Assembly (NCBI RefSeq): GCF_002998435.1
Contig: NZ_CP027231.1
Location: 2,893,001-2,957,000 of the forward strand
Length of the DNA: 64,000 nt
Source: Bacteroides zoogleoformans
GTDB taxonomy: Bacteria; Bacteroidota; Bacteroidia; Bacteroidales; Bacteroidaceae
Reading direction: 5' to 3'
Shown: piece after piece, positions 1 through 64,000 of the stretch
Layout of the letters: each line of letters begins with the position of its first letter
How positions within the stretch are numbered: position 1 is the stretch's first letter
The notes under the pieces: model-generated
The model's database searches: none
What the model was told of the DNA's origin: nothing
The model's input: the letters and a program-made list of their open reading frames with translations, nothing else
Position numbers and translations under genes: made by a program

Positions 1-1
1 T

Positions 2-331
2 GAGGGTAACCGTATGCACCTGCTTGTCAAAAGCATTGAGGTGGACGGACATATCATAGCCGTCAAACTCTCGGCATACGACACAGATGGGCAGGAGGGT
101 GTTTATATACCTGGTTCGGAGGACATCAATGCGCTTAAGGAAGTCGGGGCAAACATTGGCGGTTCTATGGGAACATCCTTTACCTTCGCTTCCTCTGCCA
201 AAGACCAGATTATCTCCGAGGCTGCCCGTGGGGTGATGCAGGGTGCAAGTCAACTGCTTCAGAAGAAACTGCGCACCGTCAAGGTAACGCTCAAGGGTGG
301 CTACCGCCTTTTCTTGGTTCAGTCCAAATAA
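2..331 (+). CDS. traM: Conjugative transposon protein TraM, C-terminal part (5' end outside window)
   Basis: The reading frame is open from the window edge, so this is the end of a longer gene, not a 105-residue protein. The visible part has the TraM C-terminal pattern: a beta-rich segment reading VKLSAYDTDGQEGVYIPG followed by an alanine/glycine-rich stretch and a final VTLKGGYRLFLV strand. TraM is an envelope subunit of the Bacteroides conjugation apparatus, comparable to VirB10-type components. It stands directly before traN in the usual tra order. Function comes from family knowledge. Confidence 0.8.
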   Translation, partial: EGNRMHLLVKSIEVDGHIIAVKLSAYDTDGQEGVYIPGSEDINALKEVGANIGGSMGTSFTFASSAKDQIISEAARGVMQGASQLLQKKLRTVKVTLKGGYRLFLVQSK

Positions 332-378
332 AACAATCGAAAATGATAAGTAAAAATAACATCAAATAAAAAGGAACA

Positions 379-1329
379 ATGAAGAAAATTATTTTATCAA
401 TGGCTATGCTTACCTTGGTGGGAGCAACAGCCACAGCACAGGAAAACAATGATGGTCTGACACCGAGCCGTCCGCTTACTTCGGGAGAGCTCTTTCAAGG
501 TATGAGCCGTTCCATTCCTAACGGGCGTGTCGTCCTGCCATACGGCTTGGACGTAACCTTTGACAAGACCGTGCATCTTATCTTCCCTTCTGCCATCCGC
601 TATGTAGACTTAGGTTCGCAGAATATCATCGCAGGAAAGGCGGAGGATGCTGAGAACGTACTACGTGTAAAGGCTTCAGTGAAGGACTTTGAGACGGAGA
701 CCAATATGAGTGTCATCTGCGAGGACGGCTCATTTTACGCTTTTAATGTAAAGTATGCCGATGAGCCGGAGAAGTTAAGCATCGAGATGAAGGACTTTCT
801 GTCACCAACGGACGGACGACTGCCAAGCAATCGCTCTGATATTTACTTTAAGGAACTCGGTAACGAGTCGCCCGTATTAGTAAAACTGATGATGCAGACC
901 ATCTATCAGAACGACAGGCGCAGCATCAAGCACATCGGTGCTCAGCAGTTCGGCATGAAGTTCCTGCTTCGTGGCTTGTATGCCCATAATGGCTTGCTGT
1001 ATTTCCACACTTGTATGGAAAACGGCACGAATATGCCGTACTCTGTGGATTTTATCACATTTAAGGTGGTTGATAAGAAGATGGCAAAGCGTACCGCCAT
1101 ACAGGAACAAGTATTGCAGCCGCTTCGTGCCTATCATCAGGTAATGCAGGTGCGTGGCATGGGCAGTGAACACGCTGTGTTTGCGCTTGAGCAGTTTTCT
1201 CTTGCTGAAGACAAGCAGCTTGAAGTGACGCTTTATGAGAGAAATGGCGGTCGCACGCTGACCTTCCATGTAACGGCAGAAGACCTACAACTGGCAAAGA
1301 GGATTGATAACCTCAAACTGAAATGGTAG
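379..1329 (+). CDS. traN: Conjugative transposon protein TraN (DUF4138 family)
   Basis: A 316-residue exported protein with a signal peptide (MKKIILSMAMLTL... ending near TATAQ, about residue 21). The body matches the TraN family of Bacteroidetes conjugative elements, an outer-membrane/periplasmic subunit of the mating channel often compared with VirB9. It begins 47 bases after traM and its stop overlaps the next start region, so it is part of the tra operon. It appears full length. No catalytic site is expected. Confidence 0.88.
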   Translation: MKKIILSMAMLTLVGATATAQENNDGLTPSRPLTSGELFQGMSRSIPNGRVVLPYGLDVTFDKTVHLIFPSAIRYVDLGSQNIIAGKAEDAENVLRVKASVKDFETETNMSVICEDGSFYAFNVKYADEPEKLSIEMKDFLSPTDGRLPSNRSDIYFKELGNESPVLVKLMMQTIYQNDRRSIKHIGAQQFGMKFLLRGLYAHNGLLYFHTCMENGTNMPYSVDFITFKVVDKKMAKRTAIQEQVLQPLRAYHQVMQVRGMGSEHAVFALEQFSLAEDKQLEVTLYERNGGRTLTFHVTAEDLQLAKRIDNLKLKW

Positions 1330-1334
1330 ACATT

Positions 1335-1916
1335 ATGAAGAAGAAAATCATTTTATCGGTTTGTGCAGCGGTGGCAATGGCTTTTAGCTTGCCATCGCAG
1401 GCACAGCGACTTATCCCCAAGCAAAGGGGCGTAGAGGTCGCAGGGAGTGTTCCGCTTATCAAGGGTGAAAAGTTCCTTGCAGCTGGCAATTTTGGCATGG
1501 GAGCATCACTCACCCGATATCTGGGGTGTGAGAACTATACCTTTGTTATGGCAGAGTATGAACAACAGAATATGCCGTACAGGGATTATGCAGTGAAACT
1601 CAAAGATGCGCTCTTACAGGTGGGCTATATGTACCCTGTTCTCTCCGACAGAGGTAAGAACGTGTTTCTCTATGGTGGCATATCCGCCTTGGGTGGCTAT
1701 GAGCAGCTGAACGAGGACAAGAAGCTGCTGCCCGATGGGGCAACACTGCTCGACCGCTCCCGCTTTGTCTATGGCGGTGCCGTGCATGGCTCGGTGGAAG
1801 TGTTTCTAACAGATGGAGTCCTTTTTCTTGTAAAGGCGCAGGGACGGTTCCTCTTTGGAACGGACGTGCATCGTTTCCGTCCGGCTGTTTCAGCGGGACT
1901 AAGGTTTAACTTTTAA
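1335..1916 (+). CDS. traO: Conjugative transposon protein TraO
   Basis: A protein of about 193 residues. I place the start at the ATG at 1335, not the one at 1323, because the signal peptide begins there (MKKKIILSVCAAVAMAF, cleavage after SQAQ) and the upstream ATG lies inside the traN stop region. The rest is rich in glycine and aromatic residues with alternating strands (GYMYPVL, FLYGGISALGGYEQL, SAGLRFNF), as expected of an outer-membrane beta-barrel-like TraO. The final Phe is typical of barrel proteins. It is followed by a TraQ-like gene after 12 bases. Confidence 0.85.
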   Translation: MKKKIILSVCAAVAMAFSLPSQAQRLIPKQRGVEVAGSVPLIKGEKFLAAGNFGMGASLTRYLGCENYTFVMAEYEQQNMPYRDYAVKLKDALLQVGYMYPVLSDRGKNVFLYGGISALGGYEQLNEDKKLLPDGATLLDRSRFVYGGAVHGSVEVFLTDGVLFLVKAQGRFLFGTDVHRFRPAVSAGLRFNF

Positions 1917-1928
1917 GTAGAAGAAAAA

Positions 1929-2387
1929 ATGAAGAAGATATTGAATACGATTTGGGTAATGGGTGTGCTGACCCTTGCCGTGTTTTGCCTATCTGCTTGT
2001 GATAGGGATTTGGATGTGGAGCAGTCTTATCCGTTTACGGTGGAGACAATGCCGGTTCAGAAGGATATCATAAGGGGGCAGACGGCTGAGATACGCTGCA
2101 CGCTGAAGCGGGGCGGTGAGTTTGCTGACACTCGCTATACGATACGTTATTTCCAGTCTGATGGCAAGGGCTTGCTAAGAAATGATAATGGTACTATCTT
2201 CAAGCCGAACGACCGCTATCCGCTGACGAAAGATGTGTTCCGCTTATATTACACTTCTCTGTCAGCCGATCGCCAGACGATTGATATATACGTGGAGGAT
2301 AGTTTCGGTAAAGTTCAGCAGCTGACCTTTAGTTTCAACAACGAGCGGGAAGAGGGCAAGGAAAAGCCCGCACCTTCTCGCCACTAA
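1929..2387 (+). CDS. traQ: TraQ-like conjugal transfer lipoprotein (DUF3872)
   Basis: A 152-residue lipoprotein. The signal sequence ends in a lipobox, LSAC at about residue 24, followed by DRDLDVEQSYPF, the characteristic beginning of DUF3872/TraQ proteins. An Ig-like beta domain follows, with motifs such as YTIRYFQSDGKG and YYTSL. In CTnDOT a primase gene, traP, lies between traO and traQ; here TraO is followed directly by this gene, so traP is absent or moved. Confident on family, moderate on the symbol. Confidence 0.82.
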   Translation: MKKILNTIWVMGVLTLAVFCLSACDRDLDVEQSYPFTVETMPVQKDIIRGQTAEIRCTLKRGGEFADTRYTIRYFQSDGKGLLRNDNGTIFKPNDRYPLTKDVFRLYYTSLSADRQTIDIYVEDSFGKVQQLTFSFNNEREEGKEKPAPSRH

Positions 2388-2398
2388 GGACATAATTG

Positions 2399-2905
2399 AT
2401 GCGAACGATAAATTCTTTCATTTTACTTTGTGTATTCTGCCTGTTCTGTCAGCCGACCCTTGCCCAGCGCAGGGTGCGGCTGGCCGACTTGCCACCTTTT
2501 GAGCGTGCAGTGGTCTGTATCAAGTATTTTGAGGGTCTGCACGGCAGGAAGGATTATCCTTATGTCGGGTATGGTCATCAGCTATTGCCGGGTGAGCACT
2601 TCACGGCAGCAATGACGGAATGGCAGGCGGACTCTCTCCTGCGTGCTGACCTTTGGAAATGCTTTGAACATTTCAAGGGCTATGGTAAGGATGCACTACT
2701 GCTTACCTTGCTTGCCTACAATGTGGGCGTAGGTCGTTTGCTCGGTTACGGCAACCATCCCAAAAGCCGGCTAATACGAAAGATAGAGTCGGGCGACAGG
2801 AATTTCTACCGTGAATTTGTCTCTTTCTGCCGACACAAAGGCAAAGTCCTGCGTGGACTTGTCAAACGGCGTAAAGTGGAGTTTGCACTGTTTTATATAC
2901 CCTGA
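2399..2905 (+). CDS. Lysozyme-like glycoside hydrolase of the conjugation operon (GH24 type)
   Basis: A 168-residue secreted protein: signal peptide to about residue 23 (QPTLAQ), then a phage-lysozyme-type domain. The motif KYFEGLHG...YPYVGYGHQL matches the GH24 catalytic region, where the Glu in FEGL is the expected general acid and the GYGH segment lines the active site. ALLLTLLAYNVGVGRLL forms the core helix. It probably opens peptidoglycan for the mating apparatus. I prefer the ATG at 2399 over the TTG directly before it. It is the last gene of the tra operon, before a terminator. Two decayed copies of the same gene lie downstream. Confidence 0.85.
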   Translation: MRTINSFILLCVFCLFCQPTLAQRRVRLADLPPFERAVVCIKYFEGLHGRKDYPYVGYGHQLLPGEHFTAAMTEWQADSLLRADLWKCFEHFKGYGKDALLLTLLAYNVGVGRLLGYGNHPKSRLIRKIESGDRNFYREFVSFCRHKGKVLRGLVKRRKVEFALFYIP

Positions 2906-2920
2906 TTATCAAATACACCT

Positions 2921-2955
2921 CTTGCGACATTTTAATGCTCGCAAGGGGCGTTTTC
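2921..2955 (+). terminator. Probable terminator of the tra operon
   Basis: The inverted repeat CCTCTTGCGA ... TCGCAAGGGG, separated by about 11 bases, is followed by CGTTTTCTTG. It lies just after the lysozyme gene and before the convergent small ORF and methyltransferase, so it may work in both directions. Confidence 0.6.
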
Positions 2956-3022
2956 TTGTTGTTTTTCTTCCTTCTTCACAATGAAGATTGAAACGACTGT
3001 AATAGGTGGAGGGATGAAACAA

Positions 3023-3166
3023 CTAACACCAATGGAACAATGATTGTTTAGTCTTTTCTTTCCTTTCCTTTTTCTCTTTCATCCACCCTTCCTTATGCAA
3101 TAGAATCCCATTAACACCTTGTACAAGGGTGATGTTTTCTTCGTCGATGATAGTAGTTACGCTCAT
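3023..3166 (-). CDS. Possible small protein of 47 residues, coupled to the upstream methyltransferase
   Basis: An open frame starts with ATG four bases after the stop of the methyltransferase gene on the same strand, which suggests translational coupling. It begins MSVTTIIDEENITLVQG and ends in a strongly basic/acidic tail (KEKKERKEKTKQ) with HWC at the C-terminus. I do not recognise the family. It could be a chance frame in a 3' untranslated region; the ordered N-terminus and tight spacing are the only support. Confidence 0.35.
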   Translation of the reverse strand: MSVTTIIDEENITLVQGVNGILLHKEGWMKEKKERKEKTKQSLFHWC

Positions 3167-3170
3167 AATC

Positions 3171-3872
3171 TTATGTTTTGGGGTTATTGTTCTTTTTCGA
3201 TGATGCTTTTTGCGGCTTCACGCAGCGAAACAAGCAGACGGATTCCATTTTCTCTGTCTGTACGTCATCGCCATACATACTCCTAAGCCGGCTATCAGCT
3301 TCAGCAAAAGTGTCGTATGGAGGATGGAAGAATCCCTTTCTTTCCAAGACTTTCTTAACAAGGAAGTCTCCTAATCGGCGTTCGTCCCTGACATAAAAGC
3401 AGCCACAAAAACAACCTCCGGGTTTCAACACGCGGAAGATTTCGGCAAAGGCTTTGTCTTTGTCAGGGAAAGCCTGAAAACCGTTCATGGACAGCACATA
3501 ATCGAAGCTCTCGTCTGTATAAGGCAGCTCTCCGACATCGCCTTGTACCAAAGACAGGTTGTCTATATCCTCAGTCTCCTTCCGCAGAGTCGCAATGGCT
3601 ATCATTTCCTCAGAATAGTCCAAGCCTACTATCTCGGCTGCCTTCATTCGGCGATACTTTCCGGCGGTGAAAATGGCAGTACCGACGGGTACGTCAAGCA
3701 GTCGTCCGTGGAAATCGTCCGGTATGAAATCAAGCACCTTCCGAGCCAAGAGATTACCATCTTCTTTCCATACCAGTCGCATATACATCCTCGACCACCA
3801 CTTTCGTCCGGTCAGCACGTCGTCGTAATGCTCCATCATTCTCTTGTAGGAATTGCTCTGCTTGTGTCCCAT
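3171..3872 (-). CDS. Class I SAM-dependent methyltransferase (Methyltransf_11 type)
   Basis: A 233-residue soluble protein with a Rossmann-type SAM fold. Motif I reads GRLLDVPVGTAIFT (the usual LDVGCGTG altered at the Cys/Gly), then a motif II-like acidic residue in EIVGLDYSEEMI, LVQGDVGELPYTDESFDYVLS as motif IV, and FRVLKPGG as the post-motif. Substrate unknown; this fold acts on many small molecules. The first of three methyltransferases in the ICE cargo zone. A long leader of about 100 bases separates it from a probable TACTTTTG promoter. It ends in a low-complexity tail, SSKKNNNPKT. Confidence 0.85.
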   Translation of the reverse strand: MGHKQSNSYKRMMEHYDDVLTGRKWWSRMYMRLVWKEDGNLLARKVLDFIPDDFHGRLLDVPVGTAIFTAGKYRRMKAAEIVGLDYSEEMIAIATLRKETEDIDNLSLVQGDVGELPYTDESFDYVLSMNGFQAFPDKDKAFAEIFRVLKPGGCFCGCFYVRDERRLGDFLVKKVLERKGFFHPPYDTFAEADSRLRSMYGDDVQTEKMESVCLFRCVKPQKASSKKNNNPKT

Positions 3873-3975
3873 TGTTTTTCTTTTTAATAGATGTTATCTT
3901 CTTATTTTGCAAAAGATAGGCTGCGCTCGGCAAATTGAAAGCGAGCTTTCTTTGCGCTCACTGGCACTACTTTTG

Positions 3976-3983
3976 CAAAAGTA
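3976..3983 (-). promoter_or_regulatory. Probable -7 element (TACTTTTG) for the methyltransferase at 3171-3872
   Basis: On the minus strand TACTTTTG fits the Bacteroides TAnnTTTG consensus. A second, similar stretch (TATCTTTTGCAAAA) lies about 60 bases nearer the gene, so either could serve; both are embedded in TTTTGCAAAA dyads. Confidence 0.45.
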
Positions 3984-4054
3984 TGACATTCGCTTTGTCC
4001 CTGCAATCGCCAAAAATAGTGATTTTTGTTTTCAAGAAAAATGAGAAAGATGCT

Positions 4055-4247
4055 TTGCTGTCATATAAAGTCAGGCATGGTGTGTATATTGAATAATGGA
4101 AAGAATCCTAAAAATCTGCTACTATACAAGATAGAAGCAAAGTAACAAATTCTTTACAAGAATCTTGCAGCATCTTTTCAAATACAAGGGGTAAAATAAT
4201 GCGAAGATTGGTAAAGCAAAGGCAAGTGGAGTTTACCTTGCTTTGAT
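4055..4247 (+). pseudogene. Remnant of a second lysozyme gene (C-terminal third)
   Basis: Translating across stops gives fragments that align with the end of the intact lysozyme at 2399-2905. A segment reading KNPKNLLLYKIEAK matches NHPKSRLIRKIESG, and a later one reading RRLVKQRQVEFTLL matches RGLVKRRKVEFALF. Several stops and frameshifts interrupt it and no start is visible. It is a strongly decayed duplicate on the same strand. Confidence 0.6.
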
Positions 4248-4255
4248 TAGCCCCC

Positions 4256-4391
4256 AATCGGTCATTAGGCTATTTTTCCACGTCATTTCGTCGTTTTCTA
4301 ATGACTGCCATTAGAAAACACATTGCATAAACAATTTGTTTTCAATGATTTACAAACACGACCACGACTTCAAATTTTCTAATGACCGATT
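4256..4391. repeat. Cluster of inverted copies of a TTTTCTAATGACCGATT motif
   Basis: AATCGGTCATTAG (4256-4268) is the exact reverse complement of CTAATGACCGATT (4379-4391). Between them TTTTCTAATG and CATTAGAAAA (4294-4318) form a perfect 10-bp dyad with the same half-site. Four half-sites thus lie within 136 bp, about 95 bp upstream of a promoter-like TATCTTTG. Operator or replication/transfer-related binding sites are possible. Confidence 0.6.
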
Positions 4392-4484
4392 TGGGTTAAA
4401 TGGTATTCTGATAGGTGTTTGTAAAAATGTGCTTTCAAGTAGTAAAATAAACGATAGATATTTTGCCTTCTCTCTAAAATGTTG

Positions 4485-4492
4485 TATCTTTG
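4485..4492 (+). promoter_or_regulatory. Promoter-like TATCTTTG
   Basis: A perfect Bacteroides -7 element. No large gene lies downstream before the terminator at 4818, so it would drive a transcript of about 320 bases with only very small ORFs. Confidence 0.5.
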
Positions 4493-4718
4493 CATCGAAT
4501 TTTAGGTCGAGCCACTTTGAGCCAGTACTAAGATGTTTTTCTAATATTAACTTTTGTGTTTTTCGAGAGCCTCTGAGCCATGAAGATACAAGCAAAAATT
4601 TATGCTTATGTATAAATTACGTTTGTCAATTTCGTGGCAGGGTATATTTATCTGCTATGATAAAGAAGAAAAGGGCTCGAAGCCGGGTAAGAAAATGTCA
4701 GTCTACCAGCAGACGTGT

Positions 4719-4802
4719 ATGAAACTGAAATGGTATAAATTTATCTTTTCCGTTATCAAGTATGTGTTGAGAGGCTTGTTCGTTCTGCACTTGTTCCTTT
4801 GA
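4719..4802 (+). CDS. Possible very small hydrophobic protein (27 residues)
   Basis: The ORF begins MKLKWYKFIFSV and is one hydrophobic helix with a basic N-terminus; an in-frame ATG at 4695 would add eight residues. It lies between a TATCTTTG promoter and a strong hairpin terminator 15 bases after its stop, so a short transcript is likely. It might be a tiny membrane peptide of the kind often found beside HU-like genes in Bacteroides, or the transcript may be a non-coding RNA. Weak evidence. Confidence 0.3.
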   Translation: MKLKWYKFIFSVIKYVLRGLFVLHLFL

Positions 4803-4817
4803 GCCGAAACAATTAAG

Positions 4818-4847
4818 GGAGCCGACCGCATCACTGCGACCGGCTCC
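4818..4847. terminator. Bidirectional hairpin terminator
   Basis: GGAGCCG...CGGCTCC with additional pairing inside (GACCGCA/TGCGACC), followed by TAAAAAATTAG on the plus strand and preceded by CAATTAA. It separates the small transcript from the HU-like remnant on the other strand. Confidence 0.7.
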
Positions 4848-4879
4848 TAAAAAATTAGAGAGTTATAAAATTCTTTCGG

Positions 4880-5007
4880 TTATGGATTGGGGTTAGTTCC
4901 GCCTCCAGAAGTACCAGAATCTTCTGCATCGAGCTTGCCTTTCCATTCTTCCCACTCGATGTCCACGTCCGACAAACCGCGCACGGCACGGGCACCGGTT
5001 TGTAATT
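4880..5007 (-). pseudogene. 3' fragment of an HU-like DNA-binding protein gene
   Basis: Read on the minus strand the fragment gives QTGARAVRGLSDVDIEWEEW followed by KGKLDAEDSGTSGGGTNPNP and a stop. The acidic/glycine-rich tail with GGGTNPNP is typical of Bacteroides HU-family proteins of about 150 residues. Upstream coding is lost exactly where homology to the lysozyme begins, near 5008, so the gene was cut by a rearrangement. Confidence 0.5.
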
Positions 5008-5409
5008 GAACGGGCGGTGGTCTGCATCAAATATTTTGAGGGAAGCACGGCAAGAAGGATCACCCTTACGTCGGGTATGGTCATCAGCTTTTGTCTGGTG
5101 AATGCTTCTCTCCTAATATGTCGGAACGGCAAGCAGACTCACTGCTTCGTGCTGACCTTTTGAAATACTTTGAGTATTTCAAAAATATGACAAAGATACC
5201 CTATTACTTGCCGCCTTATCCTACAACGTTGGAGCGGGCAGGATGCTGGAATATAGCAAACATCCTAAGAGTAGATTGCTACGGAAAATAGACTCGGGCA
5301 ACAGAAGTTTCTACCGTGAATTTATCTTTTTCTGTCAATATAAAGGCAAGGTGTTACGATAATTGGTAAGGCGACGATATGTTGAACTTCATCTTTTGTA
5401 TATTAGATA
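5008..5409 (+). pseudogene. Second decayed lysozyme gene copy
   Basis: Homology to the intact lysozyme (2399-2905) runs from ERAVVCIKYFEG to VELHLLYIR, about residues 40 to 168 of the parent. One base is missing after FEG, a second frameshift lies in the AYNVG helix near 5215, and VLR is followed by an in-frame TAA. The 5' third, including the signal peptide, is gone. Read through, it shows SGECFSPNMSERQADSLLRA and KHPKSRLLRKIDSGNRSFYR, close to the intact protein. A clear pseudogene. Confidence 0.85.
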
Positions 5410-5453
5410 ATTAGGAATTAAACATAAAATGCTATTAGTTCCCCTAAAAGTAG

Positions 5454-5461
5454 TAACTTTG
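5454..5461 (+). promoter_or_regulatory. Promoter -7 element TAACTTTG for the PIN protein
   Basis: TAACTTTG fits TAnnTTTG. Transcription would begin near 5466-5468, leaving a leader of only about ten bases before the ATG at 5477. Confidence 0.6.
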
Positions 5462-5476
5462 TAGAAAATATAGTTT

Positions 5477-6583
5477 ATGAAAGTAGTATTAGATACAAAT
5501 ATTATTTTTAGCGATTTTCATTTAAATGGAGCTAAAATTAAAGATTTATGCGAATCAGCAAAATCTATAGGGGCTACAATTTACATTCCTGCAGTAGTTA
5601 TAGATGAGTCTATAAATAAATATTGCGAAAAAATACAAGATTGTAAAACGAAAATAGATAAAGTTTTTTCCGACTTTGAAAGATTGACTGACAAAAAAGT
5701 GAATTTGTCTCAAAAATCAATTGATGTTATCACAAAAGAAAAAGAAGAATATGCCATTTTTTTTAATGCTCAAATTAGGCGTCTAAATATAAATATTATA
5801 CCATATCCTTCTACTTCTCACAAAGATTTAGTAAGTCGCGACCTTGCTCGTAAAAGGCCTTTTCAAGAAAGTGGGAAAGGGTATCGAGATGCTCTTATAT
5901 GGGAGAGTCTCCTTACAATATGCACTAAACCTAATGATCTGTTCGATATGCCACAAGTGGTGTTTATAAACAAGAATCATAAGGACTTTTGCTTAGAAGG
6001 TGATCTACATCCTGATTTGCGAGAAGATTTGTCTAAATTAAATATAAATGAAGATCATGTTGAAGTTGTAGAGGATATTGATGTGTTCATTAAGAAGTTT
6101 GCTAAGCCCAAACAAAAAATCCTTCAAAAAATCAAAGATGCTTTTCAATCCCATGGTAGCTATGCAGATATTAATATTATTCATGAAACTGAACAGCGTT
6201 TAGATAAATTTTTATTATATCGACAATTTGATTACGAGAATAGTCCGTTTAGGCAGGAATTTGAAAATCCCTCTGTGGTAGAAATAGGAAAGCCTGAAAT
6301 TAAATTAGATGAAGTACGACAAATATCAGAAAATGAAGTTGTAATTGAGTATACTGTCAATGTAGAATGTACTTTTGATGTCTTTTTATTTAAGGCAGAT
6401 GCAATGTGCATGGATGAAGAAGAATTACCTCAGGTTTGGGACAATGATTGGAATAAGCATTATATGGCGGCATCTGACACAGCTACAATAAATCTGAAAA
6501 TTTTCTTAATTGTAGATAATTCATTTACAAAAGTGTTGTCAGATGATATTGAAATAATAGATAATGCCGACTATCAAAATTAA
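5477..6583 (+). CDS. PIN-domain protein with DUF4935-type N-terminus (putative nuclease)
   Basis: 368 residues. The first 175 form a PIN-like nuclease: LDTNI (Asp6), VVIDES (Asp43/Glu44), GYRDALIW (Asp138) and FINKNHKDFC (Asn167/Asp170) supply the acidic cluster that binds divalent metal in this superfamily. Residues from about 205 to 368 form an unrecognised second domain with a beta-rich end. PIN domains usually cut RNA. The gene is very AT-rich compared with its neighbours, has its own promoter, stands alone in ICE cargo and has no antitoxin-like partner. A defence or conflict role is plausible but inferred. Confidence 0.75.
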   Translation: MKVVLDTNIIFSDFHLNGAKIKDLCESAKSIGATIYIPAVVIDESINKYCEKIQDCKTKIDKVFSDFERLTDKKVNLSQKSIDVITKEKEEYAIFFNAQIRRLNINIIPYPSTSHKDLVSRDLARKRPFQESGKGYRDALIWESLLTICTKPNDLFDMPQVVFINKNHKDFCLEGDLHPDLREDLSKLNINEDHVEVVEDIDVFIKKFAKPKQKILQKIKDAFQSHGSYADINIIHETEQRLDKFLLYRQFDYENSPFRQEFENPSVVEIGKPEIKLDEVRQISENEVVIEYTVNVECTFDVFLFKADAMCMDEEELPQVWDNDWNKHYMAASDTATINLKIFLIVDNSFTKVLSDDIEIIDNADYQN

Positions 6584-6605
6584 AGGACTTTAAAAGATAT
6601 TTCCT

Positions 6606-6716
6606 GCGACTTTCTTTTGCTTCTTTTCTTTGGTCGCCTGCTTGTTCAAAGAAAAAGAAAAGAAGCCACGCAATTTTTGAGGTTGCGTGGCTCATTTGTA
6701 TTAGGGCTTTTCGGTT
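6606..6716. repeat. Copy 1 of a 110-bp direct repeat
   Basis: Nearly identical to 10059-10167. It contains two hairpins: a CTTTTCTTTG / CAAAGAAAAAG stem and GCCACGCAA...TTGCGTGGC. Its right end matches the last codons (ITEKP, stop) of the small gene at 10152-10370 on the minus strand, so this copy is a transposed gene end plus its terminator. Confidence 0.85.
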
Positions 6717-6819
6717 ATTCCAAGTATAGCCTTAGATTTTTCCTGTGCTCAATATAAAGAAACGATAGTTTTCTTATTCCCTACCAACTTATTAGATGAG
6801 AAATGACCTCTGCTCCTGT

Positions 6820-7629
6820 CTAAATACAGAACTTTGCTACACGCTGGTTACCGCGACGGTAAAAGGAAGGTACCTTATAGAGCATCCGGAAGAGGAAGGG
6901 GTAACGTCCTTGATCATAATCGCTCATATAATACTCCTTTGATAGATGCAAATGCGGGTGCCATTGTTCCATATCCGCAGTATTCAATATCGACCATCTG
7001 AACTCTGCTTTATGCTCGGTCTTACTTACGGCATCGTGTTGTTTCGCGTGTTTTACGAGCATATACGCCAGAATTTCCAAAAGGATGGTGGTGTTATTGA
7101 GTTGCGAACACACCATATTAAAGAAAGTTTTTACCTGCTCTTCATCGAAATACATCAGCACACCTTCAAGTATGATGAGCACAGGAGCATTGTGCTTCTT
7201 TACCGTTTTAATCCATTCTTCATCAAAAAGCGATAGGGACAGGTAGGTGTTCTTTTCGGTTTCGGGCAGGAGTTGACGGCGGATGGCAATGACTTCGGGC
7301 AGGTCAAGATCGTACCAATGACCGACATTCGGCTTGCCTAAGCGCTGATAACGGGCATCAATACCAGCCCCCAACTGTATCACTACGGCATCCGGGTGCT
7401 GGGCCAAGAATTCTTTTGTCTCGTCATCTATCAGCTTCGCACGTACACACACGCCCACCTGAGACATCTTTGCACCCTTAAATTTGGTAAAATCATAGTC
7501 CACTTGCCCTATCATCTCGGCAGCAAAGGGGTCGGATAGGATTGGTCTCGGATGGTTATACTCCGTTGCTTTAGCCCATAAAGGTATCAGCATCGTTTCG
7601 GGAATACTTGTAAGTTGCTTTGTTTCCAT
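6820..7629 (-). CDS. Leucine carboxyl methyltransferase family protein (LCMT/PPM type)
   Basis: 269 residues from the ATG at 7629; the upstream TTG at 7653 is less likely. The SAM-binding motif reads VIQLGAGIDARYQRL, typical of the Ppm1/Ppm2/Tcmp family, with WYDLDLPEVIAIRRQLL (motif II) and ILEGVLMYFDEEQVKTFF afterwards. Members methylate carboxyl or hydroxyl groups of small metabolites; the substrate is not visible. A TATCTTTG promoter precedes it by 45 bases. Second methyltransferase of the cargo zone; no operon partner. Confidence 0.85.
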   Translation of the reverse strand: METKQLTSIPETMLIPLWAKATEYNHPRPILSDPFAAEMIGQVDYDFTKFKGAKMSQVGVCVRAKLIDDETKEFLAQHPDAVVIQLGAGIDARYQRLGKPNVGHWYDLDLPEVIAIRRQLLPETEKNTYLSLSLFDEEWIKTVKKHNAPVLIILEGVLMYFDEEQVKTFFNMVCSQLNNTTILLEILAYMLVKHAKQHDAVSKTEHKAEFRWSILNTADMEQWHPHLHLSKEYYMSDYDQGRYPFLFRMLYKVPSFYRRGNQRVAKFCI

Positions 7630-7674
7630 TTTATCTTTATTTTCAAATGACAATTTATTCGTCCAATTATGCTA

Positions 7675-7682
7675 CAAAGATA
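7675..7682 (-). promoter_or_regulatory. Promoter -7 element TATCTTTG for the LCMT-type gene
   Basis: A perfect TATCTTTG on the minus strand, 45 bases upstream of the ATG at 7629. Confidence 0.6.
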
Positions 7683-7733
7683 TAAAGATCATAAAGCCAA
7701 TACAATACTTATTTATAGGTATTCTATTGTTTT

Positions 7734-7991
7734 TGCGGAGTGGGACTTTGCCTCCCTGAATTCCATTTAGCAAGTGGTGCGGAGTGGGATTTTGACCTCA
7801 AAATTCCATTTCGCAAGTGGTGCGGAGTGGGATTTTGACCTCAATATTGCATTTAGCAGGTGGTGCGGAGTGGGATTTCGACCTCAATATTGTATTTCGC
7901 AAGTAGTGCGGAATGGGATTTCGACCTCATTATTCCATTTTGCAGGTGGTGCGGAATGGGATTTCGACCTCAAAAATCCATTTTGCGAGTA
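7734..7991. repeat. Tandem repeat, six units of 43 bp
   Basis: The unit starts TGCGGAGTGGGATTTTGACC and recurs at 7734, 7778, 7821, 7864, 7907 and 7950, so spacing is 44, 43, 43, 43, 43. In the second unit the core ATTTTGACCTCAAAAT is a perfect dyad; other units keep a degenerate form (ATTTCGACCTCA). 43 is not a multiple of three and no start fits, so it is not coding. It lies directly upstream of the DUF6261 gene. Confidence 0.9.
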
Positions 7992-8077
7992 AAAATGAAG
8001 CGAAAACGCTTGGATTCTTGCAATCTTTTACTAAAATTTGAGCAACAATTTTTATCAACCCCTAAACCAAGATCAAG

Positions 8078-9067
8078 ATGGAGAAGGTTCGCATTATCAA
8101 TCTACAGAAGTTGAATAACGCTGAATATGCCTATTTCGCTCAGCAAGTGAGTAACCTCATTCACGAGGGCACTGTCGAGAAACTGCACGTGGGTGCCGCC
8201 ACACTTACTGCTTTCGATGCCGATCTGAAATTGCTGACCGACATCGTGGCGCAGAGCCGCATTTCGGACGAGACAGCCGAGATTGCGGTGATAGACAAGC
8301 AGACCGACGACCTGATAACCTACATCTTCTCGGCCATCCGCAGCGCGAGGCAGAGCCCCGTTGCCGCGCAGAAGGCTGCTGCCACCACGCTCTATAATGC
8401 CACTAAGACATACGCCGGCATCCAGCGAATGGCGCAGCGGCAGGAGGTGCAACAGGCACGCGGTCTGCTCACCGACCTTGCCAAGCCCGACCTCAAGGCG
8501 CACGTTCAGACGCTTGCCCTCCAGCCCGCAGTTGACCAGCTCTCCGCCACCATCACGCGCTACGCCTCGCTGCTAGAAAGCCGCGCCGTATCGCAGCTTG
8601 CTGCCAACCTTGGTGCCGCCAAGCCTGTACGTGAAAAAATGAACGCCGAGTACGACGAGATGACCACCGTGGCCTTTGCTTTCAGCATCGCCGCACCGGC
8701 AGCCGAACTCGCCACGTTTATCACGAAGCTCAACAAGCTCATCGACGACACCAACACCGCCTACAATCAGAGCCGTGCGCAGATGCAGACCTCTAAGGGT
8801 ACGGCATCGGGCGGAAAGAAGCCCGAGGAGGTGAAGCGCGTGGAGTCGCTTATCGCCGCCTATGAGCAGGATGCCCACTTCACGCCGGGCGTGATGAAGT
8901 TCACAGGCCTTGCTGCGGGCACCGGCTCGGAACGCGCCTATAAGATGGTGACCGACGACGTGGACAATCCCTTCTGGGTGTGCATCGTGGACGGCAAACT
9001 CGTGGACGTGGAGTTTAAGATTCAGCCCGGAGAGCCGGGTGGGCTGCCTATCGAGAAGCTGAAGTAA
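8078..9067 (+). CDS. DUF6261 family protein
   Basis: 329 residues, mostly alpha-helical and alanine-rich with coiled-coil-like segments (ATTLYNATKTYAGIQRMAQR). The N-terminus, MEKVRIINLQKLNNAEY, is characteristic of this Bacteroidales family. A C-terminal module after a flexible TASGGKKPEE linker (about residue 245) ends in WVCIVDGKLVDVEFKI, which looks like a small beta domain. Function unknown. It is markedly richer in G+C than the genes on either side, so it probably has a different origin. I see no clear TAnnTTTG promoter; the 43-bp repeats occupy the upstream region. Confidence 0.7.
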   Translation: MEKVRIINLQKLNNAEYAYFAQQVSNLIHEGTVEKLHVGAATLTAFDADLKLLTDIVAQSRISDETAEIAVIDKQTDDLITYIFSAIRSARQSPVAAQKAAATTLYNATKTYAGIQRMAQRQEVQQARGLLTDLAKPDLKAHVQTLALQPAVDQLSATITRYASLLESRAVSQLAANLGAAKPVREKMNAEYDEMTTVAFAFSIAAPAAELATFITKLNKLIDDTNTAYNQSRAQMQTSKGTASGGKKPEEVKRVESLIAAYEQDAHFTPGVMKFTGLAAGTGSERAYKMVTDDVDNPFWVCIVDGKLVDVEFKIQPGEPGGLPIEKLK

Positions 9068-9156
9068 TTGAGTACAGGAAGTTAGGTGTAAGCAAATTGA
9101 GACAAAGCGGAGCAATCGCAGGGCGTGCGGTTGCTCCATTAGAAAAAGAAAACATA

Positions 9157-9951
9157 ATGAAAGCGGACTATAATTTCATAGAAAGCAATAAAAGTAGTTG
9201 GAATCAAAGGACCCAAGAACACTATGATTCCGATTTTTATGATGTCAAGGGCTTTGTGGAGGGAAAGTCGTCACTAAATCCTATCGAGTTGGGGCTGCTT
9301 GGTAATATCAGGGGGAAGAAGATTTTGCACTTGCAATGCCACTTCGGATTGGATTCGATTTCTCTGTCGCGCATGGGTGGTGAAGTGACGGGTATTGATT
9401 TATCTGATGAAGCGATAAGAAAGGCACGCCAACTTGCCAAAGACTCCGGGACAGACACAAGGTTTGTCTGTTGCAATATCTTTGATTTACCGGACTATTT
9501 AGACGAAACTTTTGATATTGTTTTCACAAGTTATGGCGTTATCAATTGGTTTCCCAATCTTGATGAATGGGGAAGAATCGTAAGTCGTTATCTCAAGCCT
9601 GACGGGAAATTTGTAATGGTGGAATTTCATCCTGTCTTGTGGATGTTTGATACAAAGTTTGAGAGAGTAGAATCTGCTTATTCAAGGGAAGAGCCTTATA
9701 TAAGTACGTCGCAAACATATACAAACGCTTCAGAGGCTGGTAAGGAATATGTGGAGGTAACTTGGAATCATGGGTTGTCTAAGGTACTTCAAGGATTATT
9801 GCATGCTAATCTGCGAATAGTTGATTTTCAAGAGTACGATTACTCGCCCTTTAACTTGTTTGGAAATATGGAGGAAGATAGGGGGATGTATCATCTGAAA
9901 GACAGAAAAGGAATGATACCTATACTTTTTTCAGTCGTTGCAGAGCGGTGA
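9157..9951 (+). CDS. Class I SAM-dependent methyltransferase
   Basis: 264 residues from the ATG at 9157, preceded by AGAAAAAGAAAAC. The upstream in-frame ATG-less extension to 9097 is GC-rich and belongs to the DUF6261 3' region. Motif I is ILHLQCHFGLDSISL (a variant of LDVGCGTG), motif II VTGIDLSDEAI, motif IV DETFDIVFTSYGVINW, then LKPDGKFVMVEFHP. This resembles the ubiE/Methyltransf_25 group, acting on a small molecule. Third methyltransferase in the cargo zone, AT-rich in contrast with the preceding gene. Confidence 0.85.
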   Translation: MKADYNFIESNKSSWNQRTQEHYDSDFYDVKGFVEGKSSLNPIELGLLGNIRGKKILHLQCHFGLDSISLSRMGGEVTGIDLSDEAIRKARQLAKDSGTDTRFVCCNIFDLPDYLDETFDIVFTSYGVINWFPNLDEWGRIVSRYLKPDGKFVMVEFHPVLWMFDTKFERVESAYSREEPYISTSQTYTNASEAGKEYVEVTWNHGLSKVLQGLLHANLRIVDFQEYDYSPFNLFGNMEEDRGMYHLKDRKGMIPILFSVVAER

Positions 9952-10058
9952 TTTTGAAGTATTATGAAAAAGATTTTTCATAATGGTTAAGGCAAGCCAT
10001 TGAGTCCTGACCAATTGAATTTCAAGCAAGAGTTGAGTTGCAGAGAGTATTATGCATC

Positions 10059-10167
10059 GCGACTTTCTTTTGCTTCTTTTCTTTGGTCGCCTGCTCGTTC
10101 AAAGAAAAAGAAAAGAAGCCACGCAATTTTGAGGTTGCGTGGCTCATTGTGTTAGGGCTTTTCGGTT
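10059..10167. repeat. Copy 2 of the 110-bp direct repeat
   Basis: Matches 6606-6716 with only a few differences. Here it includes the native 3' end of the small gene at 10152-10370 and the hairpin GCCACGCAA...TTGCGTGGC, which would terminate the leftward operon. This is probably the parent copy. Confidence 0.85.
10119..10143 (-). terminator. Terminator of the leftward PcfJ operon
   Basis: GCCACGCAATTTTGAGGTTGCGTGGC forms a nine-pair stem just after the stop of the last small gene (10152). The sequence beyond it on the minus strand is TTCTTTTC. Confidence 0.6.
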
Positions 10168-10370
10168 GTTTCAATTATCCGTTCTTCGGGGTGGGTATCA
10201 AAAGCCCAATTGATTTGTTCATCGGGCAGGGTGCTGTGTACTCCTCTGCCCATCACCATTCCACAATCTTCAAGGATTTTGCGCTCGGCTTCCTCTCGGT
10301 CTGTGGCTGCAACCTCAAACACTCCTTCAAAAACGTATTGGGTGCGTACTCTGTAAACTTTCCTTTCCAT
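10152..10370 (-). CDS. Small ICE protein of unknown function (72 residues)
   Basis: Start chosen at the ATG giving MERKVYRVRTQYVFEGVFEV; longer frames overlap the preceding gene. The sequence reads as strand-strand-helix (FEVAATDREEAERKILEDCG), similar in style to small domains found in ICE accessory operons, but I cannot name the family. The ATG lies four bases past the stop of the upstream gene, so the two are probably coupled. Its last codons are duplicated near 6715. Confidence 0.6.
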   Translation of the reverse strand: MERKVYRVRTQYVFEGVFEVAATDREEAERKILEDCGMVMGRGVHSTLPDEQINWAFDTHPEERIIETTEKP

Positions 10371-10374
10371 ATCT

Positions 10375-10629
10375 TCAAAATTCAGCAATGAGTAATCTGT
10401 GTTCCATCGGCTCGCCATTCGATAACCTGCGGTGAGTGAGCCAAAAATGGTGCGCTCCGTAACCATAGACAAAAAACTTGTCAAGTTCCGTTTCTTGGGA
10501 GATTTGGAGGAGTGCGGTCTGCAACTCCTCCTTGTTCTCGGCTATGCTTATGCCATTGATAACTCTCACGATGATGTTGGGAATTTCGTCTGCCCAACTG
10601 CGAATAATGCCTTCTATCTGTACTTTCAT
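10375..10629 (-). CDS. Small ICE protein of unknown function (84 residues)
   Basis: The most likely start gives MKVQIEGIIRSWADEIPNII. The middle is helical and the end reads FFVYGYGAHHFWLTHRRL, a dense aromatic/histidine cluster. Not recognised. It lies 23 bases after PcfJ and 4 bases before the next gene in the same operon, and probably travels with them. Confidence 0.6.
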   Translation of the reverse strand: MKVQIEGIIRSWADEIPNIIVRVINGISIAENKEELQTALLQISQETELDKFFVYGYGAHHFWLTHRRLSNGEPMEHRLLIAEF

Positions 10630-10652
10630 ATTGCTTTGTTTTATGGATTGTG

Positions 10653-11924
10653 TTATGCGGTTGCTCTCTGCGCTATCATTCTCATATTCTTCTGCATCAA
10701 GGCGAGTATCTGCTCGTGGTACTCGGTGTTCTTGTTGCACACGCCACGACTTTGCACCACTTTCATCGTTTCCAATGATACCTCGATGGTCTCGATGCGC
10801 TCTCCGTCCTTTGTGGCAGAGAAGATAAGCGACTGCGGTTTGCTGTAATAGTGTGCGTCATATACGCAATGGTGCATTGCCGTGCCTTCCTCTAAATGCT
10901 CCTGCACACTCTCCAAAACGTGGATGCGGATAATGCCGTCAGTAAACTCTATGCCAAAGAATTTTGCTTTGAGTTGCTTGTATGCTTGTTCGGCTTCCAT
11001 CGCTTCCTTGCGCTTCTTGATAATATTCTCACGTTCTTTCATTGCTCTGCGCTTGGCTTGGTAATGGTCGTGCGCTGCTCTTAGGTCGTTGGGGCAAACA
11101 TACTTTGGACTACGTGTGTCCTTGTCGAGTGTCGCAAGTGTATCAATCATATCACACCACAAATTGCCGTCCTCTACTTGGTAGCCGTTGCGCAAACAAA
11201 TGCGGATAGATGCCCAATACTTGTCAATCTTGGCATATCTGTCCCTAATAAAGTGGCGAAGTAGGGAGAATTGTCCAGACTTCAATAAGGTTTCCGCCTT
11301 GTTATCCGTAAGAATGGAATGGAACAACTCAAAGGGGGTAAGGTCGTGGAACGCTCCCTTAAATCCGTTGCGCTTGATGTCCTTCATCACTCCATAACGT
11401 GGGTAAATGCCGTGTGGAAGTATGTCGTACAAAGGCTTGTCGGGGCGGATTTCCAAATCACTGCCAAACTGCCACGTATCATACCAACAACTCATCGGGC
11501 GAAGTCGTGCCAACACTGCGCTTTTGCCGTCGGGAGCAATCCAACGCTCAACCACCTCCGAACAAAATCGTCTTATCGGTTGTCCTTGCTTGCGGTACAC
11601 CTCCATATAGAAGTAACGTATCACTTGGTAGCCTTTGAAGGTGGTGAGTACGCAATAGTATGCAATATCCTTAAATACCCTCTGCCGTTCTGTATGTATG
11701 GTGAGTTTCGTTCCGCAATGGGGGCAAATGGTGGTCTTGCCTTTATGCCGTGTGTCCGTCCATTGGTGTCCACACTCCAAACAAGTGTGTTCGCCTTTCG
11801 TGTTGCGCTTGGCAATATGCTCAAAAAGATGCGTGTATGCCCATTGCTCTTGCTTATCGGTAATGGTGGGGAGTTGGGTTGCCAACTCCGCCACTTGCTT
11901 CTGAAATTTATTTCTTGGTTTCAT
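10653..11924 (-). CDS. PcfJ domain protein
   Basis: 423 residues. A zinc-ribbon-like pair, CLEC at residues 48-51 and CPHC at 67-70, precedes the large PcfJ domain. The domain ends in the typical block AMHHCVYDAHYYSKPQSLIF and VVQSRGVCNKNTEYHE, with conserved His and Cys residues. PcfJ was named from the enterococcal plasmid pCF10; its role in transfer is not settled. A long basic coiled-coil (QAKRRAMKERENIIKKRKEA) lies around residue 290-320. It leads the small genes and follows ardA in a leftward operon. Confidence 0.85.
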   Translation of the reverse strand: MKPRNKFQKQVAELATQLPTITDKQEQWAYTHLFEHIAKRNTKGEHTCLECGHQWTDTRHKGKTTICPHCGTKLTIHTERQRVFKDIAYYCVLTTFKGYQVIRYFYMEVYRKQGQPIRRFCSEVVERWIAPDGKSAVLARLRPMSCWYDTWQFGSDLEIRPDKPLYDILPHGIYPRYGVMKDIKRNGFKGAFHDLTPFELFHSILTDNKAETLLKSGQFSLLRHFIRDRYAKIDKYWASIRICLRNGYQVEDGNLWCDMIDTLATLDKDTRSPKYVCPNDLRAAHDHYQAKRRAMKERENIIKKRKEAMEAEQAYKQLKAKFFGIEFTDGIIRIHVLESVQEHLEEGTAMHHCVYDAHYYSKPQSLIFSATKDGERIETIEVSLETMKVVQSRGVCNKNTEYHEQILALMQKNMRMIAQRATA

Positions 11925-11968
11925 CTTTTTTTCTCCTATCGTTAGTGTGAGTACATTTGGCTTACCCT

Positions 11969-12499
11969 TTACTCGTCACGGAATACATATCCACTCTCAA
12001 ACCAATACCCCTCGTCAAAGAGTTCGTCCGCATACTTGTCATAATCAAAGTATCGCTCTGCAAATTCGGATAGTTCGTGCTCCATACTTACCTTTTCTCT
12101 TGCAAACTCCTCTTTGCTCACATATCTGCCTACAAAAGCGGAATTGAATTGCCTCATTAGGTAATAGACGGATTCGGTTAAATCCTTGCCGGTATTCTCT
12201 ACCCATATCCAAAAGGCACTCACATTCATACCGTCCAAATTCTCCAACTCGTCCCTCAGTTCAAAGAAGTTGCTATCCAAATGCCCCTCGTCAATAAATG
12301 CTTCGGGAATGTTCTCCCAATCTTGGAACATCAATTCGGGTTCTTCCTCGTCTTGGTGGAGTTCGTGGCATACTTCCATAAACTCGTCTTGGTCGTAACA
12401 ATCAGAAAGGTCTATCCACTTACCTCTTAGTGAGCCTTCGTTATACTTGGCATATGTGCCTACATAGATGCGTGCTTCGCTTAAATCGTATCGTTCCAT
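11969..12499 (-). CDS. ardA: Antirestriction protein ArdA
   Basis: A 176-residue, highly acidic protein (many Asp/Glu throughout), beginning with the family signature ARIYVGTYAKYNEGSLRGKW. ArdA mimics bent B-form DNA and inhibits type I restriction enzymes, protecting the incoming ICE. Full length relative to known ArdA proteins of about 165-180 residues. It lies between PcfK (12 bases) and PcfJ (44 bases) in the same operon. Confidence 0.92.
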   Translation of the reverse strand: MERYDLSEARIYVGTYAKYNEGSLRGKWIDLSDCYDQDEFMEVCHELHQDEEEPELMFQDWENIPEAFIDEGHLDSNFFELRDELENLDGMNVSAFWIWVENTGKDLTESVYYLMRQFNSAFVGRYVSKEEFAREKVSMEHELSEFAERYFDYDKYADELFDEGYWFESGYVFRDE

Positions 12500-12511
12500 A
12501 GTCTTTGTTTT

Positions 12512-12928
12512 TTAGAAGTCAAACAATGAAGGTTGTGCAACCTCTGCCGTTTCTTTCTTTTGTGGTCTTGCGTTACGGCTCTGTATCTTGGCGAGTTCCT
12601 CACGTTGGTACTGCTTGATGGCTTCTTGCCTTGCTTCGGCTTTCTCCTCCTCTGTGAGTTCTACAAGATGATTTACTGCCACTCTGCACGTGGTTGCTTT
12701 CCCCACTTCGATTTCGTCCTCGTCATAGTAGTGGACTGCCATTGAATAGATTTCATCGTCCTCAAAGCCATTGCACCCACTCGCCTGTACTTGGTTCAAG
12801 ATGTAAATTACACACTCCTCGATGCTCTTGTTAGGCTTCATCAAGTTGGGAGCAAACAAAGGGTCTGTCGCTGCACGCTGATTGAGATACTCGGCTATTG
12901 CTCTCGTAAAATGTTCTGTTCCTTTCAT
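12512..12928 (-). CDS. PcfK-like family protein
   Basis: 138 residues. Begins MKGTEHFTRAIAEYLNQRA and contains SIEECVIYILNQVQASGC and the acidic DDEIYSMAVHYYDEDEIEVG, the conserved block of PcfK-like proteins. The C-terminal third is a charged helix followed by SLFDF. PcfK and PcfJ genes occur together in Bacteroidetes and enterococcal elements, as here. Molecular role unknown. Confidence 0.88.
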   Translation of the reverse strand: MKGTEHFTRAIAEYLNQRAATDPLFAPNLMKPNKSIEECVIYILNQVQASGCNGFEDDEIYSMAVHYYDEDEIEVGKATTCRVAVNHLVELTEEEKAEARQEAIKQYQREELAKIQSRNARPQKKETAEVAQPSLFDF

Positions 12929-12934
12929 AGTCGT

Positions 12935-13366
12935 TTAATGTTTGGGAATTTCTACTATTTGGTTTATCTGTCCGCAAAGGAAACTTTTTAGGCTGGTGCG
13001 GTCGGGTGCATAATACTCTGACCAATGTCCGTATTGATTGACCAAATACTTCTTCAATACGTCCATAAAGTCAAACCGATAACCCATTAGGGGAACGGCT
13101 GTACGGAAGTGGGTGTTGGTGTTCACCGCTTCGGCAAGCCAATTCTTTTCTTCACGGCTCATTCGCTCCCCACGATTGAGTTTCAAACGGAGAAGATACA
13201 CCTTACTGCCACTCAATTTGTCCAATGTCTCAACGTCCCACTGCACAAACTTAGTCGCCACCAAACGCTCACTTTCATCAACCACCGAACTTATGCGGTA
13301 ATGAGAGGAGGAGCTATATCCTTTTTTCTTCATCGAAGATGTGATATTTACTTTCTGCTGTTCCAT
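12935..13366 (-). CDS. ICE protein of unknown function (143 residues)
   Basis: First gene of the PcfK-ArdA-PcfJ operon, six bases before pcfK. It has no signal peptide or membrane segment. A polar N-terminus (SSMKKKGYSSSSHYRI) precedes helical blocks such as YLLRLKLNRGERMSREEKNW and a C-terminal FDFMDVLKKYLVNQYGHWSEYY. I do not recognise the family; it looks like a conserved ICE protein because of its place in the operon. Confidence 0.7.
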   Translation of the reverse strand: MEQQKVNITSSMKKKGYSSSSHYRISSVVDESERLVATKFVQWDVETLDKLSGSKVYLLRLKLNRGERMSREEKNWLAEAVNTNTHFRTAVPLMGYRFDFMDVLKKYLVNQYGHWSEYYAPDRTSLKSFLCGQINQIVEIPKH

Positions 13367-13426
13367 AATGACATTTTTTTATGCGTCCAAAGATCGGAGT
13401 ATGCTGATTCCTTTTTGTAGCAATAA

Positions 13427-13553
13427 GAAGGTAGGGGGCGCAGCCGGCACAAGGTTTTGCAGGAAAATACTACCCGAAATGAAATGTAGGTGTGGAGATT
13501 TTCCGTGCAAACCAAAGGCACTGACCTTGTGCAAGCCGTAGCCCCTTACTACC
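13427..13553. other. Long imperfect inverted repeat, possible structured RNA or leader
   Basis: Three nested pairs of arms face each other: AAGGTAGGGGGC with GCCCCTTACTACCTT, GCACAAGGT with ACCTTGTGC, and GGTTTTGCAGGAAAAT with ATTTTCCGTGCAAACC. The whole stretch can fold into one long stem of about 125 nt. It lies between the start of the PcfK operon (13366) and the terminator of the membrane-protein gene. No ORF covers it. Confidence 0.5.
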
Positions 13554-13655
13554 TTTGCGAATAAAAAGAAATCAGCACCGACTTATGGCACATCAAAGTG
13601 GAATAGATGGACGTGAGAAGCGAAAGTGCAACGCCTTGTATGGAAAACGAAAAAT

Positions 13656-13684
13656 GGTGGTTACCTCAAATCGAGATAACCACC
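13656..13684 (-). terminator. Terminator after the small membrane-protein gene
   Basis: A GGTGGTTA...TAACCACC stem with CTC/GAG next to it, followed on the minus strand by ATTTTTCG. It lies 42 bases after the stop at 13726. Confidence 0.6.
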
Positions 13685-13725
13685 CATAAAGAAGAATGAA
13701 TCGAAGAATATCTTTCCTTGTGCGC

Positions 13726-14145
13726 TCAGAGCACACAGAGCAGGATTGCCACGATGACGGCAAGCCAGAACAGCCAACGCAGGATTGTAAAGGTTACTTG
13801 CAGTATCACTCTGACAATGAAGCGTAGTATCAGGAAACCGAGAATAACCGAAACGGCGGTTACGACTTGCGGCGTAACTATCTTCGAGATGAGGTAAACT
13901 GCACCGATAACGATGGAAAGCAGAACGACGAGTTCGATGAAGCGTGTCCAACCGAAGCGGCGGACTTGCTTGGGAGAAGTCGGCAGCTGCCTGTTCTTAT
14001 CGGTTTTGTTCGATGCGTCTGCCTTGATGAAGGCAGGTGTGTGAACGATTTCGTCAAGCCGTGAGGACAAAGGAAGCTCGCTTCTTTTGTCTCGGCGAGA
14101 AATCGAGCTTTTAAGAACGTCTTGATTCATGATGATTGTATTCAT
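13726..14145 (-). CDS. Small ICE membrane protein
   Basis: About 139 residues if started at the ATG at 14145 (134 from 14130). A soluble, Ser/Arg-rich N-terminal half of about 60 residues precedes two or three close membrane helices: FIELVVLLSIVIGAVYLI, VVTAVSVILGFLILRFIV and FTILRWLFWLAVIVAILL. I cannot assign a family. Its position between DUF1896 and the PcfK operon is common for ICE accessory membrane proteins. Longer frames start within the next intergenic region. Confidence 0.6.
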   Translation of the reverse strand: MNTIIMNQDVLKSSISRRDKRSELPLSSRLDEIVHTPAFIKADASNKTDKNRQLPTSPKQVRRFGWTRFIELVVLLSIVIGAVYLISKIVTPQVVTAVSVILGFLILRFIVRVILQVTFTILRWLFWLAVIVAILLCVL

Positions 14146-14284
14146 AATCGGGGCTTTTAATAGTTCAAGAGCGATAACAAGATGCTCTAACGACCCAAAG
14201 ACAAGTGTTTGCAAAACTCTTGACGTGTGGAGTGGAGCGTTTATCTTGGCTCTTGACACTACAAAAGTCCCCGATGGTGATGTG

Positions 14285-14752
14285 TCAAGTCATGTTCTCA
14301 CCGCCTATCGTTGGCAGACCATTGACCTCGATGAGCAGCACGATGGTACCGGTCAGTTCGGTGTACAGTTTGTCGTATTCTGTACCTGCCGCAAAGTCGT
14401 CCGTGAGTTCGTACTTGGTAAATACCGCTTGAATAGCCTTGTTGTTCAGCAAAATTAGTGCTAACCTTTCGGGAAGCGGGCTTGGCAGCTCCTTTTCATA
14501 CTCCTGCTCCAGCACGGAGACAAGGGTGTCATACTTTGAGAAGTGCAAGTCGTGGTACAGCACTTCGCTTGCCATCACCTCTGCTTCGGGGTAGGAGAAA
14601 CCTTGCGCCACGGCATCGCAGTAAGCCGTCAATGCCTCGTCTGCGCGAGCAGTTACAAACGCATTGTCATTCACTCTCTCTGGAAAATGCTCTCCGAGAT
14701 ACGCCTCCAGCTTCAGACGGAAGTAAGAAAGCTCTTTCTTTGTTGTTGCCAT
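14285..14752 (-). CDS. DUF1896 family protein
   Basis: 155 residues: helical, acidic, with the family block LSYFRLKLEAYLGEHFPERV at the N-terminus and FSYPEAEVMASEVLYHDLHF in the middle. DUF1896 proteins occur almost only on Bacteroidetes conjugative elements; function unknown. The gene begins five bases after the integrase stop, so it is probably expressed with it. Confidence 0.85.
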   Translation of the reverse strand: MATTKKELSYFRLKLEAYLGEHFPERVNDNAFVTARADEALTAYCDAVAQGFSYPEAEVMASEVLYHDLHFSKYDTLVSVLEQEYEKELPSPLPERLALILLNNKAIQAVFTKYELTDDFAAGTEYDKLYTELTGTIVLLIEVNGLPTIGGENMT

Positions 14753-14757
14753 AAGTC

Positions 14758-16044
14758 TTAATGATTTGTTATTATAATAGGTGTATCACTCTTTTTGGTA
14801 TAACGTCGCTTGGTCGCCTTTGCAGGCGGAGCACTTGCGAAGTCGAACTTATCCAATTTCTTGGATACGGCAAGCATATCATTCTCAATCTTCTTGTTCG
14901 TTATGCGGGCATAAAGCTGAGTTGTAGTTATGCTTGTGTGTCCTAACATCTTGGACACTGATTCTACTGGAACACCCTTGGTGAGCATCATCGTGGCAAA
15001 GGTGTGCCGGGCCATGTGAAAGGTCAGGTTCTTGTTGATACCGCAAACATCGGCTATCTCTTTCAAATAAGAGTTCATACGCTGGTTGCTGAGAATGGGT
15101 ATCAATCTACCATTCTTTGCTTTGCCCTCATACTTCTTGATAATCATCTTAGGAATATCGAGAAGAAGGATATGGCTTAACGTATCAGTTTTCTGACGTG
15201 CCGTTACGATCCACTGCTTGCCGTCCATCGTTATGATATTGTCAGGAGTAAGGTTGGCTACATCAACGTAAGCAAGTCCTGTAAAGCAAGAGAATAAGAA
15301 GATGTCGCGAACATTTACCAATCGCTGCGTTGCAAATTCCTTGTGCATGATGGTATCCACTTCTTCGTCTGTCAAAAAGCCACGATCAACTCTTTTGGTC
15401 TTGAAGTGGATATTGAGGAATGGGTCGTGATTAAACACTCCAGCCTTTCGACCAAATATGATAACCGTCTTGAAAGTCTTTAAGGTCTTGATGGCCGTGT
15501 TAAAGCTCTGTCCAACCACCGTCTTGAGATAGACATCGAAATCGTGAATGACAATCGGGGTTAGTTCAATAATATTGAGGTCTGTGCGTGAATACTTCTC
15601 TTGAATGAACTTGGCGAAGTGACGCTTGCAGATGTCAAACTTGCGATAATTGGCTTTGGTAACTCCACAGCCAATCTGTGCATACATATCATTATTATAT
15701 TTGGTAAACAATGAAAGAACGGTCTCCATATCCTCACGTTTACCAAGATATTCCGATTTGATGCGTTCAAGGCTGAGTTCTTCTGAGAACTCCAATCGTT
15801 GGAATATCATCTGAAGGTCTGTGCTGATGCTCGTCAGTTGTGCGTTGGTAGCCAAAGCCTCCTTGGTTCGTCCCCGTACTTTACCCAGTGTGCTATCCCA
15901 CATTTCGGGATCAACACTAACGCCTGTTGTGCCGAGTGCCATTCTTTCTCCATTAAGATGGATACGCATCATAACCGATGCTTTTCCTTCTTTGTTCAAA
16001 TAATTGCTTCGCAGATAGAAGCTTGTTCTGAAAATACTCTTCAT
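14758..16044 (-). CDS. int: Tyrosine recombinase / integrase of the ICE
   Basis: 428 residues. N-terminal arm-binding domain (about 1-95, with LRSNYLNKEGKASVMMRIHL), SAM-like core-binding domain (about 105-215), then the catalytic domain. Catalytic residues visible: HMARHTFATMML (His and Arg, near residue 344), LGHTSITTTQLYARI (His, and the nucleophile Tyr near 378). The first Arg of the usual tetrad is replaced, FTGLAYVDV near residue 250, as in IntDOT-like enzymes of Bacteroides, which lack that Arg at the normal place. It would excise and insert the ICE. The C-terminus carries a basic tail (KATKRRYTKKS). Confidence 0.93.
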   Translation of the reverse strand: MKSIFRTSFYLRSNYLNKEGKASVMMRIHLNGERMALGTTGVSVDPEMWDSTLGKVRGRTKEALATNAQLTSISTDLQMIFQRLEFSEELSLERIKSEYLGKREDMETVLSLFTKYNNDMYAQIGCGVTKANYRKFDICKRHFAKFIQEKYSRTDLNIIELTPIVIHDFDVYLKTVVGQSFNTAIKTLKTFKTVIIFGRKAGVFNHDPFLNIHFKTKRVDRGFLTDEEVDTIMHKEFATQRLVNVRDIFLFSCFTGLAYVDVANLTPDNIITMDGKQWIVTARQKTDTLSHILLLDIPKMIIKKYEGKAKNGRLIPILSNQRMNSYLKEIADVCGINKNLTFHMARHTFATMMLTKGVPVESVSKMLGHTSITTTQLYARITNKKIENDMLAVSKKLDKFDFASAPPAKATKRRYTKKSDTPIIITNH

Positions 16045-16161
16045 ACTTACAAGTTTTTAGTGCAGAAGTAAATCGTGCTTTCGACCCGTTTAAGGGTGAG
16101 TTACGCGTTATTTTTACAGCTGCAAAGTTCGACATAATTCTTTGAATAACAATGAAGTATG

Positions 16162-16283
16162 CGGTATCTGTGTGTACTCTGTACGGTATCAGTGGCTACA
16201 ATTTTACAAAGTCGATTTTTTCTGTAGCCATATTGTAGCCAGTTGGGAGTATTTTGAGCGTTTCGGCGGTATCTGTATGTACT
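16162..16283. promoter_or_regulatory. Probable integrase arm-site region of the ICE end
   Basis: The motif CGGTATCTGTGTGTACT (16162-16178) recurs as CGGTATCTGTATGTACT (16267-16283), and TGTAGCCA occurs at 16223 and 16234 in direct orientation and at 16193 inverted. Repeated short sites between an integrase gene and its attachment gene are expected for arm-type binding by the N-terminal domain. Inferred, not proven. Confidence 0.5.
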
Positions 16284-16308
16284 CCCAAGCAGGGAAGTAT
16301 ATAAACGA

Positions 16309-16344
16309 ATAATCGCCGTAACTCGTTGAAGTTACGGCGATTAT
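16309..16344 (-). terminator. Hairpin downstream of ssrA
   Basis: AATCGCCGTAACT and AGTTACGGCGATT form a perfect 13-pair stem (15 with the flanking AT pairs) around a six-base loop. It lies about 47 bases beyond the tmRNA 3' end. No long T-run follows, only TTCGTTTATA. Confidence 0.6.
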
Positions 16345-16390
16345 CTGATTTAATCATTTTTTGTTTTTCTCTTGTTCAGAGTACGTAAAG

Positions 16391-16784
16391 TGGAGCTGGA
16401 GGGAATCGAACCCTCGTCCAAACGAGGAAATCATAAGCTTTCTACATGCTTATCTTTGCTTGGATTTTCGTGCTGCAACAGAACCAAAGCCATCAATCGC
16501 AACCTTATCCCCTAAAGTTTCATCCGTGCCACGAGGCTGGCACGAACTATCCCCGATGTGACTGCACCACTGAACCGGAATGCTTCGGAGCAACGGCTTC
16601 CGAGTGATGTCTCGTCCCGGCACCTTGTGCCGGGATTAAGCTAATCTACTATACTTCGATTAAGCAGCAAGAGCGTAATTAGTTTCGCCAGATAAAATTT
16701 TGAAGACTGAGATTTAAGTGCAAATCGACGACGCACTGCATGCTTACTTACCATTTCTGCCCGCTGTCAAATCCAGTCAACCCC
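16391..16784 (-). ncRNA. ssrA: Transfer-messenger RNA (tmRNA)
   Basis: The 5' end GGGGUUGACUGGAUUUGACA and the 3' end ...GGUUCGAUUCCCUCCAGCUCC plus A pair as an acceptor stem (GGGGUUG with CAGCUCC). The T-arm is GGUUCGAUUCC. The tag reading frame at 16660-16689 encodes GETNYALAA and a stop, giving an AGETNYALAA tag after the tRNA-borne Ala. Length about 394 nt. The CCA is not encoded; the sequence continues CTTTACG. It rescues stalled ribosomes with SmpB. The ICE integrase gene lies next to its 3' end. Confidence 0.95.
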
Positions 16785-16823
16785 TTAACCTTGTTGTTTG
16801 CAGCAGTTCCGCTTTCTGCGGTG

Positions 16824-16831
16824 CAAAGATA
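16824..16831 (-). promoter_or_regulatory. Promoter -7 element TATCTTTG of ssrA
   Basis: A perfect TATCTTTG on the minus strand, 40 bases upstream of the mature tmRNA 5' end, so the primary transcript would carry a short 5' leader to be removed. Confidence 0.7.
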
Positions 16832-16989
16832 CAAAAATTTTATTTAAGCAGAGACTTATTTCGGAATAAAACTTCTGAGCGTGGATTGCATAAGTTCCGC
16901 TTTGGCTTCGGGAAATATTTTTCTTTTGAAAAAACTTATCAATTTGTTGTTTAGGAAGTGAAAGAAAAAGGTGAGAACTGTTCCGTACT

Positions 16990-17047
16990 GAGGGTACATC
17001 AGTCGTATACTGATGTGGCTTCAGTCGTATACTGATCTACCCCCTCT
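16990..17047. repeat. Two-unit 22-bp repeat with dyads
   Basis: TCAGTCGTATACTGAT occurs at 16999 and 17021, exactly 22 bp apart. Each copy is an imperfect palindrome (TCAGT...ACTGA). The outer flanks GAGGGTA and TACCCCCTC can also pair, so the whole stretch may form a hairpin. It lies in the 610-bp non-coding interval between ssrA and the RND operon, in which I see nothing else. Confidence 0.7.
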
Positions 17048-17394
17048 TCAAAAGGTGTCCTGACGGGGAATCTGCTTTCGGAGTTTATTTTCGGAAGTAA
17101 AGTTGTTTGGTAAATAGTTGTTACATATTCAGCGTCCTTATCGTTTCAGCTTCTTTTCGGACTTTCTCTCTCTTTTTACTCGTCATATGGCTTATTGTGC
17201 TTCTACTATAAACCGAAAAGCATTTTTAAAAAGACTGCCCGAGAGCATACTGGGCTAATTTAAACTGGCTTCTGATTCCCCGTTGCGATTCGTTTTCTAT
17301 AAAAATATATTCCATGGGAAAACATTTTGGCCTCTTGTTTGTTTTCCTAAGGAAAATAGTTTTCACAGGAATAAATCAGATTAATTGGACTGAA

Positions 17395-17619
17395 ATGAAA
17401 AAAAGTATGTTGAAAAAGTACCGACCTACCCTGCTTGGTGTTTTGCTCGGAGTATTGGCAGGCTATCTCTATTGGAGATTTATAGGTTGCTCCACCGGAA
17501 GTTGTCCGATAACATCATCTCCTATATATAGCAGTATATGGGGAGGATTGTTGGGAGGACTATCGTTTAATGCATTTCAAAAGGAACCAAAAGACAGTAA
17601 ATATGAATCGCAGAAATAG
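17395..17619 (+). CDS. DUF6132 family membrane protein
   Basis: 74 residues from the ATG at 17395. Two membrane helices: TLLGVLLGVLAGYLYWRFIG and a glycine-rich SIWGGLLGGLSFNAF, separated by the conserved GCSTGSCPITSSP loop with two Cys residues, the mark of DUF6132. Function unknown; such small proteins accompany thiol or metal-related genes. It overlaps the start of the TolC gene by 17 bases, so it leads the efflux operon. The longer upstream frame to 17314 has no support. Confidence 0.75.
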   Translation: MKKSMLKKYRPTLLGVLLGVLAGYLYWRFIGCSTGSCPITSSPIYSSIWGGLLGGLSFNAFQKEPKDSKYESQK

Positions 17620-18928
17620 GTTACCGGCAGTGGGCGTATGTCTTTTGCTCGCTTCTCTGCCGCTAAAAGCCCAGCATGACGCTTACCTGTCGGTTGACGA
17701 TGCTTTGGAGATGGCGGTACGGAACAATAAAAATATCCGGATGGCGGAGTTGGAACATAAAATGGCCAATGCCGATTTTCATCAGACCGATGCCGTTTTC
17801 CTGCCTCAACTGTCGGTGGGATACCAAGCGATGGTGACAAATAACCCGTTGAATGCTTTTGGCTTTTTGCTTCAGCAAGAAAGGGTGACGGCACAGGATT
17901 TCGATCCGGCAAAGTTGAATCATCCGGGCATTACGCGAAATTATGGTGCAAGCGTCGATGTGCAAATGCCTTTATTCAATCCGGATATGATATATGCCCG
18001 TCAGGGAGCGAAAATTCAGAAGGATGTATATAAGCATAAAGCGCAATATACCGTAGATTATGTGAAATTCGAAGTGCAGAAAGCATATACCCGGTTGCAA
18101 TTTGCTTATCAAGCATATGGGGTGTTGAAAGCGACTTTATCGGACGTGGAGCGGATTTCCCGGTCTGTGCAGAACTTCCATGAGCAAGGGTTGGTTCAGA
18201 AGTCTGATGTGCTGAATGCCCAAGTACAGGTGAACACCGTAGAAAGCGCACTTGCCAAAGCTGAAAGCAGTATATCCAATGCCTCTGACGGATTGAAGTT
18301 ATTGCTCGGCATGCAACAAACGGAGAGTCCCCATGCTTTTCTGACGGATTCGCTGGTATTGAAGGATGAAAGCGGAATTATTGCTTCGTTCTCACCGATG
18401 AGGTCGGATGTGCTTGCCATGCAGAGGGCTGTAGATGCCTCCGATGCCATGGTGAAATCATCCGCTATGAAATTTGTTCCTACGATTAATGCTTTCGGTA
18501 GTTATCAGTTTAACGATACTAAGTTCTTAGGATTTGATAGAAATTCCTATTTGGCGGGTGTCAGTCTGAGCTGGACCGTCTTTTCGGGAAACAGAAATGC
18601 GAGCAAGTTGCGTTCTGATATATTCCGGCGGGATAAGCTGAAACTGGAACTGGAGGAATACAAGGATAAAAGCCGTATGGAAGTGAATAAGACTGCGCGC
18701 GATTTGCAAGACTTGAAGCAGGAAATCAGGAAACATCAGGTCAGTGTGGAACAGGCAGACGAGGCTTTGCGTATAATGAATAATCGTTATAAAGAAGGTC
18801 TGGTAAGCACAACTGACTTGCTTGCTTCTCAGGCGCAACTTTCGCGGCAGAAGCTTTCGTTGGCTCAGGCTGTGATGGCCTATAACATCGCTCATTATTA
18901 TCAAGAGTTACTGACAACCGTTCAATAA
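17603..18928 (+). CDS. TolC family outer-membrane efflux protein
   Basis: 441 residues from the ATG at 17603, with a signal peptide (LPAVGVCLLLASLPLKAQ). Two internally related TolC halves with long helices, for example LEEYKDKSRMEVNKTARDLQ and LRIMNNRYKEGLVSTTDLLA, the latter the typical NRYxxGLxSxxDLL motif. It forms the trimeric outer-membrane exit duct of the RND pump encoded by the next two genes. The start lies inside the preceding small gene, showing coupling. Confidence 0.92.
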   Translation: MNRRNRLPAVGVCLLLASLPLKAQHDAYLSVDDALEMAVRNNKNIRMAELEHKMANADFHQTDAVFLPQLSVGYQAMVTNNPLNAFGFLLQQERVTAQDFDPAKLNHPGITRNYGASVDVQMPLFNPDMIYARQGAKIQKDVYKHKAQYTVDYVKFEVQKAYTRLQFAYQAYGVLKATLSDVERISRSVQNFHEQGLVQKSDVLNAQVQVNTVESALAKAESSISNASDGLKLLLGMQQTESPHAFLTDSLVLKDESGIIASFSPMRSDVLAMQRAVDASDAMVKSSAMKFVPTINAFGSYQFNDTKFLGFDRNSYLAGVSLSWTVFSGNRNASKLRSDIFRRDKLKLELEEYKDKSRMEVNKTARDLQDLKQEIRKHQVSVEQADEALRIMNNRYKEGLVSTTDLLASQAQLSRQKLSLAQAVMAYNIAHYYQELLTTVQ

Positions 18929-18941
18929 GATAGAAATAACC

Positions 18942-20024
18942 ATGACAACATTTATAAAAATAGTTTTTTCAGAGATTGTGCTTATTACGGCATTATCCGC
19001 CTGTTCATCGACAACCGATAAAAAAACGGAAGAAACGGCTGTTGCCGTAGAAACCTATTTACCCACAGCGTCGCAAGAAGACGGCTTCTTTGTGAGCGGA
19101 ATGGTCTCGGCCAAGCAAACGGCCATGATAAGTACCCGGGTAATGGGGTTTATTGATAAAGTATATGTGAAGCAAGGAGATGCGGTAAGACAAGGGCAGT
19201 TGCTGCTTGTGGTCAATGGCGACGACCTGAAAGCAAAGAAAGCGCAGGCTGAGGCTATGATGGCCGAGGCGGAGGCTGCCGCAAAAAACGCGAATCGGGA
19301 TTATGAACGCTACAAAGCACTGTATGACCGTAAGAGTGTTTCGCAGAAGGAGCTTGAAAACATGGAGCTGAACCGAACCTCTGTCAATGCCAAACTGCAA
19401 ATGGCGCGTCAGGCGCGCAACGAAGTAAATGCCATGCTGGCCTATACCGATATACGTGCGCCTTTTTCAGGTATAATCACACAACGAATGATTGACGAGG
19501 GGAGCACCGCCGCTCCGGGTATGCCCCTGCTGAGCATCGAACAATCGGGCGAACCGGAGATTAAGGCCTCAGTGCCCGAAAACTATGTAGCTTATATAAA
19601 AGTGGGCAGCTCCGTTAAAGTGGATATTAAATCGCTTGGCAAACGGCTGGATGGGAAAATTAGCGAAATCAGTCCATCCTCTGCGCTCAGCGGCGGACAG
19701 TATGCCATAAAGGTAGCTATTGCTCCCGAAGAGAAAGAAAATCTCCGTTCAGGCATGTATGCCGGTATCTATATCCCCGGAGAGACGGGCGGAAGAGGCA
19801 TGAAAAGCGTTTGGATAGACGCGGCTTCCATTGTCAGGCGCGACCAGCTGACCGGCGTTTATGTGGCAACCTCGGATAGCTATGCCCTGCTTCGCTGGGT
19901 GAGGCTCGGCAAAGAGATTGACGGACAAGTGGAAGCGCTTTCCGGACTGAAGGCGGAAGACAGAATTATCCGTCGTGCCGAAGGCAAGTTATATAATGGA
20001 AAGAAAATCAGTGTACAAAAATAA
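18942..20024 (+). CDS. RND efflux periplasmic adaptor (HlyD/AcrA family) lipoprotein
   Basis: 360 residues. Lipobox LSAC at about residue 21. The biotinyl-lipoyl-like halves (FIDKVYVKQGDAVRQGQLLL, and IRAPFSGIITQRMIDEGS) flank an alpha-helical hairpin of about residues 105-160 rich in Ala, Lys and Glu. The beta-barrel domain follows (VGSSVKVDIKSLGKRLDGKI). It bridges the inner-membrane pump and TolC. Thirteen bases separate it from the TolC gene and 11 from the pump gene. Confidence 0.92.
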   Translation: MTTFIKIVFSEIVLITALSACSSTTDKKTEETAVAVETYLPTASQEDGFFVSGMVSAKQTAMISTRVMGFIDKVYVKQGDAVRQGQLLLVVNGDDLKAKKAQAEAMMAEAEAAAKNANRDYERYKALYDRKSVSQKELENMELNRTSVNAKLQMARQARNEVNAMLAYTDIRAPFSGIITQRMIDEGSTAAPGMPLLSIEQSGEPEIKASVPENYVAYIKVGSSVKVDIKSLGKRLDGKISEISPSSALSGGQYAIKVAIAPEEKENLRSGMYAGIYIPGETGGRGMKSVWIDAASIVRRDQLTGVYVATSDSYALLRWVRLGKEIDGQVEALSGLKAEDRIIRRAEGKLYNGKKISVQK

Positions 20025-20035
20025 AACGAACAATT

Positions 20036-23000
20036 ATGGAACAAGGAATATCAGGAAGAATAGCAAAGGTTTTTATCAGATCCAAGCTGAGTCTCCTGCT
20101 GATGATTGCTTTTGTGCTGCTCGGGCTATTCAGCATCTACTCCATTCCGCGCGAAGAAGAGCCTCAGATTGAGGTGCCTATGGCCGATATCATGATAGGT
20201 TACCCGGGAGCAACTCCCGCTGAGGTGGAAACTGCCGTGGCGCAACCTGTCGAGAAAATCGTTTCCAACATAAAAGGAGTGGAAGATGTCTATTCTGCTT
20301 CGATGGACGGTATGGCCATGCTTACGGTGCAATTCTATGTGGGTGAGGATGTAGAACGCTCGTTGGTGAAACTATACAATGAACTGATGAAGAATCTTGA
20401 CCGGATGCCGCAAGGTGTCACCATGCCTCTGGTCAAGTCGCGTTCGATAGACGACGTTCCGGTTTTGTCGTTCACGATGTGGAGCGACAAGATGGGCAGT
20501 TATCAAATCAGGCAGATTGCCGAGGTTGTGTCCAATGAAATAAAGAAAATACCGGATGTGGCGCAGGTGAACATACTGGGTGGTCAGAACCGCCGCGTGA
20601 ACGTGTGGCTTGATAAGGATAAGATGGCGGAAAGCAGAGTGGACTTCAGTATGATTTCCCGTTCTCTGGAAGTCGATAACGCCCGGATGCAAAGCGGGAA
20701 TATCGTGACGGGCGATATGGTTTATTCTGTGCAGACCGGTAACTTCTTCGCCAATGTGGAAGAAGTAAAGAATGCCATTGTGGGGATGAAGGATGGCCAA
20801 CCCGTCTATCTCCATCAGATTGCCACGGTGAATGACGGCCCTGCACTGCCCGATACCTACGTCTCCTTCGGCTACGGTGCTGCCGATCCGAAAGAACAGA
20901 GTGAACACCCCGACGAGTATGCCGCCGTAACCGTTTCCATCGCTAAGAAGAAGGGCGCGGATGCAATGAAACTGGCAGACGTCATTATAAATAAAGTGGA
21001 GCATCTGAAGAAAGACCTTATTACGGACGATTTGAATGTAGAGGTAACCCGCAACTACGGCCTTACTGCCTCGCACAAGGTTTCCGAATTGCTTTGGCAC
21101 CTCACGATTGCCATTGTTATCGTTACGCTGTTCGTGATGGCGGCCATGGGATGGAGGGGTGGCTTGGTTGTATTCCTGTCCGTGCCCATCACATTTGCTC
21201 TGACACTGTTTGCATACTATTTTCTGGGCTATACGCTGAATAGAATAACGCTGTTCGCTCTCGTTTTTGTGACAGGTATTGTGACGGACGACTCGATTAT
21301 CATAGCCGAAAACATGTATCGTCACTTTAAAATGAGGAAACTGCCGCCGATGCAGGCTGCTCTCTATGCCATTAACGAGGTGGGCAATCCTACGATACTG
21401 GCCACGCTGACCGTTATTGCCGCAGTACTGCCCATGGCGTTCGTGTCGGGGATGATGGGGCCTTATATGAGTCCGATGCCGATAGGCTCGTCTATCGCCA
21501 TGATTTTTTCACTGCTGTTGGCACTTACGCTCACGCCTTATTTCGGTTTCCTTTTTCTCAGATATAAGGCGAAAAACAAAAAGGGTGCAGAAGAAAACAG
21601 TGCTGTTGAAGATGAGGGCGCAGAGGTGCGGCAGACACGTATCTATCAGATTTATTCGGCCATTACCACTCCCTTCCTTGAAAGCCGGAAGAAACGCTGG
21701 ACTTTCATGATTGGTTTGACGGTAGTGTTATTGGGTTCGCTTGTTTTGTTTTATACCAAATCGGTTCCCGTCAAGATGCTGCCTTTCGATAACAAAAGCG
21801 AGTTTCAAGTAGTGGTTGATATGCCCGAGGGGACAACGCTGGAGCGCACTGCCGCTGTGGCACAGGAACTGGGTGCTTACATCAGTCGGCACAAGTTAGT
21901 GACCGACTATCAGATTTATGCCGGTACGTCGGCTCCCATCAGCTTCAATGGATTGGTTCGCCACTACGATATGCGTAGTGGAGACAATGTGGCTGACATT
22001 CAGGTGAATCTGGTTGATAAAGCAGAACGTAGCGAACAAAGCCATGATATAGCCAAGTCGATGCGTGCCGGTCTGCAAGAGATTGGTAAAAGGCATGGGG
22101 CCAACGTGAAGGTGGTTGAAGTCCCCCCGGGACCTCCGGTCATGTCCACCATTGTGGCCGAGATATACGGAGATGACTATGCAAAGCAGATTGAGATTGC
22201 CGAGAAGGTAAAAGCGCTTCTTACGCATACCGACAATGTGGTGGATGTGGATTGGTGCGTGGAGAGCAAGCGGACCGAATATCAGTTTGAGGTAGATAAG
22301 GACAAAGCCATGAAGCTGGGCATTCCCTCCGGACAAGTGGTACAGAACATGCGTGCGGCATTGTCGGGCATGCCTGTGGGAGTACTTCATCAGCCCTCTG
22401 CGGTCAATCAGGTGGGTATTGTGCTTCAGCTTCCGGAAAAACAACGGACGAATATCAACGAGGTGATGAGCATCAATGTGGTCAATCCGCATGGAATGCC
22501 CGCGCCGATAGGACATTTGGTGACCGTGACCGAAGGTGAAAAGCCCCAAAGCATCTACCGCAAAAACCAGAAGCGGGTGGTGTATGTGCTTGCCGAGGTG
22601 GCGGGAGAGTTGGAAAGTCCCGTATATGCCATGATGGACGTATCGCGGAAGTTGGCCGGGATTGAACTGCCGGCAGGATATACGCTTCAGGAGGAGTATA
22701 GCAGACAACCCGAGTCGGAAGACAACTTCTCGCTCAAGTGGGATGGCGAATGGAAAATAACCTACGAGGTATTTCGCGATTTAGGTCTGGCTTTTCTTTT
22801 TGTCCTTGTCATTATCTATATACTCATCGTAGGGTGGTTTCAAAACTTCATTACTCCGTTGGTACAGTTGGCGGCCATCCCCCTTTCACTGATAGGCATC
22901 GTATTGGGACACTGGATGATGGGAGCTTATTTCAGCGCGCCGTCCATGATTGGGTTTATTGCCTTGGCCGGCATCATGGTGCGCAACTCTGTGTTGCTGA

Positions 23001-23254
23001 TAGACTTCATCGACATCCGGCTCAAAATCGGGGTGCCATTGAAACAGGCCGTCATCGAGGCCGGGGCTGTGCGTACCACTCCGATAATTCTTACGGCCGG
23101 AGGTGTGGTGCTGGGAGCTATCGTAATGTTGTTCGACCCTATTTTTCAGGGGCTTGCCATCTCTCTCATGGGCGGAACCATTACTTCGACGATGCTCACG
23201 CTGGTAGTGGTGCCTTTGCTATATTTTAAGATGTTGAAAAATAAAGTGAAATAA
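20036..23254 (+). CDS. RND efflux pump, inner-membrane subunit (AcrB/MexB superfamily)
   Basis: 1072 residues, the normal length. Twelve membrane helices in two sets, with large periplasmic loops after helices 1 and 7. The proton-relay pair is visible in GIVTDDSIIIAENMYRHF near residue 417 (Asp-Asp), and GWRGGLVVFLSVPITFAL and ALAGIMVRNSVLLIDFIDIR mark helices 4 and 10. Sequence PGATPAEVETAVAQPVEKIV near residue 60 is typical of the porter domain. Substrate not clear: heavy metal, drug or organic compound. The PII-like gene that follows favours a metal or regulated pump. Confidence 0.92.
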   Translation: MEQGISGRIAKVFIRSKLSLLLMIAFVLLGLFSIYSIPREEEPQIEVPMADIMIGYPGATPAEVETAVAQPVEKIVSNIKGVEDVYSASMDGMAMLTVQFYVGEDVERSLVKLYNELMKNLDRMPQGVTMPLVKSRSIDDVPVLSFTMWSDKMGSYQIRQIAEVVSNEIKKIPDVAQVNILGGQNRRVNVWLDKDKMAESRVDFSMISRSLEVDNARMQSGNIVTGDMVYSVQTGNFFANVEEVKNAIVGMKDGQPVYLHQIATVNDGPALPDTYVSFGYGAADPKEQSEHPDEYAAVTVSIAKKKGADAMKLADVIINKVEHLKKDLITDDLNVEVTRNYGLTASHKVSELLWHLTIAIVIVTLFVMAAMGWRGGLVVFLSVPITFALTLFAYYFLGYTLNRITLFALVFVTGIVTDDSIIIAENMYRHFKMRKLPPMQAALYAINEVGNPTILATLTVIAAVLPMAFVSGMMGPYMSPMPIGSSIAMIFSLLLALTLTPYFGFLFLRYKAKNKKGAEENSAVEDEGAEVRQTRIYQIYSAITTPFLESRKKRWTFMIGLTVVLLGSLVLFYTKSVPVKMLPFDNKSEFQVVVDMPEGTTLERTAAVAQELGAYISRHKLVTDYQIYAGTSAPISFNGLVRHYDMRSGDNVADIQVNLVDKAERSEQSHDIAKSMRAGLQEIGKRHGANVKVVEVPPGPPVMSTIVAEIYGDDYAKQIEIAEKVKALLTHTDNVVDVDWCVESKRTEYQFEVDKDKAMKLGIPSGQVVQNMRAALSGMPVGVLHQPSAVNQVGIVLQLPEKQRTNINEVMSINVVNPHGMPAPIGHLVTVTEGEKPQSIYRKNQKRVVYVLAEVAGELESPVYAMMDVSRKLAGIELPAGYTLQEEYSRQPESEDNFSLKWDGEWKITYEVFRDLGLAFLFVLVIIYILIVGWFQNFITPLVQLAAIPLSLIGIVLGHWMMGAYFSAPSMIGFIALAGIMVRNSVLLIDFIDIRLKIGVPLKQAVIEAGAVRTTPIILTAGGVVLGAIVMLFDPIFQGLAISLMGGTITSTMLTLVVVPLLYFKMLKNKVK

Positions 23255-23256
23255 AT

Positions 23257-23571
23257 ATGAAATTGATTGTAGTATTAAGTATAACCGAATATCGGGAACA
23301 AGTGACAAAGCTTCTTCACGAGGCCGGAGTGACTCGTTTCAGCCTGATGGACATTACCGGATATAAACGGAAAAAAGAGCGTGTGGCGTTGAATTGGTTC
23401 GGAACGGAGGCCGAAGCGAAAGTCAATTCCATTCTGATGTTCAGCTTTGCCTCCGAAGAGGTTGCCCGGAATGTAATCCGCGTAGTCGATACTTGTAATG
23501 GAGAAGCCCGGAACCCTTTTCCGGTTCATGCTTTTATGCTTGATGTCGAACAATATTCTAAATTCTTCTGA
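23257..23571 (+). CDS. PII-like protein linked to the RND pump (DUF3240-like)
   Basis: 104 residues with a beta-alpha-beta pattern like PII/CutA-type proteins: MKLIVVLSITEYREQVTKLL, a middle loop GYKRKKERVALNW, and NSILMFSFASEEVARNVIRV followed by PFPVHAFMLDVEQY. Such proteins occur at the end of CzcA/CusA-type RND operons, where they may sense metal or bind the pump; that role is inferred. It starts two bases after the pump stop. Confidence 0.65.
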   Translation: MKLIVVLSITEYREQVTKLLHEAGVTRFSLMDITGYKRKKERVALNWFGTEAEAKVNSILMFSFASEEVARNVIRVVDTCNGEARNPFPVHAFMLDVEQYSKFF

Positions 23572-23660
23572 CGATGGACGAGACTTGAACTTGATGAATT
23601 TCACCTGTGCAAAACGACCTTTAAGGCGTTTCTGAAAGGAATAACCGGTAGTACTCGGTC

Positions 23661-23720
23661 TCGCATATACGAGACCGAGTACGTCGCATATACGAGACAG
23701 GTCACGTCGCATATACGAGG
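23661..23720. repeat. Three-unit 23-bp tandem repeat
   Basis: TCGCATATACGAG occurs at 23661, 23684 and 23707, exactly 23 bp apart; between the first two lies ACCGAGTACG and flanking copies degrade. TACTCGGTCTCG before the first unit is the reverse complement of CGAGACCGAGTA after it, a perfect 12-bp dyad. The array lies between the convergent RND operon and the Fur gene and may also end transcription. Confidence 0.85.
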
Positions 23721-23771
23721 AAGACGTCCTCTGAAATACGGGTATTTAAGGGGGGGACTATCTTATGCTGT

Positions 23772-24224
23772 CTATCGTCGAGGATGAGCGCCTTTGTCTT
23801 CTGTTGCGGCACATTCGGGGCAAAGCCCTTTCAACACATAGTTGATGCTGTTTAATGTAAAACCTTCCGGCAGCTTCACTATCGGAGTGGGAATGTTGGT
23901 GAAGCAGAACGTTTTGTTGCACTTCTCGCAATGGAAATGTGTGTGCAGGTCGTTCACTTCGCAGGAACAGCTACTGCTGCATACTGCATATTTGAATGAG
24001 CCCGTTCCGTCGTCAATGCTATGTATCAGGTGGTGGGAGAGAAACAACATGATAGTACGGAAGATGGTGGATTTGTCAACAGTATCCAGCATGTTTTCCA
24101 AGTCGAGCAATGATACGGAGCGGTCTGCCTGCAACATGGCTTGCAGCACTAAAAGCCTTATGGCGGTAGGCGATATCTCTCTTTTTGCTAAAAGGTCCAA
24201 GCATCTTTCTTCTTCTATCATCAT
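23772..24224 (-). CDS. Fur-family transcriptional regulator (Zur/PerR type)
   Basis: 150 residues from the ATG pair at 24224, preceded by AGGAGGAG. N-terminal winged helix (REISPTAIRLLVLQAMLQAD; TVDKSTIFRTIMLF is the recognition helix), then a C-terminal dimer domain with metal ligands: HTHFHCEKCNKTFCF supplies His and Cys, and CPEC near the end a structural zinc pair. It is co-transcribed with the P-type ATPase upstream (14 bases apart) and a Fur-like dyad lies in their promoter, so it most likely represses the operon in response to metal. Confidence 0.88.
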   Translation of the reverse strand: MMIEEERCLDLLAKREISPTAIRLLVLQAMLQADRSVSLLDLENMLDTVDKSTIFRTIMLFLSHHLIHSIDDGTGSFKYAVCSSSCSCEVNDLHTHFHCEKCNKTFCFTNIPTPIVKLPEGFTLNSINYVLKGLCPECAATEDKGAHPRR

Positions 24225-24238
24225 TCTTGCAACTCCTC

Positions 24239-26179
24239 CTATTTTATCAGTTTCTGTATGCGTGTGGCATTGATTATTGCAATGAGGGCAACCCCTACAT
24301 CGGCAAAGACGGCTTCCCAAAGGGTGGCCAGGCCGCCGGCGCCGAGGATTAGCACAAGCAGTTTCACGCCGAATGTCAGGGATATGTTTTGCCGTATGAT
24401 GCGGCGTGTCTGCCTGCCGGCATGAATGGCGGTAGCTACTTTGGACGGTTGGTCTGTCTGAATCACCACGTCGGCGGTTTCGATGGCGGCATCACTGCCC
24501 AATCCGCCCATGGCAATGCCCACATGGCTGAGGGCAAGCGCGGGAGTGTCATTGATGCCATCGCCCACAAAAGCAATCCGGTTTCTTACATCCTGGCGCA
24601 ACTTCTCGATGTGCTTCACTTTTCCGTCGGGCAGCAAGTTGCCGTATGCTTGTGTCACTCCCAACTTTCGGGCAAAGTCAGAGACAATGCCTTGCTTATC
24701 TCCCGACAGTATCTGAATATTATTGATACGCAAAGCCTTTAGCTCTTCAATGGCTTCGAGGGCATCTTCTTTCAGCGTATCCGACAATAGCAGATGCCCG
24801 GCGTAGGTTGTTCCGACGGCACAAACCACAACCGTATCGGCAATGGACGAAAGCTCATCGGGATATTTCACCTGAAATTTGTCCAGCAGCCGGGTATTGC
24901 CCACTAAAATACGGTTATTGTCCATAAAGGTCTGCAGACCATGCCCGGCGATTTCCGTAATGTCCGACACGGCCATCGGCTCTATCCCTCTCTGTCCGGC
25001 GTAATTTGCAATCGCTTTGGCTACGGGATGTGTGCTGTTGCGCTCTACCGAGGCAATCAGTCGTATCAGCTCTTCTTCCGGCACGTCCGGCTGCGTTTCG
25101 CAGGATTGTACCTCGAAAACTCCTTTGGTCAGTGTGCCCGTCTTGTCGAATACCACGGTGTTGATTCGGGTGACGGCATCTAAATAATTCCCTCCCTTGA
25201 ACAACACTCCCCGGCGGGATGCAGCCCCGATACCGCCGAAATATCCCAGTGGAATGCTTACCACCAATGCGCACGGGCAGGAGATGACCAGAAATACCAA
25301 TGCCCGGTACAGCCAGTCGTTGAAGTTGAAAGGATATTCATGGATTATCAAGGAATAGATGAAAGGAAGCAGAACAATCAGCACGGCCAATCCGGTGACG
25401 ATAGGGGTATAGATACGTGCAAATCTGCGGATGAAGAGTTCGGCCGGCGCTTTTCGTTCGGAAGCGTCTTGTACTAATTCCAGAATACGTGACAATGCAC
25501 TCTTCTCGAAAGTTTTTGTCACCCGCATCCTTACTACTCTGTCGGTCGAAATCATCCCGGCAAGCACTTCTTCGCCTCGCCGTATGTTGCGAGGGGCGCT
25601 TTCTCCCGTCAGTGCAGATGTGTTGAAGGCCGCCGCTTCACCCAGCATCACACCGTCCAAAGGAACTCGTTCGCCCGCTCTCACTTCGATGACCTCGCCT
25701 GCCTTTACCCTTTGTGGGGCCTCTACCACCGCTTTGCCATCTTTTATTACCGTTGCCGTTTCCGGACGCACGTCCAGCAGAGCACTGATATTACGCTTTG
25801 CTTTATCCACCGCTTTCTCCTGAAAGAGTTCTCCCAAAGAATAGAACAACATTACGGCCACGCCCTCCGGATACTCTCCTATGTAGAAAGCTCCTATGGT
25901 GGCAATGGACATGAGGGTAAATTCGCTGAAGACATCCTTTCGTACGGCATTCTCCCATGCCTCTTTCAGAACGGGCAATCCTACCGGCAGATAGGCCGAC
26001 AAATACCAGCAGAATGCCGCGTGTTTTTCTTGAAAGAAAGCAACGTCTGTTGCATTCAACATTATGCCTCCGAAAAGCAGCAGGGCGGAGAGGATGATTC
26101 TCCAATAATCCTTCAGCAAACTGCTCTTTTTCTCTTTTTCTGCTGCATGCTCGTGTGTACAACAACAATTGCAACCCAT
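24239..26179 (-). CDS. Heavy-metal P1B-type ATPase (Zn/Cd/Pb exporter-like)
   Basis: 646 residues from the ATG at 26179, preceded by GGAGGAAAC; the longer frame to 26236 starts within the promoter. The transmembrane metal motif is SCPCALVVS (CPC, near residue 301), the phosphorylated Asp lies in FDKTGTLTKG near 343, the HP pair in NSTHPVAKAIA, and the hinge is GDGINDTPALA near 540. It lacks a ferredoxin-like HMA domain; instead the N-terminus is a short Cys/His cluster, MGCNCCCTHEHAAEKEKK. Expected to export zinc, cadmium or lead. Operon with the Fur-family gene. Confidence 0.92.
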   Translation of the reverse strand: MGCNCCCTHEHAAEKEKKSSLLKDYWRIILSALLLFGGIMLNATDVAFFQEKHAAFCWYLSAYLPVGLPVLKEAWENAVRKDVFSEFTLMSIATIGAFYIGEYPEGVAVMLFYSLGELFQEKAVDKAKRNISALLDVRPETATVIKDGKAVVEAPQRVKAGEVIEVRAGERVPLDGVMLGEAAAFNTSALTGESAPRNIRRGEEVLAGMISTDRVVRMRVTKTFEKSALSRILELVQDASERKAPAELFIRRFARIYTPIVTGLAVLIVLLPFIYSLIIHEYPFNFNDWLYRALVFLVISCPCALVVSIPLGYFGGIGAASRRGVLFKGGNYLDAVTRINTVVFDKTGTLTKGVFEVQSCETQPDVPEEELIRLIASVERNSTHPVAKAIANYAGQRGIEPMAVSDITEIAGHGLQTFMDNNRILVGNTRLLDKFQVKYPDELSSIADTVVVCAVGTTYAGHLLLSDTLKEDALEAIEELKALRINNIQILSGDKQGIVSDFARKLGVTQAYGNLLPDGKVKHIEKLRQDVRNRIAFVGDGINDTPALALSHVGIAMGGLGSDAAIETADVVIQTDQPSKVATAIHAGRQTRRIIRQNISLTFGVKLLVLILGAGGLATLWEAVFADVGVALIAIINATRIQKLIK

Positions 26180-26211
26180 ATCGTTTCCTCCATTTTTTTC
26201 TTTTTCTGATG

Positions 26212-26219
26212 CAAAGATA
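26212..26219 (-). promoter_or_regulatory. Promoter -7 element TATCTTTG of the P-ATPase/Fur operon
   Basis: A perfect TATCTTTG on the minus strand, 33 bases upstream of the ATG at 26179. Confidence 0.7.
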
Positions 26220-26231
26220 ACGGAAAAAGAA

Positions 26232-26246
26232 TGCAACTAAGTTGCA
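26232..26246. promoter_or_regulatory. Probable Fur-family operator, 7-1-7 dyad
   Basis: TGCAACT-A-AGTTGCA is a perfect 7-1-7 inverted repeat, the geometry of Fur, Zur and PerR boxes. It covers the position of the -33 element of the operon's promoter, so binding would block RNA polymerase. The regulator is encoded as the second gene of the operon. Confidence 0.65.
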
Positions 26247-26419
26247 AAATTCCATATTCCGCCACCTCTGTGACATCGCATTGTGCCGTATCCGTTTTTT
26301 TTCTTCGTGCCCGGACCGTGTCTGCTCCGCATGCCATAGGTGCGGAATGGATATGGGCAGGATGGGGTGTGCATGTGGATATTGTTCTGCCGGAGAATCT
26401 CATATAAGGAAAAATGCAG

Positions 26420-26427
26420 TATCTTTG
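26420..26427 (+). promoter_or_regulatory. Promoter -7 element TATCTTTG of dinB
   Basis: A perfect TATCTTTG; a leader of only about 12 bases would precede the ATG pair at 26444. No LexA-type box is obvious to me. Confidence 0.65.
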
Positions 26428-26443
26428 TGTCGAGAGTTAAGGG

Positions 26444-27535
26444 ATGATGAACGAACGTAAGATTATTCACATTGATATGGATGCGTTTTATGCTTCTGTG
26501 GAGCAGCGTGACCATCCTGAATTGCGGGGAAAGCCCATTGCCGTGGGGCGTGTGGAGGAACGCGGGGTAGTGGCTGCGGCCAGCTATGAGGCACGCCGAT
26601 TCGGAGTACGTTCCGCCATGTCTTCTCTGAAGGCGAAAAGGTTGTGCCCTCAGCTTATCTTTGTTCCGGGCAGGATGGAAGTCTATAAGTCCGTCTCCCG
26701 CCGGATACATGAGGTTTTCCATGAATATACGGATATCATCGAGCCGATTTCGCTGGATGAGGCTTTTCTGGATGTGACGGAAAACAAACCCGGCATTCTC
26801 TTGGCTGTAGATATTGCCGAGGAAATCAAGAAGAAAATCAAGGAACGCACCGGTCTTGTGGCCTCCGCCGGTGTGTCTTACAATAAGTTTCTTGCCAAGA
26901 TTGCTTCCGATTATAGGAAGCCGGACGGACTTTGTACCATACATCCTTCTCAGGCGTTGGAATTTGTGGCGCGATTGCCCATCGAACGTTTCTGGGGGGT
27001 AGGGCCGGTGACGGCTAAAAAGATGCATCTTCTGGGCATTCATAATGGCGAACAGTTGCGTTGCCGTTCTTTGGAAATGTTGACCCGTGAGTTCGGCAAA
27101 GCGGGGGCTGCCTATTACGATTTTGCCCGTGGGATAGACCTGCGCCCGGTGGAGGCGGTGCGCATCCGTAAATCCATAGGATGCGAACATACATTGGAGA
27201 AAGATATCAACACACGTTCTTCGGTCATCATCGAATTGTATCATGTGGCGGTAGAGCTGGTGGAGCGGTTGGAACACAAGCATTTTCGAGGAAATACATT
27301 GACCTTGAAGATTAAATTCCATGATTTCAGTCAGATAACCCGTAGTATCACCCGGCCTAAGGAACTGGTTTCTCTGGATGTGATTCTTCCTTTGGCAAAA
27401 CAACTGTTGAAAGAAGTGGAGTATGAGTATCACCCCATCCGACTGATAGGTTTATCCGTATCCAATCCTCATGAAGAGAGGCAGGCGGGAATCGGTGTCT
27501 GGGAACAATTGAGTTTTGAATTCACTGACCGGTGA
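26444..27535 (+). CDS. dinB: DNA polymerase IV (Y family)
   Basis: 363 residues. The palm begins IIHIDMDAFYASVEQRDHPE, with the catalytic Asp, and SLDEAFLDVTENK near residue 104 gives the second Asp-Glu pair. YNKFLAKIASDYRKPDG and the thumb helix-hairpin-helix RFWGVGPVTAKKMHLLGI follow, then the little-finger domain. Full length is about 350-365 for the family. It carries out error-prone translesion synthesis. It stands alone, ended by a strong hairpin. Confidence 0.96.
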   Translation: MMNERKIIHIDMDAFYASVEQRDHPELRGKPIAVGRVEERGVVAAASYEARRFGVRSAMSSLKAKRLCPQLIFVPGRMEVYKSVSRRIHEVFHEYTDIIEPISLDEAFLDVTENKPGILLAVDIAEEIKKKIKERTGLVASAGVSYNKFLAKIASDYRKPDGLCTIHPSQALEFVARLPIERFWGVGPVTAKKMHLLGIHNGEQLRCRSLEMLTREFGKAGAAYYDFARGIDLRPVEAVRIRKSIGCEHTLEKDINTRSSVIIELYHVAVELVERLEHKHFRGNTLTLKIKFHDFSQITRSITRPKELVSLDVILPLAKQLLKEVEYEYHPIRLIGLSVSNPHEERQAGIGVWEQLSFEFTDR

Positions 27536-27558
27536 ACAATATGAAGTGATATAAAGAA

Positions 27559-27593
27559 GAAGGGCGGAGGACCATTTCGGTCTTCCGCCCTTC
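27559..27593. terminator. Bidirectional terminator between dinB and a small gene
   Basis: GAAGGGCGGAGGACC pairs with GGTCTTCCGCCCTTC (one G-T) around a five-base loop, followed by CTTCATTTTATTTT on the plus strand. It serves dinB and the convergent small ORF at 27619. Confidence 0.85.
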
Positions 27594-27618
27594 CTTCATT
27601 TTATTTTAAAGGTGTTTT

Positions 27619-27759
27619 TTACATGGTAAAGTGAGACTGCTTTGTAAGCAGCTTTTGAAGTTTGCCATTCAGTGTCTGGCACATAGTACCGTTGCCCATT
27701 GCTTGATAGCGTTTGATTTGGTACTGTAACATCATGATTTCATTTGCATTCTTTTTCAT
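27619..27759 (-). CDS. Small protein of 46 residues
   Basis: An ORF too short for routine calling: MKKNANEIMMLQYQIKRYQA at the start, then a helical LNGKLQKLLTKQSHF end. It has its own TATCTTTG promoter about 70 bases upstream (minus strand, 27829-27836) and a terminator 25 bases after the stop, which is good support for a real unit. It reads as one amphipathic helix-turn-helix pair, basic overall. Family not recognised. Confidence 0.55.
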   Translation of the reverse strand: MKKNANEIMMLQYQIKRYQAMGNGTMCQTLNGKLQKLLTKQSHFTM

Positions 27760-27828
27760 AATTGTCTTCTTTTTGTGCTTTCCGCGTTTCGGAAAGCGGG
27801 TTTTACTTTTTTCTTTCGCACTGCAAAG

Positions 27829-27836
27829 ATACGACT
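27829..27836 (-). promoter_or_regulatory. Promoter -7 element TATCTTTG for the 46-residue ORF
   Basis: TATCTTTGCAGTGCG on the minus strand, roughly 70 bases before the ATG at 27759. Confidence 0.6.
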
Positions 27837-27939
27837 TTATTTCGATAAAACATGTTTTATAACATAAAAAATAGATTTTTCCCCTTTATTGTCTTTAGAA
27901 TGGCGTAGATTGCAATCTGTATATAACAAAAATATTGCA

Positions 27940-27947
27940 TATCTTTG
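27940..27947 (+). promoter_or_regulatory. Promoter -7 element TATCTTTG of the LytTR regulator
   Basis: A perfect TATCTTTG ending at 27947. It rules out the in-frame TTG at 27945 and supports a start at 27972 or 27978. Confidence 0.65.
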
Positions 27948-27971
27948 CGTCTGTATAATTGTGTACCTATC

Positions 27972-28880
27972 ATGTTTATGAGCAAATTGGCAGAACTCCT
28001 GAGAAGCCCCTATCCGATATTCTATCAACGCTGGAAGGCGGTGGTGCTGCCTTCGGCTGTTATTTTTCTGATATTGTATTTGTTGCAACCGTTTGGAATC
28101 TCGGAAATGCAGTATAGTAAATTTCCCGTACTGCTGGGCTATGGGGTGGTCACTTTGCTTGCATCGTCTTCGGTGGTTTATCTGTTTCCTTTACTGTTTC
28201 CTGCCTATTATAGAGAAGAGAGATGGACGTTAGGAAAAAACTTGCTGAATATTTTAACCACCTGTTTTATGGTTATCATTGGCATTTGGTTATACACTTC
28301 TTTTCTGTTTGGAGTTGCTTTGAATATCAGCTTGTTTTTGCTTTGTTCAATGTGGGTGTTGCTGCTATCTCCGTTCCCTGTAGTGTTTTTTCTGATGTGG
28401 AATCGAAACCTGCAACTGACCCGTAACTTGAGGGAAGCTACGGAAATAAATCTTCATCTTTCAAAAGAAATGTCTTTGGAAGACATGGAGAACAGACTGG
28501 TAGAAAAGTTTTCTTCAGGGAGAATATTGACTTTCACCGGAGGGAGCAAGGAGGTCTTTGATGTTGTAGCGGAAGATTTTCTTTATGCGGAGGCAGAGGG
28601 GAATTATATCAAAGTGGCTTATCGTCCGGACAGAGAAAAACCGGTTGTCAAAAAGCTGTTGCGTTCCACCGTGAAGCAGGCGGAGGAAGCTGTCGCGGTT
28701 TGCCCTTTCATTATCCGCAGCCATAGGGCATTTCTTGTAAATGTAAGGAGGGTGGTGAAAGTAGTCGGAAACTCACAGGGATATAAATTGAGCCTCGAAG
28801 GGTGCGAAGAGGAAATACCCGTTTCGCGCGCTTATGCCAAAAAGGTGAGAACATTGATTGAAAACCGGATAAAAAGGTAG
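27972..28880 (+). CDS. Membrane-bound LytTR-family transcriptional regulator
   Basis: 302 residues from the ATG at 27972. The N-terminal half has four membrane helices (AVVLPSAVIFLILYLLQPFG; LLGYGVVTLLASSSVVYLF; LNILTTCFMVIIGIWLYTS; FLLCSMWVLLLSPFPVVFF). A linker of about 35 residues follows, then a LytTR DNA-binding domain (about 200-300) with DFLYAEAEGNYIKVAY and FIIRSHRAFLVNVRRV. There is no receiver domain, so it is a one-component membrane regulator. It precedes a TonB-dependent receptor gene on the same strand and may control it; that is inference. Confidence 0.82.
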   Translation: MFMSKLAELLRSPYPIFYQRWKAVVLPSAVIFLILYLLQPFGISEMQYSKFPVLLGYGVVTLLASSSVVYLFPLLFPAYYREERWTLGKNLLNILTTCFMVIIGIWLYTSFLFGVALNISLFLLCSMWVLLLSPFPVVFFLMWNRNLQLTRNLREATEINLHLSKEMSLEDMENRLVEKFSSGRILTFTGGSKEVFDVVAEDFLYAEAEGNYIKVAYRPDREKPVVKKLLRSTVKQAEEAVAVCPFIIRSHRAFLVNVRRVVKVVGNSQGYKLSLEGCEEEIPVSRAYAKKVRTLIENRIKR

Positions 28881-29020
28881 TCATTCGTCACGGAAATATA
28901 CTGTTCATCACAAAGAAGTTGTTGGTCGTCACATATCCGGGCTGTCTGTCCCGGATATTTTTTTGTCTTGTATCCTTCCTTTATGTTTGCGGCAGAAAAC
29001 CGGATAAATGGGGTAAAATC

Positions 29021-30946
29021 ATGAGAAGTGAAACATTCTTTTTAGTTTTGAGCGAATTGCTCCTGATGCATCCTTTATTTGCGCAGAAGTATGTGACTGA
29101 TACGGTGCGTCTGAATTTTCATATAGACAGTATCGCTTTGGAAGAGGTGGTGGTGAAAGGCAGGAAAACTCCGGTTGCCAACAGCCGTTGGAGCGATATC
29201 CAGCCTGTGGAGCTGGTCACTGTGGGTGGCGCGAACGGAGATTTATACAAAGCCTTGCAAACGCTGCCGGGCACTCAAGTGCAGGGCGAAACCGGGGAAT
29301 TGTTGGTGCGTGGGGGCAGTAGTCGGGAAACACAGACCTTTATCGATGGAATGCATGTGCTGAATCCTTATACATCGAATGGCATCAATAGTCCTGCCCG
29401 CAGCCGTTACTCCACGTTCATGTTCAGTGGGGTGAACCTTGCTTCGGGAGGCGCATCGCAAGAATATGGAGAAGCGCTTTCGGCTGTGCTGCCACTTGAG
29501 ACGAAAGATTACAGCAAGATCGATAAGCTGGGCGTGAACGCTTCCGTGATCGGCATAGGCGGAGGGGGTACAAAGACTTTCGGAGGCGGGTCTCTGTCAG
29601 TCGATTTGAACTATCAGAACTTGGGTCTGTATGATGAATTCTATTCCGGTAGGAAAGACTTCGAGAAACCATACCGCATGTTTTCCGCCGCCACCCAACT
29701 CCGTTATGCTCCTCGTGAGGCGGAGCTGCTGAAAGTGTACGCACAATATGACCGGACGGATTTATCTGTTCATGAGGGAGATGCCCGCCGTTTGTTTGCG
29801 CTGTGTGAGGACAATGTTTATGTCAATGCTACGTATCGCAAGCATGCTTCCGGTGGGTGGAGCGGGTTTGCAGGGGTGGCTTACGCTCATTATTACCGGG
29901 AAATCGGCGGTGCGGTCGCTTCGGGGGATCATTGGTCGGAACGGCAGCAGGAACTGCATCTGAAAGCTAAGGCGTCCAAGAGGCTATCGGCTGTGTTACG
30001 GTTGGATATGGGCGTGGAAAGTTATATGCGGGGTTATGCGGATAGGTATCTGTTGGGAGAGGTAGCGGAGGCTAACAGGTTGTACCCGGCTATTTTTGCC
30101 GGATTCTTTTCTACGAATGGTTATCTGGGGGACCGGTGGAAAGCGGAACTCTCTTTCCGCATGGAATATCTGTCGTTGAACCGGAAGATAAACTTTTCGC
30201 CCCGTTTGGCTGTAAACTACTTCGTAGGTAATGTGGTATTGTCCGGGACCATCGGGCGTTATACGCAATTACCCGAGAATAGTTATCTGATACGCCGAAA
30301 GGATTTGTTGTCCGAAGTGTGTATGCAGTATAATCTGGGTGCGCAGTATGAGGATGGAGGACGTTTCTGCAAAGCTGAACTTTATTATAAGGATTACGAT
30401 CGGCTGGCGTTGGACGAAACCGGTGCCGGTGCAAGGGGTGGGCATCCTGTCTCCGATGGTTACGGATACAGCAAAGGTCTCGACTTGTTCTTTCGCGACG
30501 GGGCTTCATTCAAGAATTTGGAATACCGCTTATCTTATACTTATAATATAGTCAAGCGTAAGTATCAGGCTTATCGGGAACTGACCACTCCTCAGTATAC
30601 CACCCGGCATAATGCCTCATTGGTCGTGAAGTATGCTGTACCCCGCTTGCATTCCATCATAGGACTTACCGAGCGTTTCAGCAGTGGGCGGCCTTATCAT
30701 AATCCTGCATTGCCGGGGTTGATGAATGATGAAGTGAGACCCTACAATAGTCTGGATGTGGGTGTGACTTTTCTGGCAAATAAAAAAGTCATTATACACG
30801 CTTCCGTCACCAATATTCTGTGCAGGAAGAATGAATTCGGCAAGGTGGATGGTAAAGCGATTTTGGCATCGGCAGACCATTTCTTCTATGTGGGCGTATA
30901 TGTCACTTTGGGGAAGAAAGCGGCGTATGATGTGTCTAATTTTTAA
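29021..30946 (+). CDS. TonB-dependent outer-membrane receptor
   Basis: About 641 residues from the ATG at 29021, with a signal peptide ending near FAQKYV. It lacks a SusC-type carboxypeptidase-regulatory-like domain. A short segment LNFHIDSIALEEVVVKGRK leads into the plug (KALQTLPGTQVQGETGELLVRGGSSRETQTF), then a 22-strand barrel with the usual aromatic strand ends (YTYNIV, FFYVGVYVTL). Probable importer of an iron complex or a small organic ligand; substrate unknown. It lies 140 bases after the LytTR gene. Confidence 0.88.
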   Translation: MRSETFFLVLSELLLMHPLFAQKYVTDTVRLNFHIDSIALEEVVVKGRKTPVANSRWSDIQPVELVTVGGANGDLYKALQTLPGTQVQGETGELLVRGGSSRETQTFIDGMHVLNPYTSNGINSPARSRYSTFMFSGVNLASGGASQEYGEALSAVLPLETKDYSKIDKLGVNASVIGIGGGGTKTFGGGSLSVDLNYQNLGLYDEFYSGRKDFEKPYRMFSAATQLRYAPREAELLKVYAQYDRTDLSVHEGDARRLFALCEDNVYVNATYRKHASGGWSGFAGVAYAHYYREIGGAVASGDHWSERQQELHLKAKASKRLSAVLRLDMGVESYMRGYADRYLLGEVAEANRLYPAIFAGFFSTNGYLGDRWKAELSFRMEYLSLNRKINFSPRLAVNYFVGNVVLSGTIGRYTQLPENSYLIRRKDLLSEVCMQYNLGAQYEDGGRFCKAELYYKDYDRLALDETGAGARGGHPVSDGYGYSKGLDLFFRDGASFKNLEYRLSYTYNIVKRKYQAYRELTTPQYTTRHNASLVVKYAVPRLHSIIGLTERFSSGRPYHNPALPGLMNDEVRPYNSLDVGVTFLANKKVIIHASVTNILCRKNEFGKVDGKAILASADHFFYVGVYVTLGKKAAYDVSNF

Positions 30947-31039
30947 GAGAATGGAAATATCCCGTTGCATGCAATGGAGTGACTTGCAGATATAGTATAA
31001 GACGATTCCAAATAGATATCAAGTATTAACGTTAAAAGA

Positions 31040-31462
31040 ATGAAGAAAATGAAAGCAATGATTGTTTTTTTAGTGTGTCTGTTTCAAGGCACGACGACAC
31101 TGTTGTTTGCTCAGAACCTGACTATTGAGGTTCGTGGCATTGAAAAGGCGGAGGGGCATCTCTATGTAGCCATCTACAATTCGGAGGAGGCGTTTATGAA
31201 AAAGCCGATAGCGACGTTCAGGATAGACGTGAAAGATAAAATCGTTTCCATCCCCTGTCAAGGGTTACCGGTCGGGACGTATGCCGTTTCTCTCTTTCAG
31301 GATGAAAACGGAAACGGAAGGTTAGATACCGGAGCTTATGGCATTCCTACGGAGAAATATGGTTTCAGCAATGATGCCGAGGGTGTTATGGGACCTCCGT
31401 CATACGACAAATGCCGTTTCACCTTTTCGGCAGATACGACTTTGATGATACATTTGAAATAG
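31040..31462 (+). CDS. DUF2141 family secreted protein
   Basis: 140 residues with a signal peptide (MIVFLVCLFQGTTTLLFAQ). The mature part is a beta-sandwich: LTIEVRGIEKAEGHLYVAIY, a central PVGTYAVSLFQDENGNGRLD with a calcium-loop-like DENGNG, and YGFSNDAEGVMGPPSYDKC. These are DUF2141 signatures. The role is unknown; related proteins sit in the envelope. It follows the TonB receptor by 94 bases and may be in the same transcript. Confidence 0.85.
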   Translation: MKKMKAMIVFLVCLFQGTTTLLFAQNLTIEVRGIEKAEGHLYVAIYNSEEAFMKKPIATFRIDVKDKIVSIPCQGLPVGTYAVSLFQDENGNGRLDTGAYGIPTEKYGFSNDAEGVMGPPSYDKCRFTFSADTTLMIHLK

Positions 31463-31558
31463 AAGCATGTTTCCATGATTCAGTCGTAGAGATATTGGTA
31501 ATGTAATATTCGTTTACTTTTTCAAATATCCTTTCCGGCTATGAAAATGAAGGGCCGC

Positions 31559-31660
31559 CTACCCCTTGTCAGAATAGCTTCTGACGGGGGTAGACCTAAG
31601 TATACGACTTAGATACCATAAGTATAGGATTGAGGTACTCTAAGTATATTACTTAGGTTG
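31559..31660. repeat. Hairpin followed by a three-unit 22-bp repeat
   Basis: TACCCCTTGTCAGAA and TTCTGACGGGGGTA (31560-31592) form a stem. Then TAAGTATA recurs at 31597, 31619 and 31641, exactly 22 bp apart, with dyads such as TAAGTATACGACTTA. It lies in the 457-bp gap after the DUF2141 gene; the rest of the gap is AT-rich and shows no ORF. Confidence 0.75.
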
Positions 31661-31919
31661 TCTTCATATAAGACCCTGTTTGGCTTTTCTTTTTTTATTG
31701 GCTTTTCAAGGTCTGTTTATGCTCTCTTTTTGGTGTGATTTTTCAATGTGGGATGAAGCTCGGATTTCTTGGGAAAATCTGCTTTTGTGACTTCCTCCTC
31801 TGCTGTTCATTCTTCTATTTAAGGGCTTTTTAATTCGCATTGAAGAAAATAAGCGGGCTTTAATTTTTATTTTATTCCTGATTTATACTATTTTTGTGAC
31901 CCAACCTTAATAATAGATT

Positions 31920-34595
31920 ATGATGAAGCGAATTACACGATTTTCTTTCCTTTTAGTATTGATGTGCTTGCTGGCCGCTTGCGGCGAACGTTCTTTCATC
32001 ACCGATGCTGCTTATCGTCGGCGTGTGGAACAAGATTTCAGCCGGAAAAAGGCAATGTTGCCGCATGGTGATTTGTTTACTGTGTTCAACATGGATTTAA
32101 CGCTCTATGAGCGTGAAGCCTTGGAGTTTCTTTATGCTTATATGCCTTTGGCTGATATAGCCGACTATCCCGGTGAGTTCCATCTGATGAATATACGTGC
32201 CTCTCGGAAGGCAGCAGAGGAAATGCCTTGGGGAAAGACCATCCCTGAAGAAATTTTCCGCCATTTTGTGCTTCCGGTGCGGGTGAACAATGAGCAATTG
32301 GACAGTGCACGGGTGGTGTTTTATGAAGAATTGAAAAATCGAGTGAAATCTCTTTCTCTTTATGACGCCATTCTGGAAGTGAATCACTGGTGCCACGAAA
32401 AAGCTGTCTATACCCCTTCGGATGCCCGCACCAGTTCGCCTTTGGCCACGGTGCGAACTGCCTACGGGCGTTGCGGCGAAGAATCTACTTTGCTGGTGGC
32501 CGCCCTGCGCTCGGTGGGCATTCCCGCCCGTCAGGTCTATACTCCCCGTTGGGCGCATACGGACGACAACCATGCTTGGGTAGAAGCGTGGGCCGACGGA
32601 CGATGGTACTTCCTCGGCGCTTGCGAACCGGAACCGGTGCTGAATCTTGGTTGGTTCAACGCTCCCGCCAGTCGTGGCATGTTGATGCACACCAAGGTGT
32701 TCGGACGCTACGAGGGAGCAGAAGAGGTGATGTCCGTCACACCAAACTATACCGAAATCAATGTAGTGGAGAATTATGCATCGACGGCTAAGGCTACCGT
32801 TATGGTGGAGGACGAACAGGGCAATCCGGTGGCCGACGCATGTGTGGAGTTCAAACTTTATAATTATGCAGAGTTTTACACCGTGGCCCGCAAGCAGACT
32901 GATGAGAAAGGAAAGGCCTTTCTGACGGCAGGTAAAGGCGATATGCTGGTGTGGGTGTCCAAAGATGGGAAGTTCGGTTATGCCAAACTCTCTTTCGGCA
33001 AGGATGATGAACTGCGGGTGAAGCTGGACAAGGCTGCCGGCGAAGCCCATACGGTGGATTTTGATATCGTTCCGCCTCCCGAAAGTGCCGACTTGCCTAA
33101 GGTGACTCCCGAACAACGGGCTGAGAACGACCGCCGCATGGCTCGTGAAGACTCCATCCGAAATGCGTATGTCTCTACGTTTATGACCGATGAAGCGGCA
33201 CGTGAGTTTGCCAAACGCTATAAGTTGGATGCAGAACTTGCTTCCCGCTTGTTGGTTGCTTCCCGGGGCAATCATCGGGTCATATTCGATTTCATGGCCC
33301 GGCTGCGTTCCGAAAAGTCAAAGCATGGCGGTTTCGACCTCCTGCAGCAAATTTCGGCCAAAGACTTGCGAGATGTTCGTAAGGAGGTGCTCATAGACCA
33401 CATGTTGTCCCCCATGTGCAAGGATAACAGCCTTTTCAGCAAGTACGTACGCAATCCGCGCGTGAGCAATGAGATACTTACGCCATATAAAATTTTCTTC
33501 AAGAATGCCGTGTCGAAAGCCGATGCCGAGGCTTATGAGGCTGATCCGATGAAACTGGTGGCATGGGTGGCCGAGCATATACGGATAGAGAAAGAGTGTA
33601 ATCTGGGAGGAGCGCCCATCACTCCTGAAGGTGTGTGGAAGGCACGAGTGGCCGATGCTCACAGCCGCGATATATTCTTCGTTTCGATGGCACGCAGCAT
33701 GGCGATACCGGCCCGCATCGATGAAGTGACCGGAAAAGTGCAGCTGATGACGGCAAACGGGGCTGTGGATGTGAACTTCGACCAAGTGCAACCTGAAAGC
33801 CATATGCAGCAAAAAGGCCGCCTTGTGGCCGGCTATCGTTCTATCGCCTCATTGGACAATCCGAAATATTACTCCCATTTCACACTCTCCAAGCTGACTT
33901 CGCAAGGGCGTCTGCAATTACTCTCTTATGAAGAGGGTGATGCGGATATGGGAGGCGGCACTACATGGGCCGGCCTTTTGAAAGACGGTACGGCATTGGA
34001 TGCCGGAAACTATGTGTTGGTGACTGGCACGCGCCTTGCCAGCGGGGCTGTACTTTCCCGGACTGTTTTCTTCAGTATCGTTCCGGGACAGACAACAAAG
34101 ATTGAATTAGTGATGCGCGAGCGTAAGGATGAGGTGCAGGTCATCGGGAACTTCAATTCCGAATCGCTCTTTACTCCTCGCTCCGGCGATGGCGGAACAG
34201 ATAAAAAAAGCCTGTTGCAGGTTTGCGGAAGAGGCTATTTCGTCGTAGGTGTCTTGGGCGTCAATCAAGAACCCACCAACCATGCGTTACGCGACATTGC
34301 CGCGTTCAAGAATGAGTTGGAGAAATGGGGGCGTCCGATGGTGCTTCTCTTCCCCGATGAGGTCAAGGCAGGCAAGTTTGCTCCCGCTTCTTTCCCCGGT
34401 CTGCCCGCCACCATCCGCTATGGTATCGACACCGATGGCATCGCCGCACAGATTGCGAATAACATGAAGCTGAAACACAAGGAGACGTTGCCGATATTCA
34501 TCATTGCCGATACGTTCAATCGTGTGGTCTTTGTTTCGCAAGGATATACCATAGGATTAGGGGAACAACTGATGAAGACTGTTGAAAATCTATGA
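31920..34595 (+). CDS. Transglutaminase-like lipoprotein
   Basis: 891 residues, lipobox LLAAC at about residue 20. A transglutaminase-core domain carries the catalytic Cys in YGRCGEESTLLVAALRSVGI (near 184) and His in DDNHAWVEAW (near 217); the usual third Asp may be in YFLGACEPEP. A carboxypeptidase-regulatory-like segment follows (VEDEQGNPVADACVEFKLYN). A second transglutaminase-like region lies near residues 470-640, with VWKARVADAHSRDIFFVSMA. Bacteroides have several such proteins of unknown substrate, probably acting on peptides or cell-surface polymers. Expressed alone. Confidence 0.8.
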   Translation: MMKRITRFSFLLVLMCLLAACGERSFITDAAYRRRVEQDFSRKKAMLPHGDLFTVFNMDLTLYEREALEFLYAYMPLADIADYPGEFHLMNIRASRKAAEEMPWGKTIPEEIFRHFVLPVRVNNEQLDSARVVFYEELKNRVKSLSLYDAILEVNHWCHEKAVYTPSDARTSSPLATVRTAYGRCGEESTLLVAALRSVGIPARQVYTPRWAHTDDNHAWVEAWADGRWYFLGACEPEPVLNLGWFNAPASRGMLMHTKVFGRYEGAEEVMSVTPNYTEINVVENYASTAKATVMVEDEQGNPVADACVEFKLYNYAEFYTVARKQTDEKGKAFLTAGKGDMLVWVSKDGKFGYAKLSFGKDDELRVKLDKAAGEAHTVDFDIVPPPESADLPKVTPEQRAENDRRMAREDSIRNAYVSTFMTDEAAREFAKRYKLDAELASRLLVASRGNHRVIFDFMARLRSEKSKHGGFDLLQQISAKDLRDVRKEVLIDHMLSPMCKDNSLFSKYVRNPRVSNEILTPYKIFFKNAVSKADAEAYEADPMKLVAWVAEHIRIEKECNLGGAPITPEGVWKARVADAHSRDIFFVSMARSMAIPARIDEVTGKVQLMTANGAVDVNFDQVQPESHMQQKGRLVAGYRSIASLDNPKYYSHFTLSKLTSQGRLQLLSYEEGDADMGGGTTWAGLLKDGTALDAGNYVLVTGTRLASGAVLSRTVFFSIVPGQTTKIELVMRERKDEVQVIGNFNSESLFTPRSGDGGTDKKSLLQVCGRGYFVVGVLGVNQEPTNHALRDIAAFKNELEKWGRPMVLLFPDEVKAGKFAPASFPGLPATIRYGIDTDGIAAQIANNMKLKHKETLPIFIIADTFNRVVFVSQGYTIGLGEQLMKTVENL

Positions 34596-34712
34596 AAAGT
34601 CTTAGGTAAATTCCCTCAAAAAGAAGAATGGGGAATGCGCTTCTAATAGCGAAACCGTGTGAAAAATAAGTGATTCTATAACGTAGTGTAGATTGTTGAA
34701 ATATGAACCAAT

Positions 34713-34743
34713 AAAAAAAGGAGACATTAAGTCTCCTTTTTTT
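34713..34743. terminator. Bidirectional terminator (tRNA-Thr unit and transglutaminase gene)
   Basis: AAAAAAAGGAGAC ATTAA GTCTCCTTTTTTT: a perfect symmetrical hairpin flanked by A- and T-runs, three bases after the tRNA-Thr CCA on the minus strand. Confidence 0.9.
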
Positions 34744-34745
34744 AT

Positions 34746-34822
34746 TGGAGCCTCTTGTCGGATTCGAACCAACGACCCCGAGATTACAAATCACGTGCTC
34801 TGGCCAACTGAGCTAAAGAGGC
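34746..34822 (-). tRNA. tRNA-Thr (UGU)
   Basis: Minus-strand cloverleaf: GCCTCTT acceptor, D arm GCTC...GAGC, anticodon stem CGTGA/TCACG with loop TTTGTAA (anticodon TGT, Thr), T arm GTTGG TTCGAAT CCGAC, acceptor AAGAGGC, discriminator T and encoded CCA. 77 nt with the CCA. Confidence 0.96.
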
Positions 34823-34827
34823 GGGGT

Positions 34828-34923
34828 GGGTAAGCTTACTATATCGCGCCGCTACAACCAACTACCTTTGCTGCGATCAAGCCCTGGAGGATTCGAAGGG
34901 AGCTGGCCGTATAGGACTTACCC
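34828..34923 (-). ncRNA. ffs: Small SRP RNA (4.5S-like)
   Basis: The ends GGGTAAG and CTTACCC pair. The apical part contains CCAGGGCTTGATCGCAGC followed by AAAGGTA, which fits the conserved SRP domain IV pattern (CAGG ... GCAGCAA.GGUA). Length about 96 nt. A TACCTTTG promoter lies just upstream and tRNA-Thr starts five bases after its 3' end, so both are probably cut from one precursor. It pairs with Ffh to deliver membrane proteins to the translocon. Confidence 0.75.
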
Positions 34924-34936
34924 GTTTTTGCGGTTG

Positions 34937-34944
34937 CAAAGGTA
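34937..34944 (-). promoter_or_regulatory. Promoter -7 element TACCTTTG of the SRP RNA/tRNA-Thr unit
   Basis: TACCTTTG on the minus strand, 13 bases upstream of the RNA's predicted 5' end. Confidence 0.65.
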
Positions 34945-35092
34945 CGCTTTTTTTTGAGATCTCCAATAGGTCTGCGTTGTTTTTTGCTTTTATTTTTCCG
35001 GAAAGCGCTTTCCCTACAGCTTACATCGCATCGGGTGTGTATTTGCTCCTTATCTGCCTCTTGTCATCTTCGTGTATCCTCCGTATCTATGT

Positions 35093-35188
35093 ATGCGGAG
35101 GTTATACGGAGATGATACGGAGATGATACGGAGTTGATACGGAGGATATACGGAGGATATACGGAGGTGATACGGAGGATATGCGGAT
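35093..35188. repeat. Nine-unit 11-bp tandem repeat
   Basis: Units of the form ATACGGAGGAT or ATACGGAGATG start at 35093, 35104, 35115, 35126, 35137, 35148, 35159, 35170 and 35181, always 11 bp apart. An inverted copy (ATCCTCCGTATC) lies just to the left at 35076. The array occupies the divergent interval between the SRP RNA promoter and the rimP promoter. Confidence 0.92.
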
Positions 35189-35246
35189 CTTTTTTGTTAA
35201 ATCATTCTTTTTCTCTCTAATATTTTGTAGTCGAAGAGATTATTTG

Positions 35247-35254
35247 TATCTTTG
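35247..35254 (+). promoter_or_regulatory. Promoter -7 element TATCTTTG of rimP-nusA-infB
   Basis: A perfect TATCTTTG; a leader of about 65 bases to the rimP ATG contains a short GGGGAGGGGC...GCTCCTC pairing. Confidence 0.65.
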
Positions 35255-35323
35255 CAAACGGAAACGGATGAAAGGTGGGGAGGGGCAATCAAGCTCCTCT
35301 TTTTCGTTCTTATAGGTTAATTT

Positions 35324-35791
35324 ATGATAGAAAAGAAAACGATTTGTCAGATTGTAAACGAGTGGTTGGAAGGAAAAGAGTATTTTCTGGTGGAAGCAAC
35401 CATCGGCCCGGATGGCAAAATTTTGGTGGAAATAGACCACAAGGAGGGCGTGTGGATTGAGGACTGTGTGGAGTTGAGTCGCTACATTGAATCCCGATTG
35501 AACCGTGAGGAAGAAGACTATGAGCTGGAAGTAGGGTCGGCAGGCATCGGGCAGCCCTTCAAGGTGCTGCAGCAATACATCAACCACGTGGGCAGCGAGG
35601 TGGAGGTGCTGACAAAAGACGGACGGAAACTCAGCGGAGTGCTGAAAGAGGCGGACCAACGGCACTTTGTCGTCACCATCCGCAAGAAGGTGAAAGAAGA
35701 AGGAGCCAAACGCCCTAAGATGGTGGACGAGGATCTGAACTTTACGTACGAGGAAATAAAATATACTAAATACTTAATCAGTTTTAAATAA
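35324..35791 (+). CDS. rimP: Ribosome maturation factor RimP
   Basis: 155 residues, the normal length. N-terminal domain with FLVEATIGPDGKILVEIDH and CVELSRYIESRL, then the LEVGSAGIGQPFKVLQQY junction and a C-terminal SH3-like barrel (GSEVEVLTKDGRKLSGVL). RimP assists assembly of the 30S subunit. It is the first gene of the conserved rimP-nusA-infB operon; nusA begins four bases after its stop. Confidence 0.94.
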   Translation: MIEKKTICQIVNEWLEGKEYFLVEATIGPDGKILVEIDHKEGVWIEDCVELSRYIESRLNREEEDYELEVGSAGIGQPFKVLQQYINHVGSEVEVLTKDGRKLSGVLKEADQRHFVVTIRKKVKEEGAKRPKMVDEDLNFTYEEIKYTKYLISFK

Positions 35792-35795
35792 GACT

Positions 35796-37055
35796 ATGGC
35801 CAAAAAAGGAGAAACTGTCAGTTTGATAGATACATTTTCGGAATTTAAGGAATTGAAGAACATTGACCGCACCACGATGGTGAGTGTGCTTGAAGAGTCG
35901 TTCCGCAGTGTGATTGCGAAGATGTTTGGCACCGATGAAAATTATGACGTGATCGTGAATCCGGATAAGGGGGATTTCGAGATATGGCGTAATCGTGAAG
36001 TTGTTGCAGACGGTGATGTAGAAGATCCGAACTTGCAAATATCTTTGAGCGAGGCACAGAAAATAGATGCTTCCTATGAGGTGGGCGAAGAAGTGACGGA
36101 TGAGGTGATTTTTGCCAATTTTGGTCGTCGGGCCATCTTGAACTTGCGTCAGACGTTGGCATCCAAGATTTTGGAATTGGAGAAAGACAGCCTCTATAAT
36201 AAGTATATTGATAAGGTGGGCACCATTGTCAATGCGGAGGTCTACCAGATTTGGAAGAAAGAAATGCTGCTGCTGGATGACGAAGGCAATGAGTTGTTGC
36301 TGCCTAAAACCGAACAGATTCCCAGCGACTTCTACCGCAAAGGCGAGACAGCCCGTGCCGTGGTGGCACGCGTGGACAATAAGAACAACAATCCGAAGAT
36401 TATTCTAAGTCGTACGTCACCCGTATTTCTGGAACGTCTGTTCGAGATGGAAGTACCCGAAATCAATGACGGACTGATTACCATCAAGAAGATTGCCCGC
36501 ATTCCCGGCGAACGTGCCAAGATTGCCGTTGAAAGCTACGACGACCGCATCGACCCGGTAGGCGCTTGCGTGGGTGTGAAGGGCAGCCGCATTCATGGCA
36601 TTGTCCGCGAACTTCGCAACGAGAATATAGACGTAATCAACTATACGTCGAATATCCAGTTGTTCATACAGCGTGCCCTGAGTCCAGCCAAGATATCTTC
36701 CATTCGCTTGAACGAAGAAGAACATAAAGCGGAAGTGTTTCTGAAGCCGGAAGAGGTGTCGCTGGCTATCGGTAAGGGCGGTTTGAATATCAAACTGGCC
36801 AGCATGTTGACCGAGTACACCATCGATGTGTTCCGCGAGTTGGACGAAACGATAGAGGATGAGGACATTTATCTGGATGAGTTCCGTGATGAGATAGACG
36901 GCTGGGTGATTGACGCCATCAAGGCTATCGGCATTGACACGGCAAAGGCTGTCTTGAACGCCCCCCGCGAGATGTTGATTGAAAAGACTGATCTTGAAGA
37001 GGAAACGGTGGACGAGGTATTGCGCATTTTGAAACAGGAGTTCGAGGAAGGTTGA
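35796..37055 (+). CDS. nusA: Transcription termination/antitermination factor NusA
   Basis: 419 residues. N-terminal RNA polymerase-binding domain (about 1-125), S1 domain (about 130-200), then two KH domains: VGACVGVKGSRIHGIVREL and SLAIGKGGLNIKLASMLTEY carry the GxxG loops. It ends with a short acidic tail and lacks the C-terminal acidic repeats of E. coli NusA, as usual outside proteobacteria. It modulates pausing and termination. Confidence 0.96.
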   Translation: MAKKGETVSLIDTFSEFKELKNIDRTTMVSVLEESFRSVIAKMFGTDENYDVIVNPDKGDFEIWRNREVVADGDVEDPNLQISLSEAQKIDASYEVGEEVTDEVIFANFGRRAILNLRQTLASKILELEKDSLYNKYIDKVGTIVNAEVYQIWKKEMLLLDDEGNELLLPKTEQIPSDFYRKGETARAVVARVDNKNNNPKIILSRTSPVFLERLFEMEVPEINDGLITIKKIARIPGERAKIAVESYDDRIDPVGACVGVKGSRIHGIVRELRNENIDVINYTSNIQLFIQRALSPAKISSIRLNEEEHKAEVFLKPEEVSLAIGKGGLNIKLASMLTEYTIDVFRELDETIEDEDIYLDEFRDEIDGWVIDAIKAIGIDTAKAVLNAPREMLIEKTDLEEETVDEVLRILKQEFEEG

Positions 37056-37116
37056 GTATAACGATTAGTGATGAGCGAAAACTTCTTCTTTCTCCATTAT
37101 TCATGAAAAATTAAGT

Positions 37117-40116
37117 ATGACGATAAGGTTAAACAAAGTAACAAGAGATTTGAATGTAGGAATTACGACAGCCGTCGAGTTTCTGCAGAAGAAGGGATTT
37201 ACCGTTGAGGCAAATCCCAATACGAAAATTACCGATGAGCAGTTTGAACTGCTCAAGAAGGAGTTCAGTACGGATAAGGACCTTAAAATAAAATCGGAAC
37301 GTTTCAGTCAGGAGCGTCAAAGCAAGGATCGCAACAAGGGATCCGTATCTATTGATGGCTATGAGGAAAATACGCAGGAGAAAGCCAAACCGGAGGAGAT
37401 AAAAACCGTTGTTCCCGAAGATGCGCGCCCGAAGTTTAAGCCTGTCGGCAAGATAGATCTGGACAAACCGGGCCAGTGGCTTGCTACTGCTTCGGAAAAG
37501 GAGGAAGCCGAAAAGGTGATAGAGGAGAAGAAGGCGGAAGAGCCTGTATCGGTAGTTGTGGAAGCTCCCCAGACTGTTTCGGAAGAACATAAGGAAACGA
37601 AGCCTGAGCCGGAACTTGTATCTCAGCCCGAAGCAAATACTGAACCCGAAGTACAAACGGCAACGGTTGTAGAGAAAGAGCCGCTGATTGCTACACGGGT
37701 GGAAACCGAATCTGAAGAGGAAGAAAGAGTAGAAACTCTTTCGGTGGTGGGCACTGAACAGCCGGAAGAAAAAGAAGAACCGGAAGAAGAGGAAATCTTT
37801 AAGATACACCAGCCCGAATTTGTTTCGAAGATAAATGTAATCGGACAAATAGACTTGGCCGCTCTGAACCAGTCTACACGCCCCAAGAAGAAGTCGAAAG
37901 AAGAGAAGCGCAAAGAACGGGAGGAAAAGGAAAAGATTCGCCAGGACCAGAAGAAACTGATGAAAGAAGCCATCATCAAGGAAATTCGCCGCGAGGACAG
38001 CAAACTCAATGATTCGGGCACCGACTCGAACGGGAAGAAAAAGCGTGTCCGCATCAATAAAGAGAAGGTGGACATCAGCAATGCCTCCAATTTTCAGCGT
38101 GGCGGTAACGACCGCTCCAAGAATGCCGGTGGCGCTTCCGGTGGAGGCCAACAGGCCGGAGGTGGCCGCGGGCGGAATAAAGACCGCTTCAAGAAGCCCC
38201 TTGCAAAACAAGAAGTGAGCGAGGAAGACGTAGCCAAGCAAGTAAAGGAAACCTTGGCTCGCCTTACCTCCAAAGGCAAGAACAAGGGCGCCAAGTATCG
38301 CAAGGAAAAGCGCGACATGCTGTCCAACCGCATGCAAGAGCTCGAGGATATGGAGATGGCGGAAAGCAAGGTGCTGAAACTTACCGAATTCGTGACGGCC
38401 AACGAGCTGGCCAACATGATGGACATTTCCGTCACCCAAGTCATTGCCACTTGCATGAGCATCGGCATGATGGTGTCCATCAACCAGCGTCTGGATGCCG
38501 AGACCATCAATCTGGTGGCCGATGAATTCGGCTTTAAGACCGAATATGTCAGTGCCGAAGTTGCCCAGGCCATTGTGGAAGAAGAGGACGAGGAACAGGA
38601 CTTGAAGCCTCGCGCTCCGATTGTCACCGTGATGGGACACGTAGACCACGGCAAGACTTCGCTGCTCGACTACATACGTAAGGCCAATGTCATTGCCGGT
38701 GAGGCGGGCGGCATTACCCAGCACATCGGCGCTTATCACGTTTCACTGGAAGACGGGCGTAAGATTACCTTCCTCGACACACCGGGACACGAAGCGTTTA
38801 CCGCCATGCGTGCCCGCGGGGCCAAGGTGACGGATATCGCCATCATCATTGTGGCCGCGGATGACAACGTGATGCCTCAGACGAAGGAAGCCATCAACCA
38901 CGCCACGGCCGCCGGTGTCCCCATCGTGTTTGCCATCAACAAGATTGATAAGCCCACGGCCAATCCCGACAAGATTAAGGAGGAGCTGGCGGGCATGAAC
39001 TTCCTGGTGGAAGAGTGGGGCGGTAAATACCAGTCGCAGGACATCTCCGCCAAGAAAGGGCTGGGCGTGGCCGAGCTGATGGAAAAAGTATTGCTGGAGG
39101 CCGAACTGCTCGAACTCAAGGCCAACCCCGATCGCCGCGCCACCGGCTCCATCATCGAATCTTCGTTGGACAAGGGGCGCGGTTATGTGGCCACGGTATT
39201 GGTCTCTAACGGCACGCTGAAGATGGGCGATATTGTGTTGGCCGGCACCAGCTACGGCAAGGTGAAGGCCATGTTCAACGAGCGCAACCAGCGCATCAAG
39301 CAGGCAGGCCCCTCAGAACCGGCCTTGATATTGGGACTGAACGGGGCGCCCGCCGCCGGCGATACGTTCCACGTGATAGAAACCGAACAAGAAGCCCGCG
39401 AGATTGCCAACAAACGCGAACAGCTGCAACGCGAACAAGGCTTGCGCACGCAGAAGATGCTGACGCTCGACGAAGTGGGGCGCCGCCTGGCATTGGGCGA
39501 CTTCCACGAACTGAACGTCATTGTCAAAGGCGATGTGGACGGTTCGGTAGAAGCGTTGAGCGACTCGTTGATAAAACTCTCCACCGAGCAGGTACAGGTC
39601 AACGTCATCCATAAGGGAGTGGGACAGATTTCCGAGTCGGACGTATCGTTGGCCGCCGCTTCGGATGCCATCATCGTAGGCTTCCAGGTGCGTCCCTCGG
39701 GTGCAGCCGCCAAACTGGCCGAACAGGAAGGGGTGGACATCCGCAAGTACTCCGTCATCTACGACGCCATCGAGGAAGTGAAGTCCGCCATGGAGGGCAT
39801 GCTGGCGCCTACCTTGAAAGAGCAGGTCACGGCCACCATCGAAGTCCGCGAAGTGTTCAACATCACAAAGGTGGGCCTCGTGGCCGGCGCCATGGTGAAG
39901 AGCGGAAAGGTGAAACGCACGGACAAGGCCCGGCTGATTCGCGACGGCATCGTCATCTTCACCGGTTCCATCAACGCGTTGAAGCGTTTCAAGGACGACG
40001 TGAAGGAAGTGGGCACAAACTTTGAATGCGGCATCAGCCTGACCGGTTGCAACGACATCAAGGTGGACGACGTCATCGAGTCTTACGAAGAAGTGGAAGT
40101 GAAACAGACGCTATAA
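37117..40116 (+). CDS. infB: Translation initiation factor IF-2
   Basis: 999 residues. A small N-terminal IF2N domain ([20 protein letters not shown]), then about 300 residues of low-complexity Glu/Lys/Pro sequence, a Gly/Arg-rich stretch ([18 protein letters not shown]) and a second IF2N domain near residue 420. G domain: [14 protein letters not shown] (near 506), [15 protein letters not shown], and NKID. Domains II-IV follow. It places fMet-tRNA on the 30S subunit. It begins 61 bases after nusA and is followed by a strong terminator. Confidence 0.96.
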
Positions 40117-40131
40117 TTACTGAAGAGAACG

Positions 40132-40183
40132 ATGTGCCAACTGCTCTGCGGAATGTTTGCGCGGCCGGTTGGCACATTTTTTT
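40132..40183 (+). terminator. Terminator of rimP-nusA-infB
   Basis: ATGTGCCAAC pairs with GTTGGCACAT, with further pairing inside (CGGCC region), followed by TTTTTTTG. Confidence 0.85.
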
Positions 40184-40197
40184 GTATGTCGCCAAGT

Positions 40198-40420
40198 CTC
40201 TCTGTAAAGACCGTGTACAAGCCTCTACAGAGGCACCGCCCGCCTCTCTATAGAGACGTCGTCAATCTCTCTATAGAGACGTTACCCATCTCTCTATAGA
40301 GACGTTACCCATCTCTCTATAGAGACGTTAAGCATCTCTCTATAGAGACGTCATCAGTCTCTCTATAGAGACATTTCCGGCCCCTCCATAGAGGCGCCAC
40401 AGGCCCCTCTGCGGTGCCGG
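40198..40420. repeat. Ten-unit array of 23-bp repeats with TCTCTATAGAGA palindromes
   Basis: The perfect palindrome TCTCTATAGAGA occurs at 40245, 40268, 40291, 40314, 40337 and 40360, exactly 23 bp apart. Degenerate copies continue the same phase on both sides (CCTCTACAGAGG at 40222; CCCTCCATAGAGG near 40382; CCCCTCTGCGG near 40405). Linkers vary (CGTTACCCA, CGTTAAGCA, CGTCATCAG). It lies between the infB terminator and the cvpA-suf operon. Confidence 0.95.
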
Positions 40421-40455
40421 CATACATCGCTCGTTCATACCTTTATTATAATATA

Positions 40456-40503
40456 GTATAGGGTTGAATAAACGGTATAGGATTGAATAAACAGTATATA
40501 AAG
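40456..40503 (+). repeat. 19-bp direct repeats in the cvpA leader
   Basis: GTATAGGGTTGAATAAACG at 40456 is followed by GTATAGGATTGAATAAACA at 40475 and a third partial copy, GTATATAAAG, at 40494, directly before the cvpA ATG at 40504. They may provide start-site spacing or regulatory sites. Confidence 0.75.
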
Positions 40504-41034
40504 ATGGCAATGATAGACATTCTGATAATCGCGGCCTTCGGAGCCGGTGCCGTCATCGGCTTCATGAAAGGATTTATCAAGCAGTTGGCCTCTATCTTGG
40601 GGTTGATTGTGGGCTTGTTGGCCGCAAAGGCTTTGTACGCCACGCTGGCCGAGAAACTCTGCCCCGCGGTGACAGACTCCATGACATGGGCGCAGATACT
40701 GGCTTTCGTCCTCATCTGGATAGCGGTGCCGCTGGCTTTTACATTGGCGGCTTCCGTACTGACCAAGGCGCTGGAAGCCATGTCGCTGGGTTGGCTGAAC
40801 CGCTTGCTGGGAGGCGGATTGGGAGCACTCAAATACCTGCTGCTCGTCAGCCTGCTGATAGGAATGATAGAGTTTGTCGATGAAGAAGACCGGTTGATAA
40901 GTAAAACAAAAAAGCGGGAATCGGTGTTATATTATCCGATGAAGTCATTCGCCGGCATCTTCTTTCCCGCGGCGAAGCGTACGGCCGAACAATATATATT
41001 GAACAATCATGCAACAGAAGAAATCCTACCCTAA
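40504..41034 (+). CDS. cvpA: CvpA family membrane protein
   Basis: 176 residues from the ATG at 40504. Four membrane helices ([78 protein letters not shown]) with the CvpA pattern [10 protein letters not shown] and [14 protein letters not shown]. CvpA proteins affect colicin V production and envelope stress; the precise role is unknown. Its end overlaps the sufB start by 26 bases, tying it to the suf operon. Confidence 0.88.
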
Positions 41035-42532
41035 GCATAACAACCTGCCGCCCGCGCACGACGCCGGGATGGACGGCGAGACGAAGCCTTCCTCCAACGA
41101 GTACGTCCGGAAGATTGCGGAAGAAAAATACAAGTACGGCTTCACCACCGACGTGCACACGGACATTATCGAGTGCGGACTGAACGAAGAGGTGGTGCGG
41201 CTCATCTCCCGAAAGAAGCGTGAACCGGAGTGGCTGCTGAAGTTCCGCCTGGAAGCCTATCGGCACTGGCTGACGTTGGAAATGCCCGCGTGGGCCCATC
41301 TGCGCATTCCCCAGATAGACTACCAGTCCATCTCTTACTATGCCGACCCCACGAAGAAGAAGGAAGGGCCGAAAAGCATGGACGAGGTGGACCCGGAGTT
41401 GGTGAAAACCTTCAATAAACTGGGCATTCCTCTGGAAGAGCAGATGGCGTTGAGCGGCATGGCGGTGGACGCCGTGATGGACTCGGTGTCCGTAAAGACC
41501 ACCTTCAAGGAGACTTTGATGGAGAAAGGCATCATCTTCTGCTCTTTCAGCGAGGCCGTGCGCGAGCATCCCGACTTGGTGCAGAAGTATCTGGGCTCTG
41601 TAGTGCCCTATCGCGACAACTTCTTTGCCGCACTCAACTCTGCCGTGTTCTCCGACGGCTCTTTCGTCTACATCCCCAAGGGAGTGCGCTGCCCGATGGA
41701 ACTGTCTACCTACTTCCGCATCAACGCCCGCAATACGGGCCAGTTTGAAAGGACGCTGATTGTGGCCGACGACGACTCGTATGTGTCGTACCTCGAAGGC
41801 TGCACGGCCCCGATGCGCGACGAAAACCAGCTGCATGCCGCCATTGTGGAGATTGTGGTGCACCACCGTGCGGAGGTGAAGTACAGCACGGTGCAAAACT
41901 GGTATCCGGGTGACGCCGAGGGCAAAGGCGGCGTTTACAACTTCGTGACCAAGCGCGGCCATTGCAAGGGAGTGGACAGCAAACTGTCGTGGACACAGGT
42001 GGAAACGGGCTCTGCCATTACTTGGAAATACCCCTCGTGCATCCTCTCGGGCGATAACTCCACCGCGGAGTTCTACAGCGTGGCGGTGACCAACAACTAT
42101 CAGCAGGCCGACACGGGAACCAAGATGATTCATCTGGGCAAGAACACCCGCAGCACCATCGTCAGCAAAGGCATCTCTGCCGGGAAGAGCGAGAACTCTT
42201 ACCGCGGACTGGTGCGTGTGGCCGCCAAGGCGGACAATGCCCGCAACTATAGCCAGTGCGACTCTTTGCTGCTGGGCGACAAATGCGGAGCGCATACTTT
42301 CCCCTACATGGACATCCACAACGAAACGGCCATTGTGGAGCATGAAGCCACGACCAGCAAAATCAGCGAAGACCAGATATTCTACTGCAATCAGCGAGGC
42401 ATTTCTACCGAAGATGCCGTGGGGCTGATTGTAAACGGCTATGCCAAGGAGGTGCTGAACAAACTTCCGATGGAGTTCGCCGTAGAGGCGCAGAAGCTGC
42501 TGACCATTTCGTTGGAGGGAAGCGTGGGATGA
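41009..42532 (+). CDS. sufB: Fe-S cluster assembly protein SufB
   Basis: 507 residues, longer than the roughly 480 of most SufB proteins because of an N-terminal polar extension ([20 protein letters not shown]). Conserved blocks: [60 protein letters not shown] and [20 protein letters not shown] with the final [12 protein letters not shown]. It is the scaffold on which, with SufC and SufD, iron-sulphur clusters are built. Translation probably couples to cvpA. Confidence 0.96.
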
Positions 42533-42595
42533 TTTATGGAATGTCAGACGAAAGACAGTAAACGAATAAACAGTCAATAAACAGTGAATATAGAA

Positions 42596-43351
42596 ATGTT
42601 AGAGATAAAAGACCTGTATGCCGGCATCCATGGCAAAGAGATATTGAAAGGCATCGACCTGACCATACGCAAAGGTGAAGTACATGCGCTCATGGGGCAG
42701 AACGGCGCCGGTAAAAGTACATTGAGCAACGTGCTGGTAGGACATCCGGCCTATGAGGTGACGCGTGGCTCGATTACCTTCAACGGGAAGGACCTGCTAG
42801 CCATGAATGCCGAAGACCGTGCGCATGAGGGCATTTTCCTTTCCTTCCAGTCACCGGTAGAGATACCGGGCGTTTCGATGGTGAACTTCATGCGTGCTGC
42901 CGTGAACGAGCAGCGCAAGTATCGTCATCTGCCGGCGTTGTCGGCCGGTGAGTTTCTGAAGTTGATGCGCGAGAAGCGTGCCATCGTGGAGTTGGATAAT
43001 AAGCTTGCCAACCGCAGCGTGAACGAAGGCTTTAGCGGAGGCGAGAAGAAGCGTAACGAGATCTTCCAGATGGCCATGCTGGAACCCACTTTCGCCATTC
43101 TGGACGAGACGGACTCCGGTCTGGACGTGGATGCCCTGCGCATCGTGGCGGACGGCTTTAACAAGCTGAAGACGGCGGAGACCGGTGCGATTGTCATTAC
43201 TCACTATCAACGCTTATTGGACTATATCAAACCCGATAAGGTACACGTTTTGCTTGGCGGCCGCATCGTCAAGAGCGGTGGCCCCGACTTGGCCAAGGAG
43301 ATTGAACAGCGGGGCTTCGACTGGATAAAAAAGGAAGCGGGAGATTTTTAG
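42596..43351 (+). CDS. sufC: Fe-S assembly ATPase SufC
   Basis: 251 residues from the ATG at 42596 (a GTG twelve bases upstream is less likely). ABC ATPase: Walker A GQNGAGKST, Q-loop SFQSPVEIPGV, signature FSGGEKKRNEI, Walker B FAILDETDSGLD, and the switch His in VITHYQRLL. It drives the SufBCD scaffold. The next gene in line is a GxxExxY protein, not sufD, so the usual sufB-C-D order is interrupted. Confidence 0.96.
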   Translation: MLEIKDLYAGIHGKEILKGIDLTIRKGEVHALMGQNGAGKSTLSNVLVGHPAYEVTRGSITFNGKDLLAMNAEDRAHEGIFLSFQSPVEIPGVSMVNFMRAAVNEQRKYRHLPALSAGEFLKLMREKRAIVELDNKLANRSVNEGFSGGEKKRNEIFQMAMLEPTFAILDETDSGLDVDALRIVADGFNKLKTAETGAIVITHYQRLLDYIKPDKVHVLLGGRIVKSGGPDLAKEIEQRGFDWIKKEAGDF

Positions 43352-43355
43352 AGAA

Positions 43356-43790
43356 TTAGGCGCGGATGACGCGGAATGACGCGGATTATGTTATATGAAG
43401 ATTTGACACATGATATATTGCAGGCATTTTACGAGGTGCATAAGGTCTTGGGATTTGGCTTTTTAGAACAGGTCTATCAGAATGCGCTTTATAAAGAACT
43501 CTCTCGTAGGGGGATGTGTGTGGAATGCCAAAAAGAAATCAAAGTATATTATAAAGGTGAATGTGTAGGAAGATATATAGCCGATATGGTTGTGAATAAC
43601 ACTGTAATACTTGAGTTGAAAGCTGTTCAGACGTTGCGACCGGAACATGAATGGCAACTGATAAACTATCTGAAAGCCACCACACTTGAAGTTGGTTTAT
43701 TGTTGAATTTCGGGCATAGTGCAGAGTTCAAACGCAAAGTTTTCACAAACAAATAAATAAATCTGCGAAATCCGCGTAATCCGCGCCTAA
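43356..43790. mobile_element. GxxExxY gene cassette bounded by inverted repeats, between sufC and sufD
   Basis: The left end TTAGGCGCGGATGACGCGGA (43356-43375) and the right end TCCGCGTAATCCGCGCCTAA (43771-43790) are inverted repeats of 20 bp with one mismatch; weaker pairing continues inward with further CGCGGAT units. The 435-bp unit contains only the GxxExxY gene. No target duplication is clear. Interpreting it as a mobile cassette is inference. Confidence 0.55.
43388..43756 (+). CDS. GxxExxY protein, PD-(D/E)XK nuclease-like
   Basis: 122 residues from the ATG at 43388; the ATG at 43376 lies inside the left repeat. The naming motif is visible as GFLEQVY (Gly24, Glu27, Tyr30). The nuclease-like core shows Asp66 in YIADMVV and ELKA with Glu76 and Lys78, the D...ExK signature, then WQLINYLKAT and VGLLLNFG. 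Family function unknown. It stands alone between inverted repeats inside the suf operon and is more AT-rich than its neighbours, as expected for an insertion. Confidence 0.88.
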   Translation: MLYEDLTHDILQAFYEVHKVLGFGFLEQVYQNALYKELSRRGMCVECQKEIKVYYKGECVGRYIADMVVNNTVILELKAVQTLRPEHEWQLINYLKATTLEVGLLLNFGHSAEFKRKVFTNK

Positions 43791-43803
43791 ATAAAGATAA
43801 GTT

Positions 43804-45147
43804 ATGAAACCAGAACAGCAATATATAGACCTTTTCTCCCAAACGGAGGCAATGATATGCCACCACAGTGCCGAGGTGATGAATGCGCCCCGTGCGGCGG
43901 CTTTTGCCCATTTCGAGCGGCTGGGCTTTCCCACCCGTGAACAGGAGGAATACAAATATACGGATGTCAGCAAGTTCTTTGAACCGGACTACGGACTGAA
44001 CCTGAACCGGCTGGACATCCCCGTGAACCCTTACGAAGTGTTCAAATGCGACGTGCCCAACATGAGCACGGCCCTGTACTTCGTGGTGAACGATTCTTTC
44101 TACGGCAAGAGCTTGCCCAAGTCCCTACTGCCCGAAGGCGTTCTCTTCGGCAGCCTGAAAGAAATGGCTGAAAAGCATCCCGAACTGGTCAGGGCGCATT
44201 ACGGTAAGCTGGCCGATACGTCTGCCGACGGTGTGACGGCCTTCAACACGGCTTTTGCGCAAGACGGGGTACTGCTCTATGTGCCTAAAGGCGTGGTGGT
44301 GGAGAAGCCCATCCAGCTGGTCAACATTCTCCGTGGAGAGGTCAGCAGCCTGCTGAACCGGCGCATGCTGATTATCTTGGAAGAGGGTGCGCAAGCCCGG
44401 CTACTGGTGTGCGACCATGCCATGGACAATGTGAACTTCCTGGCCACGCAAGTGGTGGAAACCTTTGTCGGCGAGAATGCCTCTTTCGACTTTTACGAGC
44501 TGGAAGAAACACATACCGGCACAGTCCGCATCAGCAATATGTATGTGGAACAGAAAGCCCACAGCAACGTCTTACTCAACGGAATGACCCTGCACAACGG
44601 AACTACCCGCAACACCACGCAGGTGACGCTGGCAGGCGAAGGTGCCGACCTGAACCTTTGCGGGATGGTCATCGCCGACAAGAACCAACATGTGGACAAC
44701 CGTACCCGCATAGACCATGCCGTACCTCGCTGTACGAGCAACGAACTCTATAAGTATGTGCTCGACGAACAGGCTGTGGGAGTGTTTGCAGGCTTGGTGC
44801 TGGTGCGTCCGGATGCGCAGCACACCAACTCGAAGCAGACCAACCGGAACCTTTGCGCCACTCGTGAGGCGCACATGTACACCCAACCGCAGCTGGAAAT
44901 CTATGCGGACGACGTGACGTGCAGCCATGGCGCCACGGTGGGACAGCTCGATGACGCCGCCTTGTTCTACATGCGCCAGCGAGGCATTCCCCTGCGCGAG
45001 GCCCGCCTGCTGCTGATGTTCGCTTTCGTCAACGAGGTCATCGATACCATCCGTCTGGATGCTTTGAAAGACCGCCTGCATCTGCTGGTGGAGAAGCGTT
45101 TCCGTGGCGAACTGAACAAGTGCCGGGGATGCGCGATTTGTAACTAA
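43804..45147 (+). CDS. sufD: Fe-S cluster assembly protein SufD
   Basis: 447 residues. N-terminal helical part (ERLGFPTREQEEYKYTDVSK), then the long right-handed beta-helix core: VPKGVVVEKPIQLVNIL, VETFVGENASFDFYELEETH and the conserved C-terminal HTNSKQTNRNLCATREAHMY, DVTCSHGATVGQLDDAALFY and MRQRGIPLREARLLLMFAFV. Scaffold partner of SufB. It follows the cassette by 13 bases and uses the normal suf order afterwards. Confidence 0.95.
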   Translation: MKPEQQYIDLFSQTEAMICHHSAEVMNAPRAAAFAHFERLGFPTREQEEYKYTDVSKFFEPDYGLNLNRLDIPVNPYEVFKCDVPNMSTALYFVVNDSFYGKSLPKSLLPEGVLFGSLKEMAEKHPELVRAHYGKLADTSADGVTAFNTAFAQDGVLLYVPKGVVVEKPIQLVNILRGEVSSLLNRRMLIILEEGAQARLLVCDHAMDNVNFLATQVVETFVGENASFDFYELEETHTGTVRISNMYVEQKAHSNVLLNGMTLHNGTTRNTTQVTLAGEGADLNLCGMVIADKNQHVDNRTRIDHAVPRCTSNELYKYVLDEQAVGVFAGLVLVRPDAQHTNSKQTNRNLCATREAHMYTQPQLEIYADDVTCSHGATVGQLDDAALFYMRQRGIPLREARLLLMFAFVNEVIDTIRLDALKDRLHLLVEKRFRGELNKCRGCAICN

Positions 45148-45154
45148 GAAATTC

Positions 45155-45229
45155 GGAAGGCGCGGATGAGGCGGATTTCACGGAGTTTATTCATCACAAC
45201 CGTGTGCAGCCCGTTCCTCCGTGCCTTGA
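45155..45229. repeat. Degenerate palindrome related to the GxxExxY cassette ends
   Basis: AAGGCGCGGA at 45158 continues as TGAGGCGGATTTCACGGAG; its partner TCCGTGCCTT at 45218 pairs with the first ten bases, with one mismatch. The left half resembles the cassette end. It lies in the sufD-sufS gap. Confidence 0.5.
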
Positions 45230-45245
45230 TTCAATCAGAAAGTCT

Positions 45246-46460
45246 ATGTATGATGTTCAGAAGATAAGGGCCGACTTCCCGATACTCTCTCGTGAAGTCT
45301 ACGACCATCCGCTGGTCTACCTTGACAACGGAGCCACCACGCAGAAGCCCCGTATGGTGGTGGATGCCATTGCCGACGAGTATTACTCCGTCAACGCCAA
45401 CGTGCACCGAGGCGTTCACTTCCTTTCGCAGCAGGCCACGGAGCTGCACGAGGCGTCGCGCCGGACGGTGCGTGCATTCATCAATGCCCGCAGCGCCAAC
45501 GAGATTGTCTTTACGCGCGGCACCACGGAGAGCGTCAACCTGCTTGCCTCTTGTTTCGGCGAGGCGTTCATGCGCGAGGGCGATGAGGTGATTGTCTCCG
45601 TGATGGAGCACCACAGCAACATCGTCCCCTGGCAACTGCTGGCTGCCAGGCGGGGAATCGTCCTCAAGGTTGTTCCCATGAACGACAAAGGCGAACTGCT
45701 GCAGGACGAGTACAGGCGTTTGTTCTCCGAACGCACCAAGATAGTCAGCCTGGCACATGTATCGAATGTGTTGGGCACGGTCAATCCCGTCAAAGAGATG
45801 ATTGCCTTTGCCCACCGGCAGGGCGTGCCTGTGCTGATAGACGGCGCACAGTCCGTCCCCCACATGCCCGTGGATGTGCAAGAGCTGGATGCCGACTTCT
45901 TTGTCTTCTCCGGACATAAGGTCTACGGCCCCACCGGCGTAGGCGTGCTTTACGGCAAAGAGGAGTGGCTGGACAGGCTGCCTCCCTATCAGGGCGGCGG
46001 CGAAATGATACAGAGCGTCTCGTTCGAGAAGACCACGTTCAACGAACTGCCTTTCAAGTTCGAGGCCGGTACGCCGGACTACATCGGAACCACGGGACTG
46101 GCCCGTGCGCTGGATTATGTCTCGCTCATCGGCATGGACCGGATTGCCGCCTACGAGCACCGGCTTACCTGCTACGGCCTGCAACGGCTGAAAGAAATTC
46201 CCGGCATGCGCCTCTTCGGAGAAGCGGAACAGAGGGGCAGTGTCATCTCGTTCTTGGTGGGCGACATCCATCCTTTCGACATGGGCACGCTGCTCGACCG
46301 CCTCGGCATTGCCGTGCGCACCGGCCACCACTGTGCCCAGCCACTGATGCAACGCCTCGGCATCGAAGGCACCGTGCGTGCCTCGTTCGGACTGTACAAC
46401 ACCCGCGAAGAAATCGATGCGCTGGTAGCCGGCATCGAGCGTGTCAGCCGGATGTTTTGA
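45246..46460 (+). CDS. sufS: Cysteine desulfurase SufS
   Basis: 404 residues from the ATG at 45246; the longer frame begins in the palindrome region. PLP-dependent fold: the Schiff-base Lys is in FSGHKVYGPTGVG, the persulfide Cys in VRTGHHCAQPLMQR, and HHSNIVPWQLLAARRG is a class signature. Group II desulfurase (the SufS loop is short). It supplies sulphur from cysteine to SufBCD. A separate sufE/sufU gene is not in the window. Confidence 0.95.
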   Translation: MYDVQKIRADFPILSREVYDHPLVYLDNGATTQKPRMVVDAIADEYYSVNANVHRGVHFLSQQATELHEASRRTVRAFINARSANEIVFTRGTTESVNLLASCFGEAFMREGDEVIVSVMEHHSNIVPWQLLAARRGIVLKVVPMNDKGELLQDEYRRLFSERTKIVSLAHVSNVLGTVNPVKEMIAFAHRQGVPVLIDGAQSVPHMPVDVQELDADFFVFSGHKVYGPTGVGVLYGKEEWLDRLPPYQGGGEMIQSVSFEKTTFNELPFKFEAGTPDYIGTTGLARALDYVSLIGMDRIAAYEHRLTCYGLQRLKEIPGMRLFGEAEQRGSVISFLVGDIHPFDMGTLLDRLGIAVRTGHHCAQPLMQRLGIEGTVRASFGLYNTREEIDALVAGIERVSRMF

Positions 46461-46504
46461 ATCTTCTTGCCTCGAGCTGACGACTTCTCATCCTCCGATT
46501 TTTC

Positions 46505-46571
46505 AGACGCAGATGACGCGGATGACGCAGATTTTTTATTTTTATCTGCGTCATCCGCGTCATCCGCGTCT
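46505..46571. repeat. Gene-free palindrome with CGCGGATGACG units
   Basis: Two 28-nt arms, 46505-46532 and 46544-46571, are inverted repeats with a single mismatch around an 11-base AT loop (TTTTTATTTTT). Each arm carries GATGACGCGGATGACGCAGA-type sequence, closely related to the ends of the GxxExxY cassette. It could be transcribed as a long hairpin and end the suf operon. Confidence 0.85.
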
Positions 46572-46608
46572 AAAGAATTAAAGGCACATGTCCCATTCTT
46601 TTTCCCCA

Positions 46609-46703
46609 TTTGTCAGAGGCTTGTGTCTTTCGTGTAGAACACAAGCCTCTTACATGAAGAAGGCCAGTGTCTTTCGTGTAAAACACAAGTGTCTGACAAA
46701 TGC
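46609..46703. repeat. Phased 22-bp repeat with nested dyads
   Basis: GTGTCTTTCGTGTA occurs at 46623 and 46667 (44 bp, two periods), and GTGTCTGACA at 46689, a further 22 bp. The middle unit at 46645 has diverged. AGGCTTGTGT/ACACAAGCCT and an outer pair, CATTTGTCAGA/TCTGACAAATG, are perfect dyads. It lies between sufS and the convergent GH-like gene. Confidence 0.75.
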
Positions 46704-46765
46704 CCTATAATCAGTTGATAATTAGGACTTCGGACTGTGAGTGAGAAGATGCTTTCCGGCGGTTG

Positions 46766-47866
46766 TCAATACGTCTTCCGGATGGCCTTTGCCAAAGCGT
46801 CCCAATGCTCGTCCGTCATGCTCTGCGGGGTGAACAGGCACACACCGGTGGCTCCGGCCCTCATCGAACCTGCCACAGCCTCTTCTATCTCCGAGGGCAG
46901 CAAACCCCAATGTTCCGGGTCGGCCAGATTGGCCTTGTTCCGCCAGTCGCGGCAGATGAAGAGTCCGCTGTAGACGGGTGTTTGCTTGGAGGCCACGCTT
47001 TTCACTTCTTCGGCCGTCACCTTGCCCACCCACGCTGCGGGTTCCAGATAGAAGTCATTGTAGTTCATCGGGAAGTAAGCGTCCACGTTCCATTTATCCC
47101 ATTCCTGGCGCACCATCCACACGGCATAACTCTTCGGGCCGGGGAAGACGTCCGCGCTCACCTTCTTGCCTTTGGCGTGGATGGCGTCCACCAGCTCGTT
47201 CACCAGTCCGGTGATGGCGTCGCAGCGGAATTGCGCCCACTCCTGGCACGTCGAAGGGTCTTCCACCTGCCGTATGTTGATGCCGCTTGCCCGTTTGAAG
47301 GCGGCCACGCAACTGTCGCAGTAGCAGTAGTCGGCGTTCGGATATTCTTCGTCCATCGTCAGGCCGTACTTTTTCCACAGTCCGCGCGCCAGGATGACGT
47401 CCGCGTAGCGGATATAGTCCAGTTGGATGTAGTCCACTTCGTCGATGGAAGCGATGCGTTCGAACTGCTCCTTGAGGAAACGTCGCGCTTGCGGCTTCAG
47501 CGGGTCCAGCGTCTTGTAGTAAGGCACATACGCCGGCTTGTCGTAGGCCGACTCACCCAAGCGGTTCACTGTATAGAAAGTTGAATCGAGGGCCGGTTGC
47601 AGCATGGTGGGAATCCATGCGTGATACTCCAGCCCCAACTCCTTGGCTATGCGAGCGGCGGTGGCCACCTTGGCCGAGTCGAAGTGAGCGTTGAAGCATA
47701 CGCCCGTCGTGCCGTGCGCTTTCCAACGCTCGAAGTCGCTTCGCAGACTGGTTTCCGTAGTGTGCTCGTCCCACGACTGCCATACGTACAGAGGGACTTT
47801 CACCGAGTCTTTCTCCCCGCATCCCGCAAGAAGAAAGAGCGTGAATAGGATAAATAGGTTTTTCAT
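46766..47866 (-). CDS. Putative glycoside hydrolase-like lipoprotein (GHL10-type)
   Basis: 366 residues, lipobox LLAGC at about residue 16. A (beta/alpha)8-type protein of the family-10-like group: VPLYVWQSWDEHTTETSLRS, GLEYHAWIPTM, YIQLDYIRYADVI (the LDYIRY block is typical), SADVFPG and DAYFPMNYN. Family members are thought to be glycosidases or related surface proteins; activity not shown. CYCDSCVAAF gives a Cys cluster. It stands alone, reading towards sufS. Confidence 0.7.
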   Translation of the reverse strand: MKNLFILFTLFLLAGCGEKDSVKVPLYVWQSWDEHTTETSLRSDFERWKAHGTTGVCFNAHFDSAKVATAARIAKELGLEYHAWIPTMLQPALDSTFYTVNRLGESAYDKPAYVPYYKTLDPLKPQARRFLKEQFERIASIDEVDYIQLDYIRYADVILARGLWKKYGLTMDEEYPNADYCYCDSCVAAFKRASGINIRQVEDPSTCQEWAQFRCDAITGLVNELVDAIHAKGKKVSADVFPGPKSYAVWMVRQEWDKWNVDAYFPMNYNDFYLEPAAWVGKVTAEEVKSVASKQTPVYSGLFICRDWRNKANLADPEHWGLLPSEIEEAVAGSMRAGATGVCLFTPQSMTDEHWDALAKAIRKTY

Positions 47867-48154
47867 GATAGTTGTTTTTATAGTTAGTTTAATTAATCTT
47901 GATAAAGGTCTTGTCCATCAGTTTGTCTATAGGCATTAAAACCTCTTTATGTGTAGAGGTGCACTTTGTTATGATGAAAGTTTTACTTATTTAGGCGCAT
48001 AAAGCTAATCTTTTTTGTGACAACAGCAAAATCCAGACAGGAAAAATTGTGTTTCAATGTCATAACCGATGATGGATGGCGTTTGTTGTATCTCAAAATG
48101 CTTACAGTTTAAAATCTAAAAGCAAAAAGTGAGGTCTTCTATGTGAAGTTTATA

Positions 48155-48166
48155 GCTTTCGAAAGC
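48155..48166. promoter_or_regulatory. Perfect 12-bp dyad GCTTTCGAAAGC
   Basis: It sits in the 508-bp gap between two divergent genes, flanked at a distance by AATCTAAAAG (48113) and CTTTTAGATT (48196), also a perfect inverted pair. It could be an operator or the core of a stem. Otherwise the gap is AT-rich without an ORF. Confidence 0.4.
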
Positions 48167-48316
48167 CTATTTTAGGCTCATTTATGCCATTCAACTTTTA
48201 GATTGATAGTGCTCTGACTTTTTCAAGTGAATTCATAATATTATTGTGCTAATTATAGATTTGCGAAGCTATATGAAATATTTCATTCCAAACTTGCACA
48301 ATTTGCCTAAATCTGC

Positions 48317-48324
48317 TACATTTG
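48317..48324 (+). promoter_or_regulatory. Promoter-like TACATTTG before the decarboxylase gene
   Basis: TACATTTG fits TAnnTTTG; the leader to the ATG at 48375 would be about 45 bases. Confidence 0.5.
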
Positions 48325-48374
48325 TCATCAATAAAAATAAATATAGATATTCAAAGCATTATAAAATAAATGGC

Positions 48375-49343
48375 ATGAAGAAGATTCTTGTTAGCGGGGG
48401 TGCCGGATTTATAGGCTCTCACCTTTGTACGCGTCTGATAAATGACGGGCATCAGGTGCAATGTCTGGATAATCTTTTCACCGGTTCAAAAAAGAATATT
48501 GCCCACTTAATGGGAAATCCTCGCTTTGAATTTGTGTTGCATGATGTGGAAAATCCATATGAAACAGAGGTGGACGAAATCTATAATCTGGCTTGTCCTG
48601 CTTCTCCTATCCATTATCAATATGATGCGATCAAGACGATTAAGACCTCGGTGATGGGAGCCATAAACATGTTGGGGTTGGCCAAAAGAACCAAAGCAAA
48701 GATTTTGCAGGCATCTACCAGCGAAGTATATGGTGACCCGGTAATCCATCCCCAAGTGGAAAGCTATTGGGGGAATGTAAATCCCATAGGTATCCGTTCT
48801 TGTTATGATGAAGGCAAGCGATGTGCCGAAACCTTGTTTATGGATTATCATCGGCAAAATGGAATACGAATTAAGATTATACGCATCTTCAATACGTATG
48901 GGCCGAGGATGCTTTCGAATGATGGACGGGTAGTGTCTAATTTTGTGGTTCAAGCCTTGCAAAATCATGATATTACTATATATGGATCAGGCAACCAGAC
49001 CCGTAGCTTTCAGTATATAGACGATTTGATAGAGGGGATGGTGCGTATGATGAATACGGAGGATGATTTCATTGGTCCGGTGAACTTAGGAAATCCCAAT
49101 GAATTCTCTATTCTGGAATTGGCGGAAAAAATCATTAAACTGTCCGGCTCTAAATCAAAGTTGATATTTGAACCTTTACCGCATGATGACCCTAAACAGC
49201 GTCAGCCGGATATCACCTTGGCTAAAGAAAAGTTAAACTGGAAGCCTACCATCGAATTGGATGAAGGATTGCAGTATATGGTAGAATATTTTAAAGAAAT
49301 CATACCTGGTAAACAGTATTTGTATAACGGGCAAACTATGTAG
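48375..49343 (+). CDS. UDP-glucuronic acid decarboxylase family (extended SDR)
   Basis: 322 residues from the ATG at 48375, where the Rossmann fold begins: [20 protein letters not shown] (GxxGxxG). The catalytic YxxxK is in [20 protein letters not shown] and the Thr/Ser in [26 protein letters not shown] is typical of UXS enzymes, which make UDP-xylose from UDP-glucuronate. It may supply sugar for capsule or glycoproteins. The response-regulator/kinase gene starts four bases after its stop. Confidence 0.87.
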
Positions 49344-49347
49344 AAAG

Positions 49348-50478
49348 ATGAATATGGAAATTAATCCTTCTGAGTACAAGATTCTAATCGTTGACGATGT
49401 GATGTCAAACGTGTTATTGTTGAGGGTGCTCTTGACAAACGAGAAATTTACAATTGCTACGGCCAATAACGGACGACAAGCATTGGAACAGGTAAAAAAA
49501 GAAAACCCGGACTTGATATTACTGGACGTGATGATGCCGGACTTGAGCGGCTTTGAAGTAGCCCAGCAGTTGAAAGCAAATCCCGATACGGCTGAAATCC
49601 CAATAATCTTTCTGACCGCATTGAATGGTACGGCAGATATTGTGAAAGGATTTCAGGTGGGAGGAAGTGATTTTATTTCTAAACCTTTCAATAAGGAGGA
49701 ACTGATTATTCGTGTCACACATCAAATATCATTGGTGGCAGCAAAACGACTTATCCTGAGCAAGACTGAAGAATTACAACGTACTATTGCCGGACGAGAT
49801 AAGCTGTATTCGGTCATTGCTCATGATTTGAGGTCTCCGATGGGCTCCATCAAAATGGTGCTGAACATGTTGATACTGAATTTGCCGGCAGAGAAGATTG
49901 GCGACGAAATGTACGAATTATTGATTATGGCCAATCAAACCACAGAAGATGTATTCTCACTGTTGGATAATCTGTTGAAGTGGACTAAGAGTCAGATAGG
50001 CAAGTTAAATGTGGTTTATCAAGATGTGAATCTTGTGGAAGTGACAGATAGCGTGATTGACATCTTCAATATGGTGGCTAAACTGAAGAAGATAACAATC
50101 AAAGAAACAAAACCGGACAAGATAATGGTGAATGCCGACATTGATATGCTGAAGACAGTGGTTCGCAATTTATTAAGTAATGCCATCAAATTTAGCAAAG
50201 AGAATTCAGAAGTCTTGGTGAAAGTCAAGGAGGAGGGGGATATGGCAGTTATCTCTGTTCAAGACTATGGCTGTGGAATCAGTGAAGAAGGACAGAAGAA
50301 ATTGTTGCATACCGATACTCATTTCAGTACATTTGGCACGAACAATGAAGAGGGGTCCGGCTTAGGACTTTTGCTATGCAAGGATTTTGTTATGAAGAAT
50401 GGTGGAAAACTCTGGTTCACTTCTAAAGAAAAAGAAGGCTCAACATTTTGCTTCTCCATTCCGCTGAAGAAAGGCTGA
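49348..50478 (+). CDS. Response regulator-histidine kinase fusion
   Basis: 376 residues with no membrane segment. Receiver domain first (about 8-125): ILIVDDVMSN, phosphorylated Asp in LILLDVMMPDLSG (near 60), and the Lys in FISKPFNKEEL. Then HisKA with His in YSVIAHDLRSPMGSIKMVLN (near 159) and a HATPase domain: VVRNLLSNAIKFSKEN, DYGCGIS and GSGLGLLLCKDF. The receiver at the N-terminus suggests a second kinase feeds it. Operon with the decarboxylase; a link to surface polysaccharide is only suggested by that. Confidence 0.9.
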   Translation: MNMEINPSEYKILIVDDVMSNVLLLRVLLTNEKFTIATANNGRQALEQVKKENPDLILLDVMMPDLSGFEVAQQLKANPDTAEIPIIFLTALNGTADIVKGFQVGGSDFISKPFNKEELIIRVTHQISLVAAKRLILSKTEELQRTIAGRDKLYSVIAHDLRSPMGSIKMVLNMLILNLPAEKIGDEMYELLIMANQTTEDVFSLLDNLLKWTKSQIGKLNVVYQDVNLVEVTDSVIDIFNMVAKLKKITIKETKPDKIMVNADIDMLKTVVRNLLSNAIKFSKENSEVLVKVKEEGDMAVISVQDYGCGISEEGQKKLLHTDTHFSTFGTNNEEGSGLGLLLCKDFVMKNGGKLWFTSKEKEGSTFCFSIPLKKG

Positions 50479-50565
50479 CAGGGGAAAATAAGGGCTCGGT
50501 TCGAAAACCCTGTTGCTCTGACTGGCTTGATTGTATAATTGGTTACTCTTGCCCCATGAAACACA

Positions 50566-50736
50566 GTGGGAAGTCTTAAAAACAGCGTTTCCGGAAGGAA
50601 CATTACTAATTTGAGCTTTGTAGATTACTATAAAACTGATGCAACTTTAGAGTATTGGCTTGATGAATCTGATTATCTGTCTCGTGAGGATTATAAGAGA
50701 TGCTGTGTCCGGTCCTTATGGTTTTACCGAATCTAA
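50566..50736 (+). other. Short open frame, possibly a gene remnant
   Basis: From a GTG the frame gives VGSLKNSVSGRNITNLSF then VDYYKTDATLEYWLDESDYL and SREDYKRCCVRSLWFYRI before the stop, 56 residues. The composition is protein-like but I recognise no family and see no promoter. The rest of the 450-bp gap after the kinase gene shows only a weak hairpin near 50480-50515. Confidence 0.2.
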
Positions 50737-50877
50737 AACGATTTAGGATTTCTCTCATCCGTGCCCGTCGTGTTTATTTTCATGTGAGATGACGTAAATG
50801 GATAGATCGTTCTACCAGCGAAATAGTATAGAATTTTTCTTTTTTAATCAACATCCAAAAGTTTCAAAAAGAAAGAA

Positions 50878-50919
50878 GGAAGCTTAAAACCTATAATTAT
50901 CCGTGTTTTAATAGCTTCC
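50878..50919 (-). terminator. Terminator after tRNA-Arg
   Basis: GGAAGC...TTAAAAC pairs with GTTTTAA...GCTTCC; on the minus strand it is followed by TTCTTTCTTTTTG. Confidence 0.7.
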
Positions 50920-50928
50920 TTTTTTTCG

Positions 50929-51002
<74 letters not shown>

Positions 51003-51165
51003 AGCCTTGTTTGCAGTGCAAAAGTACATTTTTTTGATATTACTGCAAAATTTTGCGGTAAAAAATGTGCTATAAAAACCGCTATATGCCTAGCGACATG
51101 TACGGTGGTAATCTCAAGGTCGTGATTACGGTGGTTCGGGAGGACGGACAATAAATGCAAAAAGT

Positions 51166-51203
51166 AGGAAGCAAATGCTTTTTATGATTAGCATTTACTT
51201 CCT
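51166..51203 (-). terminator. Terminator of recA
   Basis: AGGAAGTAAATGCT and AGCATTTGCTTCCT (minus strand) form a 14-pair stem with one mismatch, followed by ACTTTTTGC. It lies eight bases after the recA stop. Confidence 0.85.
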
Positions 51204-51210
51204 CCCCGAT

Positions 51211-52251
51211 TTATTTTTCCTTTTTGAGTTCTGCAAAGATAAGTCCTTCTAACTCTTCGGCTAATTCGGGATTGTCGAGAATGACTTGTTTCGCAGCATC
51301 ACGACCTTGAGCAATTTTGGTATTATTGTAGCTGAACCAGGAACCGCTTTTCTTGATAATCTCCATCTCTACACCCAAGTCTATAATTTCGCCGGCACGT
51401 GAAATTCCTTCACCGAACATGATGTCGAACTCTGCGCGACGGAAGGGGGGGGCAACTTTATTCTTCACCACCTTGACCTTGGTTTGCTTGCCCAGAATCT
51501 CCTCACCATTCTTGATGGCCTGCCCCGGGCGGATATCGAGACGCACGGAAGCGTAGAACTTCAAGGCGTTACCACCGGTCGTAGTTTCGGGGTTACCGAA
51601 CATTACACCTATCTTTTCACGTAGCTGGTTGATGAAGATGCAAGTTGTACGCGTTTTGCTGACAGCCGACGTAAGTTTACGTAGGGCCTGCGACATGAGA
51701 CGTGCTTGGAGGCCTACCTTGTTTTCACCCATATCGCCTTCTATTTCAGCTTTAGGGGTTAGTGCAGCAACAGAGTCTATCACAATGATGTCAATGGCAG
51801 AGGAGTGGATGAGCTGGTCGGCAATGTCCAGAGCCTGCTCGCCATTGTCGGGCTGTGAAATGAGCAGATTATCTACGTCCACGCCTAATTTGGCGGCATA
51901 GAAGCGGTCGAATGCATGTTCGGCGTCAATGAAAGCGGCTATGCCTCCCATTTTCTGCGCTTCAGCGATGGCATGAATGGCCAAAGTGGTTTTACCTGAT
52001 GACTCCGGACCGTATATCTCGATGATGCGTCCGCGTGGATAACCGCCTACGCCAAGTGCCACGTTCAGTCCGATGGAGCCGGTAGGAATTACTTCTATTG
52101 GCTCAATATTTTCACTGCCCATCTTCATGATGGAGCCTTTGCCAAAGCTCTTTTCTATTTTGTCTATGGCTGCCTGCAAAGCTTTCAACTTACCGGCAGG
52201 TGTTTCAGCGCCATTTTCTGTTTCAAAAAACAATTCGTCTTTTTTTGCCAT
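51211..52251 (-). CDS. recA: Recombinase RecA
   Basis: 346 residues. Walker [15 protein letters not shown], Walker B in [20 protein letters not shown], loop L1 [14 protein letters not shown] and L2 with [20 protein letters not shown] are all present, as is the N-terminal [20 protein letters not shown]. It carries out homologous recombination and triggers the SOS response. It is the last gene of a three-gene leftward operon, 17 bases after bcp, which is unusual company for an SOS gene; no separate promoter is obvious in that gap. Confidence 0.98.
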
Positions 52252-52268
52252 AAATATATTACTATGTT

Positions 52269-52715
52269 TTAAAGAATTTGGGCGGAATGATCCTTGGTCT
52301 TCACCTCTTTGGTGGTGATGATACGTTCTACAACGCCTTCTTCGTTAATGATAAAGGTAGTGCGGAAAGTTCCCATGTATTTGCGACCGTACATGCTCTT
52401 CTCTCCCCATACGCCGAATTGCTCCACCAATTTCTTGTCAGTGTCTGCGATCAGACTAAAGGGGAGATTGTTCTTTTCGATAAATTTTTGATGCGATATT
52501 TGACTATCTACACTGACGCCGATGACCTCGTAACCGGCTTTATGTAAGTCTGTATAATTGTCACGCAGGTTGCAGGCCTGTGCGGTACACCCTGACGTCA
52601 TGTCTTTGGGATAGAAATAAAGTACAATTTTTTTTCCTTTGTAATTGCTCAGGCGTATTTCTTCGCCTTTCTCATTGATACCCAGTATGTCGGGGGCTTT
52701 GTCTCCTACGTTCAT
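52269..52715 (-). CDS. bcp: Thiol peroxidase, Bcp/PrxQ type
   Basis: 148 residues with a thioredoxin fold. The peroxidatic Cys lies in [20 protein letters not shown], with the second Cys five residues later (CTAQAC), the pattern of alpha-type Prx[21 protein letters not shown] and a conserved [20 protein letters not shown] follow. It reduces hydrogen and alkyl peroxides with thioredoxin. It lies between the dehydrogenase (12 bases) and recA (17 bases). Confidence 0.93.
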
Positions 52716-52727
52716 GGCCTTTCGTTA

Positions 52728-53921
52728 TTAAACTTCCAAATCTCCGTCGAAAATCTCATGCCAGGGCAATCCCTGCTTGTTGAGTTGTTCCATGAAAGGA
52801 TCCGGGTCGAACTCTTCCACGTTCCATACTCCCGGTCTTTTCCAAAGGCCTTTGAGGAACATCATTGCGCCAATCATGGCAGGTACGCCGGTGGTATAGC
52901 TTACACCCTGCATGCCGGTCTCTTTATAGGCTTCCTGATGGCTGCAGTTGTTGTATACATAATAGGTGTGCTCCTTACCGTCTTTCAGTCCGCGGATGCG
53001 GCAACCGATGGAGGTCTCGCCTTCATAGTTCTCGCCCAAGTCCTGCGGATTGGGAAGTACGGCTTTGAGGAACTGCAACGGAACAATCTTGGTGCCGTTG
53101 TATTCCACCTCGTCGATACGTGCCATGCCGATGTTCTGAATTACACGCAGGTGCGTCAGATACTCCTGGCCGAATGTCATCCAGAAGCGCGCACGCTTGA
53201 TGGTGGAGAAATTCTTGACCAGCGACTCCAGCTCTTCGTGATAAAGCAGATAAGAGTCGCGCGGACCTATATTGGGATAAGTGAGGTCTTTATGAATTTC
53301 AAGCGGACGGGTAGTCACCCATTGGCCGTTTTCATAATAACGTCCGTTTTGAGTGATTTCGCGGATGTTGATTTCCGGATTGAAGTTGGTGGCAAATGCT
53401 TTGTGATGGTTGCCTGCATTGCAATCCACGATATCCAGATACTCGATCCGGTCGAAGTGATGCTTGGCTGCGTAAGCCGTATAAATGCCGCTCACGCCCG
53501 GGTCGAAACCACAACCGAGAATAGCGGTAAGCCCGGCTTCTTCGAAACGTTTCTTATAGGCCCATTGCCAGCTATATTCAAAGTGGGCCACATCTTTCGG
53601 CTCGTAATTGGCCGTGTCCAGATAGTTGACGCCACTCTTCAGGCATGCTTCCATGATGGTAAGATCCTGGTAGGGGAGAGCCACGTTTATGACAATTTCG
53701 GGTTTGAAACGATTGAAAAGCGCTACAAGTTCATCCACACAGTCTGCATCTACTTGAGCGGTCTGGATGGCAGGGGTTCCGATGGCTTTGACAACGGTGT
53801 CACATTTGGACTTGGTTCGGCTGGCTATCATGACTTCTGTAAAAACATCAGGATTTTGAGCCACTTTGTGTGCAACAACGGTACCTACACCGCCCGCACC
53901 GATAATAAGAACTTTACCCAT
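52728..53921 (-). CDS. Carboxynorspermidine/carboxyspermidine dehydrogenase (saccharopine dehydrogenase family)
   Basis: 397 residues. N-terminal NAD(P)-binding fold, VLIIGAGGVGTVVAHKVAQN, with IASRTKSKCD as the cofactor-specificity loop. FDPGVSGIYTAYAAKHHFD and DIVDCNAGNHHKAFATNFNP are typical of the bacterial enzymes that make carboxyspermidine from aspartate semialdehyde and a diamine. Bacteroides make spermidine by this route, together with a decarboxylase encoded elsewhere. First gene of the bcp-recA operon; a TATATTTG promoter lies about 50 bases upstream. Confidence 0.88.
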   Translation of the reverse strand: MGKVLIIGAGGVGTVVAHKVAQNPDVFTEVMIASRTKSKCDTVVKAIGTPAIQTAQVDADCVDELVALFNRFKPEIVINVALPYQDLTIMEACLKSGVNYLDTANYEPKDVAHFEYSWQWAYKKRFEEAGLTAILGCGFDPGVSGIYTAYAAKHHFDRIEYLDIVDCNAGNHHKAFATNFNPEINIREITQNGRYYENGQWVTTRPLEIHKDLTYPNIGPRDSYLLYHEELESLVKNFSTIKRARFWMTFGQEYLTHLRVIQNIGMARIDEVEYNGTKIVPLQFLKAVLPNPQDLGENYEGETSIGCRIRGLKDGKEHTYYVYNNCSHQEAYKETGMQGVSYTTGVPAMIGAMMFLKGLWKRPGVWNVEEFDPDPFMEQLNKQGLPWHEIFDGDLEV

Positions 53922-53970
53922 TCTTTACTACTTATTATACTATGATCTTGTTTGTGAAAATAATAGAGAG

Positions 53971-53978
53971 CAAATATA
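53971..53978 (-). promoter_or_regulatory. Promoter -7 element TATATTTG of the dehydrogenase-bcp-recA operon
   Basis: TATATTTG on the minus strand, 49 bases upstream of the ATG at 53921. Confidence 0.55.
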
Positions 53979-54252
53979 AGGGTTAATTCTCATAAAATCA
54001 TTATGAAGCGGTTTTAATTTTACCTGATATTGGAACTTACCCGCAATTTTGACCTCTGTCATTTACATTCCGCCATCAAAAAATTAATATACACGATAAA
54101 AAGAAACACCGAAGCGGTGCTTCCGCATCGCTGTGGGCAAATGTACCTGTTTTTGCACAAAAAATAGGCCTCTAACCCTATTATAAAGAGTTTTTAAATG
54201 AAAGAGCCGTGTTGTTTTATCAAATTTTATTTTGTTTTCCGACATAAATGAA

Positions 54253-54260
54253 TATTTTTG
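54253..54260 (+). promoter_or_regulatory. Promoter -7 element TATTTTTG of the YitT gene
   Basis: TATTTTTG fits the consensus; the leader to 54324 would be about 58 bases. Confidence 0.5.
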
Positions 54261-54323
54261 CAAGACTTTTAGAGAACGGGCCAATCAAAATAGACAAACA
54301 AGTTAGATAGCCACCATTAGAAC

Positions 54324-55214
54324 ATGAAAAGAATTGCAAGCATCTCCCCCCGACAGAACACCATGCGTGAGCTGAAGGATTATCTGATGATTACCTTGGG
54401 CATGATTATGTACGACATAGGATGGACAGTATTCTTGCTTCCCAATGACATTACCACAGGTGGCGTACCCGGCATTGCATCCATCATCTATTTTGCAACC
54501 GGATTACCTGTACAGTACAGCTATTTCAGCATCAACTTCATCTTACTTCTACTCGCCATCTACATCATGGGATGGAAGTTCAGCATCAAAACCATATTCG
54601 CCGTCTTCACACTGACTTTCTTCCTCACCATCATTCAGAAACTGGCAGAAGGCACCAACCTCCTCCACAACCAACCTTTCATGGCATGTGTCATTGGAGC
54701 ATCCTTCTGCGGAGGAGGCGTGGGCATCGCTTTCTCCTACAATGGCAGCACAGGCGGCACGGATATCATCGCCGCCATCATTAACAAATATCGGGACATA
54801 ACTTTGGGAAAGGTTATATTGATATGCGACCTCATCATCATCTCTTCCAGTTACTTTGTGTTGCGTGACTGGGAAAAGGTCGTATATGGATATGTAACCT
54901 TGTACATATGCAGCTTTGTAGTGGATCAGGTGGTGAACAGCGCCCGCCAATCGGTGCAGTTCTTCATCATCAGCGACAAATATGAAGAGATAGCCAAAAA
55001 CATCAGCATACATCCACACCGGGGAGCAACAGTCATCAATGCTTCAGGCTTCTATACCGGACGCGAAGTGAAAATGCTCTTCATTCTTGCCAAGAAACGG
55101 GAATCCCCCGTTATTTTCCGGTTGATAAAAGACATAGATCCCAATGCATTCGTCTCACAGAGTGCAGTCATCGGGGTATATGGAAAAGGGTTCGACACGA
55201 TCAAGGTAAAATGA
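54324..55214 (+). CDS. YitT family membrane protein
   Basis: 296 residues. Five membrane helices in the first 200 residues (for example MITLGMIMYDIGWTVFLLPN, FSINFILLLLAIYIMGW, VTLYICSFVVDQVVNSA), with the family block DITTGGVPGIASIIYFATG and FSYNGSTGGTDIIAAIINKY. The C-terminal DUF2179 domain starts near residue 215 (FIISDKYEEIAKNISIHPHR, ATVINASGFYTGREVKMLFI). Function not established; transport or sensing is suggested by the fold. Its 3' end overlaps the convergent gene by 14 bases. Confidence 0.9.
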   Translation: MKRIASISPRQNTMRELKDYLMITLGMIMYDIGWTVFLLPNDITTGGVPGIASIIYFATGLPVQYSYFSINFILLLLAIYIMGWKFSIKTIFAVFTLTFFLTIIQKLAEGTNLLHNQPFMACVIGASFCGGGVGIAFSYNGSTGGTDIIAAIINKYRDITLGKVILICDLIIISSSYFVLRDWEKVVYGYVTLYICSFVVDQVVNSARQSVQFFIISDKYEEIAKNISIHPHRGATVINASGFYTGREVKMLFILAKKRESPVIFRLIKDIDPNAFVSQSAVIGVYGKGFDTIKVK

Positions 55215-55848
55215 AATGTCCTTTTTCCCAGCGATAAACAATGGAGCGGCGAATAAATGCGGTCAGTTTTTCTGCCGCTTCTTTATCCATATAATCTGTT
55301 GTGGCAAGCGTAAACGTCAGTGCAGGTTCCTCAGCGGCAAGTTCGGCTTTCACCAACAGCATATCAGCTTGACGTAAGGCTGCCTGCCGGTATACATCGG
55401 ACGTATCAGGATTCATAGTCAGAAAATCGTTCATAGCGGGCCATTGGGACAGGAAAGATGAAGACGGCAGTTCTTGCCAATCGGCAGCATAGAACTTTAC
55501 ACGACTGTCGCAAGCCGGAGCGCAGGCCGTAGAGACCACACAAATAACCTTTGTACTATCGTTCATCGGCAAAAGTTTCATTTCCCAAAAACTTTGCGAG
55601 GACATCCTTACTTTTATATAATCAGGAGAAAGTGCAGTCATTTCCGATTTACCTCCGAAGCGATTGGTTACCTCAGCTTTCATCTTGCTCTCCAGAAAGT
55701 CTATAAAATCAGCACGATTCACAGCAGAAAGCGACGGGCATAATGAATCAGGCATGTTTTTAAAAAACATTTTAGCTTCCTGAGCCAGCAAACAAGCGGT
55801 TCCAAGGAAAAGCAGACATATCAAAATGCTTAATCGTTTCTTCATCAT
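55201..55848 (-). CDS. DUF3256 family secreted protein
   Basis: 215 residues with a signal peptide (LSILICLLFLGTACLLAQ). The mature part begins EAKMFFKNMPDSLCPSLSAV, the mark of DUF3256, a Bacteroidales-specific family of unknown function. SSQSFWEMKLLPMNDSTKVI and CVVSTACAPACDSRVKFY lie in the middle with two Cys residues. It may be in one operon with the EamA and truA genes upstream (gaps of 108 and 76 bases). Confidence 0.85.
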   Translation of the reverse strand: MMKKRLSILICLLFLGTACLLAQEAKMFFKNMPDSLCPSLSAVNRADFIDFLESKMKAEVTNRFGGKSEMTALSPDYIKVRMSSQSFWEMKLLPMNDSTKVICVVSTACAPACDSRVKFYAADWQELPSSSFLSQWPAMNDFLTMNPDTSDVYRQAALRQADMLLVKAELAAEEPALTFTLATTDYMDKEAAEKLTAFIRRSIVYRWEKGHFILP

Positions 55849-55956
55849 ATTTTCTTCTTAAATATTTCATTGCGCCATCCGATTGCAAGCTACTCTACCC
55901 GCTCCAAACAGCTTTTCACAGAAGTGCCCATATACACTTCAGCCATCAGTCTTTAC

Positions 55957-56856
55957 TCATTTACTGCCCAAATATAGGAAGAACATTCCAATCAACACCA
56001 AAACAAGGTCTACAGCCTTGCTTTTTAAATTCTTTTCACGGAAGAAAAGCGCGCCGAAAAGGAAAGAGACGACTACACTTCCGCGGCGAACCATGGAAAC
56101 AATGGAAATCATGGAGTCATCGTAACTCAAGGCATAGAAATAAACAAAATCGGCCGCACAAAGAAAAAGAGAGATGCCAATGATTGTCCACTCCCAACGG
56201 AACGGAGTGCTCTCTTTGCGCCGGGGATACCACAACAGCAGGATGACGGGACACATGATAAAGACCTGATAGACATTGTACCAAGACTGAACCAACATCG
56301 GGTTGAGGTGCTTCATCAGGTATTTGTCGTACAATCCGCTGACGGCACCCGTCACAGCGGCAAGCACGATAAAGAGAATCCACTTGTTGTGCCTGAAGTC
56401 GATGCCTTCTTTCTTGCCCGAACGGCTCAGCATGAAGAAGGAAAGCACCGCAAGCATCACCCCGATCCATTGATAAAGATTCAGCCGCTCGCCAAACACC
56501 AGCATGGCTCCCACAAGCACCATCACCGGGCGGGTGGCATTTATAGGCCCCACGATGGTCAGCGGCAGATGCTTCATTCCGAAATAGCCGAACACCCACG
56601 ACGAAAGCACAATGAACGATTTTATCACAATGAACTTATGCGCCTCCCATCCCGCCACGGGAACATCGAACATGCTGCCTCGCAAGGCAGAAGGAGCAAA
56701 GGCCGAAATCAAGATGAAAGGAAGAAAGACAAAACTTGAGAAAAGCGTATTCAGAAACAGTACCGGCAACACGGCATTGTCGCGAAGCGACTGCTTCTTG
56801 AAGGCATCATAAAATCCCAGCAAAGCCGCCGAGAGAAAGGCAAGCAATAACCACAT
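55957..56856 (-). CDS. EamA/DMT superfamily transporter
   Basis: 299 residues with ten predicted membrane helices arranged as two EamA repeats of five: the first contains NATRPVMVLVGAMLVFGERL, the second DDSMISIVSMVRRGSVVVSF with FREKNLKSKAVDLVLVLIGM. It exports or imports a small metabolite, unidentified. It lies after truA on the same strand, 76 bases apart. Confidence 0.88.
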   Translation of the reverse strand: MWLLLAFLSAALLGFYDAFKKQSLRDNAVLPVLFLNTLFSSFVFLPFILISAFAPSALRGSMFDVPVAGWEAHKFIVIKSFIVLSSWVFGYFGMKHLPLTIVGPINATRPVMVLVGAMLVFGERLNLYQWIGVMLAVLSFFMLSRSGKKEGIDFRHNKWILFIVLAAVTGAVSGLYDKYLMKHLNPMLVQSWYNVYQVFIMCPVILLLWYPRRKESTPFRWEWTIIGISLFLCAADFVYFYALSYDDSMISIVSMVRRGSVVVSFLFGALFFREKNLKSKAVDLVLVLIGMFFLYLGSK

Positions 56857-56932
56857 CGGTTTGTTTACAATTTAATGATTTACAATTTCAATTCGACCAT
56901 ACAAAGCCGTAGAAGTCCATACCCACTAACCA

Positions 56933-57712
56933 CTAATCACTAAGAAAAATTTCCTCCGGATAGGCTACATCCACCAGAAACAGCGCATTGCCGGGAGCAG
57001 AAGCGCCGGCCCGGCAACGGTCGCGCTGCTCGATGACTTGCCTGAAACCCTCGACGGAGAGTTTGCCCCGCCCCACTTCAAGCAGCGTCCCCACAATGGC
57101 ACGCACCATGTTACGCAAGAAACGATCGGCTTTAATGGTAAACATCCACGTCACTTCATCTTGCCGCGTCCACCCGGCATGCATGATACGGCAGTTGTTG
57201 GTCTTTACATCGGTATGCAGCTTACTGAAGCTGGTAAAATCGGTATAGTCAAACAAAGTCCGGGCCGCTTCATTCATCCGTTCAAAATCGGGAGTTTGAA
57301 ACAGGCGGCAACGATATTGGCGATTGAAAGGTGTCTTGGCCGTAGTGACATAATAGCGGTATGTGCGTGCCGTCGCGTCAAAACGGGCATGTGCATCCGG
57401 CTTTACGGCACGCAGACGGCAGACAGAGATATCGGGAGGAAGAAGCCGATTCAGTTTGTCAGCTATTACAAGGGTGTCCAAAAGCGTATCGCTGTCAAAG
57501 TGAGCCACCATAAGAGAAGCATGTACCCCGGCATCAGTGCGTCCCGCACCCACCACCTCCACTTCACGGCGCAACAAGGTGGAAAGCGCTTTCGTCAGGC
57601 ACGCCTGCACACTAACTCCGTTAGGCTGAATTTGCCAACCGTGATAGGCCGTTCCATCATAAGCCAGATATATGAAATATCGTCGCACGTTCTCTGCTTT
57701 TTTCTGAATCAT
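56933..57712 (-). CDS. truA: tRNA pseudouridine synthase A
   Basis: About 259 residues from the ATG at 57712. The catalytic Asp lies in [40 protein letters not shown] begins the fold and [20 protein letters not shown] and [20 protein letters not shown] follow. It modifies uridines 38-40 of the anticodon arm. A TACCTTTG promoter at 57719-57726 would place the transcript start almost at the ATG, so the mRNA may be leaderless, or the GTG at codon 9 may be the true start. Confidence 0.94.
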
Positions 57713-57718
57713 CGGCTG

Positions 57719-57726
57719 CAAAGGTA
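57719..57726 (-). promoter_or_regulatory. Promoter -7 element TACCTTTG of truA
   Basis: TACCTTTG on the minus strand, only six bases before the ATG at 57712. Confidence 0.6.
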
Positions 57727-57780
57727 CGAAAAGAGACGAAAAAAGCCACAAACTGTCTCCGCAGTTTCAACTGTTTGCCT

Positions 57781-57788
57781 TATCTTTG
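57781..57788 (+). promoter_or_regulatory. Promoter -7 element TATCTTTG of the DUF5715 gene
   Basis: A perfect TATCTTTG, divergent from the truA promoter, with a leader of about 45 bases to the ATG at 57839. Confidence 0.65.
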
Positions 57789-57838
57789 TCCGGATTTTCA
57801 TCGCAACCTCATTGGTTTGCATCAAAAAAAAACAGAAA

Positions 57839-58525
57839 ATGAAGACACTGCATAAAAAACATTTTATACCGGTTTTGCTACTTGCCGCACTGGCTGCCAC
57901 ATGCACCCTTGCCGGCTGCAAAAAGAAAGACATGTCGCTCAAGCTGAACCAGCCTCGCAACATCCGGGGCGTCATCAGCTACAAACGTTCTTTCGGCGAT
58001 TTGAACGAGAAGCATCTCAATGTGGCCCAAGCACTCGGCATACCGCCGGTCTCTTCGCGCGGAGAAGCAGAAAAGATGAAAGAGAAGCTGCGGCTCATCA
58101 CGACGAATGACCTGTATGCCGTGGATTCGCTGACGCACTCCCTTCCTTATCTCGTCCCGGCAGCGGCAAGCCTGCTGGACACTATCGGCAGCAACTTCCT
58201 CGACTCTCTGGCCGCCAAAGGGTTAAACCCCAATAAGGTGGTAGTGACATCCGTGCTTCGCACCAAAGAGGACGTCAAACGCTTGCGCCGCCGCAATGTC
58301 AATGCCTCCGAAAACTCCGCCCACTTCTATGGCACCACGTTCGATGTCAGTTGGAAGCGTTTCCAAAAAGTGGAAGATAAAGACGGACGTCCCTTGCAAG
58401 ACGTCAGCTCGGACACATTGAAGCTGGTACTGTCCGAAGTGCTAAGGGACCTGAAAAAGGCGGAGAAGTGTTATGTCAAATATGAGTTAAAGCAAGGGTG
58501 TTTTCACATCACGGCCCGAAAATAA
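57839..58525 (+). CDS. DUF5715 lipoprotein, M15-peptidase-like
   Basis: 228 residues from the ATG at 57839; the much longer open frame upstream runs against truA and is spurious. Lipobox LAGC at about residue 24. VVVTSVLRTKEDVKRLRRRN, then SENSAHFYGTTFDVSWKRF, recalls the SxHxxGxxxD zinc-site block of M15 D,D-carboxypeptidases, and CFHITA near the end supplies another His. A cell-wall peptidase role is inferred from those motifs; the family itself is of unknown function. Confidence 0.75.
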   Translation: MKTLHKKHFIPVLLLAALAATCTLAGCKKKDMSLKLNQPRNIRGVISYKRSFGDLNEKHLNVAQALGIPPVSSRGEAEKMKEKLRLITTNDLYAVDSLTHSLPYLVPAAASLLDTIGSNFLDSLAAKGLNPNKVVVTSVLRTKEDVKRLRRRNVNASENSAHFYGTTFDVSWKRFQKVEDKDGRPLQDVSSDTLKLVLSEVLRDLKKAEKCYVKYELKQGCFHITARK

Positions 58526-58678
58526 GCATGGCTACTTAGCAAGCCACATGATTCCACGTTTTCAGCCTGCCCTATACTTCTCCTTTGCAAATTCTATACA
58601 CGCCATTACCTCGCTTACAAAAGCTTTGTCCTACCTAAAATAAGACTATCCTCGTTTTATGCAAGAAAGGTATCATCG

Positions 58679-58760
58679 ACATGGGGATGTTGAGCATTAC
58701 CACATGGGGATGTCGGTAGCGTCAACATGTGGGTGTCATACATTTCAACACCCGGATGTC
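58679..58760. repeat. Four-unit 23-bp tandem repeat
   Basis: ACATGGGGATGT at 58679 and 58702, ACATGTGGGTGT at 58725 and ACACCCGGATGT at 58748 are each 23 bp apart; the first two are ACAT...ATGT dyads. The 600-bp gap around it also holds a degenerate duplicated segment (58580-58665 and 58857-58940) and otherwise no ORF. Confidence 0.85.
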
Positions 58761-59024
58761 ATTCATATCATTACTATAAAAAAATAGATTATTTAATAGA
58801 GATGGACAGGAAAGATTCAGGAAGAATAAAATAGAACTCTTATTGATGCCCGCTAACCCTTTACAAGCTCCATGCTTCCGGCAGTCACCTCATCTACAAA
58901 AGTTTTGTTTTTCTCAAATAAGCCTGTCCTCTTTATAATAGATACCACAGCCTGAATTTATTTTAAACTCCAAATGTTTTTTGCTTTTTAAGACTCTAAA
59001 TAGCAGGTTAACAATATAAATTAG

Positions 59025-59032
59025 TAGATTTG
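59025..59032 (+). promoter_or_regulatory. Promoter-like TAGATTTG of the hybrid two-component gene
   Basis: TAGATTTG fits TAnnTTTG; the leader to the ATG at 59129 would be about 90 bases. It excludes the in-frame start at 59030. Confidence 0.45.
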
Positions 59033-59128
59033 TTTCTTATAAGAAATAACATCTTAATAGAAAACAAAAGAAATACAGGTGTGATAAGGAAGCCCGTCTT
59101 AGTATGTAAAATTTTAGCTGAACACACT

Positions 59129-62100
59129 ATGAAAAATGTCAATAAAAATATCCTCGTGCTATTGTGTATTTTGCTGTCTTGTTCATTTTATGGAATGGCA
59201 CAAAACATCAAATCTTTTGATTTTAAAGGAAATCTTTTCTATAATACAATTACTTCTATTGAACAAGACACATTAGGGTTTATGTGGTTAGGATTGGATA
59301 ACGGTGTCTTTCTTTTTGATGGTTATTCTCTTCAGCCATTAACCCATTCAATGATAAGCGATCATTATGTTAATTTCTTAAGCCACAGAAAGACGACATT
59401 GTATATAGGAACTAATGAAGGACTTTATGCCTACGACTATATAAATAACCAATGTGAACTTTGTTCGCCGTTATTGGAGTCCCAGAATATCATAGCTTAT
59501 CAGTATAACGGCGATTATCAAATCGTTGCTACAGACAGAGAAATCTTCCTCTTCAATTATAACTGGAAATTCATCCGCAAAATAACCATATATAAAGAAT
59601 CACTGAATAATCATATTACTTCTATGGTGACTTATGGAAATCAAAAAATCTTATTAGGCACAGAATCCGGACTGGTAATCATTCATATTGGTAATGACGG
59701 CAAAACGAAAATCGACACTTTATATAGTGGAGATAAAATTGTTCAATTATTTATTGACAGCCGTAAGAAACTATGGATATGCCGTGGTGAAGAAATATTA
59801 TATAGCAACATAGATGCTTTGGATTCTGTGGGAGTATCAGGATTTAATCATATCGCCTATAATCACGAAGTTATCTCCTTCTTTGAATACGCGAACCAAG
59901 TGTGGGTAGGAACCAGAGGATATGGTATTTCCATATACGAATATGACCATAGCGGAAAGGTAACCTTAAAAAATAAATTATTAATAGATAAATCAGGAGA
60001 TAACGAGCTGAAAAACACTATCAATAAAATCTATAAAGACAAGAAATCCAGAATCTGGATATGTACATTAGAGGGGGTATACTTATACAATGATGAATCC
60101 TCTAATTTTCATGTCATCAAGTATAGCAAAGACAGAAAGGATGTTCCCTCCAGCAATATTATTTCTTCCATATACTGTGATGCCAATTACTTATGGTTAG
60201 CCACATCCAATGGAATTAATAAAATTAAATGGAACAATAAGAATGACTACACTATTACGCAATATGTTGACCGAAGAAATACAAATGATATAATTGCAGG
60301 TAATAAAATCCAGTGCATCACCAAAATAAAAGAGCAAAAATTTCTGATTAGCACGAAAAACGCCATCAAATTTTTTGATTCGGAAAGATGCCTTTTTTAC
60401 GACGACCAATCACTGAATGCTGCTTTAGAACAATATGGAATGCGATATGTACGTTCCATATTCAAGGACTATTACAATAATATCTGGCTTGCATTCTCCG
60501 AAGGCGGAGTTGGCTGCATTAATGCTTCAACCGGCAAATTCACCAGATTAGGCTATCCTGAGAAGGTGAAAGGCAAGCACAGAGCCATTTGCAGGGATAG
60601 CAATGGAAACATTTGGCTTTCATCAGACAATGATGGATTATATCGCCTGCAAGTAGATGATGATTTGAAAGTTGTAAGTACAAAGCTATATCATAGAAAT
60701 ATGTTTGGTGGTTCGTGGCTAACGGCTATATACATAGACCATCAAAAAAGAATATGGGCCGGAACAGCAAACGGATTATATAGATACAACATCGAGCAAG
60801 ATAAGTTTACAAGATTAGAATTCCCATATTCAAGAAAGAGTTCCTATATTGGAGCCATTATACAAGATAACATGGAAAACATATGGGCGGTTAGTTTACA
60901 TGGTATTTATAAGATCAATATAGAAGATTTGATTGTCTATTATGAATTGAATGTAAATCAAAATATCATAAAGACTTGGTATATTTTAGGAACATGCGTC
61001 AACCGCAATGGAGAAATATTTATAGGAGGAGTAAATGGACTCAACTTTTTTAATCCTACTCAATTGACACCAGACACCTATCCGCATAATGTCTATATAT
61101 CCAGTATAAAGATTCTGAATAAAGATAACTTTTCCGATGAAAAGCAAAACCCCTTACACGAGATTAATAATTCCGGTAAGTTGGCATTATCGTATAAAGA
61201 CACTCAATTTTCCATGTCTTTCAGTTCTCTCTATTATAAAGATCCGACAAAGATAGAGTATGCCTATATGTTAGAGGGCTTCGATAAAGATTGGATTATT
61301 ACAGATGCATCAAGAAATAGTGCTTCTTATTCTAATTTAACTCCCGGCACATACATTTTTAAAGTAAAATCAACTAATGCTTCAGGAATTTGGATGGACA
61401 ATATACGGACTGTTGAAATCGTTGTGGGAAAGGCTCCATGGAGAACCTGGTGGGCCTACTCCATATATGTTACCGTAGTTGTAGGCATCTTACTATTAGT
61501 TGTCCGAAACTTTAATTTAGGTTCAAGATTGAAGCATAAGGATGCTTTATCTAAGTGGAAATTGGATTATTACACCCGTTTGTCATATGGCTTTAAAGTA
61601 CCATTAACCCTGATTTATGCACCTTTACAATATTTACTGAAAAACTATGACCAGTTGACATTTTCAGATATTAAGCACATGCTACATATAATGTCAGGCA
61701 ATGTATTCAAATTATCGGAACAAGTATCGAAGTTGATGGAGTTCAAAAAAGTATCTTTGGGAGAATATGACGTACAGCTATCAGAAGTGGATGCTATTCC
61801 TGTTATCCAAGGAATTTATGATTTATTTATAGATGAATTTGCCACTAAACATATAACTCACTCAATAGAAGGGAACGTGACTTCTGTTACAACTATCATA
61901 GACATAACCAAGATAGAAGTAGCTCTCTATAATATCATGGAAGATGCTATCTCTTATATAACAGATGACGGTAGAATTGAAGTGAAATATATGCTTGACT
62001 CACATGATTACAAACTGAACGTAAGTATCATTGCATCGCGAAATGGAGAAGGCGAATCTAATATAAAAGAGTTAAACACTCGTTTTCTAATTGCATATGA

Positions 62101-63070
62101 TTATCTGAAAGTGCATCATAGTGAATTATCCATACGCAATATTGAAGGCAGCCAGATGAGAGAATATACTTTCGGCTTACTATTAGGAGGCTCACATTAT
62201 AGTGCAAGAGAAATGAAAACATTGGATAGAGCGCAATCTGTATCGCTGCTATTACCTGTAACTATTCAAAAAGACAGGACTGTAGATGAATTGAGTCTTG
62301 ATTCGGATAAAAATCTGCCAATGATTTACCTGTACGAGGGAGACAAAGATATAGACCTTTTCATAAAGTCTGTTTTCCAAGATAAATTTAACGTATCGCT
62401 AAAGACAGCTTCCACCGACATAAAGCACATGCTCGACAGAGTCCCCTCTTTAGTTATTTTTGATGTTGTGAAAGAGGACGACTATAAATTTGAGTTATGC
62501 CGCAAAATGAAAGAATACCAGATACTATCAGCAATACCCGTCATTTTCATTTCATCGATCCTTTCTGAAATAACAGAACAGAAAGCATATGAAGCGGGGG
62601 CTGATATGTTTATTGTAAAACCCTTCAATGTAGCCAGTCTGGATGTAAGAATAAAACAGTTACTTGATGTACGTACGGCAATCAAAGAGAACATTCGAAA
62701 AGAGCTGATTATAGACCCTAAAGAAGTACTTATTACATCAGATGATGACAAATTCGTTGCCAATATCATCAACGTTATAGAAGACAACATGGCAGATGTT
62801 GAGTTTAACATTGATAAATTGGCCGGTTTGCTAAATATAAGTCGTTCTACCTTATATAGAAGAGCTATAGAAATTACAAATTTGTCGCCAAGTGATTTGA
62901 TCAGGAAAAGACGCATGCGACGAGCGGCAGAGTTGTTGAAACAGACTTCTTATCCCGTCTCAGAAATATGTTACATGGTTGGATATTCAGATCAACGCTA
63001 TTTCGGACAGAGCTTTAAGAAAGAGTTTGGTTTAACTCCGAAACAATATTCTCTGCAAAAAAAGATATAG
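59129..63070 (+). CDS. Hybrid two-component system regulator with degenerate kinase
   Basis: 1313 residues from the ATG at 59129, which begins a signal peptide (NILVLLCILLSCSFYGMAQ). A two-bladed-propeller periplasmic sensor of Reg_prop repeats (DTLGFMWLGLDNGVFLFDG, RIWAGTANGLYRYN) and a Y_Y_Y domain reach to about residue 765; one membrane helix follows near 777-797. The kinase region is abnormal: LSYGFKVPLTLIYAPL has Tyr where the phosphoacceptor His is expected, and the ATPase N and G boxes are not recognisable. The receiver keeps its Asp (LVIFDVVKEDD) and Lys (FIVKPFN), and an AraC-type HTH ends the protein (ISRSTLYRRAIEI, SEICYMVGYSDQRYFGQSFK). Probable regulator of the adjacent glycan genes. 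Confidence 0.92.
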   Translation: MKNVNKNILVLLCILLSCSFYGMAQNIKSFDFKGNLFYNTITSIEQDTLGFMWLGLDNGVFLFDGYSLQPLTHSMISDHYVNFLSHRKTTLYIGTNEGLYAYDYINNQCELCSPLLESQNIIAYQYNGDYQIVATDREIFLFNYNWKFIRKITIYKESLNNHITSMVTYGNQKILLGTESGLVIIHIGNDGKTKIDTLYSGDKIVQLFIDSRKKLWICRGEEILYSNIDALDSVGVSGFNHIAYNHEVISFFEYANQVWVGTRGYGISIYEYDHSGKVTLKNKLLIDKSGDNELKNTINKIYKDKKSRIWICTLEGVYLYNDESSNFHVIKYSKDRKDVPSSNIISSIYCDANYLWLATSNGINKIKWNNKNDYTITQYVDRRNTNDIIAGNKIQCITKIKEQKFLISTKNAIKFFDSERCLFYDDQSLNAALEQYGMRYVRSIFKDYYNNIWLAFSEGGVGCINASTGKFTRLGYPEKVKGKHRAICRDSNGNIWLSSDNDGLYRLQVDDDLKVVSTKLYHRNMFGGSWLTAIYIDHQKRIWAGTANGLYRYNIEQDKFTRLEFPYSRKSSYIGAIIQDNMENIWAVSLHGIYKINIEDLIVYYELNVNQNIIKTWYILGTCVNRNGEIFIGGVNGLNFFNPTQLTPDTYPHNVYISSIKILNKDNFSDEKQNPLHEINNSGKLALSYKDTQFSMSFSSLYYKDPTKIEYAYMLEGFDKDWIITDASRNSASYSNLTPGTYIFKVKSTNASGIWMDNIRTVEIVVGKAPWRTWWAYSIYVTVVVGILLLVVRNFNLGSRLKHKDALSKWKLDYYTRLSYGFKVPLTLIYAPLQYLLKNYDQLTFSDIKHMLHIMSGNVFKLSEQVSKLMEFKKVSLGEYDVQLSEVDAIPVIQGIYDLFIDEFATKHITHSIEGNVTSVTTIIDITKIEVALYNIMEDAISYITDDGRIEVKYMLDSHDYKLNVSIIASRNGEGESNIKELNTRFLIAYDYLKVHHSELSIRNIEGSQMREYTFGLLLGGSHYSAREMKTLDRAQSVSLLLPVTIQKDRTVDELSLDSDKNLPMIYLYEGDKDIDLFIKSVFQDKFNVSLKTASTDIKHMLDRVPSLVIFDVVKEDDYKFELCRKMKEYQILSAIPVIFISSILSEITEQKAYEAGADMFIVKPFNVASLDVRIKQLLDVRTAIKENIRKELIIDPKEVLITSDDDKFVANIINVIEDNMADVEFNIDKLAGLLNISRSTLYRRAIEITNLSPSDLIRKRRMRRAAELLKQTSYPVSEICYMVGYSDQRYFGQSFKKEFGLTPKQYSLQKKI

Positions 63071-63160
63071 GAATAGAATTGCTTTTGGGCAAAGTTTACA
63101 GATACACTAATTGCCTCAGCAAGGTAAGCATATGGATATTCATTATGAAACATCTAGGGA

Positions 63161-64000
63161 TTAATGTTTTCTAAAAAAATCATTTATTATATACCAGGCT
63201 TTTTTACGATATCCTTGATCTGAGATTAACCCTTTCCGGTTCCAACCATTTTGATTGAGCGGATGAAAACGATAAGGAGAACGAAAATCAAATAAAATCC
63301 AAGGGGCTATACCTGCCAAGTTAGGAATAGAAACAAACATTTCTAAATTATCCTTATAAAGCTGTTCCTGATATTCTTCACTCCATGAACTCGCTACCGT
63401 AGCATCTCCATGCCGGCCATATAATGCCTCTCCACCAAATTCGGAAATAAAAAGCGGTTTATCGGGACAGATATTCCAGCTAATTTCAGACGGTTTTAGT
63501 GGCCAAGGATGATACCATCCCATGTATTTATTGATAGATATAACATCCAAATATTCCGTAAGTGTATCCTCCAACTCAAATGTGCTGGTATCATTATTCC
63601 ACTTCACCTTATCAAAAGCAGCAGTAAGAAGCCTGGTGGTATCCATCTTTTGACAATTATTTATAATTTCTCTCAGAAAACTGTCGCGCGGTTTGGATGG
63701 GCTTGTTTCATTAGCAATCCCCCAAAAAGTTAAAGCACATCTGTTCCTATCTCTCATTACCATTTCAGAATGCATGGCCAATGCCTTCCGCAAAGTTGCT
63801 TTACTATTGAAATCTATATTTTGCCAAAGTGGTATTTCTTCCCAAAGCATGAAACCCATTTTTTCGGCCAGTCTTACGATATACTCATTTTGAGGATAAT
63901 GTGCCAGCCGTATCAGATTAGCTCCCAATGTCTTCGCTTCGGACAGCAGAGCTACCGCATCTTGTTGAGAGAAAGCCCTGCCTTGCCTTTGGGCTATTTC
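63161..64000 (-). CDS. Glycoside hydrolase family 2 enzyme, C-terminal part (5' end outside window)
   Basis: The frame is open to the window edge, giving about 279 residues. It is the TIM-barrel domain of a beta-galactosidase/beta-glucuronidase-type enzyme: GANLIRLAHYPQNEYIVRLA, the general acid/base in LTFWGIANETSP (Asn-Glu), and the nucleophile in KPLFISEFGGEALYG. FDFRSPYRFHPLNQNGWNRK and RKKAWYIINDFF close the domain. Substrate unknown. It converges with the hybrid two-component gene, 90 bases away, so it probably belongs to that regulator's polysaccharide-utilisation locus. Confidence 0.88.
   Translation of the reverse strand, partial: EIAQRQGRAFSQQDAVALLSEAKTLGANLIRLAHYPQNEYIVRLAEKMGFMLWEEIPLWQNIDFNSKATLRKALAMHSEMVMRDRNRCALTFWGIANETSPSKPRDSFLREIINNCQKMDTTRLLTAAFDKVKWNNDTSTFELEDTLTEYLDVISINKYMGWYHPWPLKPSEISWNICPDKPLFISEFGGEALYGRHGDATVASSWSEEYQEQLYKDNLEMFVSIPNLAGIAPWILFDFRSPYRFHPLNQNGWNRKGLISDQGYRKKAWYIINDFFRKH

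Follow-up and report, generated by a model that had tools for sequence, protein, structure and literature searches.

A 435-bp unit placed between sufC and sufD of Bacteroides zoogleoformans (43356-43790) carries one GxxExxY/PDDEXK_3 gene enclosed by inverted arms and is, on balance, probably a minimal selfish element, consisting of a small PD-(D/E)XK, RecB/Cas4-like nuclease and the palindromic arms that it putatively recognizes. Gene and arms form one unit. The same genomes also contain dispersed gene-free palindromes that have these arms, and individual sites occur empty, with the palindrome only, or with the gene. The best reading, we infer, is an element of two parts in the manner of RAYT/REP, its protein part being a RecB/Cas4-like nuclease and its putative activities being cleavage and copying.

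Results

Anatomy of the sufC-sufD Cassette

Here, the window refers to the whole stretch of DNA that was analyzed (64,000 nucleotides), which belongs to a 3.36-Mb genome assembled as one contig (G000). Features of the sufC-sufD region are given in Table 1. The outermost 20 nt of the two arms (43356-43375 and 43771-43790) are complementary at 19 of 20 positions and are separated by 395 nt. One inverted pair of at least 19/20 at a spacing of 300-700 was found in the window versus none in eight first-order Markov simulations. By eye, the arms extend to three units of ∼9 bp each (about 43356-43387 and 43760-43790). When the cassette was folded as RNA, the arms paired in three stretches to give a closing stem around the single ORF, with a minimum free energy of −130.9 kcal/mol (z −4.7) that was equaled by 0 of 100 shuffled sequences; the inverted ends are thus hairpin-forming in this fold.

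Table 1. Features of the cassette and its surroundings (positions in the window)
Feature	Position	Strand	Remarks
sufC, host operon gene, intact	42596..43351	+	ORF 42584-43351; junction compared in relatives
Left arm, three ∼9-bp units, CRCRGAT-like core	43356..43387	+	Outer 20 nt form the 19/20 inverted repeat
GxxExxY/PDDEXK_3 gene	43388..43756	+	122 aa from ATG 43388 (likely start)
Right arm, inverted, three units	43760..43790	-	
sufD, host operon gene, intact	43804..45147	+	
Degenerate gene-free palindrome, same family	45153..45230	.	Between sufD and the next gene
Gene-free palindrome, same family, GACGCGGAT units	46498..46578	.	Strong hairpin

An earlier note had described the unit as one GxxExxY gene between 20-bp inverted repeats with a single mismatch, and both the arm comparison and the profile searches below bear this out. 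Its further statement, that the gene runs in the operon direction and leaves its neighbors intact, is likewise correct, all three genes being on the + strand and the reading frames of sufC (stop at 43349-43351) and sufD (ATG at 43804) being open and uninterrupted. The likely start codon, as judged from the sequence, is ATG 43388 rather than 43376, because the latter falls within the arm; the copy in genome G002 was compared in this assignment.

The GxxExxY Protein and Its Conserved Residues

The ORF of the cassette matched the TIGR04256 (GxxExxY) profile at 142.4 bits against a cut-off of 35 and the PF13366 (PDDEXK_3) profile at 144.1 bits against a cut-off of 22. In an alignment of 68 rows, with residues counted from 43376, Gly-28, Glu-31, Tyr-34, Asp-70, Glu-80, Gln-94, and Tyr-98 were invariant, and Lys-82 was nearly so. 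A D..ExK pattern followed by QxxxY is the motif of Cas4 and RecB-type nucleases, and we take Asp-70, Glu-80-x-Lys-82, and Gln-94-xxx-Tyr-98 to be its equivalent, the pattern being common to these nucleases (PF01930) and to the GxxExxY residues. The Cas_Cas4 profile (PF01930) was matched at E ≤ 5 by 10 of 27 family members (best E value, 2.2e-4); the window protein itself gave no match to it, and a PDB profile search returned a single insignificant match (4ic1, E 0.67). Cas4 has a four-cysteine Fe-S set; the window protein, by contrast, has three cysteines in a short chain of 122 aa. Together, the residues and the Cas4 matches of family members point to a RecB/Cas4-like nuclease, an activity predicted here from sequence.

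Purifying selection was indicated for two GxxExxY gene pairs, with dN/dS values of 0.05 and 0.11. The G002/G033 pair gave 0.53, a value resting on a dS of 0.014, and dS was saturated in five of the eight pairs, including every pair with the gene of the window.

Gene-free Palindromes with the Same Arms

The genome of the window has one GxxExxY gene. In this genome, GGCGCGGATNACGCGGA found 45 matches at up to two mismatches, including that of the cassette, and the reversed pattern found none. Inspection of 19 of these places revealed several gene-free hairpins, the others being single arms or chance-like, and runs of T stand behind some of the palindrome copies. Gene-free palindromes had been claimed close to the cassette, and two are present. 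The one at 46498-46578 has 35-nt arms that are 91% matched and a hairpin z-score of −13; in the degenerate one, which corresponds to the arm-pattern match at G000:C1:2938159, the left arm is clear and the right arm has decayed. An Rfam scan of 40000-48000 yielded hairpin matches only, all below gathering scores.

Further palindromes of other kinds lie in the window. An imperfect one of another family, with 42-nt arms (CATTTGTCAGAGGCTTGTGTCTTTCGTGTAG..., 74%), adjoins the GACGCGGAT palindrome at 46607-46702, an array of TCTCTATAGAGA palindromes separates two genes at 40223-40411, and inverted arms of ATACGGAGG-like units at 35041-35187 may form a further gene-free palindrome built from tandem units.

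Eleven gene-free copies were read in genome G001. Ten of them measured ∼85-90 bp, and the loop of the copies occurred in either orientation. Since these copies are near-constant in size and loop in both orientations, gene deletion is unlikely as the sole origin of gene-free copies. Of the CACGGAT palindromes read in this genome (loci L227-L237), many lie within a larger, ∼140-bp repeat, seemingly with outer inverted ends of its own.

Occurrence of Inverted Arms around GxxExxY Genes

Inverted arms were scored by local alignment of the upstream flank against the reverse complement of the downstream flank (IR score), with a threshold of ≥34; a swap null for the loci of relatives had a 95th percentile of 34 and a 99th percentile of 53. 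GxxExxY genes were present in 24 of 61 relatives searched. From 48 matches, 29 loci were taken (28 plus L050; the fragments L083 and L084 were left out, and L073 and L074 are nearly identical), and 23 of the 29 reached the threshold. The remaining six (L068, L069, L085, L071, L081, and L082) had no arms at this score. Among control ORFs from 20 stretches of 20 kb and the window, 8 of 360 scored ≥34 versus 19 of the 20 called GxxExxY or S23 targets (the L130 gene, which bears a stop, was not among the 20). The eight controls comprised two four-helix-bundle genes, five neighbors sharing the arm of the element, sufD among them, and uxuA, which sits between CACAGATT repeats.

A phyla-wide set consisted of 80 loci that were the best matches to six LGPGLLE-type sequences rather than a random sample, seven of them without full flanks. 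In this set, 47 of 73 loci scored ≥34 and 26 had no arms at that score; among control ORFs at a distance from the element, 7 of 325 scored ≥34 (Mann-Whitney p 3e-28). Four GxxExxY genes, one four-helix-bundle gene, and two nuo genes from a repeat-laden Geobacteraceae operon (L214) made up the seven controls; ORFs near the element were kept apart from the controls (10 of 137 at ≥34). Comparison with a swap null (47 of 80 above p95 and 28 above p99) was dropped in favor of the control ORFs because a core common to the LGPGLLE-subgroup arms inflates the result. Of the 17 phyla sampled, 11 had scores of ≥34; there were none at the two methanogen loci or at the one or two loci each of Ignavibacteriota, Cloacimonadota, Fidelibacterota, Omnitrophota, and Chlorobiota. 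Arrays of inward-facing cores occupied both flanks at 46 of the 73 loci versus 8 of the 325 control ORFs. Two or more CRCNRAK cores at a spacing of 8-10 bp were held by 45 of the 54 left arms scoring ≥30, and the best arm period was 8-10 in 19 of 22 arms from relatives and 48 of 52 from the phyla-wide set. The suggestion that cognate inverted flanks occur on other members of the family has therefore withstood this check, at 23 of 29 loci in relatives and 47 of 73 across phyla.

Arm Class, Protein Clade, and Repeat Abundance

Three classes of arm core were distinguished: CRCRGAT in the clade of the window protein, GAACA in a second clade, and CRCRRAG in the LGPGLLE group, which spans phyla. When these classes, which were read by eye, were placed on the protein tree, the 19 rows of the three classes required two changes (mean of 8.3 in shuffles, 0 of 300 as few). 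All 23 labeled rows, two of which score <34 (G048a and G056a), required five versus 12.2 in shuffles; four armless rows were unlabeled.

Repeat counts in the 61 genomes were compared by Fisher tests, which ignore phylogeny, at thresholds set after the counts had been seen: 6 of 8 genomes with GAT-armed genes were at or above a threshold of 10 versus 5 of 53 others (2e-4), 5 of 8 RAG-armed genomes were at or above theirs versus 1 of 53 (5e-5), and 4 of 4 ACA-armed genomes were at or above a threshold of 3 versus 3 of 57 (7e-5). Four of five non-cognate pairings tested were null (p 0.59-1), the pairing of ACA repeats with GAT genes being outside the five; GAT repeats also associated with ACA-armed genes (p 0.016). 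In each of five genomes with CGGAT-armed genes, CRCGGATNNCRCGGAT gave 17-300 matches. Exceptions ran both ways: repeats were present where no gene was found (G035, 97 matches; G021, 20 and 28; G016, 17; and G031, 12), and gene-bearing genomes had few or no pattern matches (G055 and G056, 0; G048, 8 with the RAG pattern) or fell under the GAT threshold (G025, 9; G049, 2). Among 12 genomes outside the order, most of which have arms spaced by 1 nt, CRCRRAGNCRCRRAG exceeded its reversed control by >1.4-fold in 10 (for example, 369 versus 52 and 42 versus 3) and stayed below that ratio in two (15 versus 14 and 29 versus 26). Arm class thus goes with protein clade, and cognate repeats track the gene.

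These data bear on the proposal that GxxExxY is a host or defense gene, flanked by chance by ordinary dispersed repeats. Although repeats are abundant in several genomes, also in some where no gene was found (G021 and G035), other ORFs are rarely so flanked (7/325 and 8/360, many of these being family members or arm-sharing neighbors), and the arm class tracks the protein clade. We therefore disfavor chance flanking as very improbable. A defense reading was also set aside, the PADLOC match being weak (E 0.012) and PHROG giving no match.

State of the sufC-sufD Junction in Relatives

SufD matches were obtained in 59 of 61 genomes, and the sufC-sufD junction was read in 30 of the 59. The gene was present at four of the 30 junctions, a gene-free palindrome at one, and an arm remnant at one. 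The four with a GxxExxY gene and inverted arms are those of G000, G005, G002, and G033, the last two being nearly identical. The junction of G022 has a gene-free palindrome carrying the TTAGGCGCGGAT arms of the window cassette; in G009, all that is present is AATCCGTGCCTA at the stop of sufC, which we took to be an arm remnant. Five junctions (G031, G018, G035, G007, and G028) had, as judged by eye, palindromes of a different, 7-bp type, and the others had short or unrelated gaps. The GxxExxY gene at the suf site of G005 belongs to the same seven-row protein clade as that of the window yet has different arms (GACGCAGATGACACGGAT). Empty sites at sufC-sufD had been anticipated; in agreement with that expectation, 26 of the 30 genomes examined here lack the gene at this junction, and the differing junction states therefore indicate that it is not fixed at the suf site. 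The SufD tree, in which 8 of 27 inner branches were starred, was too poorly resolved to place gain or loss at suf.

Other insertions were seen in or beside suf genes. In G033 (L293, G033:C72 58500-59200) and G016 (L291, G016:C11 63400-64400), sufD contains an in-frame (AGCTACG)n palindrome of period 7, which adds ∼20-30 residues and is absent from the relatives G002, G015, and G020. A recent, private insertion in G033 was considered, and this reading is weakened because the insert recurs in G016, in frame and at identical codons. At L140 (G060:C4 140000-159900), two four-helix-bundle genes adjoin suf: the first separates the SufB-like match from the SufD match, and the second follows SufD. The suf operon thus seems to be a repeated landing place.

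Differences between Closely Related Sites

At four gene-free sites for which the DNA retrieved from the two genomes overlapped, a palindrome was common to G002 and G033 with 97-99% identity. By contrast with these shared sites, two CGGAT palindromes of G002 were absent from G033 in the L280/L130 comparison (89-95% identity). Here, G033 has unrelated palindromes instead (GTAGGGGCG...CGCCCCTAC, together with GTTCCAGTGGCGGTGGAAC in repeated copies), as though palindromes were exchanged among intergenic slots. A gene-free palindrome of G033 has the same arm as the gene-bearing unit of that genome, and its 24-mer had 87 exact matches there. Between G001 and G012, the element was 92.6% identical versus 78.5-86.6% in the main neighboring blocks, the exception being one 119-bp off-diagonal block at 91.6%. 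The few sites compared showed no clean target-site duplication, but their flanks also differ. Given that other palindromes replace the element at differing sites, replacement or recombination may be the mode of movement.

An Unrelated Family with the Same Architecture

TIGR02436 (four-helix bundle, S23) was present in 35 of 61 relatives, with no match in the genome of the window. Of 92 TIGR02436 matches, 30 loci were scored; 20 had IR scores of ≥34, the same architecture as that of GxxExxY around an unrelated protein, and the best arm period was 7 in 18 of 22 scored arms. At one S23 site, G031 and G018 have S23 genes with different arms (those of G018 match each other weakly, with a score of 19), and G007 and G033 are empty. 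At a second, the gene is present in G033, a palindrome read as gene-free in G005, and neither in G016. The AATTGAC arm pattern was counted 21, 13, and 4 times in G006, G013, and G001, all with AATTGAC-armed S23 genes, and 2-4 times in five other genomes. The AGCTAC pattern was found eight times in G033, which has the cognate gene, and 11 times in G011, which has an S23 relic between AGCTAC arms; counts where no AGCTAC-armed S23 gene was seen were 13 (G016), 6 (G007), 3 (G002), and 2 (G015).

According to PMC4990558, the intervening sequence (IVS) of Coxiella 23S rRNA is a 428-nt element with one S23 ORF and a 28-bp terminal stem, cut by RNase III, and the function and origin of such sequences are termed unclear there. 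The cassette resembles this ∼430-nt, one-ORF element within a hairpin of inverted ends (PMC4990558). It differs in that S23 genes encode a four-helix bundle and mostly have arm units of 7 bp, and in that the IVS sits in rRNA and is excised by RNase III, whereas the cassette has a nuclease-family gene and ∼9-bp units and sits in a protein operon, not in 23S rRNA.

Discussion

The S23 parallel bears on how the element spreads. Since S23, a non-nuclease, has the same architecture, nuclease activity may not be what spreads the element, and the mechanism may instead be RNA-level or host-driven. Such an element, akin to the 23S rRNA IVS, would have an arm stem that insulates the ORF or allows excision by RNase III, with the protein binding the stem; spreading would be due to host recombination or a helper and not to DNA cleavage by GxxExxY. 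The closing stem around the ORF agrees with this, as do the S23 genes, not known as nucleases and built alike (20/30 loci, period 7 in 18/22 arms), and the hairpin-ended, RNase III-cut Coxiella element as given in PMC4990558. Orientation also agrees: at 57 loci with both neighbors within 600 bp, GxxExxY runs along with both in 35 and opposite to both in six. However, the loops of the 11 G001 copies face both ways, which use at the transcript level does not require, and PD-(D/E)XK residues are kept with two gene pairs under purifying selection, neither of which a pure RNA binder needs. We regard the RNA-level account as credible but unlikely.

Another possibility is that the palindromes are useful host hairpins, such as terminators or mRNA stabilizers, and that the nuclease has been domesticated to take care of these palindromes, trimming or policing them. 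The strong hairpin at 46498-46578, the T runs behind some copies, and the purifying selection in two pairs would fit such a role. But the gene is patchily present (24/61 relatives) and was gained or lost at one site, and at one S23 site the arm sequence differs between species. A selfish element accounts better for these observations, and a caretaker function seems improbable.

For the selfish element, the nuclease would bind the repeat core in an extruded hairpin or cruciform, or as single strand on the lagging strand, and would cut the bound palindrome; repair may then place copies of the palindrome, either alone or together with the gene, at new intergenic positions. Insertion between operon genes in the operon direction would give the element use of the host transcript, in which the closing stem may keep the cassette a separate module.

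The comparison with RAYT/REP systems made in the earlier note is apt in logic, given the inverted flanks, cognate repeats, and gene-free copies. As described in PMC2817692, a nuclease gene lies between two inverted palindromic repeats that have many gene-free copies, as for the cassette, and repeat copy number correlates with the cognate gene, as here with exceptions both ways. The enzymes differ: RAYT is related to IS200/IS605 transposases (PMC2817692), whereas the window protein gave only PDDEXK_3 above cut-off, with no HuH/Y1 transposase of the IS200/IS605 group, and belongs with PD-(D/E)XK. A REP is a short palindrome headed by GT(A/G)G, whereas each arm here has two or more repeat units of ∼8-10 bp; unlike in REP, the gene of the cassette occupies the loop of the palindrome itself. 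The gene-free copies also recall MITEs of DDE transposons, short inverted-repeat derivatives of a longer unit, but with PDDEXK_3 in place of a DDE transposase and no clear target-site duplication seen at the few sites compared, whose flanks differ as well.

We know of no such dispersed-palindrome role in the PD-(D/E)XK nuclease superfamily. A literature search that covered few subscription papers, and is thus weak evidence, gave passing mentions only and no account linking GxxExxY with repeats; none was present in the available parts of PMC8934634, PMC12085832, PMC4990558, and PMC2817692. What seems new here is that REP/RAYT logic is combined with an enzyme unrelated to RAYT and with arms of unusual design. 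That many relatives in other phyla are wrapped alike, with their arms scattered gene-free in several of the genomes, suggests a widespread, little-described small selfish element.

A broader proposal, for and against which we find about equal weight, is a pan-bacterial class of genes in a palindrome that encode unrelated small proteins (GxxExxY with ∼8-10-bp units and S23 with mostly 7-bp units), in which many dispersed palindromes would be gene-free derivatives and 23S rRNA IVSs the rRNA-dwelling branch of S23. GxxExxY is a candidate author for dispersed palindrome families, its arms having been seen in 11 phyla, and there is a link to the puzzle of rRNA intervening sequences; a single small protein and a short piece of DNA would suffice to test both questions. 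The arm sequence and the protein change together and would constitute a recognition code ready to decode.
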